Shown: positions 1-33,919 of the stretch, one piece after another
How the letters are laid out: each line of letters starts with the position of its first letter
Numbering within the stretch: position 1 is the first letter of the stretch
Source of the DNA: a virus
Virus record (IMG/VR): IMGVR_UViG_3300027770_000162
Coordinates: 1 to 33,919 of that record
DNA length: 33,919 nt
Strand: one strand, 5' to 3'
Notes under the pieces: generated by a model
Told to the model about the DNA's origin: nothing
Seen by the model: the letters and a program-made list of their open reading frames with translations, nothing else
Databases searched by the model: none
Position numbers and translations under genes: made by a program

Positions 1-1
1 G

Positions 2-91
2 TGGACTGACAGCCCCGGCCTCGCCGAGTGGCGTCACGGCTACGACCTTGAGGACGCCGCCCGCCGCGACTACGTCCTCGCGCAGCGGTAG
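2..91 (+). CDS. C-terminal end of a truncated gene, function unknown
   Basis: An open frame enters from the left edge and ends at a TAG at 89-91, giving 29 visible residues of charged, helix-like sequence (it contains EWRHGYDLEDAARRDY). The start lies outside the window, so no family can be named. It is on the same strand as the small genes that follow. The alternative is that the frame is open by chance, because it is short and the local GC content is high. Confidence 0.4.
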   Translation, partial: WTDSPGLAEWRHGYDLEDAARRDYVLAQR

Positions 92-171
92 CCGGTTACC
101 GCTTAACCCAAAGGCTCAATAAACTCATGGTCGGCATTCCGCCGCACCATCAACCTGAAGGAGACCACCCC

Positions 172-219
172 ATGACCACCACCGACACCACCACGGTCGA
201 CCTCCGCGCCGACGACTAG
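172..219 (+). CDS. 15-residue Thr/Asp-rich micro-ORF
   Basis: A 15-codon frame (MTTTDTTTVDLRADD) starts 8 bases after a strong GAAGGAG ribosome-binding site at 157-163. The leader before it carries CACCATCAACC (145-155), part of the motif seen before the next three genes. An in-frame ATG at 127 would give 30 residues, but it lacks a comparable ribosome-binding site. The stop is followed 9 bases later by the hairpin at 229-254. It may be a real micro-protein or a leader peptide; nothing in the sequence decides this. Confidence 0.4.
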   Translation: MTTTDTTTVDLRADD

Positions 220-228
220 GCTCTATAG

Positions 229-254
229 GGCGCTCAGGCCACAATCTGAGCGCC
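229..254 (+). terminator. Perfect 9-bp hairpin, terminator-like, no U-tract
   Basis: GGCGCTCAG (229-237) pairs perfectly with CTGAGCGCC (246-254) around an 8-base loop. No T-run follows, so it may be a weak or factor-assisted terminator or an RNA processing or stability element. It is the first of three hairpins that each precede a conserved leader. Confidence 0.55.
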
Positions 255-258
255 TCAG

Positions 259-303
259 TAGACCCTACCATCAACCATCAACCACTCAAACGAGGACGCC
301 ACT
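259..303 (+). promoter_or_regulatory. Repeated early leader, copy 1
   Basis: TAGACCCTACCATCAAC (259-275) followed by GAGGACGCCACT and the ATG at 304. The same block occurs at 539-575 and 925-960, each time just after a hairpin and ending at a start codon. GAGG (292-295) is the ribosome-binding site. Whether the upstream core is a promoter, a translation enhancer or a protein-binding site cannot be told from the sequence. Confidence 0.6.
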
Positions 304-501
304 ATGAACATCACTATGATCGACCTTGGCTATTGCTGGGCTGACAGTTTCGCGGGCGATGTGCGCGCCGTCCCCTACAAGGGGCGATGGGCGATGGCCG
401 TTCGTTGCGCTGGGGGCACTTGGCAGTATTCCAAGCCTATAGGCAAGCGCACGGCCTTGGACCTTGCCGAGCGGGCGCTACCCTACGTTTACGCCATCTA
501 G
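304..501 (+). CDS. Small hypothetical early protein (65 aa)
   Basis: This 65-residue protein begins MNITMIDLGYCWADSF and contains aromatic, basic stretches such as YKGRWAMAV. I recognise no family. It looks like a compact single-domain early protein rather than a membrane protein, because no hydrophobic segment is long enough. The start is set by GAGG at 292-295. The gene lies between two hairpins (229-254 and 512-535) and has its own copy of the repeated leader, so it may be an independent expression unit. Small early phage proteins in such positions often act on the host, but no target is visible here. Confidence 0.65.
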   Translation: MNITMIDLGYCWADSFAGDVRAVPYKGRWAMAVRCAGGTWQYSKPIGKRTALDLAERALPYVYAI

Positions 502-511
502 GTTCTAGCAG

Positions 512-535
512 CTACCCACAGTCCGCTGTGGGTAG
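512..535 (+). terminator. Perfect 10-bp hairpin with tetraloop, terminator-like
   Basis: CTACCCACAG (512-521) pairs perfectly with CTGTGGGTAG (526-535) around the loop TCCG. It starts 10 bases after the stop of the 304-501 gene and is followed directly by the next leader copy. Only a short TGTT follows, so strong intrinsic termination is uncertain. Confidence 0.6.
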
Positions 536-538
536 TGT

Positions 539-575
539 TAGACCCTACCATCAACCACCAACAGGAAACGCCACA
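539..575 (+). promoter_or_regulatory. Repeated early leader, copy 2
   Basis: TAGACCCTACCATCAAC (539-555) matches copy 1 exactly over 17 bases and is followed by ACAGGAAACGCCACA and the ATG at 576. AGGAAA is the ribosome-binding site. The final 15 bases before the ATG are identical to those of copy 3. Confidence 0.6.
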
Positions 576-884
576 ATGTCCTACGCCACCCGCCTAGCCA
601 ACGTCGTCACCCGCGCCATGAGCGCAGAGCAAGCCGCCAAGGCGGTTTATGGCGAGCTTCGTAACATCGCCGCCGAAGAAGGCTGTAACCCCGACAAGGA
701 GGTCATGATCCGCGCGCCCGGCGAAGCTCGCCACTACAGCGACGACACCTGCTGGTGTGTCGCGTATGAGGCTGGCGACTATGAATGGGCTATCGGAGCG
801 TCATTCGCCCTGTGTGACGCGCTGGGCAAGATTGTTGAGCCTTATTATAGCTTCGACTTGTGTTTCTATCCCTCAGAGGACTAG
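576..884 (+). CDS. Hypothetical early protein (102 aa)
   Basis: A 102-residue protein beginning MSYATRLANVVTRAMSAEQA. The start at 576 is chosen over an upstream in-frame start at 387 because that extension would overlap the preceding gene, while 576 has AGGAAACGCCACA before it. The first half looks helical (AEQAAKAVYGELRNIAAEEG). The second half is rich in aromatic and acidic residues, with CWCVAYEAGDYEWAIG and a tail ending FDLCFYPSED. It has three cysteines but no zinc-binding spacing. I do not recognise the family. It sits in its own hairpin-leader cassette. Confidence 0.7.
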   Translation: MSYATRLANVVTRAMSAEQAAKAVYGELRNIAAEEGCNPDKEVMIRAPGEARHYSDDTCWCVAYEAGDYEWAIGASFALCDALGKIVEPYYSFDLCFYPSED

Positions 885-894
885 GTTTTGAGCC

Positions 895-919
895 GGAGCC
901 GCCTCACTGGGGCGGCTCC
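895..919 (+). terminator. Perfect 9-bp GC-rich hairpin, terminator-like
   Basis: GGAGCCGCC (895-903) pairs perfectly with GGCGGCTCC (911-919) around a 7-base loop. It lies 10 bases after the stop of the 576-884 gene and just before leader copy 3. No T-run follows. Confidence 0.6.
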
Positions 920-924
920 CACTC

Positions 925-960
925 TAACCCTACCATCAACAGGAAACAGGAAACGCCACA
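925..960 (+). promoter_or_regulatory. Repeated early leader, copy 3
   Basis: TAACCCTACCATCAAC (925-940) followed by a duplicated AGGAAAC unit (941-947 and 948-954) and CGCCACA before the ATG at 961. Compared with copies 1 and 2 it lacks one G in the core and carries the extra ribosome-binding unit. Confidence 0.6.
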
Positions 961-1059
961 ATGACTGACCTAATCATCACAATAGCCCTAGGGACCGCCC
1001 TAGCGGCCCTCTATGCCCTAACAGCGCCCTTATGGGCATGGGTAGCGAGCAAGCTCTAA
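961..1059 (+). CDS. 32-residue single-pass membrane micro-protein
   Basis: The frame encodes 32 residues, almost wholly one hydrophobic segment (it contains IITIALGTALAALYAL) ending WAWVASKL. That fits a single transmembrane helix with a short basic tail. The start has the duplicated AGGAAAC ribosome-binding site of leader copy 3. The stop TAA shares its last A with the ATG of the next gene (TAATG), so translation is probably coupled. Its role is unknown; a tiny early inner-membrane protein could act in superinfection exclusion, but that is a guess. Confidence 0.6.
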   Translation: MTDLIITIALGTALAALYALTAPLWAWVASKL

Positions 1060-1466
1060 TGCGCCCCACATACGAAACCCCAAGCGATACCGAACGCGAA
1101 CGCAACACAGCCGAACGTGTAGCTACCGCTTGGGGTTACGATGTGCGAAAGCTGAAGGCCTTTTATGCTTACGATTATGCCCTGTTCAGCGGCGAGACGC
1201 TGGAGGCTTTTGTTGAAATAAAGGTCAGAACGCGGACCTTCGAGACTTATTGGTTATCACTTGCTAAATGGTCGGCCATGAATAGCTTAGTCCAGAGCGC
1301 CCACGTTCCCGGCTTATTCGTGGTCGCATGGCCGGGGCGAACCATGTTCACAACCGTATCGAATAGGCCCCTTCGCGTATTACTAGGCGGACGCACCGAT
1401 AGAGGCGACGCCAGCGACACCGAACCGCTTATCGAAATCCCATTAACCGAATTTCAGGACATTTAG
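1059..1466 (+). CDS. Putative PD-(D/E)XK-type nuclease-like protein (135 aa)
   Basis: A 135-residue protein starting MRPTYETPSD, with the start set by the TAATG overlap with the preceding micro-gene. The pattern E19, D39 (AYDYAL) and FVEIK (E53, K55), followed by a helix with SLAKW, fits the PD-(D/E)XK or VRR-NUC-like nuclease core: a catalytic acid, then E-x-K on the next strand. Small phage proteins of this kind are common in early regions and are usually unnamed. Substrate and activity are unknown. The fold is inferred from the motif only and could be an inactive relative. Confidence 0.55.
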   Translation: MRPTYETPSDTERERNTAERVATAWGYDVRKLKAFYAYDYALFSGETLEAFVEIKVRTRTFETYWLSLAKWSAMNSLVQSAHVPGLFVVAWPGRTMFTTVSNRPLRVLLGGRTDRGDASDTEPLIEIPLTEFQDI

Positions 1467-1469
1467 CCA

Positions 1470-1781
1470 ATGGCCGACATCCTCCCCTTCCCCTATCGCG
1501 CGTCAAAACTGGCCTATTTGCCAGAGCCGGATTATTTCGTCGCCATACTGGCTGAGGCTTTGGTACTGGAAACCGCGCACAACCTAGCGCCCGATGATGA
1601 GGAAATACTGCATCGCCTAATGACCGCCCGCGAGCTGCTTATCGCGCTCCAACCAGCCACCATCCCAAAACCCTTTCCCGTCCACCGCTTCCGCCCGTTC
1701 CTGAATACGTTGCGCGAGGCGGAAACCACAGACGAGATAGAGGCCGCAATTTGGGCGGCGAGACAGGAGATGGAACCGTGA
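1470..1781 (+). CDS. Hypothetical protein (103 aa)
   Basis: A 103-residue acidic, mainly helical-looking protein starting MADILPFPYRASKLAYLPEP, 3 bases after the preceding stop. It has a hydrophobic helix (FVAILAEALVLETA), a Pro-rich linker (ATIPKPFPVHRFRP) and a C-terminal acidic helix (TDEIEAAIWAARQEMEP). No family is recognised. Its end overlaps the GTG start of the next gene (GTGA), so it belongs to the coupled early operon. Confidence 0.6.
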   Translation: MADILPFPYRASKLAYLPEPDYFVAILAEALVLETAHNLAPDDEEILHRLMTARELLIALQPATIPKPFPVHRFRPFLNTLREAETTDEIEAAIWAARQEMEP

Positions 1782-1990
1782 GCAAGCTCGCCACCCTCTC
1801 ATCATATGCCCCCGTGAGCGCAGAAGCCCGCGCGACCTACGCCGCGTTGCAGGGCCTGACGACTGAGGTTGGCCGCGTGTTCGCTGCGAACCACACCACG
1901 GCGGCGGCGCGGAAGCGGGCGGTCGAATTGCTGTATCGGATAGAACGTCTGGCGATAACCGCTAGGATGGAATTGAGAGGATCACGATGA
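1778..1990 (+). CDS. Small helical hypothetical protein (70 aa)
   Basis: A 70-residue protein with a GTG start at 1778 that overlaps the previous stop (GTGA). It reads as two or three amphipathic helices (ARATYAALQGLTTEVGRVF, then RKRAVELLYRIERLAITARM) with a basic end. An earlier in-frame ATG at 1751 would overlap the previous gene by 31 bases and is less likely. It ends in an ATGA overlap with the next gene. Family unknown. Confidence 0.6.
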   Translation: MSKLATLSSYAPVSAEARATYAALQGLTTEVGRVFAANHTTAAARKRAVELLYRIERLAITARMELRGSR

Positions 1991-2205
1991 TTACTTTTGA
2001 CAAAATAATCGCCCTTAAAGCCGCGCCGGCGGTGCGGTGGGGGATGAGCCGCGCAAAGATGTGGAAGCTCCACGACAAGGTTATGGCCCGCGACCAGAGC
2101 GGCTGTTGGGCTTGCGAGGAGCAAGAGTATGCGCCGGTCCTGATTGTGGTCGACGGAGAAGAACGATTGATCTGCGAGGCTTGCGCCAGCGAGCTAGAGC
2201 CATGA
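1987..2205 (+). CDS. Small zinc-ribbon-like protein (72 aa)
   Basis: A 72-residue protein with two CxxC pairs, C40-W-A-C43 and C63-E-A-C66, spaced 19 residues apart around a predicted beta hairpin (VLIVVDGEERLI). This is a classic four-cysteine zinc-ribbon arrangement. The N-terminal half is basic and helical. Start and stop are both joined to neighbours by ATGA overlaps. Such proteins may bind DNA, RNA polymerase or other proteins; no partner can be named. Confidence 0.6.
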   Translation: MITFDKIIALKAAPAVRWGMSRAKMWKLHDKVMARDQSGCWACEEQEYAPVLIVVDGEERLICEACASELEP

Positions 2206-2339
2206 AATCCCAAGCCGTTCAACACGCGACAACGTGCCGCTGCGGCGCTAGATTGTTCAAGGGCTCCCACGCGGTATGGGACGCTCAAACCAAGACGTTC
2301 TTTAATTGCACCCTTTGCCGCCCAAGAGAGGAACGATGA
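2202..2339 (+). CDS. Small zinc-finger-like protein (45 aa)
   Basis: A 45-residue protein with C12-R-C14 and C36-T-L-C39, enough to bind one zinc ion, with basic residues throughout. The start at 2202 is fixed by an ATGA overlap with the preceding zinc-ribbon gene, and the stop overlaps the next start. The two consecutive tiny zinc proteins are probably translated together. No family recognised. Confidence 0.55.
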   Translation: MKSQAVQHATTCRCGARLFKGSHAVWDAQTKTFFNCTLCRPREER

Positions 2340-2557
2340 AAAAACCCTACACAAAAGAGCAACGCAAAGAGGGCTGTGCTAAGGGCGGACGCAATGGCCG
2401 GGGCGAAAGCCAACTAAGGTCTATCAGGGGCCTGCCTAAGACACCTGAGTTTATCCATGCCTATTATGTCGCCATAGGCCGCGCCGCCGGTCGCACACAC
2501 ACAGCCAAACGTCTAGCGAGGGAGAAAGCGCGTGAAGAACAATCCGATTCCGAATGA
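2336..2557 (+). CDS. Small basic hypothetical protein (73 aa)
   Basis: A 73-residue, strongly basic protein starting MKKPYTKEQRKEGCAKGGRN, with a C-terminal charged helix (AKRLAREKAREEQSDSE). The charge suggests nucleic-acid binding, but there is no recognisable motif. The start is in an ATGA overlap with the previous gene. Its last 26 bases overlap the GTG start of gcrA, so it is probably translationally coupled to it. Confidence 0.6.
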   Translation: MKKPYTKEQRKEGCAKGGRNGRGESQLRSIRGLPKTPEFIHAYYVAIGRAAGRTHTAKRLAREKAREEQSDSE

Positions 2558-3047
2558 GGGCTGGAGTGACGAGCGCGTTGTTAAGCTAATTAACCTGTTT
2601 AACGCGGGTTTGTCTGCCTCTCAGATAGCCCGAAACATGGGCATTGGAAGCCGGAACGCGGTCATAGGCAAGCTGCGTAGGCTTCGCCGTGATGGCTTTG
2701 TCGGAGCCGCCCTGAATCCGCCGCACAAGCCTATAGCTGCCACGGCGCGGCCTAAAGTCTGGCACTTGGCGCGCAACCTCAAAGCCCGTCGCGTCCCGCC
2801 ACCTAAGCCAATCGTTTATGAAAAGCCCACTTCGGAAGTTGCCTTGGCCCTAGCCGACATAAGGCCAAACCAGTGCCGATTTATCGAGGGGGATTACCGC
2901 TTAGGCGACATGGCCGAGGCTATGATGTGCGGCGCTCAGGCCCCGAAAGGCAAATCCTATTGCGGCCACCATCAAGCGATAACTTCATATGCCCCTAAAA
3001 AGGGCGAGTCGTTCAACCGAATGGTTTTGTATTTTGGCGCTAGATAG
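2532..3047 (+). CDS. gcrA: GcrA-family cell-cycle regulator, phage-encoded
   Basis: A 171-residue protein with the GcrA layout and about the usual family length. At residues 11-52 is a helix-turn-helix with W11, DERVVKL, LSASQIARNMG and RNAVIGKLRRL, close to the family signature. A Pro/Lys-rich linker (about 60-105) follows. The C-terminal part has CRFIEGD, MCGAQAP and SYCGHH, matching the cysteine-rich end of GcrA. Host GcrA binds sigma-70 RNA polymerase and activates promoters carrying methylated GANTC sites. A phage copy could redirect host cell-cycle transcription or drive phage promoters. The start is GTG, overlapping the preceding gene by 26 bases. Its end overlaps the convergent primase gene by 8 bases. 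Confidence 0.85.
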   Translation: MKNNPIPNEGWSDERVVKLINLFNAGLSASQIARNMGIGSRNAVIGKLRRLRRDGFVGAALNPPHKPIAATARPKVWHLARNLKARRVPPPKPIVYEKPTSEVALALADIRPNQCRFIEGDYRLGDMAEAMMCGAQAPKGKSYCGHHQAITSYAPKKGESFNRMVLYFGAR

Positions 3048-4938
3048 TGTGAGGCGACAAGGCCCATACTGAGCCGCCAAGTGATCGTATCTGACGGGCG
3101 GCTTCCAGCTTGTTAATAGCCTCACGCAGTCCCTTCCGGGCTGTCGTGGGGTTGTGGCTTAATTCAGCCGTCATCTTCCGCAAATCATCCTCAGACTTAG
3201 GCCCGTCGCTCAGTGCGCGAATGACTGCGCCATCGTACTTGCTAGTGCGGCCCAGCTCTGAAGGCCCTTTGCCACATTCGGCCACAAGGCTGCTAATCTC
3301 CTCGTCATCCTCATCGACGCCCAAAACGATGTGCCGCATATCAAAATAAAGGTCGTCGATCTTGTCGCTGTCCTTTTGTTTGATGACCGACAGTCTAGCC
3401 GTGCGCTCGTCGCCTTCTGGCCGAAACACCCCAAGGATATAATCTAGGTTGCCGATCAGGGCCGACGATCCACGCGGGCGCTCTGAGACTGTGTGGCCTG
3501 AGTGATGCACGATGATTACGGAGGTGTTGAACTCAGCCCGCAATTCGCTGTTGATGGACCTCAGATAAGCTGAAATGTCGCTGCTATCATTCTCAACGCC
3601 CGCGAACGTCTGCGCCAGCGTGTCGATAATGACTAGGGCAGGACTTACTGGCATTTTCGAGATCGAGTTACGCAGCACTTCCATGCTGTGTTCTTCGGAC
3701 AGGATCAACGGCGTGATGCACACGAAGACATTCTTTGCCCGCTCTAGGCCGTGGTGCCGGTGCCAAGCCTGAACGCGGCGGAATATCCCGGCCCCGCCTT
3801 CAGCGGCGACAATCAGGACCGCCCCGGCTTCTGTTCGCCGCCCCGTCCAGTCCAAGCCGTGTGCAACGTGCAAGGCAAGGTCTAGGCTGATGAACGACTT
3901 GTAGGTACCAGAGCCACCGAACACCATCCCCAGCGCGTCGCGTGGGATCAGGCCCTTGACCAGCCAGTTAACATTCAATGTTCGAGCCTCCAGCTCATCC
4001 AAGGTCAGGACAACGCTTTCATCATCCGGCCCCGCCTCTGGTGCGAACTTATCAGCGCCTTTTACCATGCGTTGAAGGTCATGCCCAAAGCGGGCTTCCC
4101 AGCGCGACAATTCCGGCCCTTCATCAGGCTTGATAGCCAGCATCAGGGCGCGGATCATGGACAGCGCGCCGTCCTTGTCCATGCCGCGAGAAACCATCGC
4201 CGCGCTGATTTTCAGCAGCGGGTCATGGTAGCTACGCTCTGCAAGGTCGGGATTGATAAGCTGCTTGAAGGCTTCGACACCATCCATCTTGGGATTGGTG
4301 AACTTCACTTCTTGCAGCGGCGGGTTCTTGGCCCATTCCCGTGCGTCTGCCAAGTCGATGCCAAACGATGCGGCTGCGTCCTCAAGCGAGTAGACAAGCT
4401 GGCCGTCAAAGTGATGCAGCTTTGAAACAAAGCCACTAGCCGTTTTCTTCGTGTTGCAACCGTTAGGAAGCCGCCCGTAACGCACTGGGTTGTTGCCGCT
4501 GGCGTCGGCGTTGATAATGCCACGCGAGGCCATGTAGGAAAGCACAATGTCGATCAGCGGGCCGTTTGCCGTATCGGGATCATCAGGATCGAGGAACACG
4601 CCAATCTGATAGTTCCCGGCGCTTGTTTCGAGAATGTAGGACGTTGGCCCCATCAGTGAGCCGGGGTCTGCATCGTCGGCCAGTAGCACGGCAAGGCGCT
4701 TGAACAGGCTCTTGGCCCGCTTGGGCACATCTGGCGTGTTCATTACGCCGACAGAGTAGAAATTGTTATTTTCGGCGCGGGAGTTTATAAACGCCGCCTG
4801 TAAAGGCTTCGCGGTCCACTGTTGACCGGCCCATGCCCCGGCTGCGGGATCGTTTGGGTCACTGGCAAAGGATGCCGTCCAGCCGTAATTGTTTTGCAGC
4901 TTACCGTAAGCGGCAAGCAGGAAGTCTGAATTGTTCAT
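3040..4938 (-). CDS. RepB-like primase / RecA-type ATPase fusion (replication protein)
   Basis: A 632-residue multidomain protein. Residues 1-200 resemble the RepB-like archaeo-eukaryotic primase domain seen in phages and plasmids: an acidic DDADPGS around 88-94, SYILETSAGNYQ at about 100-111, then YGRLPNGCNTK near 154-164. Residues 320-545 form a RecA-like ATPase with Walker A GGSGTYKS (341-348), Walker B VIIDT (436-440), a VIIVHHSGH sensor-like strand and RGSSAL. The last 65 residues look like a winged helix. This is a typical primase-helicase or RepA-like replication initiator. It lies 22 bases after the repressor-like gene, with AAGG before the ATG, so both share a leftward transcript. 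It is alone in running against the surrounding plus-strand genes. Confidence 0.75.
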   Translation of the reverse strand: MNNSDFLLAAYGKLQNNYGWTASFASDPNDPAAGAWAGQQWTAKPLQAAFINSRAENNNFYSVGVMNTPDVPKRAKSLFKRLAVLLADDADPGSLMGPTSYILETSAGNYQIGVFLDPDDPDTANGPLIDIVLSYMASRGIINADASGNNPVRYGRLPNGCNTKKTASGFVSKLHHFDGQLVYSLEDAAASFGIDLADAREWAKNPPLQEVKFTNPKMDGVEAFKQLINPDLAERSYHDPLLKISAAMVSRGMDKDGALSMIRALMLAIKPDEGPELSRWEARFGHDLQRMVKGADKFAPEAGPDDESVVLTLDELEARTLNVNWLVKGLIPRDALGMVFGGSGTYKSFISLDLALHVAHGLDWTGRRTEAGAVLIVAAEGGAGIFRRVQAWHRHHGLERAKNVFVCITPLILSEEHSMEVLRNSISKMPVSPALVIIDTLAQTFAGVENDSSDISAYLRSINSELRAEFNTSVIIVHHSGHTVSERPRGSSALIGNLDYILGVFRPEGDERTARLSVIKQKDSDKIDDLYFDMRHIVLGVDEDDEEISSLVAECGKGPSELGRTSKYDGAVIRALSDGPKSEDDLRKMTAELSHNPTTARKGLREAINKLEAARQIRSLGGSVWALSPHTI

Positions 4939-4960
4939 GGCGCAGCCTTGTGGCGTCAGG

Positions 4961-5194
4961 CTAAAGGACTATTCCAGAAAGAGCGGTCAGGGTAATTTTT
5001 ATGCCGTGCGCGCGGCCATAGATCAGCAGGGCCTTCCAGTGCGCTGTAGGGATAACGCCGCCGCCGCCGTCCTTTGACATCCATCGGCTTACAGCGCCAA
5101 GGGTTATGCCGCAGATTTTTGCCGTTTGCGTCACGCCACCAAAAGACGTAACGATGCTATAGGCGGGCTCACAGCGGCCCTTAATGTTAGCCAT
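4961..5194 (-). CDS. Cro/CI-like helix-turn-helix repressor (carph-isopro type)
   Basis: A 77-residue DNA-binding protein starting MANIKGRCEP. The helix-turn-helix reads FGGVTQTAKICGITLGAVSRW, followed by IPTAHWKALL, the pattern of small Cro-like proteins sometimes called carph-isopro domains. The ATG at 5194, with AAGGAAAAA before it, is preferred to an upstream TTG at 5236. Divergent from the recombination operon and just upstream of the primase gene, it is well placed to control both directions by binding 5195-5345. It has no peptidase domain, so it resembles Cro more than a LexA-type CI repressor. Confidence 0.7.
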   Translation of the reverse strand: MANIKGRCEPAYSIVTSFGGVTQTAKICGITLGAVSRWMSKDGGGGVIPTAHWKALLIYGRAHGIKITLTALSGIVL

Positions 5195-5224
5195 TTTGAT
5201 TTTTCCTTGAGGCGAAGCAGCCAC

Positions 5225-5248
5225 GCTAATCCACAAAAAAAGATTAGC
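5225..5248. promoter_or_regulatory. Perfect 7-bp inverted repeat, candidate operator or leader hairpin
   Basis: GCTAATC (5225-5231) and GATTAGC (5242-5248) form a perfect dyad with a 10-base A-rich spacer. It lies 31 bases upstream of the repressor-like ATG at 5194. The dyad could be an operator for that protein or a hairpin in its own leader. Confidence 0.45.
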
Positions 5249-5291
5249 AACCGTAAAGTTTCCGAAAAATCATATTGCGCCTAAAACAAAT

Positions 5292-5304
5292 AGGTGATCT
5301 ACCT
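5292..5304. promoter_or_regulatory. AGGT-ACCT imperfect palindrome, candidate operator
   Basis: AGGTGATCTACCT is a 13-base near-palindrome with AGGT and ACCT half-sites, located 42 bases before the start of the rightward operon. A related arrangement occurs in the hairpin at 7892-7910. It could be a binding site for the small repressor-like protein; this is inference from position. Confidence 0.35.
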
Positions 5305-5345
5305 GATTTGCCCGATTGCGGGTCGCCACAAACAGGAACCAAACG

Positions 5346-5723
5346 ATGAAAAGCCTAGAAACTCTTGCTGCTGACTGGATTGAGGCCAAGCGCCTTGAAC
5401 GTCAGGCCAACGTCCAGCGCCTCGCCATTGAGGAAGAAATGCTGGAGCAGATCAAGCCCAACAAGGAAGGTCGCACGACGACGCACCTTGATACCGGCTT
5501 CAAGATTGTCAGCACTGCCAAGACGACGTTCAAGGCCGACGTTGAGGCTCTGAACGACCTTACCCACGACTGGGATCAGGCTCTCGTGCCGATCAAGATT
5601 AAGTTCGAGTTGGACGATACCAAGCTGAAGGCAATTCGGGACGAGTACCCGAAGCTGTGGCTTGAGATTGCCCCGGTGATCGACTCCAAGCCCGCCAAGA
5701 CGCACATTACGGTGGAGCTGTAG
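5346..5723 (+). CDS. Hypothetical protein of the recombination operon (125 aa)
   Basis: A 125-residue protein starting MKSLETLAADWIEAKRLERQ, with an N-terminal charged helix (about 1-40) and then a mixed alpha/beta part (THLDTGFKIVSTAKTTF, IKIKFELDDTKLKAI). The ATG at 5346 has CAGGAACC before it and is chosen over an upstream in-frame ATG at 5316. Similar small proteins commonly precede Sak4-type ATPase genes in phages, so a role in DNA replication or recombination is likely by context, but no catalytic motif is seen. It is the first gene of the rightward operon, with one base between its stop and the next start. Confidence 0.65.
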   Translation: MKSLETLAADWIEAKRLERQANVQRLAIEEEMLEQIKPNKEGRTTTHLDTGFKIVSTAKTTFKADVEALNDLTHDWDQALVPIKIKFELDDTKLKAIRDEYPKLWLEIAPVIDSKPAKTHITVEL

Positions 5724-5724
5724 G

Positions 5725-6456
5725 ATGGACCTTAAATCAATCCGCGTAAACGATACCATCTCTGCCCCGCGCATTGAGTTGTACGGCGTGGAGGGCATCG
5801 GCAAGACCACGTTTGCAGCCGGTGCGCCTAACCCGATCTTCATTCTCACCGAGGACGGGCTGGGCTCCTTGCCAGTACAGCACTTCCCCATCGCGACCAG
5901 CACAGACGATGTGATGAGCGCCATCGCCACGCTGTATCAGGAAGACCACAGCTTCGGCACGGTGGTGATCGACAGCCTTGATTGGCTGGAGGCCATCATT
6001 CAAGGCGAGATTGATACCAAGCATGACGCCAAAGACCTTGCTTACGGCAAGGGGGCGCTCATCGCTGCGGAGAAGTGGCGCGTCATACTGGAGGGCCTGA
6101 ACGCCCTGCGGCTTGAGCGCGGCATGGTGGTGATCCTTATTGCTCACACCACTATCAAGCGGTTCGATAGCCCGGAGGTTGAACCCTTCGACCGCTACCA
6201 GCCGAAACTACAGGAGCGTTCCAATGCTCTCGTGCGCGAATGGTGCGATGCCGTGCTGTTTGCGAACTACAAGACCATCGTCAAGCACGATGACGTTGGC
6301 TTCAACAAAACCACCAATCGGGGCATCTCGACGGGCGAACGTCTGCTCTATTGCAACGAGCGTCCGGCCTACATGGCGAAAAACCGCTATCAACTGCCCG
6401 ACAGCATCCCGCTGTCATGGGAAGCCTTCGAAAACGCAATCAGCAACAAGGATTAA
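5725..6456 (+). CDS. Sak4-like RecA-type ATPase (phage recombination)
   Basis: A 243-residue ATPase. Walker A is GVEGIGKTT (21-29) and Walker B is VVIDSLDW (80-87), followed by VILIAHTTIKRF, as in the RecA-core Sak4/AAA_24 group. Sak4 proteins are minimal RecA-like annealing or recombination proteins that work with a phage single-strand-binding protein. The next gene encodes exactly the DUF669-type partner usually found beside them. No separate helicase or exonuclease domain is present. The start directly follows the previous stop, so expression is coupled. Confidence 0.75.
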   Translation: MDLKSIRVNDTISAPRIELYGVEGIGKTTFAAGAPNPIFILTEDGLGSLPVQHFPIATSTDDVMSAIATLYQEDHSFGTVVIDSLDWLEAIIQGEIDTKHDAKDLAYGKGALIAAEKWRVILEGLNALRLERGMVVILIAHTTIKRFDSPEVEPFDRYQPKLQERSNALVREWCDAVLFANYKTIVKHDDVGFNKTTNRGISTGERLLYCNERPAYMAKNRYQLPDSIPLSWEAFENAISNKD

Positions 6457-6460
6457 ACCA

Positions 6461-6922
6461 ATGCCCACATTTGATTTTGATGTCAGCAGCTACGTTGACG
6501 ACCGACCGACCTTCGAGCCTCTGGCCCCCGGCGAGTACACCGCGATGGTGTCCGCCTCAGACCTCAAGGACACGAAGGCTGGAAACGGCCAGTACATCGA
6601 ACTGGTGATCGACATTATCGACGGGCCTAGCGCCGGTCGCAAGATTTGGGAACGGCTGAACATCGTCAACCCGAACAAGCAAGCCGAAGACATCAGCCGC
6701 GCCGCCCTGAATAGGCTGCTGGTGGCCTGCGGTAAACCCGACGCCAAGGACACCGAAAGCATCCACGATGTGCCGTTCAAGCTCATTCTGGACATCGACC
6801 GGAAAGACCCGACGCGCAACAAGGTAATCACTTACAAGCCCGCTCAATCCCAGAGCGCGCCGCGCATGGTTACGAACTTCGCCGCCCCGGCTTCAGCCAC
6901 GAAGAAGGCTTGGGAAAAGTAG
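6461..6922 (+). CDS. DUF669-type single-strand DNA-binding-like protein
   Basis: A 153-residue protein with the DUF669 pattern: a beta-rich N-terminus (FEPLAPGEYTAMVSASDLKDTK), a core with GRKIWERLNIVNPNKQAE, and an LNRLLVACG helix. DUF669 proteins accompany Sak4 ATPases in many phages and are thought to be OB-fold-like single-strand DNA-binding partners. The C-terminus (from about residue 125) is low in complexity and Ala/Pro/Lys-rich rather than strongly acidic, so it lacks a typical SSB tail. It starts 4 bases after the Sak4 gene. Confidence 0.7.
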   Translation: MPTFDFDVSSYVDDRPTFEPLAPGEYTAMVSASDLKDTKAGNGQYIELVIDIIDGPSAGRKIWERLNIVNPNKQAEDISRAALNRLLVACGKPDAKDTESIHDVPFKLILDIDRKDPTRNKVITYKPAQSQSAPRMVTNFAAPASATKKAWEK

Positions 6923-6924
6923 TC

Positions 6925-7893
6925 ATGCCACAAGTGCCCGATCCGATTCACACCACGAAAAGCAGGATATTCGACTGGTACTCTGCCCAGTCGGACGACC
7001 ACCGCGAACACATGGGCGCGAGTTTGATCGGGCACCACTGTGACCGCTATGTCTGGCTGAACTTCCACTGGGCGGTGCAGCCGCACTTTGCCGGTCGCAT
7101 CAAGCGCCTGTTTGGCACCGGCAAGCGTGAGGAGTCCCGTGTCTATGAGGAACTGCGTGCTATAGGCGTGGACCTACATACCGACGATGACGGCAAGCAG
7201 ATTGAGTGCCGCGACGAGTCAGGCCACTTCGGCGGTTCCGTCGATGGCATAGGCCAAGGCTTTCCTGAAGCGCCTAAGTCGTGGGCGGTGCTGGAAGTCA
7301 AAACGATGAGCGACAAGGCTTTTGGAGAGCTTATCAAGACTGGCGTTTACGAAGTTAAGCCACAGCATTACGCCCAGATGCAAAGCTATATGGGCCTGCT
7401 CAAGATCGACCGCGCCTTGTATTTTGCAGTCAACAAAAACACCGACGAGCTGCACACCGAATGGGTTCACTTCGATCCCAAGGAGTACGCCAAGATTGTC
7501 GAGCGCAAAGATCGGCTGATTGCCGCCAAAACGCCTCCGATTAAATTGAGCGAAGACCCGACCTACTGGCAGTGCAAGATGTGCGATATGTACAAGTTCT
7601 GCCACCACGGAGCTGCGCCAGAAACCAATTGCCGCACTTGCGTGTCAGCCATGCCCTATGCCGGTGGCCTGTGGCGTTGCTCGCATCATGGCCGCTCGTT
7701 GACTGGGAACGAGCAGCGTGTTGGATGCAGTTTGCATACGCCCCTGCTTGTGGCCCCGCCAGAGCTTGCTGAGGCCCCTTCGCCGGTCAAGATGATGGCG
7801 AGGAGCCGCTACGTTAAAGCGCCTGTCAGCAAGGCTCCTAAAGAGCCGTACACTGGGCCGGTGCCGTTTGATGACGAAATCCCTTTTGATTAG
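6925..7893 (+). CDS. Cas4-like PD-(D/E)XK exonuclease with extra cysteine-rich tail
   Basis: A 322-residue nuclease. The PD-(D/E)XK core shows GSVDGIG (D107), LEVKT (E124, K126) and QMQSYMG (151-157), the QxxxY-type motif of Cas4/AddB/RecB nucleases. Four cysteines in the Cas4 iron-sulphur arrangement are present: C39 near the N-terminus and C217, C220, C226 after the core. A second cluster (C236, C239, C252, H254, C268) and a disordered Pro/Lys-rich tail ending PFDDEIPFD are additions. In phages such enzymes process DNA ends for recombination with Sak4 and SSB partners. The ATG at 6925 lies 2 bases after the previous stop; an in-frame start at 6910 is also possible. Confidence 0.75.
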   Translation: MPQVPDPIHTTKSRIFDWYSAQSDDHREHMGASLIGHHCDRYVWLNFHWAVQPHFAGRIKRLFGTGKREESRVYEELRAIGVDLHTDDDGKQIECRDESGHFGGSVDGIGQGFPEAPKSWAVLEVKTMSDKAFGELIKTGVYEVKPQHYAQMQSYMGLLKIDRALYFAVNKNTDELHTEWVHFDPKEYAKIVERKDRLIAAKTPPIKLSEDPTYWQCKMCDMYKFCHHGAAPETNCRTCVSAMPYAGGLWRCSHHGRSLTGNEQRVGCSLHTPLLVAPPELAEAPSPVKMMARSRYVKAPVSKAPKEPYTGPVPFDDEIPFD

Positions 7894-7910
7894 GTGGAAG
7901 CTGTCCACCT
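7892..7910 (+). other. 7-bp perfect hairpin between nuclease genes
   Basis: AGGTGGA (7892-7898) pairs with TCCACCT (7904-7910) around AGCTG. It begins within the stop codon of the Cas4-like gene and is followed by TAAAAACAC, not a T-run. It is probably an mRNA processing or attenuation element, or an operator given its AGGT/ACCT ends. Confidence 0.45.
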
Positions 7911-7934
7911 TAAAAACACACAAAGGAACAACCA

Positions 7935-8264
7935 ATGACCGGCAGAATGTCCCGCAACAAAGGCGCTCGCGGCGAGAACGAGCTTGCCGCCCTCCTGACA
8001 GACGAGTTGGGAACGGTCGTCAAGCGCAAGCTGGGTCAGGCGCGTAACGGTGAGGATGACATTGAGGTTGGCAAGTTCCGTATCGAGGTCAAGCGCCGCG
8101 AAACGCTGGCCGTGATGCAGTGGGTCAGGCAGATTGAAGCCTGTACGCCCGCAAGCCAAGTGCCACTGGTAGTGTTTAGGCAGAACGGTCAGGAGTGGCG
8201 CGTTGTGCTGCGCCTGAAGGACTTCATTCCAATGATGCGAGAGGAACTGTGTGATGGAAGTTAA
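7935..8264 (+). CDS. Hjc-like resolvase / small PD-(D/E)XK nuclease
   Basis: A 109-residue protein that matches the archaeal Hjc / phage small-resolvase pattern: RNKGARGENELAALL at the N-terminus (E14), GEDDIE (D41-D42), then IEVKRRE (E51, K53) and WVRQIEA. These are the acids and lysine of the PD-(D/E)XK core. The likely role is cleaving branched DNA during replication, recombination or packaging. It starts after AAAGGAAC at the usual spacing and overlaps the next gene by 11 bases. Confidence 0.7.
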   Translation: MTGRMSRNKGARGENELAALLTDELGTVVKRKLGQARNGEDDIEVGKFRIEVKRRETLAVMQWVRQIEACTPASQVPLVVFRQNGQEWRVVLRLKDFIPMMREELCDGS

Positions 8265-8514
8265 GATTGATACCTACAAGCCGCCGCGCGGGTCAGCCGT
8301 GCATGGCTATTCGATTTACGACGACGACAAAAAGTTGCTTGCGTCTGGCAGCGGCTTCGTGACGCAAGCCTATCTGGATCAGGCCATCGCTATGCGTCTG
8401 CGGGCGCTGAAGGGGCTGCGGCCCCTGCGCCCCGGTTCCAAGGAGGCGTCACCGCACTCGATGGCCCTCATTGAAAGGTGGAATGATGAGATTTATGGTA
8501 GGGTAAGCAAATGA
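8254..8514 (+). CDS. Hypothetical protein (86 aa)
   Basis: An 86-residue protein starting MEVKIDTYKPPRGSAVHGYS. The first part looks beta-rich (YSIYDDDKKLLASGSGF) and is followed by a helix (TQAYLDQAIAMRLRALKGL) and a Pro-rich linker. No family recognised. Its start overlaps the end of the Hjc-like gene and its stop overlaps the next start (ATGA), so it is a coupled member of the operon. Confidence 0.6.
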   Translation: MEVKIDTYKPPRGSAVHGYSIYDDDKKLLASGSGFVTQAYLDQAIAMRLRALKGLRPLRPGSKEASPHSMALIERWNDEIYGRVSK

Positions 8515-8696
8515 ACATCCGTGACGCACTCCTGCCTTGGCTGACCATCAGCAAGCTGCGAGACGAACTGTCGGGCCTTCATGCTACGGCCCAGTATCTG
8601 CAATCGCTGCTCGACGAGGCCCGCGCCCAGATCGCAAAGATGGACGGCGACGGTGATGGCCGTATTGGCGGCAGCAAGAAGCGGGTGAAGTCATGA
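8511..8696 (+). CDS. Small coiled-coil protein with calcium-loop-like C-terminal tag
   Basis: A 61-residue protein with a helical body (LTISKLRDELSGLHATAQYL, then SLLDEARAQIAK) ending in MDGDGDGRIGGSKKRVKS. The D-x-D-x-D-G-x-I-G string is the core of an EF-hand or dockerin calcium loop, here only one loop at a basic C-terminus. The same tag ends the micro-protein at 9675-9776. It is coupled at both ends by ATGA overlaps. Its function is unknown; similar Asp/Gly-rich tags occur on small phage proteins. Confidence 0.6.
   Translation: MNIRDALLPWLTISKLRDELSGLHATAQYLQSLLDEARAQIAKMDGDGDGRIGGSKKRVKS
8641..8672 (+). repeat. Direct repeat, left copy (calcium-loop tag)
   Basis: This copy encodes the Asp/Gly tag of the 8511-8696 gene and matches 9721-9752 at 30 of 32 bases. 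Identity drops sharply after the repeat, where even the shared Ser is encoded by a different codon type (AGC against TCA). Confidence 0.7.
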
Positions 8697-8752
8697 CCGA
8701 AGCAGACCAAGCCCTCTCCGACGCCACCCGCATCGAGGACCCCGCGAAATGA
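8693..8752 (+). CDS. 19-residue micro-ORF chained by ATGA overlaps
   Basis: This frame encodes MTEADQALSDATRIEDPAK. Its ATG overlaps the stop of the preceding gene (ATGA) and its own TGA overlaps the ATG of the PAPS-reductase-like gene, the same coupling used elsewhere in this operon. It may be a real acidic micro-protein, or merely a short frame that carries ribosomes to the next gene. Its size forbids family assignment. Confidence 0.4.
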   Translation: MTEADQALSDATRIEDPAK

Positions 8753-9678
8753 CGCCACTGAGTGATGTAACGCTAGACGAAATGGCTGACCGCCTTCTGA
8801 TAAGTTTTTCTGGTGGAGAAACCAGCGCGTATATGACGCGGTGGATTATGCAAAATTGGCGTGAGAGGTACGATGACATCCTTGTTGTGTTCGCCAACAC
8901 AGGTCAGGAGAACGAGCAAACGCTGGAGTTTGTTCACGCCTGCGATGTGGCGTTTGGGTTTGGCACCCGCTGGATAGAGGCGGTGCAATACCCCGGAGAG
9001 CGTAAATCTTCCGGCTTCAAGATTGTGAACTTCGACACGGCCAATCGGGAGGGGGCGCCTTTTGAAGCGTCCATTAAAAAATACGGCATCCCAAACCAAA
9101 AGTTCAAGGACTGCACACGAGGGCTAAAGCAAAAGCCAATCGAAGCCTTCGCGCGGTCCTATGGTTGGGAAAACGGCTCCTACGATCTGGCGATAGGCAT
9201 ACGCGCCGACGAAATAGACCGGGTGTCGGTCAGGGCCTCTGAGCGCCGCATCGTTTACCCTTTGGCGTTTGAACACCCGATGACCAAACCAAAAATAAAT
9301 AGCTGGTGGGCTGACCAGACGTTCCGTTTGGAGTTGAAAGGGTATCAAGGCAACTGCAAATGGTGCTGGAAAAAATCGCTCCGCAAACACCTCACAATCA
9401 TAGCGGAAAACCCAGCGGCCTATGACTTTCCTCGCCGTATGGAGGAAAGATATGGTCTTGTAGGACCTGAGTTTTTGAGAGACCCGCCCTTACCGGCGGG
9501 CTATAAGCGCACATTTTTTAGGGGCAACAAATCGGTTGAGGATTTATTTGCCGAATACGAAACCAAAAAAGGCACGTTTGTTCCCGCTCACGACGACGCA
9601 ATCGTTTTCGATGCCGACCTAGATATGGGTGCCGGGTGCGAGGAAAGCTGCGAAGTTTTTGGGGAAGACGACCAATGA
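8749..9678 (+). CDS. PAPS-reductase-like / N-type ATP pyrophosphatase family protein
   Basis: A 309-residue protein with the PP-loop SGGETS (21-26) after a LLISF strand, then VVFANTGQENEQTL, the typical second strand of phosphoadenosine phosphosulfate reductase-like enzymes. Later come FKDCTRGLKQKP, IGIRADEIDR and a CKWC pair (GNCKWCWKKS), possibly a metal or iron-sulphur ligand. Phage members of this family are widespread and their reactions mostly unproved; proposed roles include sulphur or nucleotide chemistry on DNA or tRNA. No other phosphorothioation genes are present here. The gene is bracketed by the two 32-bp direct repeats at 8641-8672 and 9721-9752. Confidence 0.75.
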   Translation: MTPLSDVTLDEMADRLLISFSGGETSAYMTRWIMQNWRERYDDILVVFANTGQENEQTLEFVHACDVAFGFGTRWIEAVQYPGERKSSGFKIVNFDTANREGAPFEASIKKYGIPNQKFKDCTRGLKQKPIEAFARSYGWENGSYDLAIGIRADEIDRVSVRASERRIVYPLAFEHPMTKPKINSWWADQTFRLELKGYQGNCKWCWKKSLRKHLTIIAENPAAYDFPRRMEERYGLVGPEFLRDPPLPAGYKRTFFRGNKSVEDLFAEYETKKGTFVPAHDDAIVFDADLDMGAGCEESCEVFGEDDQ

Positions 9679-9776
9679 CCTCGCAACGCGACTTCATCGA
9701 ATACATCACCGGCCTAGCAATGGATGGCGACGGTGATGGCCGAATTGGCGGCTCAAAGAAAAAGGTGACGAAATGA
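9675..9776 (+). CDS. 33-residue protein with calcium-loop-like tag
   Basis: This 33-residue protein starts MTSQRDFIEYITGLA and then carries MDGDGDGRIGGSKKKVTK, nearly the same C-terminal tag as the 8511-8696 protein. The ATG overlaps the stop of the PAPS-reductase-like gene and the stop overlaps the start of the next gene (both ATGA). The frame is fully used, supporting real translation. It may be a decayed or duplicated relative of the upstream tagged protein. Confidence 0.55.
   Translation: MTSQRDFIEYITGLAMDGDGDGRIGGSKKKVTK
9721..9752 (+). repeat. Direct repeat, right copy (calcium-loop tag)
   Basis: It matches 8641-8672 at 30 of 32 bases, in the same orientation and same reading register, exactly 1080 bp downstream. 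The pair brackets the PAPS-reductase-like gene. Confidence 0.7.
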
Positions 9777-10342
9777 AACTGTACATCGCCATTGCGGCCC
9801 TGCTGCTGCCGGTCGCCCCGGCTCGCGCCGACAACACGTTCGTGTTCTGCCACCAGCCGTTCGCTTTGTGCGCCGCCTCTGGGGCCGCGCTTACGGGTAA
9901 GCAGATCGCGGTTAACGCCGCCAACGGCACGGTCGTCATGTACCCAGAGGCCGTGGCCGTCTGCCCTGTCCTGCACGGCCCGTCTGTGGCGGATGTTACC
10001 GGCGGCAACATGAAAGGCTCCTGCACCCAACCGGGTCCAAACCAAGTCTGGTCGCTGTATCAGGTGCGGGAGAAGTTCGCTCAGGCCCCAACGTGGAAGC
10101 GCAACACGCCAGCCGTCCCGCGCACGTTCGTGACCGGGGGCACCCCGACCACTAGCATCAGCAATATGTTCTCGTTTGCTTGCACCAAGACCAAGCGGGC
10201 GCGTTTGTTTGGCCCGATGCTGGCTAACTGCTACGGCCCGGTCAGCGAGGATGTACAGGGCGCTCCGATAGCCGTGGGGACCAAAGTCGTCACCCAAGCC
10301 CCGGTTGGCGCTACCTACCCAATAGGCGGCCCTGTGCCATGA
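9773..10342 (+). CDS. Putative secreted cysteine-containing protein (189 aa)
   Basis: A 189-residue protein with a clear Sec signal peptide: MK, a hydrophobic core (LYIAIAALLLPVAP) and an A-R-A cleavage site before D20. The mature part has several cysteines (FCHQPFALC, AVCPV, SCTQ, FACTK, NCYG) that could form disulphides in the periplasm, and a beta-rich Pro/Gly/Thr-rich composition. No family recognised. Export of a phage early/middle gene product could alter the envelope, for example in superinfection exclusion, or act in lysis, but that is inference. Start and stop are in ATGA overlaps. Confidence 0.65.
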   Translation: MKLYIAIAALLLPVAPARADNTFVFCHQPFALCAASGAALTGKQIAVNAANGTVVMYPEAVAVCPVLHGPSVADVTGGNMKGSCTQPGPNQVWSLYQVREKFAQAPTWKRNTPAVPRTFVTGGTPTTSISNMFSFACTKTKRARLFGPMLANCYGPVSEDVQGAPIAVGTKVVTQAPVGATYPIGGPVP

Positions 10343-10737
10343 AATACGGACCAGAAACCGCCACCGTCGAGGCGTTCCTGCGCCACCTTAAGGCGATGAC
10401 GCCGGAGCAATGGGATGCCACACGGGCTGCCGCAGGGGATGCCGCAGGGGGTTGGGAAGCCGCAGGGCTTGCCGCGCGGGATGCCGCATGGAGTGCCGCA
10501 GGAATTGCCGCACGGGGCGGCGCGGGAGCTGCCACACGCGAAGCCGTAGGCGGTGCCGTACTAGATGCTGCATGGGATGCCACATGGGATATTATGTGGC
10601 TTACCGCATGGGACGCTGCCAATGAAATCCAAGGCGCGGCTCTGATGCGCGAACGCGGCCAGCCGTTCTTCTTCCTGCCGATGTTTGGGTTTGCTGACCC
10701 GGAAGCGGTGGTTAGCGCATCCCGTTCCGCAGGGTAG
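10339..10737 (+). CDS. Ala/Trp-rich degenerate repeat protein (132 aa)
   Basis: Residues 25-95 consist of degenerate short repeats of the type AARDAAWSAAGIAARGG and AAWDATWD, probably one long amphipathic helical array. The flanks are ordinary: KYGPETATVEAFLRHLKAMT at the front and FFFLPMFGFADPEAVV at the back. Proteins with such AAWDA repeats occur in many phages with no known function. The DNA is correspondingly repetitive (GCCGCAxGG units), so sequence errors or repeat-number variation are possible. It is the last plus-strand gene, and its final 26 bases overlap the convergent membrane-protein gene. Confidence 0.6.
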   Translation: MKYGPETATVEAFLRHLKAMTPEQWDATRAAAGDAAGGWEAAGLAARDAAWSAAGIAARGGAGAATREAVGGAVLDAAWDATWDIMWLTAWDAANEIQGAALMRERGQPFFFLPMFGFADPEAVVSASRSAG

Positions 10738-10870
10738 CCGCCAGCAGGGCGGTGACGGCCATCTGGGCAGCTTGCACGGCGGTAGCATCGCCGACCGCGT
10801 AGGCTGCTCCAGCGCCAATCACGGCCAGACCGGCAGTGACGTAGGTTTTCTTACCTTTGAGGAATCCCAT
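10712..10870 (-). CDS. Small holin-like membrane protein (52 aa)
   Basis: A 52-residue protein, MGFLKGKKTYVTAGLAVIGA at its start, with two hydrophobic segments (about 10-26 and 33-47) and the ending ATLRNGMR. This is the familiar phage pattern of a basic GKKTY N-terminus followed by a short membrane hairpin, often found beside endolysin genes. GGAGAAC precedes the ATG at good spacing. It lies 11 bases downstream of the endolysin gene, the last gene of the late operon. It may be a holin or antiholin. Its end overlaps the convergent plus-strand gene by 26 bases. Confidence 0.65.
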   Translation of the reverse strand: MGFLKGKKTYVTAGLAVIGAGAAYAVGDATAVQAAQMAVTALLAATLRNGMR

Positions 10871-10881
10871 AGCAGTTCTCC

Positions 10882-11346
10882 TTATGGATTGATGCCGGGG
10901 GTGTACGTCATCTTGCCGCCCACCACGCTGGCTGTCAGTTCTTGCTTACGGTTTCCAGCGGGCTTGTAAGAAACGTGGACCCAGCCGCTGTCGGGGACGC
11001 CGCGCTTATAACACTCTAGGATCAACTGGTCGTAGTCGAGGTTTGTTTCGATCCAGTTCGCCAGATCGCCATTGGCGACCCCGGCAATCTCAATGTCCGC
11101 CGCCTCGCCATTGCAGTGCTGGCTAGTAGCAGCCCCGCCAACGGCCTTGTTCAGCTTCTGGCCCCGGTACCCGCTATTGATCGTAATGGGCCTGCCATAG
11201 TGCGCCCTGATCGGCTCCAGCACCTTCTCACAGAGCAGGGTCAGGCGTGCCAAATGCGCGTCGGACGGCAGGTTGTCGATCCCCAAACGCTCGCCGGTCT
11301 GGGATTTGGTCAGTTCCTGAAGGGAGAAATGCTCACTTATTTTCAT
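10882..11346 (-). CDS. Peptidase M15-type endolysin
   Basis: A 154-residue protein of the M15 (VanY / L-Ala-D-Glu peptidase-like) family. It has KISEHFSLQEL at the N-terminus, INSGYRG (56-62), SQHCNGEAADIE giving zinc ligands H77 and D84, and GWVHVS giving H124. These are the HxxxxxxD and WxH signatures of the family, and the length is normal for the catalytic domain alone. It cleaves peptide bridges of the cell wall for host lysis. No signal peptide is visible, so release depends on a holin. It overlaps the upstream holin-like gene by 14 bases. Confidence 0.85.
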   Translation of the reverse strand: MKISEHFSLQELTKSQTGERLGIDNLPSDAHLARLTLLCEKVLEPIRAHYGRPITINSGYRGQKLNKAVGGAATSQHCNGEAADIEIAGVANGDLANWIETNLDYDQLILECYKRGVPDSGWVHVSYKPAGNRKQELTASVVGGKMTYTPGINP

Positions 11347-11539
11347 CTCTCATCGCCCTTCCGCCCAGAACCCCGACAAAAGCCCCTACAATCGTCTGAA
11401 ACGCGGGACCGAGAATCTTGAAGATTTCCGTATTGTCCACGCTTGGCTGGAACAGGCCGGACAGCAAGACGCCGATCACGGAAACCATGACCGCAGACAG
11501 GGTGCAGATTACGATTACGAGGACGAGGCGGTCCTTCAT
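11333..11539 (-). CDS. Holin-like membrane protein (68 aa)
   Basis: A 68-residue protein with a hydrophobic N-terminal segment (LVLVIVICTLSAVMVSVIGV), a polar loop (QPSVDNTEIFK) and a second hydrophobic stretch (FQTIVGAFVGVLGG) ending in charged RAMRDENK. Two membrane segments with a charged C-terminus next to an endolysin gene suggest a class II-type holin. ATG at 11539, 1 base after the previous stop, is used; a GTG at 11548 would add three residues. It overlaps the endolysin start by 14 bases. Confidence 0.65.
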   Translation of the reverse strand: MKDRLVLVIVICTLSAVMVSVIGVLLSGLFQPSVDNTEIFKILGPAFQTIVGAFVGVLGGRAMRDENK

Positions 11540-11540
11540 G

Positions 11541-11720
11541 TCAGACACGCATCTTCAGGACGATGCCCAGCAGCATCAGGAAGATAGCCCCCACGCCGCC
11601 CATGAGGGTGGCCTCCATGCGCCGCAAGCGGGCGTTAATGCCCGCGTAGCGTTCTGCACAAACGGCCTCGTGGGTGTTGAGTCGGGCGTCCACTTCGCGG
11701 GAATCTGGTTCTATGCTCAT
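11541..11720 (-). CDS. XhlA-like membrane-anchored coiled-coil protein (59 aa)
   Basis: A 59-residue protein with a charged helix (REVDARLNTHEAVCAERY, then INARLRRMEAT) followed by one C-terminal transmembrane segment (GGVGAIFLMLLGIVL) and basic KMRV. This is the layout of haemolysin XhlA-type phage proteins, which act in lysis or anchor partners at the membrane. It starts 3 bases after the upstream Ig-like gene. Together with the genes at 11333-11539 and 10712-10870 there are three candidate membrane lysis proteins. Confidence 0.65.
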   Translation of the reverse strand: MSIEPDSREVDARLNTHEAVCAERYAGINARLRRMEATLMGGVGAIFLMLLGIVLKMRV

Positions 11721-11723
11721 GGA

Positions 11724-12050
11724 TCAACCAACGCTCACGGTATTGCTGACAACGGGGGTCGAACCGGCCCCGTCAGAGACGGTGCAGTTGAAGGTCGAGG
11801 TGTTGTTCGTTATGTCAGTCGCGCCTGTCGCCGCCGCTGTGCCGTCATTCACGTTTCCCGTTCCCGACACAACACCCCATGCGTAGGTGTAATTCCCGTC
11901 GCCGCCGCCTGCCGTGCAGACCATATTTTGCGTGGTTGTGTAGTTGCCAAGCGTACCCGTCCAGTATTGGGAGTCGGGCCCGACAGAGGCCGTAAGGGGC
12001 GGGTAGGTGATGGCGCCCTGCGCCAGAAGCAGTTGGGTAACGCCGCTCAT
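11724..12050 (-). CDS. Small Ig/PKD-like structural protein (108 aa)
   Basis: A 108-residue protein starting MSGVTQLLLAQGAI, with the start fixed by an ATGA overlap with the tail fibre gene. The body is beta-rich, Gly/Thr-rich and has two cysteines (NMVCTAGGGDGNYTYAWGV, then STFNCTVSDGAGSTPV). It resembles a PKD or immunoglobulin-like domain with a YxW-type core. Directly after the fibre gene, it is likely a fibre accessory or surface-binding protein. A longer open frame extends upstream in this register through the fibre gene, but its composition there is not protein-like. Confidence 0.6.
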   Translation of the reverse strand: MSGVTQLLLAQGAITYPPLTASVGPDSQYWTGTLGNYTTTQNMVCTAGGGDGNYTYAWGVVSGTGNVNDGTAAATGATDITNNTSTFNCTVSDGAGSTPVVSNTVSVG

Positions 12051-13348
12051 CAGGTCAGGCCCGTTCCTGAGATCAGCCACGTTGTCGAGGTCATCTTGAT
12101 CGCCGTGGCTAGACCGTAACGCGCCAGTGAGCGCGAGCCGGTTGTGCCGGTCCCCGCTAGGTACAGCGTGTCGGAGTTGATAGCGATGGTCACGACATTG
12201 GCCGTCATGTTGACGAATGAAAGCGTAGTGCCGACCACATAGGCCACCGAGGCGTTCGCGGCGATGGTGAAGGTCCGCGCGTTGGTGTCGGTTGACGGGT
12301 GGAAGATGTGCTTGTTCGCATCGCCCAGCACGGTCGTATAGTTGGCGCTCTGCGAGTTCTGCGGGACGGTGAGCGGATAGCCTGTACAGTTGGACAAGTC
12401 GCCGCTCGTCGGCGTTCCCAAAAGCGGGGTAGTCAGGCTGGGCGATGTGGCAAACACCAGAGAGCCAGAACCCGTCTCGTCGGTCATCGCCGTCGCCAGA
12501 TTGGCGCTCGACGACGTTCCAAGCCATGTGGCAATGCCGGACGCCAGCGATGTGATGCCCGTACCGCCAGAGCCCGCAGGCAGCGTTCCCGACACATCGG
12601 TCGTCAGTGATACCGCCCCGAAGGTGGGAGCGCCGCCCGCATTGCCATGCAGAACCGTGGTGGTGGTCCCAAGCGAGGCCATCGGCGTCGGCGCAGCCCC
12701 CGCACCGCCCCCTAAGACGAGGGCGCTGGCCGTGAGCGCCCCCGATGATGTCATAGCCGACGATGAGCTGTAGTACGGGATGCCGCCAGATGTGCCAGCG
12801 GTCAGTCCGGTGCCGCCGTAGCCAACGGCAAGGGTGCCCGCAAGGGTGATGGTCCCCGATGCCGTGATCGGCCCACCCGAAGTGGTCAGGCCGGTAGAAC
12901 CGCCGCTGATGGCAACGCTCGTGACGGTGCCGGGTGTGCCGGTCGCGGACCATGAACAGACCGATCCATCCGTAGTCAAAACCTTGCCCGCGTTGGAGGT
13001 CTGCGTCGGGAGCAGGGCGTTGATAGCCAGCGCCGCCGTGGTCTGGCCTGTACCGCCGTAGCTGATTCCGAGCGCATTGGTCAGGGTCAGGGTGGTGATC
13101 GTGCCGACCGCGCCGTAGGACAGGGCGTCACCCGATGCGGTGGGGACACCAAGGCCCGTCAGCTTGAAGCCACCAAGCGGGATGTTGGCGGTCGGCGTGG
13201 TCTGGCCGTCCTTGGTGAGCGCCGTGGTCAGGCCCGTGGCAAGGTCAGCCGTCAGGGCGTTGAACACCGATGAGCTGATTACTTGTCCAGCCGAGACGGG
13301 CTGACCGGCGCTGTTGATGACGAATGTGCCATTTCCATTGTAGCTCAT
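12050..13348 (-). CDS. Tail fibre protein (432 aa)
   Basis: A 432-residue Gly/Ser/Thr-rich protein. The N-terminus MSYNGNGTFVINSAGQPV, followed by FNALTADLATGLTTALTKDGQ, is typical of podovirus tail fibre attachment regions. The middle holds recurring trimeric-fibre turns such as YGGTGQTT, YGGTGLTAG and GSGGTGITS. The C-terminal part (about 330-432) is a compact beta domain (YTTVLGDANKHIFH, NARTFTIAANASVAYVVG) that probably binds the receptor or caps the fibre. No enzymatic motif is seen. It is linked to both neighbours by ATGA overlaps. Confidence 0.75.
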   Translation of the reverse strand: MSYNGNGTFVINSAGQPVSAGQVISSSVFNALTADLATGLTTALTKDGQTTPTANIPLGGFKLTGLGVPTASGDALSYGAVGTITTLTLTNALGISYGGTGQTTAALAINALLPTQTSNAGKVLTTDGSVCSWSATGTPGTVTSVAISGGSTGLTTSGGPITASGTITLAGTLAVGYGGTGLTAGTSGGIPYYSSSSAMTSSGALTASALVLGGGAGAAPTPMASLGTTTTVLHGNAGGAPTFGAVSLTTDVSGTLPAGSGGTGITSLASGIATWLGTSSSANLATAMTDETGSGSLVFATSPSLTTPLLGTPTSGDLSNCTGYPLTVPQNSQSANYTTVLGDANKHIFHPSTDTNARTFTIAANASVAYVVGTTLSFVNMTANVVTIAINSDTLYLAGTGTTGSRSLARYGLATAIKMTSTTWLISGTGLT

Positions 13349-15612
13349 TTTTTCATACCTTCGTATTGCTTGAGCAAGTCAGCTATTTTTTGAGGATTAC
13401 GGTCCAGAAGCGCCTTGCCAACTATGTCTCTCGCTTCTTGGCTGAGAGAGCCAGACATACTTAAAGCATCCACAATGCTTAACAGCTTTCTTGCGGCAAA
13501 TGTACCAGCCGCTTTAAGTGGGTCGCTTTTTGCAGACTCAATACCGAACTCGACAATCCACCGCGCGGAATCACCACGTTCGCCGCGCTGAACTGCCATT
13601 TCCTCAGAGAGCGGTGCCGTCTGCGATCCAAGGCTGGGGTGTAGCAATCGCTCATTTCCGCGAAGCGTTATTTCATGCTCAATGTTTGTAATAAAGCTGT
13701 TCGCCCTTTCGGGGGACTCAAACGCAGCGGTCAGCTTTTCGCGAACGGCGGGGGTCCGCACGGCGTCAAGGTTTAGCCTGTTGTTATTCAGACGCTCATA
13801 CAGATCGTTTATGAGTCCACCTTTGTAGGCTTCCCTTTGTTCTGCGGTACTTTTGGCGAGCCTTTCTTGAACATCCCTTGATGATGTTCTCGTGTCGAAA
13901 AGCTGCTTGTTGCCGTCCCGATAAGCCCGCTCTGCCGTAAGGTAGTCCCCGCCAGCAGATCGGGCGGCTGCGTAATCAGGGTTGAGCGTGTCAAGTTCCG
14001 CTAGAAATGGCTCCCTAGCCTTGACCAGCGAGCGACCAAGAGAATCAACTCTGCCAGTTATGGCATCAGTATGCGCTTCTATTTGCCGATCAAGTCCGCG
14101 CTTTGCCATATCAAGAAGGCGCATATTAGGGACGGCGGCAACAATAGGCTCGCCGCTGGAGGCTTCGCCAACAATGGCATACTCTGATGGGTTAAAGGGC
14201 CTGCCCTCTGTTACGGCGTCTATGCGCTCTAAACGCATACCTTCCCTAAGCCCGGTTTTGACTTCGGGGAGGTCTAGGAATTGTTGCAGCCGGGGCGTCC
14301 ACACAGCGCCGGGGGCATTGGCGCTGCCGTCAGCTTGCGCCTGTTGCATACGAACTTTAATGGCGTCTGCCGCCGCCCTTGCATTATTTGCAGCTTTCTT
14401 AGCACCATCAAGCGCAGACTTCGCGGCCTGCTCTTTGTCTGATGCCCCGGCATTTAGGTGTACGCTTTCGCCAGCGCGAGAGCGAGCGGCTGCGGCTTGT
14501 AGATTGGCGCGCTCTGCCGCTTGGACGGCTTGAGCGGCTTGGTCGGCGACACGAGACGCCTCGCCATACTGGGCTTCGAATTGCTGCGTAAGCGGGGCCG
14601 TGCTGCCGCCCTCGTAGGCTTTTTCGTAAAGCGGCTTTGCGGCGGCCCTTCTTTCTTCGCTATATGCCTTGATGTTTCCACGAGCAGCTTCCGGGTGGAC
14701 CCCAGCCGCGTCAGCCGCATCGTTCAAAATTCGATCATTCCGGCCCATGACCCTAGGAGAGCCGCGACCAATCGTGCCGATTGCCTCCCCCGCCGTAGTC
14801 CCCTGTTGCCGCGCCAGTGCAGCGGCGGCGTTGACGCCGCCCGGCCCCATCATTTCCGCCGTGGTGATCGGCTTTCCGGCTTTGGAAATGGAGTTCTGGG
14901 CCATGCCCTCAATGCTTGACCCGGTTCGCTCCATGAGGCCCGAGGCGTACCTTGCGGCCTGTTCTTCTGCCGTAAGGTTGCGGTTGGCGAGTCGCGCGCC
15001 TATTTGTTGGCCCACAGTCTTTGCAGCACCAACCGCTTCTGGGACAGCGGCAAAAGCAGCAGGGATTGCCGCCCCAACCGCAGCGTAAGGCAATATGTTG
15101 GCCGTGGCTTTTGCAAGCCTTTCTTGGGGGGAGCCAGCGCTGCCAAGGCCCTGAGCCGCGCCGTATGTTCCAGCGCCCAAAGTGCCCTTAGCCACGACGG
15201 GAACTACACTTAACGCCCTCCCACCCAATGTCGCGGTTTGCGTGGCCTTGGTCGCCTGAGCGGGAATCGTGACCTCTGGGGCCAAGGCTGTAGCAATCGC
15301 CAATGGCACTGTTTGAAGGGCCATATTAGAGAGCGGGTGTTGCTGCTGAAATGATTGCTGCTGAGATTCAACAGCCGCACGGTTGGCTCTCCAAGATTGG
15401 CCGGGAGTAATTTTGCCAGTCCACATTCGAGGATCGATGGCCGTGGTAAGCGCCGCCGTTACGTCTCTTGCGCCGGGAATGACATCAAGAATTGCGCCCG
15501 CTGCGCCACCCATAGTATCCATTGCGCCTAGACGCTTGGGGGCTACCGCAGCCCTAGCCCTAGCCGACGCTATGGCAATTGCTTGTTTTTGCTCAAGGGT
15601 AAGTTCTGCCAT
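13345..15612 (-). CDS. Putative internal virion / DNA ejection protein (755 aa)
   Basis: A 755-residue Ala-rich protein. The N-terminal third has Ala/Gly/Val-rich segments (GGAAGAILDVIPGAR, NILPYAAVGAAIPAAFAAVP) that could enter membranes. The middle has long coiled-coil helices (about 345-425, AQAVQAAERANLQAAAARS). The rest is charged and helical, without enzyme motifs. Size, composition and position between the fibre gene and another large helical protein fit an ejection protein of podoviruses, released into the host envelope with the DNA. The role is inferred from context. Its start shares a base with the upstream stop (TAATG), and it ends in an ATGA overlap with the fibre gene. Confidence 0.55.
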   Translation of the reverse strand: MAELTLEQKQAIAIASARARAAVAPKRLGAMDTMGGAAGAILDVIPGARDVTAALTTAIDPRMWTGKITPGQSWRANRAAVESQQQSFQQQHPLSNMALQTVPLAIATALAPEVTIPAQATKATQTATLGGRALSVVPVVAKGTLGAGTYGAAQGLGSAGSPQERLAKATANILPYAAVGAAIPAAFAAVPEAVGAAKTVGQQIGARLANRNLTAEEQAARYASGLMERTGSSIEGMAQNSISKAGKPITTAEMMGPGGVNAAAALARQQGTTAGEAIGTIGRGSPRVMGRNDRILNDAADAAGVHPEAARGNIKAYSEERRAAAKPLYEKAYEGGSTAPLTQQFEAQYGEASRVADQAAQAVQAAERANLQAAAARSRAGESVHLNAGASDKEQAAKSALDGAKKAANNARAAADAIKVRMQQAQADGSANAPGAVWTPRLQQFLDLPEVKTGLREGMRLERIDAVTEGRPFNPSEYAIVGEASSGEPIVAAVPNMRLLDMAKRGLDRQIEAHTDAITGRVDSLGRSLVKAREPFLAELDTLNPDYAAARSAGGDYLTAERAYRDGNKQLFDTRTSSRDVQERLAKSTAEQREAYKGGLINDLYERLNNNRLNLDAVRTPAVREKLTAAFESPERANSFITNIEHEITLRGNERLLHPSLGSQTAPLSEEMAVQRGERGDSARWIVEFGIESAKSDPLKAAGTFAARKLLSIVDALSMSGSLSQEARDIVGKALLDRNPQKIADLLKQYEGMKK

Positions 15613-17501
15613 TAGAATAGATCTTGTTCAGCCGGAGTCATGTGCGCCCATACATCAGCGGAAATGCTGGGGGGCCTAATGTGCGTTGTATGAGTCGGCG
15701 CTGGTTTAACTCCGGGGGCTGCGGGCGTGACAAGCGCCTGACCAGCGGCCTGACGACGCTCCACAACAAGCTGCATGGCGTCCAGAGTGGCGTTGTGGGC
15801 CTCAATAGAATTAGCCCCACTAAGCATTTTCTCGCCGCGCTCTATGTCGGCCTTACGCGGGATGCCGTTGGGGCTAAGGGCGCGAGCATAAGATGTGATG
15901 GCGTCCTCGTCCATTATATATGCTTGTGCCTGCTCTGGGCTGCTCGTGTTGTTGTCATAAAGACGCCGCATCCTGTTAAACGGAACAAAAGCCCCGCGAG
16001 GAAGTTGGCTGTAAGCCTCCTTCGCCAACGTAACCGCTTGTGGCATTTCGGCATTAGCAAATGTTGCCGCTCCGGCCCGTTGTCCAAGGGCTCTATTTTC
16101 TGCGTTTTGACCAACGTACTGAGAATTTATTTGAGCGACTCTTGCCCCAGCTTGTGCGGGCGTCATCCCCATACCCAAATAGTCTTGCGTCATTTGGTTG
16201 GTAATGGCTGCGCGATTAGACGCTCCTATTGCGCCCAAGCCGAGAGACTGGAAAGCTGATTTGTCACCAGACTCAGCTTGAGCAGCCCTCATTTTTATCG
16301 AGTCAGGATTTAATTGTCCGCTGGCGTTTTTGTCACGAGCCGCCTCCGCTGCCATCCGCGAGCTTTGCGCGTTAAATTGCTGCGTTCTGGCATTTAAGGC
16401 CGCAGTCTCGTCGGGCCTTGGATTGTACTCCAGCTTGATAGCGCCCGATGTGTCATTCTGCGACACCACAGAGCCAACCGGGAAGCCCGCCGCCCTGACT
16501 TGTTCAGGCGTCAGTATCGAATTGTGATCCGCAAACGCTTTCGTCATTATGGTTGAGCGAACGGCGTTCAATGCCTCTGACCCGGCAGAGGCGGTTTGCC
16601 TGATAACATTAGCTTGGGCATCACTGAATTGACCGCCCGTTATGAGCGCCTCAGCTTGGTCAGTCGCCCTTTTGACATCAGCCGTTCTTAGAGCTTCGGT
16701 GTGTGTGTCTTCATAAGTGCGAGCCTCTGTGACACGCCCTTCGGTGTAGGCGCGGGCGTCAGCCGTGTCGGCCTGCTGCTGTGCGCGGGAAATGCTTTGC
16801 TGGATGACGGGTATCATCCGAGCGGCGTTTTGGCGCACATACGGATTGGGGTCGCTATCAGCGTCCGAGATTGCCTTACTCAGGCCCGCTTGAAGCTGGG
16901 CCACAGACGGTCCAGCCGGTCGTGGAGTCGGCACGTTAATAGGGGCCATCGCGCCAGCGGGAGCAGGAGGGGGCGCTGCTGGCGGCATGGGCATGGGCGC
17001 GGCGTTGGGGTTAGGCCCCATGCCCATTGCGATTGACGCGCCAGATTGCGTGTTAGGCACCATGCCGGGAGGCGGGGCTGCGGGAGGCGGGGCGGCAACG
17101 GCAAGGGGGTTAGACGCGATTCCAGCCGCGCGCGAGGCACCGGATTGAGTGTCCATAACAGGTGGAGCGCCCAACGCTGCGGCTAGGGCTTGGGGCGCAA
17201 TTGCGGTGGGAGCCGGTTCTTCGGTGGGCATATAGGACGAGCCACGAGCAGCGGCTTGCTCCCTAGCTAATTTGTTTAGAAGGCCCGTTTCCTCAATAGA
17301 TTTACGCTCTCCGCGAGCGCCAACGTAAGACTTTAAGGCATTAGCCAAAATGCCCAATGTCGATGGCCTAGCAGCTATACCCTTGTAAGTAAGCACTTCA
17401 GGCTGTTGCAGGGCTTGCTCTTGAAGCGCCTGAGCCATTCTCTGTCGCTGCTGAAGTTCAGCAATTTGCGAATCATAATTCGTAAGGCTGATGTTCGCCA
17501 T
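15612..17501 (-). CDS. Putative internal virion / ejection protein (629 aa)
   Basis: A 629-residue Ala/Gln-rich protein. It starts with a coiled-coil (LTNYDSQIAELQQRQRMAQA), then a motif TYKGIAARPSTLGILANAL shared with the next upstream gene product. A Pro/Ala-rich low-complexity region follows (about 105-205, with repeats like NTQSGASIAMGMGPNP), then long helical stretches to the end. No catalytic motif is seen. The position next to the 755-residue protein suggests both are capsid-internal proteins injected with DNA. It lies 5 bases after the preceding gene. Confidence 0.55.
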   Translation of the reverse strand: MANISLTNYDSQIAELQQRQRMAQALQEQALQQPEVLTYKGIAARPSTLGILANALKSYVGARGERKSIEETGLLNKLAREQAAARGSSYMPTEEPAPTAIAPQALAAALGAPPVMDTQSGASRAAGIASNPLAVAAPPPAAPPPGMVPNTQSGASIAMGMGPNPNAAPMPMPPAAPPPAPAGAMAPINVPTPRPAGPSVAQLQAGLSKAISDADSDPNPYVRQNAARMIPVIQQSISRAQQQADTADARAYTEGRVTEARTYEDTHTEALRTADVKRATDQAEALITGGQFSDAQANVIRQTASAGSEALNAVRSTIMTKAFADHNSILTPEQVRAAGFPVGSVVSQNDTSGAIKLEYNPRPDETAALNARTQQFNAQSSRMAAEAARDKNASGQLNPDSIKMRAAQAESGDKSAFQSLGLGAIGASNRAAITNQMTQDYLGMGMTPAQAGARVAQINSQYVGQNAENRALGQRAGAATFANAEMPQAVTLAKEAYSQLPRGAFVPFNRMRRLYDNNTSSPEQAQAYIMDEDAITSYARALSPNGIPRKADIERGEKMLSGANSIEAHNATLDAMQLVVERRQAAGQALVTPAAPGVKPAPTHTTHIRPPSISADVWAHMTPAEQDLF

Positions 17502-17506
17502 TTTGC

Positions 17507-17818
17507 CTACCGAAACAAATTGCTGAGAGATTGCATTGGGTGCTGGGCAAAGTCACCAATGGTGGGCTTGGCAAAAACAGAATTCTTGTCAAACTCCTGC
17601 GGCCCACCCGCCTTTGCCGCCTTAATGCCCCGTCCCGCACCGTAGCCTTGAAGCGCCTTGGCAAGCATGGCCGCTCCGCTGGGTTGCGCGCTAATACCTT
17701 TATAAGACGAAGTGGTAATTGGAGACATCGCATCAGCGCCCATGTTTTGAGCGTTTTGCATTGCCGAAAGGCGAGCTTGTTCTTCTGCCGAAAGCGGCAA
17801 TCCCATTGGATAATTCAT
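17507..17818 (-). CDS. Small virion-module protein related to N-terminus of next gene product (103 aa)
   Basis: A 103-residue protein starting MNYPMGLPLSAEEQARLSAM. Residues 38-60 (SYKGISAQPSGAAMLAKALQ) clearly resemble TYKGIAARPSTLGILANAL in the 629-residue protein, including the following GRG. It may be an assembly factor or a third, small internal virion protein. The ATG lies in an overlap with the end of the S74-type tail gene. Confidence 0.6.
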   Translation of the reverse strand: MNYPMGLPLSAEEQARLSAMQNAQNMGADAMSPITTSSYKGISAQPSGAAMLAKALQGYGAGRGIKAAKAGGPQEFDKNSVFAKPTIGDFAQHPMQSLSNLFR

Positions 17819-19086
17819 GCGATTGCTCCGTAATCAACCATCAAGAATCCGCTTGAGTGAACCATGACGGCTTCGGGTTTGACTTTTTGCAATTCTTGCG
17901 CCATCACGCCGCGCTCGCGCCGGTCAAAGATATCGTATTCGTAGATGCCGATTCCAAGCGGGTGAGTGCCAACGCGCACGATGTTCGACTTCAGGCGTTT
18001 GTCAGAAAACATTCCTGCAATTTGCGCGCCAGCGCCCAAAGCAGAACCAATTCCCGCTGCGTTCGATGCGGCTTGATTGGCCTTGATGCCATAAATATCC
18101 ATAGCCGCTTGGCCTTGTTGTTGAACGCCTTGAAACACAGGAGCCGCCGCGACGTTCTGGCCGGTGTACTGCTGGAACTGCGGGTTCTGGATTTGCGAGC
18201 CGCCCATAAGCGCCGCGATCTCGTTGATCGGTTGATTCCGCAAGGCAAGCTGTTGCGCCAGAGATTGCTGAAGCGCGGTGTTGCCAAACTGCGCCCCGCC
18301 CAAGCCTTGATTGTACGCTTGGTTCTGGGCTTGGTTGTACAGGCCAGCGCCAGTAGCGGATTGGCCGAAGTTCTGGCCTTGCGCGGTGTTGTAGAAGCCA
18401 CCAGCGCCAAGCGCCTGATTGAAGCCTTGCTGATTGGCCGCTGTATCAAGGCCAATGCCCTGAAGCGCGGCTTGGGTGTACAGGTCGTTCTGTTGCTCGC
18501 CCTGCGTCCGCATGGAATTGTTGTACGCCTCAGACCCCGGCGTGATGCCTTGGTTAGCTAAACGCTGCTCGTTAGCCGCCCTTGATTGTTCGATCTGCGG
18601 GGCGAGGCGCGACATGATGGCTTGTTGCCCAGTCATTCCAGCGTTGACCGGCATCTGGGCAACGCCAGACAGGTCAAGCCCACTCTGAGCGCCGTACAGG
18701 CCCGCTTGCGGGCCGTAGTTTAGTTGCCCCGGTTGCCCAAGCGACGTTTGCAAATTAGGCAGATTGGCGCTGAACGGCGTGTTGAGGATGTCCTGTGCGT
18801 TGCCAATGCCCTGCTGGGCCACATCGGCAAGGCCACGCTGCACTTCCTGCTGCGACTCAAGGGTAGCTTGCGCGGCGGGCGTGAGCGTCTGGGTGACGGT
18901 GCCTTGCGGAGCGCCGTTAATGCCGGTGTTGGCCCAAGTTACGTTCTGATTGCCATAAGGGCTGATGATATTGGGATTCGACAGCGACGATCCTTGAGCC
19001 GCAGAGGCTTGGTTCGCAACGCCCTGCGCCGTAGCCGCGCCCACATAGTCAGGCGGCGTCGGCGCTCTTGGTGTACTTTTTCCCAT
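17815..19086 (-). CDS. Gln/Asn/Gly-rich tail protein with S74-type chaperone end (423 aa)
   Basis: A 423-residue protein. Residues 1-340 are Ala/Gln/Asn/Gly-rich with degenerate repeats (GFYNTAQGQNFG, GLYNQAQNQAYNQ, GAQFGNTALQQ). The final 60 residues carry the peptidase S74 intramolecular-chaperone signature: FSDKRLKSNI, RGVMAQELQ and VDYGAIA. Full S74 domains cut themselves off by a Ser-Lys dyad after helping fibres trimerise. Here the domain ends right after VDYGAI, so it may be short or non-cleaving. AGGGAACC precedes the ATG at 19086. The start overlaps the acetyltransferase gene by 38 bases. Confidence 0.65.
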   Translation of the reverse strand: MGKSTPRAPTPPDYVGAATAQGVANQASAAQGSSLSNPNIISPYGNQNVTWANTGINGAPQGTVTQTLTPAAQATLESQQEVQRGLADVAQQGIGNAQDILNTPFSANLPNLQTSLGQPGQLNYGPQAGLYGAQSGLDLSGVAQMPVNAGMTGQQAIMSRLAPQIEQSRAANEQRLANQGITPGSEAYNNSMRTQGEQQNDLYTQAALQGIGLDTAANQQGFNQALGAGGFYNTAQGQNFGQSATGAGLYNQAQNQAYNQGLGGAQFGNTALQQSLAQQLALRNQPINEIAALMGGSQIQNPQFQQYTGQNVAAAPVFQGVQQQGQAAMDIYGIKANQAASNAAGIGSALGAGAQIAGMFSDKRLKSNIVRVGTHPLGIGIYEYDIFDRRERGVMAQELQKVKPEAVMVHSSGFLMVDYGAIA

Positions 19087-19492
19087 ATCGGTTCCCTAAG
19101 AAACGGCAGTCGGTTTTCTTCAATGTATACAAGATTATATCACCGTCAGGAGAGGCGTCTTTAATGCGCCCCTCCTCAGTAAAGCCCATCTTCTCAACCA
19201 TCCTAATGCTCTTGGCATTAGCACTGCTGACCGGGGCAATGGCTTTCTCGATGTTGCATACGTTGTATGCGTAATCGAATATCGCCCCGATGAAGGCTGG
19301 AGTAATGCGGTCTTTGATGACGATGTGAACCACCATCGAACGCCTGTTCCAGTTTTCGTAAATGATGCCCGCTATGATCTCTCCGTCTTTTAACAGTCCG
19401 ATAGCTTGAGAACGGTCTGCGAAATATCCCGCATCAAGTTCTCCAGCCACCCAATACCCGATTTCCGGGCCATTTTCTATACGCCAGCCCAT
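19049..19492 (-). CDS. GNAT-family N-acetyltransferase-like protein (147 aa)
   Basis: A 147-residue protein with GNAT features: an EIIAGIIYENW beta strand, AFIGAIFDYAYN, then VSSANAKSIRMVEKMGFTEEG, the classical SxNxxSxxxxEKxGF end of motif A/B in RimJ-type enzymes. An acetyl-CoA-dependent acyl transfer is expected, substrate unknown. The ATG at 19492, with CAGGCGGG before it, overlaps the nozzle gene by 16 bases; an in-frame start at 19522 is an alternative. The C-terminal 20 residues are basic and lie in the overlap with the S74 gene. An enzyme gene amid tail genes is unusual and may modify virion or host proteins. Confidence 0.7.
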   Translation of the reverse strand: MGWRIENGPEIGYWVAGELDAGYFADRSQAIGLLKDGEIIAGIIYENWNRRSMVVHIVIKDRITPAFIGAIFDYAYNVCNIEKAIAPVSSANAKSIRMVEKMGFTEEGRIKDASPDGDIILYTLKKTDCRFLGNRYGKKYTKSADAA

Positions 19493-21042
19493 CCCGCCTG
19501 ATACACTACGTCTGTGGATGCCCATTCGATCTGCAAGCCTTGGCTGGCGCTCTGAAGTTGTGTGCCGCCGCAGTAGCCAATGCCGGTAATCCCGATCCAT
19601 GTATTTTGGATCGTATTGTTGTCTCCCCACAGCCCGCTGTCCCACAGGGCCGTATTCCAAGCCCCAGAAACCGATGGCGTAAAGGTCAGGGGCGCGGTGG
19701 TGTTGGAGGTGTCAAAGTCCACATTCATGCCAACAAAGAGGGCCGGTGAACCGTTTGAGAAGATGGATGGCCGAGCGCGGGTGAAGTACTTCTTAACGCC
19801 CCTCGTGCCAAAATAGTTGAACGCCTGAAGCGCCACCGCAGTAATGTTCGCGCCATCGTCCGCGTAGGTATCGTCCCACGCAACGTAGACAATGCCGGTG
19901 CCGCCGAAATACGGATCGTCGTCAAATATTTCCCAGCAAGTCGCGGGCCAGCCGGTAAATTGTGCCCACGACTTTGTGATCGTGTTCATGACATATTGCT
20001 GCTGTTGGCCGGTTGCCACAGGCACGTTGATCCAGACGGCATTGCGCTTGGCGTTGTAGACAATCTGCCAGCCAACAGCCGCATGGTCGCCGCCATAGCT
20101 AGTGGTCGCCGCCGTAATGGCTCCCTGAATCTTGTTAGACAGGGCTACGCGCGGGTCTAGGCGTGACGACTGTAGCGACCCCGCCATAGGCATCAGGCCG
20201 TCATAGGTAAGGATCAGGAGGTCGCCGCCCCACTTAAGCATACAGCGGGTGCCTATGGGAGAGCCGAGCTTCCAGACGCCGATCAGCGCCCATGTGTTGG
20301 CGCTGGCCGGGTCGGTGCCGCTGTAGACGATGACCTCGCCCGTGCTGGTGATGAAGGCTAGGTTGTCGTCAACACCATAACCGGCATCCAGTGTCCATGT
20401 GTCCAGATCGACAAGGTGACCACCGAACCGCGCCACCGCGCTCAGGTCCACCTTCTGCGCCGCGCCGCCGACCGCGTTGGTCGGCAGATACCACGCCACC
20501 AGCGTGTTTTTCTGAAAGAACCAAACGCGGTTTTTGAACAAGCAGATGTTGGCAAGCGTGGTCGTGGTCACGCCGGTAATGGCTACAGCCGAGGCCGCGT
20601 CCACACGCAACCAAGTCGTGCCGTCCCACAGGATCGGCTTGTCCACACCGTTGACGGCATACAGGTAGGATGTGCCAGCGGTGTTGGTGACGTTGATATA
20701 TTCCCAGATGCCATTGGTCAGACCGCTGACCGCAGCAGCGCCAACCGCGCCAGCCGTTGTGACGTCGTAGAGTTTACCCGCTGATGTGATGGCGTAGAGC
20801 TTGGTGGACCCGCCATACGAATAGGTCATCAGCGTCTGGACTTCGCCGTCTAGGCCGGTGGCGTGTTCCGAGTAGCCGCCACGCAAGACGACGTTACTGA
20901 CGGTCGGGAACATATTGGTTAGCGTTACCGCGTCAGTCGCCTCCATGTTGGCAAAGCTGTCGCGGGCGTTCCAGCCGCCCACGGGGGCGGGCAGGGACTG
21001 TACTTGAGCCGCAGCGCCCTGAACGAGGCTCCTAACGGCCAT
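19477..21042 (-). CDS. Tail nozzle / hub-like protein (521 aa)
   Basis: A 521-residue beta-rich protein starting MAVRSLVQGAAAQVQSLPAP, then VGGWNARDSFANMEATDAV and LTNMFPTVSNVVLRGGYSEH. This opening is common to podovirus tail proteins of the P22 gp10 / T7 gp12 nozzle type, which form beta-propeller-like rings. Repeated strand motifs (KLYAITSAGKLYDV, YLYAVNGVDKPILW, RVWFFQKN) support a propeller. The family link is structural inference. The ATG at 21042 overlaps the adaptor gene by 11 bases; a TTG at 21072 is possible but weaker. Confidence 0.65.
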   Translation of the reverse strand: MAVRSLVQGAAAQVQSLPAPVGGWNARDSFANMEATDAVTLTNMFPTVSNVVLRGGYSEHATGLDGEVQTLMTYSYGGSTKLYAITSAGKLYDVTTAGAVGAAAVSGLTNGIWEYINVTNTAGTSYLYAVNGVDKPILWDGTTWLRVDAASAVAITGVTTTTLANICLFKNRVWFFQKNTLVAWYLPTNAVGGAAQKVDLSAVARFGGHLVDLDTWTLDAGYGVDDNLAFITSTGEVIVYSGTDPASANTWALIGVWKLGSPIGTRCMLKWGGDLLILTYDGLMPMAGSLQSSRLDPRVALSNKIQGAITAATTSYGGDHAAVGWQIVYNAKRNAVWINVPVATGQQQQYVMNTITKSWAQFTGWPATCWEIFDDDPYFGGTGIVYVAWDDTYADDGANITAVALQAFNYFGTRGVKKYFTRARPSIFSNGSPALFVGMNVDFDTSNTTAPLTFTPSVSGAWNTALWDSGLWGDNNTIQNTWIGITGIGYCGGTQLQSASQGLQIEWASTDVVYQAGWAGV

Positions 21043-21937
21043 AGCCGCTGTCAGGAATGTTATCGTAGCCAATCAGGACGTTGCCGGGGCGGGGAGCAAA
21101 TGACAGGTTCGCCGCCGATGTGTCCTGAGCCACCGATGTGTCAAACTCAGTGAGGTAATCGCGGTAGAGCGCGGTGGTGTCAAATCCCTTGGCTTGGAAG
21201 TACTTCAGCTTGGTCGAGAGGACCATAACGCGGTCGGGGTAGATACAGGTATCGGTGTCTACCGTGAAGCTGTTCTTGATGGCGCCAGCCGCGCTCCTAG
21301 CCCAACCCTTGCTGCGGTACTCAAAGCCCAGATACTCAGCCGTGGAGTTACCGGGCCAGATTTGGAAATAGCCGCCGTACAGCCTCCAGCGGATGCGCGG
21401 GCCGGTGCTGATATAGCCCGACAGCAGCCATTCCCATTGCTGGGCGCTTTCGGGGCCGAGCATTTCCCAGTGCTTTGATTTGTCCCATTGGGTGCGCGGG
21501 ACGATGGCGTCATAGTCGTCCGGTAGGTCGTATTTGACCTTCTGGAAATAGATTGTGCCAGCAGTCTCAGCCTCAGTGGAGTACTGAGACACCGTGACTT
21601 GCGTAGACGAATCCACGCTGGTGATGAAGGTGGCGTTAGGAAAGCCGGTCCCCACGACCATGTAGGTCGTATCCAAACTAGCGGTCGAGGGGATGCCGGT
21701 TATGACGAGTGATGTCGTGCTGTAAGTGCCCGTGGTCGTCGTGTACTCAGTGAAGAATGAATGAGGCTGAGTCAGTTCGCGCCAATCTGCCTTACGCAGC
21801 AGTTCGTAACCGCTGGCGTTCATTAGCGCCAGAATTTGAATTACGTCCTGATTGGTGTTGCCAGCTACGCTGACTGGGGTAGGTACGCCCAGTTCATTCG
21901 TAACTTGCTGCACCAGTTGAAGCATCGTGCTCGACAT
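21032..21937 (-). CDS. Head-tail adaptor / gp4-like tail accessory protein (301 aa)
   Basis: A 301-residue protein with a helical N-terminus (MLQLVQQVTNELGVPTP, then LMNASGYELLRKADWRELTQ) and a beta-rich insert. Later come KYDLPDDYDAIVPRTQWD and YLGFEYRSKGWA, and a C-terminal helical part with LKYFQAKGFDTTALYRDYL. The order and motifs fit podovirus adaptors of the P22 gp4 / T7 gp11 type, which connect portal and nozzle. GGAAAG lies 9 bases before the ATG. The start overlaps the end of the previous gene by 44 bases, a rather long overlap. Confidence 0.65.
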   Translation of the reverse strand: MSSTMLQLVQQVTNELGVPTPVSVAGNTNQDVIQILALMNASGYELLRKADWRELTQPHSFFTEYTTTTGTYSTTSLVITGIPSTASLDTTYMVVGTGFPNATFITSVDSSTQVTVSQYSTEAETAGTIYFQKVKYDLPDDYDAIVPRTQWDKSKHWEMLGPESAQQWEWLLSGYISTGPRIRWRLYGGYFQIWPGNSTAEYLGFEYRSKGWARSAAGAIKNSFTVDTDTCIYPDRVMVLSTKLKYFQAKGFDTTALYRDYLTEFDTSVAQDTSAANLSFAPRPGNVLIGYDNIPDSGYGR

Positions 21938-22466
21938 CAGTCACTTCTTTCCTTGGACGCCCACGGAGCGGCTTGCGCTCCTCCATGAGGATGCTGAGTT
22001 GTTCTTTCAGCGCGTCGAGCTCCAGCCGCGTTTTGGAAAGTTCGTCAGTGTGCTGAGACAGGCCCTTGGCTGACAAGAACGCCTTAGCGCGTTCTCTCAT
22101 TGCCACGGCACCCATGCCAACACGCTGCATTTGCGCGTCTGTAGCCGTCGCCACTTGGTCAACGGTCTGGAACTTGAGAATCTGCAATTCGGCCAGTTGA
22201 ACTTCACTGATGTCTTCAGGACGCTCTTTGTGCCACTCAACGAGCGGCATACCGATTACAACATTCTGGTTGTTCTGCATCTGATAGTAGAGCCACTGGC
22301 GCGGGAACCGTTCTTTATGGTGTTCCCGCACCGGAGTCTCAACGATGTTAGTTTTGTCACCCGGAACCATAATCCGAATGAAACTCTCGCCTTTGTGAGG
22401 CGCTTTGTCGAACTCATAGAACTCAACGTGTAGGTGCGAATCGGCGTTGGCGATGTCCGAATCCAT
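21894..22466 (-). CDS. Hypothetical virion-module protein with coiled-coil (190 aa)
   Basis: A 190-residue protein. The first half is beta-rich (VEFYEFDKAPHKGESFIRIM, RQWLYYQMQNN). The middle is helical with a short helix-hairpin-helix-like phrase (VATATDAQMQRVGMGAVAMR). The end is a coiled-coil (ELSKTRLELDALKEQLSIL) plus a basic patch KPLRGRPRKE, an AT-hook-like RGRPRK. That patch could touch DNA, for example the packaged genome, which is inference. The ATG at 22466 with GGGACACC before it is preferred over an upstream start at 22502. Confidence 0.6.
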   Translation of the reverse strand: MDSDIANADSHLHVEFYEFDKAPHKGESFIRIMVPGDKTNIVETPVREHHKERFPRQWLYYQMQNNQNVVIGMPLVEWHKERPEDISEVQLAELQILKFQTVDQVATATDAQMQRVGMGAVAMRERAKAFLSAKGLSQHTDELSKTRLELDALKEQLSILMEERKPLRGRPRKEVTDVEHDASTGAASYE

Positions 22467-22477
22467 AGGGGTGTCCC

Positions 22478-22840
22478 TTATGCGGTGGTGATTGACGCCC
22501 AAGTGGTAGCACTGGGCGCGAAAAGAAGCACAGTCTTGGCGGTGGCAATCGTAAGGCTGGTTGCGCCCGCGTTAATGGTCGAGGAGGTGTCGAACGGGTA
22601 AACCGTGACGGTCTGACCGCTATCGTTGCGGATGCCGACAACCGCGCCAGCTTCCGTGGGTTGGAGCTTTACGCCGGTCGAAGCCGCCGAGGTGGTGATG
22701 GTGTTCCATACCGCCGAAAGCTGCAAAGCAGTAGCCGCCGTGGAGCCGGTAGCAACAAGGCCAACAGCCCCATCGCCGTTGATCGAAATAGAGGCAAGCG
22801 GGGAATTGCCCGAAGCCAGAACGCGAGAGGGGATTGCCAT
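22478..22840 (-). CDS. Beta-rich decoration-like protein (120 aa)
   Basis: A 120-residue Ala/Thr/Ser/Val-rich protein starting MAIPSRVLASGNSPLASISI. It shows repeated short strands (GDGAVGLVATG, VKLQPTEAGAVVGIRNDSG, VTVYPFDTSSTINAGA, KTVLLFAPSATTWASI) and few charged residues. This composition is typical of small jelly-roll or Ig-like head proteins. AAAGGACAC before the ATG at 22840 supports that start over an upstream one at 22882. It lies directly after the glycosyltransferase fusion gene (1 base gap). Confidence 0.6.
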   Translation of the reverse strand: MAIPSRVLASGNSPLASISINGDGAVGLVATGSTAATALQLSAVWNTITTSAASTGVKLQPTEAGAVVGIRNDSGQTVTVYPFDTSSTINAGATSLTIATAKTVLLFAPSATTWASITTA

Positions 22841-22841
22841 G

Positions 22842-24809
22842 TTAGTGTCCTTTTGTCCTAACAAACCATGTGAAGTTGTCACCGAGGTCTAGTTGTAGCC
22901 CATTCGCCGCAACATACTCGTCCACGGCACGTTTCACGCCCCATTGGGGGTAGTCAACATTATCATAATCGTGGCCGCATAGTAAGCCACCGACGCGGAC
23001 CTTACCAGACCACGCTTCGATGTCAGAATAACAGCCTTCGTAGCTGTGGTCTGCGTCAATGAATACGAAGTCCAGACCATCCTCAACGTCTACCGCTGCG
23101 GCCACAGACTTCTTGCGGTGAATGATCGCGCGGTCTGCAAATGGCGCTACCGCGCTCTGCGTCATGCGGAAATAACTTTCCTGCGACTCGTCGCTCAAGG
23201 TCGCATGGTAATCGCCGGATGCCTCAAGGCTTAGGTCATAGTCGCCCCATGAGTCGATCATATGCAGCGTCATATCCGGCCTTGATGCCAGCAGGCGTTC
23301 AGATAGCGATCCGGCAAACACGCCAATCTCTGCGCCAGTGATACTGCCTTGCGGCAGGCGAGAGAGTATCTCACGCGCCCTTTCGTCCACGGCGTTCTCT
23401 GGCAAGCCCTCACGAGCTATGTGCGCCAGCAGGCCATCACCAGCCACCGTGATGATGCCGGTGTACCGCTGGGCATATTCAATGAAATCCTGCGCCTGAC
23501 CCGCCATCCACGGGGCGCATTTGAATGTGCGCTCTCCGTAAAGTACGTCCATCACAGGCTCGCTATTGTTCCATGACTGCTGGTAAGCATGGTGGTCGTC
23601 GCCAGTGTAGCAGCTATCAACGCCGAACAGGTGCAGGGTGCGGCAACCGCCAAGCTCCGCGAGTAGCATGGCCTTCAGGGCCACCGTGGTTCCTGCGCCC
23701 AGAAGATGCACGGGGCGCTCGACTTCATCCCTTAGAAGCCCCTCAACGCCCTCAGACTGACAATGAAACAGCGTAACCTGTTGGCCGTCCAGCAAGTCAA
23801 ATATCGCCGGGTCGCATTGTGAGCCGATATAATAGCGGATATGCGGCTGCGGCTTTGAAACGAACGCTGCGTTTTCGGGGCGGGCGTCTAGGATAACGTG
23901 CGCGTCTGGAGTGATGCCTTGGGTCATAAGGTAGTTCGCCGCGCCATTCAGCGCCCATACTTCCTGCCCTATGCTTTGCCGACGCCTCAAGACGTTCAAC
24001 TCGCCCTTTAGGGACGGCCCGCCCCCGACGATGCAAACCTGACGGTCGTGGTGCTTCCAGTCAAAATCAAACCACGGAAGGTCGCGCTCGCAAGCGCCCA
24101 CGATGTTGTCGTGGATTTGCTGCTTGTCGGTATTGCACACCGCATCAAGCTCGACGCGGGTGATGCCGCCCTCCTTCCATACCGCAGGAACCCAGCCGGT
24201 AGGAACCTCGTGCGGGCGTGGATTGCCGTGGAACACCACAACCGACGCCTTGTTGGGCGCAGCGCCACCAGAAACTTTGTAGCTAACAAAGGAGTCGGGC
24301 AGAATGGTTTGCCAGATGTCGGGTTTGCCGGTGTAAGCGGTTTCAATCCACGCTTGGTCGCCGCCTATGATTTGGGGCATCTGAGAGCGCACCCAGTACA
24401 TCCAAATGTCTTGCGTCTTGGGCGTCACACGCCACGCCATAACAGACGACTGGAGGCCGTGGGCGCGGTAGAAGTCCCGCAGGATGGCGAAGTCCCCGGA
24501 ATAGTCAGCAACCGCGTCCAGACGCCCTGTGATGACCGTATCGAGGTCCAGATACAGCACACGCTCTCCGTCCGCGAAAACGCCAGCCTTGAACAGCGCA
24601 AGTTTGTTCCACCAGCCCCGGATGCCGGGAACGGGCAGGGGGCGCACTTCTACGTTGGGGCCGTAATCTCCGTCTTCGTCGGTGAAGACAATGAACTTGC
24701 CGGGGTAGCCCTCAAGCAAGTTGCGGCGCACCATATCGTTCAGGATGCGGACGTACTCGACGCCGCGCCCAAGATAGTTTCCTGCGTTAACGCAGACGAC
24801 GTTTAACAT
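22842..24809 (-). CDS. Three-domain glycosyltransferase / MptE-like (DUF115) / methyltransferase fusion
   Basis: A 655-residue fusion. Residues 1-215 form a glycosyltransferase-A-like domain with strand LNVVCVNAGNYLG, a nucleotide-sugar D-x-D in LYLDLDT (88-90), and GGDQAWIETAY (149-159), as in GT8-like enzymes. Residues 256-465 resemble the MptE-like/DUF115 domain of motility-associated flagellin-modifying proteins: CIVGGGPSLK (259-268), VWALNGAANYL, PDAHVILDAR, LLGAGTTVALKA and LHLFGVDSCY. Residues 491-655 are a class I SAM methyltransferase (type 24): GAEIGVFAGSLS, FIDADHSYEG (583-592) and GLLCGHDYD. It probably glycosylates and methylates a surface glycan or virion protein. GAGGAATC precedes the ATG at 24809. 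It is uninterrupted and sits between decoration-like genes. Confidence 0.75.
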   Translation of the reverse strand: MLNVVCVNAGNYLGRGVEYVRILNDMVRRNLLEGYPGKFIVFTDEDGDYGPNVEVRPLPVPGIRGWWNKLALFKAGVFADGERVLYLDLDTVITGRLDAVADYSGDFAILRDFYRAHGLQSSVMAWRVTPKTQDIWMYWVRSQMPQIIGGDQAWIETAYTGKPDIWQTILPDSFVSYKVSGGAAPNKASVVVFHGNPRPHEVPTGWVPAVWKEGGITRVELDAVCNTDKQQIHDNIVGACERDLPWFDFDWKHHDRQVCIVGGGPSLKGELNVLRRRQSIGQEVWALNGAANYLMTQGITPDAHVILDARPENAAFVSKPQPHIRYYIGSQCDPAIFDLLDGQQVTLFHCQSEGVEGLLRDEVERPVHLLGAGTTVALKAMLLAELGGCRTLHLFGVDSCYTGDDHHAYQQSWNNSEPVMDVLYGERTFKCAPWMAGQAQDFIEYAQRYTGIITVAGDGLLAHIAREGLPENAVDERAREILSRLPQGSITGAEIGVFAGSLSERLLASRPDMTLHMIDSWGDYDLSLEASGDYHATLSDESQESYFRMTQSAVAPFADRAIIHRKKSVAAAVDVEDGLDFVFIDADHSYEGCYSDIEAWSGKVRVGGLLCGHDYDNVDYPQWGVKRAVDEYVAANGLQLDLGDNFTWFVRTKGH

Positions 24810-24831
24810 GATTCCTCGCAATGGAAGTCTA

Positions 24832-24851
24832 CGCCCCCCCGAAGGGGGGCG
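24832..24851 (-). terminator. 8-bp GC hairpin with TTCG tetraloop
   Basis: On the minus strand CGCCCCCC pairs perfectly with GGGGGGCG around a TTCG loop, an exceptionally stable RNA hairpin in the direction of late transcription. It lies 9 bases after the stop of the decoration-like gene at 24861 and 22 bases before the fusion-gene ATG. No U-tract follows, so partial termination or 3-prime-end protection of the coat transcript is as likely as full termination. Confidence 0.65.
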
Positions 24852-24860
24852 CAGGGCATA

Positions 24861-25403
24861 CTAGGTGGTCGGGCCTTGCATATGCGGACGGTTCATGGAG
24901 CAAACCACGGTGGAGGTCGTGGCAGTCACGGTCGTCAGGTTAGCAGAAGCCAAACCAAGGACGTTCTTACCAGCAGCCGAGGTCTGCATCAGGCGACCAG
25001 TCGTGGCCGATTGATACATACGACGGGTGCCAGCCGGGTCCACCTTTACGGCGGTTTTCTTCACAACGGCGAGGCCGCTGATCTGATACCAACCGAAGGA
25101 CGCCGCCAGATTGGCGGACATCGCGACGGCGACAGGCTGCGACAGGTTAGCCGTATTGGGGCTAAGAGCCGTCTGGTAGGTGGTCGGGCTGTAGGTGACA
25201 ACCGAGCCAACAACCGTGGACGCCACGCCGACAAGGAGAATGAACTCCCCTTCGCCGTAGGTCGGGTCGAAAGCGCGGGCAACCATACCCAACATCGTCG
25301 GCGGGGTGGGAACGGCAGAGGAGCCATTCGCCATCGTTACGCCAGCATCGGTATTAGCGATCTGGAGCAGGCCGACTTTGGGTTCGTCAAAAGTATAAGC
25401 CAT
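24861..25403 (-). CDS. Head decoration-like structural protein (180 aa)
   Basis: A 180-residue protein starting MAYTFDEPKVGLLQIANTDA, rich in Ala/Thr/Val with few charges. Strands such as FILLVGVASTVVGSVVTYS and SFGWYQISGLAVVKKTAVKV suggest a beta fold. It lies immediately downstream of the coat gene and just before the terminator-like hairpin, the usual position of a capsid decoration or stabilising protein. No family is certain. Confidence 0.6.
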   Translation of the reverse strand: MAYTFDEPKVGLLQIANTDAGVTMANGSSAVPTPPTMLGMVARAFDPTYGEGEFILLVGVASTVVGSVVTYSPTTYQTALSPNTANLSQPVAVAMSANLAASFGWYQISGLAVVKKTAVKVDPAGTRRMYQSATTGRLMQTSAAGKNVLGLASANLTTVTATTSTVVCSMNRPHMQGPTT

Positions 25404-25427
25404 GTGCTTATCTCCTCCTTACGCTTA

Positions 25428-26429
25428 TTAGGCGATCAGGACTCCTTGGAATTGCGACCCTGAGCAAGTCAGGTTACCGGCCCATCCGATGAGTTTGACG
25501 ATGGCATCTTGGTTGACCGATTGACGTTCGCCACCAATGGGGACGAAGTTGCGATCCACATGGGGCCGGAACATCAAGTATTTGGTGTTCAGGAAGAACA
25601 TGTGGTTAGCGGTAGCGGCAGCGCCGATACCACCGTCAAGCACAACGTCAGAAGCCATACCAGCGCCGTAGTACTTCAGCGAGGCAAAGCCAGCGCCAGC
25701 CATCGACGAACCGGAGTCCGAGATACGCTGGATGGATTGCAGGGACTGAAGGTACAGGCGGTAGTAGTTGTTATCCGCCACGATCAGGTCAGGTTTGTCG
25801 GTGCCACGGATAAGCTGGACGGCCAGAGCATCCATGTATTGCTGGATGTTCGAAGCGGTCGTAGCAGAGCCGCCGTTCGTCACAGCCGAATAGGCGATGG
25901 ATTGCCAGAACGAGAAGGACGCACGGTTGATGCCGCCGTAGGTGCCGGTGGTCGGAGCATCGGGAACAGCAGCGCCCAGTCCGGTAAGGTTTTTACCGCT
26001 GTTGCCAGTGCCGTCCAGATACAAGTCACCGCTGATACGGTTAGCCAGTTGGGCTTCGGCAACATTCATACGACCGTCAAGCAGGTCGATGATGGCTTCC
26101 TTACCGCTGTTCTGGATCATTTCCAGACCAGAGATGGTCACCGCCGAAGCGTACTGGGTGATGGAGAACTGAGCCGCCGAGATCGGCGAGTTCTGGGACA
26201 CGTTCAGCACTTCGTAACCGGAGTAGCTGTTCGTGTTGTTGGTGGTGCTGTCGTTGTACATGATTTCTTGCAAAATCACGTTACCGCCAGAGAACGTCTT
26301 GACGTTCCCGCGATCCTTCAAACGGCGAAGGAGCGCGTTGTTGTTCGTCACGTTGTCGGCCAGCTCACCAGAGCGAGATTGGATATTTGTCGCAATGATG
26401 TCGCTGATCGAGCTATTGGCGAAAGCCAT
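25428..26429 (-). CDS. Major capsid (coat) protein (333 aa)
   Basis: A 333-residue protein starting MAFANSSISDIIATNIQSRS. It has LADNVTNNNALLRRLKDRGN, FSGGNVILQEIMY, AANHMFFLNTKYLMFRP and IGGERQSVNQDAIVKLIGWA, phrases seen in a widespread group of podovirus and siphovirus coat proteins assumed to have the HK97 fold. There is no N-terminal delta domain of HK97 type; a separate scaffold is encoded just upstream. Length and gene order (scaffold, coat, decoration) support the call. The gap to the scaffold gene is 20 bases. Confidence 0.8.
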   Translation of the reverse strand: MAFANSSISDIIATNIQSRSGELADNVTNNNALLRRLKDRGNVKTFSGGNVILQEIMYNDSTTNNTNSYSGYEVLNVSQNSPISAAQFSITQYASAVTISGLEMIQNSGKEAIIDLLDGRMNVAEAQLANRISGDLYLDGTGNSGKNLTGLGAAVPDAPTTGTYGGINRASFSFWQSIAYSAVTNGGSATTASNIQQYMDALAVQLIRGTDKPDLIVADNNYYRLYLQSLQSIQRISDSGSSMAGAGFASLKYYGAGMASDVVLDGGIGAAATANHMFFLNTKYLMFRPHVDRNFVPIGGERQSVNQDAIVKLIGWAGNLTCSGSQFQGVLIA

Positions 26430-26449
26430 GTTAAAGCCCTTTCATTGAA

Positions 26450-27397
26450 TCAGAAACGCTCACTCATGCTGTTGAATTGTTCCAAGAGCAGTGCGCGTCT
26501 ATCTTGCGCTTTGGTTGAAGTCGTGGCTCCGGGTGTGGAGCTTCTAACGGAAACCGCTGCTGCCTTAGCGGCTTTCGCCGCCCTATTGGCCGCTGACTTT
26601 CTTTCGGTTTCAGCTTCGGCTTGTCGGCTCTGCTGAGACTTCTGGAACAAGTCATCGTCAAGGCGTATCGCCTTTTCATAGGCGTCTTCCAGCGTAGTCG
26701 CCACGCCGCTCTGTAGGAGCTGGATCATGGTCGGCCTTGCGTCCTCAAAATATTCGGCTTTGTCAGCAAAACTGTTGATCTCGCTGAGAAGCGTTTGATT
26801 CTGAGCTTCTTCCTGCTGTTGTTTATACCCTACAATCTCGCCACGCACACTATTTAGTTCGTTTTGCAGATTGTAGATCATTGGATCAACCGGACCCCCA
26901 GCGGGAGGGTAATACTCCGATCCGTCCAAAGTGATGCCGTACTGCTGCGCCAACTGGGCGAGGTACGCTCGTTTTTGTTCTGGCGCGCTGGTCCGCAGAA
27001 CGTGGTCTGCTTGCATCAGGGCCTGTACGGCTTGCGCGGGCTGGATGCCCAAGCCACGAATGGTGTTCTCGTAGGGCTGGATGGCCTGCTGCATCTGTTC
27101 AGCAAACTGGGCCTTGACCCTCAGTGGCTCGACGCCGTTGCGGGTTTCCTCGTCGCGCTGCCAGATGTACTCACGCAGCTTGGGGTCAACGGTCTGCCAC
27201 GGTTCGTGGTACTCCCGCTTCCAGCTTGACGGCGGCTTGGCCCAGACGGGTTCTTCAGCGGCTTCTTCTGGTTCCTCAACCTCAACCGGCTGGGCTTCCT
27301 GTGGCGCTTCGGCTTCCTCAAACTGCTGCATGAGCAGTTCCTTGCGGTCAACTGTGTCTTCGGTGGGTTCGACTTGATCTTGGGTGTCCACGATCAT
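26450..27397 (-). CDS. Scaffold-like protein (315 aa)
   Basis: A 315-residue protein with a very acidic N-terminus (residues 1-50, DQVEPTEDTVDRKELL, then Glu/Ala/Pro runs) and a WKREYHEPWQTVDP motif. A helical middle (YENTIRGLGIQPAQAVQALM) and a C-terminal coiled-coil with a basic Lys/Ala end (ERKSAANRAAKAAKAAA) follow. This order of acidic N-terminus, coiled coil and basic coat-binding C-terminus is characteristic of scaffolding proteins. Its gene directly precedes the coat gene. No protease motif was seen. The ATG is in an ATGA overlap with the preceding gene. Confidence 0.7.
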   Translation of the reverse strand: MIVDTQDQVEPTEDTVDRKELLMQQFEEAEAPQEAQPVEVEEPEEAAEEPVWAKPPSSWKREYHEPWQTVDPKLREYIWQRDEETRNGVEPLRVKAQFAEQMQQAIQPYENTIRGLGIQPAQAVQALMQADHVLRTSAPEQKRAYLAQLAQQYGITLDGSEYYPPAGGPVDPMIYNLQNELNSVRGEIVGYKQQQEEAQNQTLLSEINSFADKAEYFEDARPTMIQLLQSGVATTLEDAYEKAIRLDDDLFQKSQQSRQAEAETERKSAANRAAKAAKAAAVSVRSSTPGATTSTKAQDRRALLLEQFNSMSERF

Positions 27398-27759
27398 TTC
27401 CTTTTAAGCTGCTTCAGAATCTTGTTGGCCTGTCTGTCGCTCATGTCGGATAGTTGCCTGTGCAATCCCTCGCGTCGGTCGGCCTTGGGCGGCGCTGCAA
27501 CCTTTGTCTCCATCTTCTCGTTGCCGACCTCAAAACAGTTGTGGCGCTTGAGAAGTTCGCGGTGTTCAGTGCGCGACGTAATCATCTTGCCGTCGATCAT
27601 GTTCTTGTACGGATCAATGTCGCGAATAAGCATAGGGGCGCTGATGGTTTCAGACCGCTTGGACCCGTGATCGTAGTCATCACGCAGATATGTACATTCC
27701 CCACCCTCGAACGTGGCGAGAAGGCCCTTGCTGTCGTAGGTGGCGCGGTAACGGCTCAT
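27394..27759 (-). CDS. Hypothetical head-module protein (121 aa)
   Basis: A 121-residue charged protein. Residues 1-30 look like a small beta domain (YRATYDSKGLLATFEGGECT). Next comes DIDPYKNMIDGKMITSRTEH followed by LLKRHNCFEVGNE, a phrase I associate with many podovirus head-region proteins of unknown role. The C-terminus is a basic helix (MSDRQANKILKQLKRK). It is coupled to both neighbours by ATGA overlaps. Possibly an assembly factor; no function can be assigned. Confidence 0.6.
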   Translation of the reverse strand: MSRYRATYDSKGLLATFEGGECTYLRDDYDHGSKRSETISAPMLIRDIDPYKNMIDGKMITSRTEHRELLKRHNCFEVGNEKMETKVAAPPKADRREGLHRQLSDMSDRQANKILKQLKRK

Positions 27760-29144
27760 AGCAGCATCAGCACTTCTTCGTCGTCCAGATCAAGGTACGC
27801 TTGCCAAAGCTGTTCGGCGCGTTCTACGTCCGCAAGCAGCTTGTCGTAATTGATGAATGGGTCATGGCGTTTGTTGTTTGGCGGCTTAATGTACGGCGCG
27901 GCGATTTGTTCCGCAACATCAGGCTTTCCCTCAACCAGACGCTCGTAGGCATGAATGATTTCCGACCTCTTGCGCTTTGACCGGGCCTTGTCTTCTTCAA
28001 ACTTCTTTTTGAGGTAGTCGCCGTCATGCGTGTCGATGACGATGATTGGCGATGCGGTATAGGTGATGTCTGCCGTCTGCCCCGTCAGGGCGTAGGTGCC
28101 GTTTTGCGCCGTAATCGCGTAATTGACGGCGGCTGCGTAGGTGATAGTCGCCGTCTGCCCCGTCAGGGCGTAAGTGCCGTTTTGCGCCGTGATGACGTAG
28201 TTGGGCGCATAGGTAATTGTCGCCGTCTTGCCGGTGAGCGCATAGGTGCCGTTTTGCGCGGTTATCGCATAATCGTTGGGCGGGCTGGCGGCGAACGGAA
28301 CAGCCGCAAATGGCGAGAAGCCGAACAGGTGGCTGTTCGGTGGCGTAGCTATAGCCGTTACCGAAAACGTGCCAGACGATGTAAATGTGTGCACCGTGTA
28401 ACTGCCGTCGGTCGTGATGGTCCCGCCAGTGATGGTCAGGCCCGTGCCGTCTGCGGTCAGGTAGCGGACGATGACGATACCGGACCCGCCTGCCGCGCCT
28501 GCCGCGGCGTTACCGCCGCCACCACCACCCCCACCCCTATTAGCTGTTCCGGCGACACCACCGACGGCGTTGTTGCCGCCAGCCCCGCCACCGCCAGCCC
28601 CGCCAGCGCCGCCGGTTCCGCCCATATAGACGCCGCCACCGCCACCGCCCGCATAGGTTACGGACGCGCCGCTGATAGATGATGCCGTGCCCGCGCCTCC
28701 CACGCCGCCTACGGTTGACGTTCCATTGCCGCCGACCGCGCCCGCGCCGCCGCCCGCTCCGGCACCGTAATTGCCGCCGATATACATGATACCGCCGTTA
28801 TTACCCTGCCCGGCGGTTCCGGTCCCTGCGGTGTTGCCGTTGTTGCGCCCACCGCCGCCAGAGCCGCCATTGCCCCCGATGCCCGCCGTGAAGCCAGCGC
28901 CTAAGCCGCCGCCCTCTGACGTAATGGTGGCAAATACCGAATCGCCCCCTTTTGCGCCGGGGGCGGGGCTGCTTGATCCACCGCCCGCGCCGCCAGCACC
29001 AACCGTGACGGTGTAAGAGCCTGTCGTGACCGAATAGTCGTAAGCCGCGTTAGACCTATACCCACCAGCGCCGCCGCCGGGGCCGGTGGTTCCCCCGCCA
29101 CCCCCACCACCAGCAACAACCAGATACCAGACGTTGAACGCCAT
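27756..29144 (-). CDS. Glycine-rich adhesin-like protein with tandem repeats and unrelated C-terminal domain (462 aa)
   Basis: A 462-residue protein in three parts. Residues 1-260 are a glycine-rich region (runs like AGGGGGGGTTGPGGGAGGY) ending in VHTFTSSGTFSV, the signature of phage Gly-rich adhesin domains that may form polyglycine-II bundles. Residues 295-365 hold three near-identical tandem repeats of the type YAITAQNGTYALTGQTATIT. Residues 370-462 are a charged helical domain (YLKKKFEEDKARSKRKR, LLADVERAEQLWQAYLDLDD) unlike the rest. Receptor recognition is likely for the first part. The combination, and its place between scaffold and portal genes, are unusual. Confidence 0.65.
   Translation of the reverse strand: MAFNVWYLVVAGGGGGGGTTGPGGGAGGYRSNAAYDYSVTTGSYTVTVGAGGAGGGSSSPAPGAKGGDSVFATITSEGGGLGAGFTAGIGGNGGSGGGGRNNGNTAGTGTAGQGNNGGIMYIGGNYGAGAGGGAGAVGGNGTSTVGGVGGAGTASSISGASVTYAGGGGGGVYMGGTGGAGGAGGGGAGGNNAVGGVAGTANRGGGGGGGGNAAAGAAGGSGIVIVRYLTADGTGLTITGGTITTDGSYTVHTFTSSGTFSVTAIATPPNSHLFGFSPFAAVPFAASPPNDYAITAQNGTYALTGKTATITYAPNYVITAQNGTYALTGQTATITYAAAVNYAITAQNGTYALTGQTADITYTASPIIVIDTHDGDYLKKKFEEDKARSKRKRSEIIHAYERLVEGKPDVAEQIAAPYIKPPNNKRHDPFINYDKLLADVERAEQLWQAYLDLDDEEVLMLL
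28056..28275 (-). repeat. Three tandem repeats encoding a 22-24 residue beta unit
   Basis: Three copies of about 66-72 bases encode (Y)(A/V)ITAQNGTYALTG(K/Q)TA(T/D)ITY. The first two copies from the low-coordinate side are nearly identical in DNA (both have CCGTCTGCCCCGTCAGGGCG), while the third differs more. They encode a stretch of the adhesin-like protein and are not CRISPR repeats, because no unique spacers exist. Confidence 0.75.
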
Positions 29145-29146
29145 GT

Positions 29147-29236
29147 TTAGCCCCCCGTATCAGGAGGCAGCGTTTCTTCTTCTGGCGGCGGTGCGGTGAT
29201 GATGGCGATCCAGTTATCGAATCGGGACTGCTTCAT
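29147..29236 (-). CDS. Short frame (29 aa) or C-terminus of the preceding gene via frameshift
   Basis: From the first in-frame ATG (29236) this frame encodes MKQSRFDNWIAIITAPPPEE and a short Pro/Gly end, and it stops 2 bases before the adhesin ATG. Coding-like sequence extends upstream in the same register (DDRGLSDAEIEA) without any start codon, up to the stop of the 29271-29585 gene. A +1 shift at that stop would join the two into one protein of about 145 residues. Programmed shift, sequence error and a true micro-gene are all possible. Confidence 0.4.
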   Translation of the reverse strand: MKQSRFDNWIAIITAPPPEEETLPPDTGG

Positions 29237-29270
29237 GGCTTCGATTTCAGCATCAGACAGGCCGCGGTCA

Positions 29271-29585
29271 TCATCCGGCCATAACCTCTGAGAAGGCCTC
29301 GGCCTTGGCAATAACGTCCGCGCCCATCGATGGAAAGCCCATCGTCTGAAGGTGTTCGTCCATCGCGGTGAACTGGTCGGCAATGGACGTAAAGATGGGT
29401 TCTGCGCCCTTTTCCACCGCATCAAGGTTTATCGGAACGGTCGGGTTAACCGTGGTGCGGTGATAGCCCATGTCGAGGACCGTGCCGGTCACAGTGTCGA
29501 TGGCCTGTTTGATGACCCGAAGGCCGACCATTCCGTCGCTGTCAATTTCGATGCGGTATTTGGGCAGTTGCAGTTCGAGCGCCAT
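29271..29585 (-). CDS. Hypothetical head-module protein (104 aa)
   Basis: A 104-residue protein starting MALELQLPKYRIEIDSDGMV. The first 35 residues are beta-like. The remainder is helical (DAVEKGAEPIFTSIADQF, MGADVIAKAEAFSEVMAG). No family recognised. AGGATC precedes the ATG. The frame stops at TGATGA; see the 29147-29236 entry for a possible continuation in another frame. Confidence 0.6.
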   Translation of the reverse strand: MALELQLPKYRIEIDSDGMVGLRVIKQAIDTVTGTVLDMGYHRTTVNPTVPINLDAVEKGAEPIFTSIADQFTAMDEHLQTMGFPSMGADVIAKAEAFSEVMAG

Positions 29586-29594
29586 GATCTGATC

Positions 29595-30434
29595 CTATGT
29601 GTTGTAGGTGAAGGAGCCACGGATGTAGTTGGCCCCCACCACAAAGTTGGTGTCGGTCATACTGTTGGCAGCCCCGTCGACCAGCAGGTTCATGGCCGTT
29701 GGGTTGCCGATGTTGATGTAAAAGCCGGGATAGGTAATGCTTGTGAGCTTCTCAGTGTAGCCTAGGCAGCCACCCATCGCGTTTGCGGTAGAGAATGGCA
29801 GGCCCGCCAATGTTGCCGCGCCCGTACTCGATCCCTTGGTGAGCGTCTGGAGATTCCAGCCCGCCGTAACCACATTGCCAACCTTCGTGTACCAGCCGAC
29901 TTGCAGGGTCCATGTCATGCCGGTGCTGCCGCCGCCAAAGGTCAGGGCGGGCGTCCACGTTCCCTCCTCATAATCGTCGAGGGTGTTGGCATTGGCCGAG
30001 GCGTTTTGCGAGGCGGGGAACTTGATCTGACCGGCAGACGCGCCGGAAATGTCCACCAAGGCGCTGGCAGTCGTTGTGCCTGTAAGGGTTGTCGTATCGA
30101 ATGTGGGGGTGGCCCCAGCCGTGGTCGTAACGGCGGTGCGTTCAGTCGGCAGCGTCACAAGAACATTCTTGGTGCCAGCAGAGAAGTTGACGGCAGAGTT
30201 TGCGTTGCTGGACGACAGCACCGTGGTTCGTGCAAGTGTAGGCCCCGTAGTAGCGTAGGTGCCTATCCCGACTTCCCACTCTGTCCCGGCAGCGATGGCG
30301 TAGTATGTCGTGTTGCCGTTGCCGATAACGGAGAAGTTTTGATACCCGGTGGGCGCAGTACCGCTAAGGGTTACAGTGCCTGTCCCCGTGGTGGTGGTCG
30401 TATCCTGTACGCGGTTTGCTAGGACTAGGGCCAT
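29595..30434 (-). CDS. Fibre-like / surface structural protein (279 aa)
   Basis: A 279-residue Thr/Gly/Ala-rich protein starting MALVLANRVQDTTTTTGTGT, a start common to phage surface proteins that carry a small beta domain (TGYQNFSVIGNGNTTYYAIA, GPTLARTTVLSSSN). Then comes DDYEEGTWTPALTFGGGST, a known opening of phage receptor-binding tips, followed by a beta C-terminal domain. It probably forms a fibre or appendage on head or tail. It is located two genes downstream of the portal, far from the main tail fibre gene. Confidence 0.6.
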   Translation of the reverse strand: MALVLANRVQDTTTTTGTGTVTLSGTAPTGYQNFSVIGNGNTTYYAIAAGTEWEVGIGTYATTGPTLARTTVLSSSNANSAVNFSAGTKNVLVTLPTERTAVTTTAGATPTFDTTTLTGTTTASALVDISGASAGQIKFPASQNASANANTLDDYEEGTWTPALTFGGGSTGMTWTLQVGWYTKVGNVVTAGWNLQTLTKGSSTGAATLAGLPFSTANAMGGCLGYTEKLTSITYPGFYINIGNPTAMNLLVDGAANSMTDTNFVVGANYIRGSFTYNT

Positions 30435-30442
30435 TGGTAATC

Positions 30443-30859
30443 CTACGTCGCTTGGAAGACGCCATTGGTGGCGTCAAGGGTGACGGTGACTGTCTCGCCA
30501 GCGGCTACAGCTTGGCTTGCGCCATAATCCCAATATGCCACCGGGATCAGGTTGGTGAAGTTATAGAGGATGGCATAGCGGAACGTGAAGCCTGCGCCCG
30601 TCGCCGTCCATGCGGTCGGGCTTGCCAAAACCAGCTTGTAGGTGCCGGATGTCTGCGTGGCAGTCGTTATTGCTGTGGTGTTGCCGCCAGCCGTGTAGCC
30701 GCCAGCCGTAGCCAGATCGGTAGTTCCCGCCGTGAAGGTCGTATTAGCCACGTTGACGGTATTGGATAGGGCCACTTTCCAAGTGTCGGTGCCGGAATTG
30801 ATTGCTTCAAATAACGGCTCAATGGCTGCGGTGTATTTAACGTATGATGCGACGGTCAT
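30443..30859 (-). CDS. Beta-rich structural protein next to portal (138 aa)
   Basis: A 138-residue protein starting MTVASYVKYTAAIEPLFEAI and continuing with TWKVALSNTVNVANTTFTAG, YKLVLASPTAWTATGAGFTF and RYAILYNFTNLIPVAYWDYG. This is a strand-rich, low-charge pattern resembling a family of small phage proteins annotated only as structural. The ATG overlaps the portal stop (ATGA). Likely a virion component; role unknown. Confidence 0.6.
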   Translation of the reverse strand: MTVASYVKYTAAIEPLFEAINSGTDTWKVALSNTVNVANTTFTAGTTDLATAGGYTAGGNTTAITTATQTSGTYKLVLASPTAWTATGAGFTFRYAILYNFTNLIPVAYWDYGASQAVAAGETVTVTLDATNGVFQAT

Positions 30860-33162
30860 TGCATGGTTCCCGATTGAACGACTTCTACCCCGACAGCTCG
30901 CCCATCAGGACCGCGCACGATGCGTTTGGGCGCAAGAGCCATTCTTGCGAGTTCCTCTGACCGCTGCAAGGCCCCCTGCGTTGTCTGCATCATCTGCTCA
31001 TGCATATCAGCCACATGGTTGTGCAGGGCCGCGACATTGTTGGCGTTTTGCTCAACGCGGCCAGTCAGGGCTTCAATCACCGTGTTTTTAGCCGCGTCTT
31101 CGGCTTCCATCATGGCAACGTCAATTCCGGGGTTGGCTCCAATCCGAGCGACCATAATCTTTGTCGCCGCGTCGAGATCGGCCTTCCAACGGTCGAATTG
31201 TTCTTGCATAGACAATTCTTGCATTTTCAGATTGGCTTCGTGCTGCTGCTTGCTGGATTCAAGCTGCTGGGCAAGCTGGGCCTTCATCTGCTCAATCTGC
31301 ATATCAGCTTGCATCTTGGCCTGCTCCATTTGCACATCAGCCTGCATCTTGGCCTGAGCGGCTTGCTGCTCTGCCTGCATCTTCATCATTTCAGGATTGG
31401 GCGGCGGGTTCTGTTGAGCCTGTTGAGCCTTGGCGCTCAGAGCCTGAAGGGCAACGTCAATCGTGCCTTCAATCTGTTTGGCTTGCTTGAACCCGCCAAT
31501 GCCGAACTTCATGATGTCCATGAGGGTTGGCACCATTTCAGGGCTGGCCTGACCAGCAGGGACAGCTTCACGCATGAAGTTCGAGAAGGCGTTAAGGAAC
31601 TCAACGCGGTCGGCTTTGTTCTGGTTCTCGTCAAGCTGCACCAAGCTGTCAGACGCAACCTCGATGCGAAACGCCCGCAGCGGGCTGTCCTGAAGCAGTT
31701 GCAGGGCTTGCGGAATCAGTTGCTTGTCAGCGTCAGACATCTGTGCCGCAGCGGCATATTCGAGGATCGTCTGCGGCTGGAACTTGGTGCAGATGATCTG
31801 GGCCTTCAGGCGAAGCAGTTCTGAGGCGAACAGGGCCACCGTTTCCTGCATCGAACGCAGTCTCAGGCCCGCGTACTGGCCTTTGATTTGCTGGGCCGTG
31901 GCCGTCTCAGACGCCGCCGTATTGCCGCGAATGATGTCGGAAATGCCGGTAATTTCGTAGATTTGGCCCTTGATCTGCTGTTGCGCCTGATAACACTGAA
32001 TTAGGGCGTTAGCGAGCGTGTCGATGGGCAGAAGGTCGATGGAGCCTTTCAAGCCGCCCTTTTCGGAGAACGCCATCCACTTATCAACGGGGATGAGGGT
32101 ATTGTTGTCGCCTTCAGTCAGCAGGCGTTGCAAGGCGGGCTGTGAAGCGTCGTAAACGCCGCGCACTCGCAGGGCCTTAACCAGACCGTCGATGCGGTCG
32201 GTGAGGATGTCGAGTTCGTTGGCTTGGTCTTGGTACAGAACAAAGTCAGGAACCGGCACAAGACTGTCGCTGGTCGTCGTCGCATACAGCGGCTTGGGGC
32301 AAGGGAAGAAGCCCTCCAACTCAAGCGGGTCGTCACGGTCGTCAAGCATTTCGGGGTAGGATTCGGTGAACCAGTAAACCCGGCCCTTTTCCTTGTCCCA
32401 AAGCTCGCAGACCTTGGCCTTGTCGTTGGTTTTGTTCGTCTGGGCGTATTTGTTGAGCTGCTCAGGGCTGGAGTCGAGCGGCACCTTCTTGGCAAGTTCG
32501 TCGCCGAACCGCTCTTTCAGCGCCTCCTCTGACATATAGACCCAGCGCCAGACCTTTGTAACTTCTTCCCATGTGCGCGCTACGGAATGGCCGAAGTCCT
32601 TCCAGTGGATGTAATCGGTTGGGGCGCACTCATACTCAATTTCTTCTGGCTGGTCTTCCATGCCCGAAGTCTGGTTATGAATGTCGCCGTACTCGTCGCC
32701 CTCATTCTCAACGTCTTCGGTGATCTGATAGCCATCTTCCGGTACGTCCTGCTTCCTGATGTGCGGATCGTACCGCACCCAAGCCACGCCGCGACCGCCA
32801 AGAAAACGGTCCTCCACCGCATTACGCATAGAGGCGCGGAAGTCGGGATAGTGTTCAATCTCGTAGTCCAGAGCGCGTTCGATCAACAGGGACGCAACCC
32901 GGCCAACGGGGTCGTTGTCGCCAAAGCGGCGAGACACATCCGCCTTGGGCAGTTTGGCGTAGACAGCCGGGACAAGCGTTTGCACGTTTGACCACAGGAT
33001 GTTGAAGCGCGCCGTCTCGTTGCCCGTGGACCCGCGTGTGTCATCGCGATAGCGGCGGATGATCTTGGTGACGCGGGCGTCCCACTTCTTGAACTCGTTA
33101 TCGTACTGATGAACGCAAGTCAGAAGGCGGTTAACGGGTGAGGAGACGGGTTCCATCGTCAT
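30856..33162 (-). CDS. P22-type portal protein (768 aa)
   Basis: A 768-residue protein, the size of P22-like portals (about 700-750). It has WDARVTKIIRRYRDD, NILWSNVQTLVPAVYAKLPK, RASMRNAVEDRFLGGRGVAW, TESYPEMLDDRDDP, LYQDQANELDILTDRIDGL and GNTAASETATAQQIKGQY. A C-terminal Met/Gln-rich coiled coil (about 590-690) and a final helical barrel-like end follow. The dodecameric portal is the DNA channel at the capsid vertex. The start at 33162 is fixed by an ATGA overlap with the upstream gene; a longer version from 33222 would merely read through that gene in another frame. Confidence 0.8.
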   Translation of the reverse strand: MTMEPVSSPVNRLLTCVHQYDNEFKKWDARVTKIIRRYRDDTRGSTGNETARFNILWSNVQTLVPAVYAKLPKADVSRRFGDNDPVGRVASLLIERALDYEIEHYPDFRASMRNAVEDRFLGGRGVAWVRYDPHIRKQDVPEDGYQITEDVENEGDEYGDIHNQTSGMEDQPEEIEYECAPTDYIHWKDFGHSVARTWEEVTKVWRWVYMSEEALKERFGDELAKKVPLDSSPEQLNKYAQTNKTNDKAKVCELWDKEKGRVYWFTESYPEMLDDRDDPLELEGFFPCPKPLYATTTSDSLVPVPDFVLYQDQANELDILTDRIDGLVKALRVRGVYDASQPALQRLLTEGDNNTLIPVDKWMAFSEKGGLKGSIDLLPIDTLANALIQCYQAQQQIKGQIYEITGISDIIRGNTAASETATAQQIKGQYAGLRLRSMQETVALFASELLRLKAQIICTKFQPQTILEYAAAAQMSDADKQLIPQALQLLQDSPLRAFRIEVASDSLVQLDENQNKADRVEFLNAFSNFMREAVPAGQASPEMVPTLMDIMKFGIGGFKQAKQIEGTIDVALQALSAKAQQAQQNPPPNPEMMKMQAEQQAAQAKMQADVQMEQAKMQADMQIEQMKAQLAQQLESSKQQHEANLKMQELSMQEQFDRWKADLDAATKIMVARIGANPGIDVAMMEAEDAAKNTVIEALTGRVEQNANNVAALHNHVADMHEQMMQTTQGALQRSEELARMALAPKRIVRGPDGRAVGVEVVQSGTMQ

Positions 33163-33485
33163 CAGGCCGAGAAGATGCCAACGGCCATGACTTCGGAGCC
33201 AGCGCCGGTTGTGATTTTCCATGCACCGTTAGCCGACACGGCGTTTATCTCGACGTTATAGACGCCGATACCGCCGCCGGGGCTGTTGGGCAGGATGGTG
33301 TGCGTCAGGATGCCAGCGCCCGTGCCGTCAACAATCTGCACAGCAGCCGTAGCGGCAGTCGATACGGTGATGATGATGCGGTGTAGGTAATCACCTACCG
33401 CACCTGTTGTGCCTAGCACTTGCGCGGTTGAGGATGCCGCAACGTGTTCGTACTGGTAGCGATATGGATTTGATACGCCGCTCAT
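33162..33485 (-). CDS. Small beta-rich structural protein between terminase and portal (107 aa)
   Basis: A 107-residue protein starting MSGVSNPYRYQYEHVAASST. Strand-like segments (LHRIIITVSTAATAAVQIVD, GVYNVEINAVSANGAWKITT, GSEVMAVGIFSA) and few charges suggest a beta-sandwich, as in decoration proteins. The ATG at 33485 is in an ATGA overlap with the terminase stop, better than an upstream start at 33521. Its place between terminase and portal is uncommon for a decoration gene. Confidence 0.6.
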   Translation of the reverse strand: MSGVSNPYRYQYEHVAASSTAQVLGTTGAVGDYLHRIIITVSTAATAAVQIVDGTGAGILTHTILPNSPGGGIGVYNVEINAVSANGAWKITTGAGSEVMAVGIFSA

Positions 33486-33919
33486 ATTCTCAGCCTCCTT
33501 GGCTTTCTCTGTGCGGCCCACATATCGTTCAGTGTGGCCGTGTTGCCGGGTCCGACCATGAGCGGTCGATCCGTGTTGATTACCAGCTTGGGCGGCTCAT
33601 TGCGCCAAGCTACCGCCAGCATACGAAACGCATCCGCAGCGTGGCTCGTCCAGTCGTGCCGGGGGGTCGCCCTGTACGCCTTCTTGTCCTCGTCGTACTC
33701 ACGCTGATACTGGCGCAGCGATTCAATGCCCGAATGGCACTTTTCCTGATCGAAATACACACGCGGCATCATCATGCGCGTGGCCTGAATCCCGTCCTGA
33801 ACGCTCAAATCAGGCACAATCGCCAGATTCTGCATCCCCAGATACTCGCCCATCTGTTCGATGATCGACTTGCCCTGCGCCGCCAGCGTCTTGGCCTTGG
33901 CGTCGTGCGGCAGGAAGTG
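33482..33919 (-). CDS. terL: Terminase large subunit, C-terminal nuclease part (partial)
   Basis: 145 residues are visible and the gene continues beyond the right edge. The nuclease-domain phrases HFLPHDAKAKTLAAQGKSII, then RMMMPRVYFDQEKCHSGIES and TPRHDWTSHAADAFRMLAVA match the RNase H-like C-terminus of large terminases. D, H and D residues in HDA and SHAADAFR are typical active-site or structural acids. The protein cuts concatemeric DNA for packaging. Its ATPase half and start are not in the window. It ends in an ATGA overlap with the next gene. Confidence 0.8.
   Translation of the reverse strand, partial: HFLPHDAKAKTLAAQGKSIIEQMGEYLGMQNLAIVPDLSVQDGIQATRMMMPRVYFDQEKCHSGIESLRQYQREYDEDKKAYRATPRHDWTSHAADAFRMLAVAWRNEPPKLVINTDRPLMVGPGNTATLNDMWAAQRKPRRLRI

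Follow-up and report, generated by a model that had tools for sequence, protein, structure and literature searches.

Why should a phage carry, among the genes of its head, one gene that joins a glycosyltransferase-like, an MptE-like/DUF115 and a methyltransferase-like domain, and what would the product of such a gene modify? The phage is uncultured, short-tailed and from freshwater, and in the window (the whole stretch of 33,919 nucleotides that was analysed) the three-domain gene adjoins capsid and decoration genes.

The three-domain gene and its neighborhood

The original prediction described a single uninterrupted frame with three domains and named no strand. The gene lies on the minus strand (Table 1); the plus-strand reading of 22842–24809 contains many stops and is not an open frame. 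That the frame is single and intact was confirmed by homologues of the whole 655-residue protein and by purifying selection, and all of the predicted motifs were found in their expected places: D88-L89-D90, GGGPSL at residues 262–267, EIGVFAG at 494–500, and FIDADHSYEG at 583–592. The proposed location among virion genes also holds, with the same-strand order being portal, scaffold-position gene, major capsid gene, deco25, and then the enzyme gene. The deco25 frame, which had been placed downstream of the enzyme gene, is actually upstream (5′) of it. A homologue of deco25 in Mx8 (∼42% identity) is annotated as 'major virion structural protein'.

Table 1. Features of the enzyme locus, in positions of the window
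Feature	Position	Strand	Description and evidence
Three-domain gene	22842..24809	minus	655 aa; ATG at 24809, stop 22844-22842
GT-A / GT8-like glycosyltransferase domain	24165..24809	minus	Residues 1-215, DLD 88-90; PHROG 1962, Foldseek glycogenin, P1 PmgQ/P7 HdmD
MptE-like/DUF115 (Maf-type) domain	23355..24164	minus	Residues 216-485; Pfam PF01973, profile and Foldseek matches to Maf 5mu5
SAM-dependent, probably sugar O-methyltransferase domain	22845..23354	minus	Residues 486-655; Pfam PF13578, Foldseek MeT1, NovP, MycF, SpnH
Major capsid protein	25428..26429	minus	NF033394 capsid_maj_Podo 2.6e-88; PHROG 9953
deco25, decoration-like virion protein, 180 aa	24861..25403	minus	PHROG 29386 'virion structural protein' 8.5e-23
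Small Ser/Thr-rich protein, probably a virion protein, 3′ of the enzyme gene	22478..22840	minus	Weaker acceptor candidate
Strong hairpin between deco25 and the enzyme gene	24829..24854	minus	11-bp stem, TTCG loop

Hairpins of other sequence occupy the place of the window hairpin in five related loci (L006, L007, L097, L181, and L311), and three further loci (L098, L127, and L166) have no hairpin there, with the deco25 and enzyme genes nearly abutting. The hairpin may lower expression of the enzyme relative to the structural genes. Near the enzyme gene, no promoter-like or terminator-like sites were found above chance. Elsewhere in the window, a GNAT acetyltransferase-like frame was recognized by eye in the tail/ejection module (19049–19660, minus strand), and GNAT genes are annotated at the equivalent place in Stenotrophomonas phage BUCT555 and Bradyrhizobium phage ppBjS10J-1. 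The window also encodes a virion protein with a terminal Peptidase_S74 (endosialidase chaperone) domain (17815–19086, minus strand; 1.2e-5) and, in the early region, a PAPS-reductase-like protein (8749–9678, plus strand; 5e-5).

Folds and profile matches of the three domains

Pfam assigned MptE-like (PF01973) to residues 255–403 (2.8e-17; 63.5 bits vs a gathering score of 34.6) and Methyltransf_24 (PF13578) to residues 494–615 (3e-11, above the cut-off). It gave no match for the N-terminal domain, of which residues 32–212 were matched by PHROG 1962, 'glycosyltransferase', at 3.3e-28. The NCBIfam search with the three-domain enzyme gave no match. Tblastn searches of cultured phages returned partial relatives only: the glycosyltransferase domain is ∼30% identical to PmgQ of P1 and HdmD of P7, the methyltransferase domain resembles a Synechococcus phage protein, and the DUF115 domain had no match among 50,697 cultured-phage records. 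A search of the literature on the function of PmgQ found nothing informative.

An AlphaFold model of the enzyme, built from 19 window and locus sequences, had a mean pLDDT of 81 and a pTM of 0.61. When the model was compared with the PDB using Foldseek, the N-terminal part matched the GT8 enzyme glycogenin (6eqj, 1.6e-6), the middle part matched the Maf glycosyltransferase 5mu5 (2.7e-7), and the C-terminal part matched MeT1 (8e-9), NovP, MycF, SpnH, and CalS11, mostly sugar O-methyltransferases; the Foldseek table holds no query ranges, and its matches were allocated to domains from the sequence matches. The GT-A and methyltransferase folds, which structure prediction had been proposed to check, are therefore present in the model, and the three domain assignments stand by profile as well as by fold. 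A search of the PDB with the DUF115 profile placed Maf 5mu5 first (1e-12) and archaeal MptE 8sd5 second (3e-5), with a weak match to the sialyltransferase Cst-II (0.74), in agreement with a published account in which the central domain of Maf resembles that enzyme (PMC11339370). The N-terminal Rossmann-like and C-terminal helical domains of Maf itself were not found. The flanks are instead GT-A and SAM-methyltransferase domains, so the phage protein is a member of the DUF115 superfamily and not a Maf orthologue.

Conservation and exchange of the enzyme gene

Five homologues of the whole frame are 73–98% identical to it, and dN/dS, calculated against four homologues at 73–78% identity, is 0.08–0.17 in every domain. 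All three domains are thus under purifying selection. Full three-domain homologues with 48–53% identity adjoin capsid genes in phages that are far more distant and, together with the close homologues and low dN/dS, they indicate that the three-domain frame did not arise by chance. Residues E494, G496, G500, D519, D585, D587, H588, and D614 are invariant in nine divergent homologues, which preserves the SAM-binding motif E494xGxxxG and the acidic motif of the methyltransferase domain. The DXD motif of the glycosyltransferase domain, which is DLD in the window enzyme, is not universal in the family: it is DLS or DLG in L097, L098, L181, and L187, and the pattern finds none in five homologues. 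Given the degenerate motif in at least four proteins, the glycosyltransferase step may have been lost in some homologues.

Among close relatives, dS is 1.1–2.1 for the enzyme, 0.4–1.0 for deco25, and close to 0.5 for the capsid gene; in the comparison with L013 it is 1.6–1.9 for the enzyme vs 0.40 for deco25. Enzyme alleles are therefore swapped faster than their neighbors and also independently of deco25, and the enzyme locus behaves as a variable island.

Module shuffling at the capsid slot

Viral contigs were collected in four scans, each comprising 80 sequences, with some contigs recurring: capsid-anchored relatives, best DUF115 matches, deco25 matches, and distant capsid matches. The DUF115 gene lies directly after deco25 in loci from all four scans, and among the best 80 DUF115 matches it is immediately preceded by deco25 in every contig that extends far enough upstream. 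Hundreds of environmental contigs of Mx8-type podoviruses have a DUF115 gene in the slot behind their major capsid and decoration-like genes, and the linkage of DUF115 to capsid and decoration genes thus extends across many phages. The genomic survey suggested by the original prediction had the anticipated outcome, since the three-domain order recurs next to capsid genes in distant phages.

The order of the window enzyme (GT-DUF115-MT24) was found in 27 ORFs, some of them from contigs that were fetched twice, including phages with a capsid protein of only 33–58% identity. Other combinations are GT-DUF115 with an FkbM methyltransferase (L183, L201, and L266), GT-DUF115 without a methyltransferase (L199 and L217), a GT2 plus GT-DUF115 (L219), the reversed order DUF115-GT (L210), DUF115-GT-B (L285 and L315), and DUF115-MT25-type (39 ORFs). 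DUF115 also occurs alone, once apparently through in-frame loss of the methyltransferase (L027 vs L024). In L037, L072, and L075, the activities are split into DUF115, GT-B-like, small methyltransferase, and GT8-like genes, in which the 'GT-B-like' label of a 278-aa protein was given by eye and Pfam gives no match. L304 has an additional hexapeptide-repeat transferase gene. DUF115 is hence the constant part of the slot, and its glycosyltransferase and methyltransferase partners are swapped, fused, or split.

A second cassette, located between terminase and portal, encodes a small Ala/Ser/Thr-rich protein, a glycosyltransferase of PHROG 1962, and a further enzyme. It is carried by phages with DUF115 alone, namely L033 (3044–4543), L064, L070, and L086, and also by L063 and L067, in which the slot is cut off. 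Pfam identifies this further enzyme as an FkbM methyltransferase in L033 and L070, and in L063 it matches a PHROG methyltransferase. None of the 12 GT-fused and MT25-fused phages has a separate glycosyltransferase gene. In a Shinella pollutisoli prophage (L319, 7998–9226), the only relative in bacterial genome contigs with both activities, the glycosyltransferase and MT24 are encoded by a pair of overlapping genes located between portal and scaffold, in a Gp13-like capsid module that is unrelated to the window capsid. Together, the second cassette and the split Shinella genes indicate that the same activities have repeatedly been drawn to head genes, either fused or split.

The capsid region of the relatives contains further elements. 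Group I introns (Rfam RF00028) are present in the major capsid gene of freshwater relatives (L103, 2969–3193; L111, 3930–4170; L152, 594–817; L165, 1802–2025), and the capsid genes of L105, L108, L115, and L154 have gaps without an Rfam match. HNH-endonuclease-like genes lie between capsid and deco25 in L021 (4625–5080), L023 (5008–5463), and L142 (4970–5428).

The candidate glycan acceptor

Two Ser/Thr-rich proteins, 24861–25403 (deco25) and 22478–22840, had been named as candidate acceptors, and linkage favors the first and disfavors the second. In two capsid-anchored scans, neither of which selects for DUF115, a deco25- or deco159-type gene was present in 56 of 58 DUF115-bearing slots vs 24 of 66 DUF115-less slots, with the counts being phylogenetically non-independent. 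Nearly all DUF115 loci thus have a decoration gene (L263 and L264 have neither type), but the converse is false: in many distant phages deco25 is present and DUF115 is absent, so modification is not required for deco25 as such.

The pairwise distances of DUF115 correlate with those of the decoration protein at 0.71. The corresponding values are lower for p21894, which is encoded on the other flank (0.48), for a tail protein (0.41), and for the major capsid protein (MCP; 0.30), and the DUF115–decoration correlation given MCP distance is 0.67. In the 46 MCP-close loci, the correlation is 0.81 for the decoration protein vs 0.48 for p21894 (CI of the difference 0.19–0.53), and in all 70 loci the CI of this difference is −0.01 to 0.33, which touches zero. 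Physical adjacency alone yields some co-divergence, and the correlation is therefore taken as support and not as proof. The Ser/Thr content of deco25 is 20.6% with DUF115 vs 16.8% without it, a difference that is confounded by clade and carries little weight. The AlphaFold model of deco25 (mean pLDDT 53.5) is too poor for judging acceptor sites, and the PDB profile search with deco25 gave no match.

The 22478–22840 protein is present in the DUF115-less loci L030, L034, L039, L041, and L048 and is missing from the majority of divergent three-domain loci, and for these reasons it was demoted as the main acceptor. Longer homologues of this protein with a C-terminal domain occur in L059 (4862–5689) and L064 (9995–10813); the domain in L059 weakly resembles BclA_C, a trimeric exosporium fibre tip (4.6e-4, below the cut-off), which suggests a head fibre.

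Decoration linkage, co-divergence, and repeated fusion and splitting at head genes all support the part of the original prediction that placed the target in the virion, for which glycosylation itself would be the implied modification. The acceptor is most probably deco25.

Proposed function and alternative readings

From the folds, catalytic motifs, and genomic linkage, we infer, with somewhat more confidence than doubt, that the protein is soluble and belongs to the virion assembly module, where it builds a glycan in three steps, glycosylating a virion surface protein, with deco25 favored, and O-methylating the sugar. Such an enzyme would be cytosolic, co-produced with the structural proteins, and would act before or during assembly. 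Most probably, either the Maf-type DUF115 domain or the GT-A domain would attach the first sugar to Ser/Thr of the surface protein, the favored acceptor being the deco25 product encoded immediately upstream, and whichever transferase domain did not start the glycan would extend it. The C-terminal domain would then O-methylate the terminal sugar. The host would supply the donor sugars, because no sugar-nucleotide pathway was recognized among the window proteins scanned. The modification might alter the outside of the particle in ways that bear on adsorption, grazing, or defence, or it might protect the capsid.

The enzyme could alternatively act late in infection on flagellin or a surface glycan of the host, in a manner resembling serotype conversion or directed against superinfection, and owe its position in the head operon to timing alone; glycans on the host surface are a frequent target of phage glycosyltransferases, and PHROG lists the glycosyltransferase family under moron/host takeover. 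Bacterial DUF115 proteins do modify flagellin (PMC11339370). We nevertheless consider a host target rather unlikely, in view of the position of the DUF115 gene at capsid and decoration genes in many phage lineages, its co-divergence with deco25, and the presence of glycosyltransferase and methyltransferase homologues among the head genes of the unrelated Shinella prophage; furthermore, gtrA/gtrB-like partners were not recognized among the window proteins scanned.

The head operon might also be a tolerant insertion spot and the gene auxiliary cargo (a moron) that is unrelated to virion proteins, in line with its high dS and frequent exchange and with the insertion of HNH genes in the same slot. 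This would leave unexplained why DUF115, unlike the HNH genes, recurs in hundreds of contigs as a constant element, at a single position and in an unchanged order behind the decoration gene, and why slots without DUF115 less often have a decoration gene, which makes mere cargo an improbable reading.

Hypermodification of DNA, in which the glycosyltransferase would act on a modified base and the methyltransferase on DNA, is very improbable, since the methyltransferase domain is structurally nearest to sugar O-methyltransferases and is Methyltransf_24 by Pfam, no base-hydroxymethylating or thymidylate-synthase-like gene was recognized among the window proteins scanned, and DUF115 is not known to have a role in DNA modification. 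The points in its favor are the PHROG 2675 label, DNA methyltransferase, and the ability of phage glycosyltransferases to glycosylate DNA, as cited in PMC12619734. It is scarcely conceivable that the DUF115 domain works as a genuine 6-hydroxymethylpterin pyrophosphokinase of the MptE kind and that the protein serves cofactor metabolism, as the Pfam name of the domain and its second-ranked MptE match (3e-5) might suggest, because the Maf profile score is far better (1e-12), the DUF115-type structure that Foldseek places among its best matches is Maf, and a fusion to glycosyltransferase and sugar-methyltransferase domains would be senseless for pterins.

A glycan-building enzyme of the virion thus remains our preferred reading, and the shuffled versions found at the same place in hundreds of related phages suggest that these phages paint sugars onto their own particles. 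The capsid slot would then be a variable glycosylation locus with DUF115 as its constant part and interchangeable glycosyltransferase and methyltransferase partners. More tentatively, and with doubt outweighing confidence, we propose that a large environmental lineage of Mx8-type podoviruses carries a capsid-adjacent, fast-exchanging glycosylation locus with a Maf-type core and swappable partners, through which the decoration protein of each phage would be coated with sugars of its own; the locus would then be the equivalent in phages of the chlorovirus system for capsid glycans and an instance of Maf-type protein glycosylation outside flagella. If this were true, sugar coating would not be peculiar to mycobacteriophages: it would be widespread among abundant freshwater phages, modular, and quick to change. 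Maf-type protein O-glycosylation would extend beyond flagellin, and the locus would be a source of new protein-glycosylating and sugar-methylating enzymes. The model specifies both the acceptor (deco25) and the enzyme, and is therefore testable without phage isolation.

Comparison with known systems

Virion glycosylation itself is known, but this type of enzyme and its capsid-linked shuffling locus appear to be undescribed: the literature searched contained no description of either, in agreement with the original prediction, whose author knew of no system with exactly this three-domain order in a short-tailed phage. Two BFVD entries from uncultured Caudovirales (A0A6J5PVH5 and A0A6J7XC21; 685–700 aa) are 34–40% identical to the enzyme over long alignments and, judged by sequence, very likely belong to the same protein family; they are annotated as 'MptE-like' by domain name only and have no assigned function. 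The likeness to P1 PmgQ and P7 HdmD (PHROG 1962) is one of homology limited to the glycosyltransferase domain, and the recorded function of these proteins is only putative.

The DUF115 domain is homologous by profile and fold to that of the Maf flagellin glycosyltransferases (M. magneticum 5mu5 and C. botulinum Maf). Maf is, however, a bacterial flagellin enzyme with its own N- and C-terminal domains (PMC11339370), whereas the phage enzyme has GT-A and methyltransferase flanks and is encoded in a head operon. Mycobacteriophages (Che8 and relatives; Freeman et al. 2023, as cited in PMC11256854 and PMC12619734) encode glycosyltransferases and have glycans on capsid and tail proteins. They differ in having separate glycosyltransferase genes, which in Maravista, a related phage, are located towards the 3′ end of the genome, and the passages that describe them do not mention a Maf-type fusion.

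The nearest system that works in a like manner is A064R of PBCV-1, a 638-aa protein with GT-A, transferase, and methyltransferase domains that builds and methylates the end of the capsid glycan (PMC9614988). The two proteins are of similar size (∼640 aa) and share an N-terminal GT-A domain, a middle transferase of an unusual family, and a C-terminal SAM methyltransferase. An unnamed 638-aa BFVD entry (M1IF74) gave a weak whole-length fold match to the phage enzyme. PBCV-1 differs in being a eukaryotic algal virus, the middle domain of A064R has been described as a new glycosyltransferase family and not as DUF115, and its acceptor is an N-glycosylated major capsid protein. We regard A064R, by analogy and with no claim of shared ancestry, as a parallel of the function that the phage enzyme would have.
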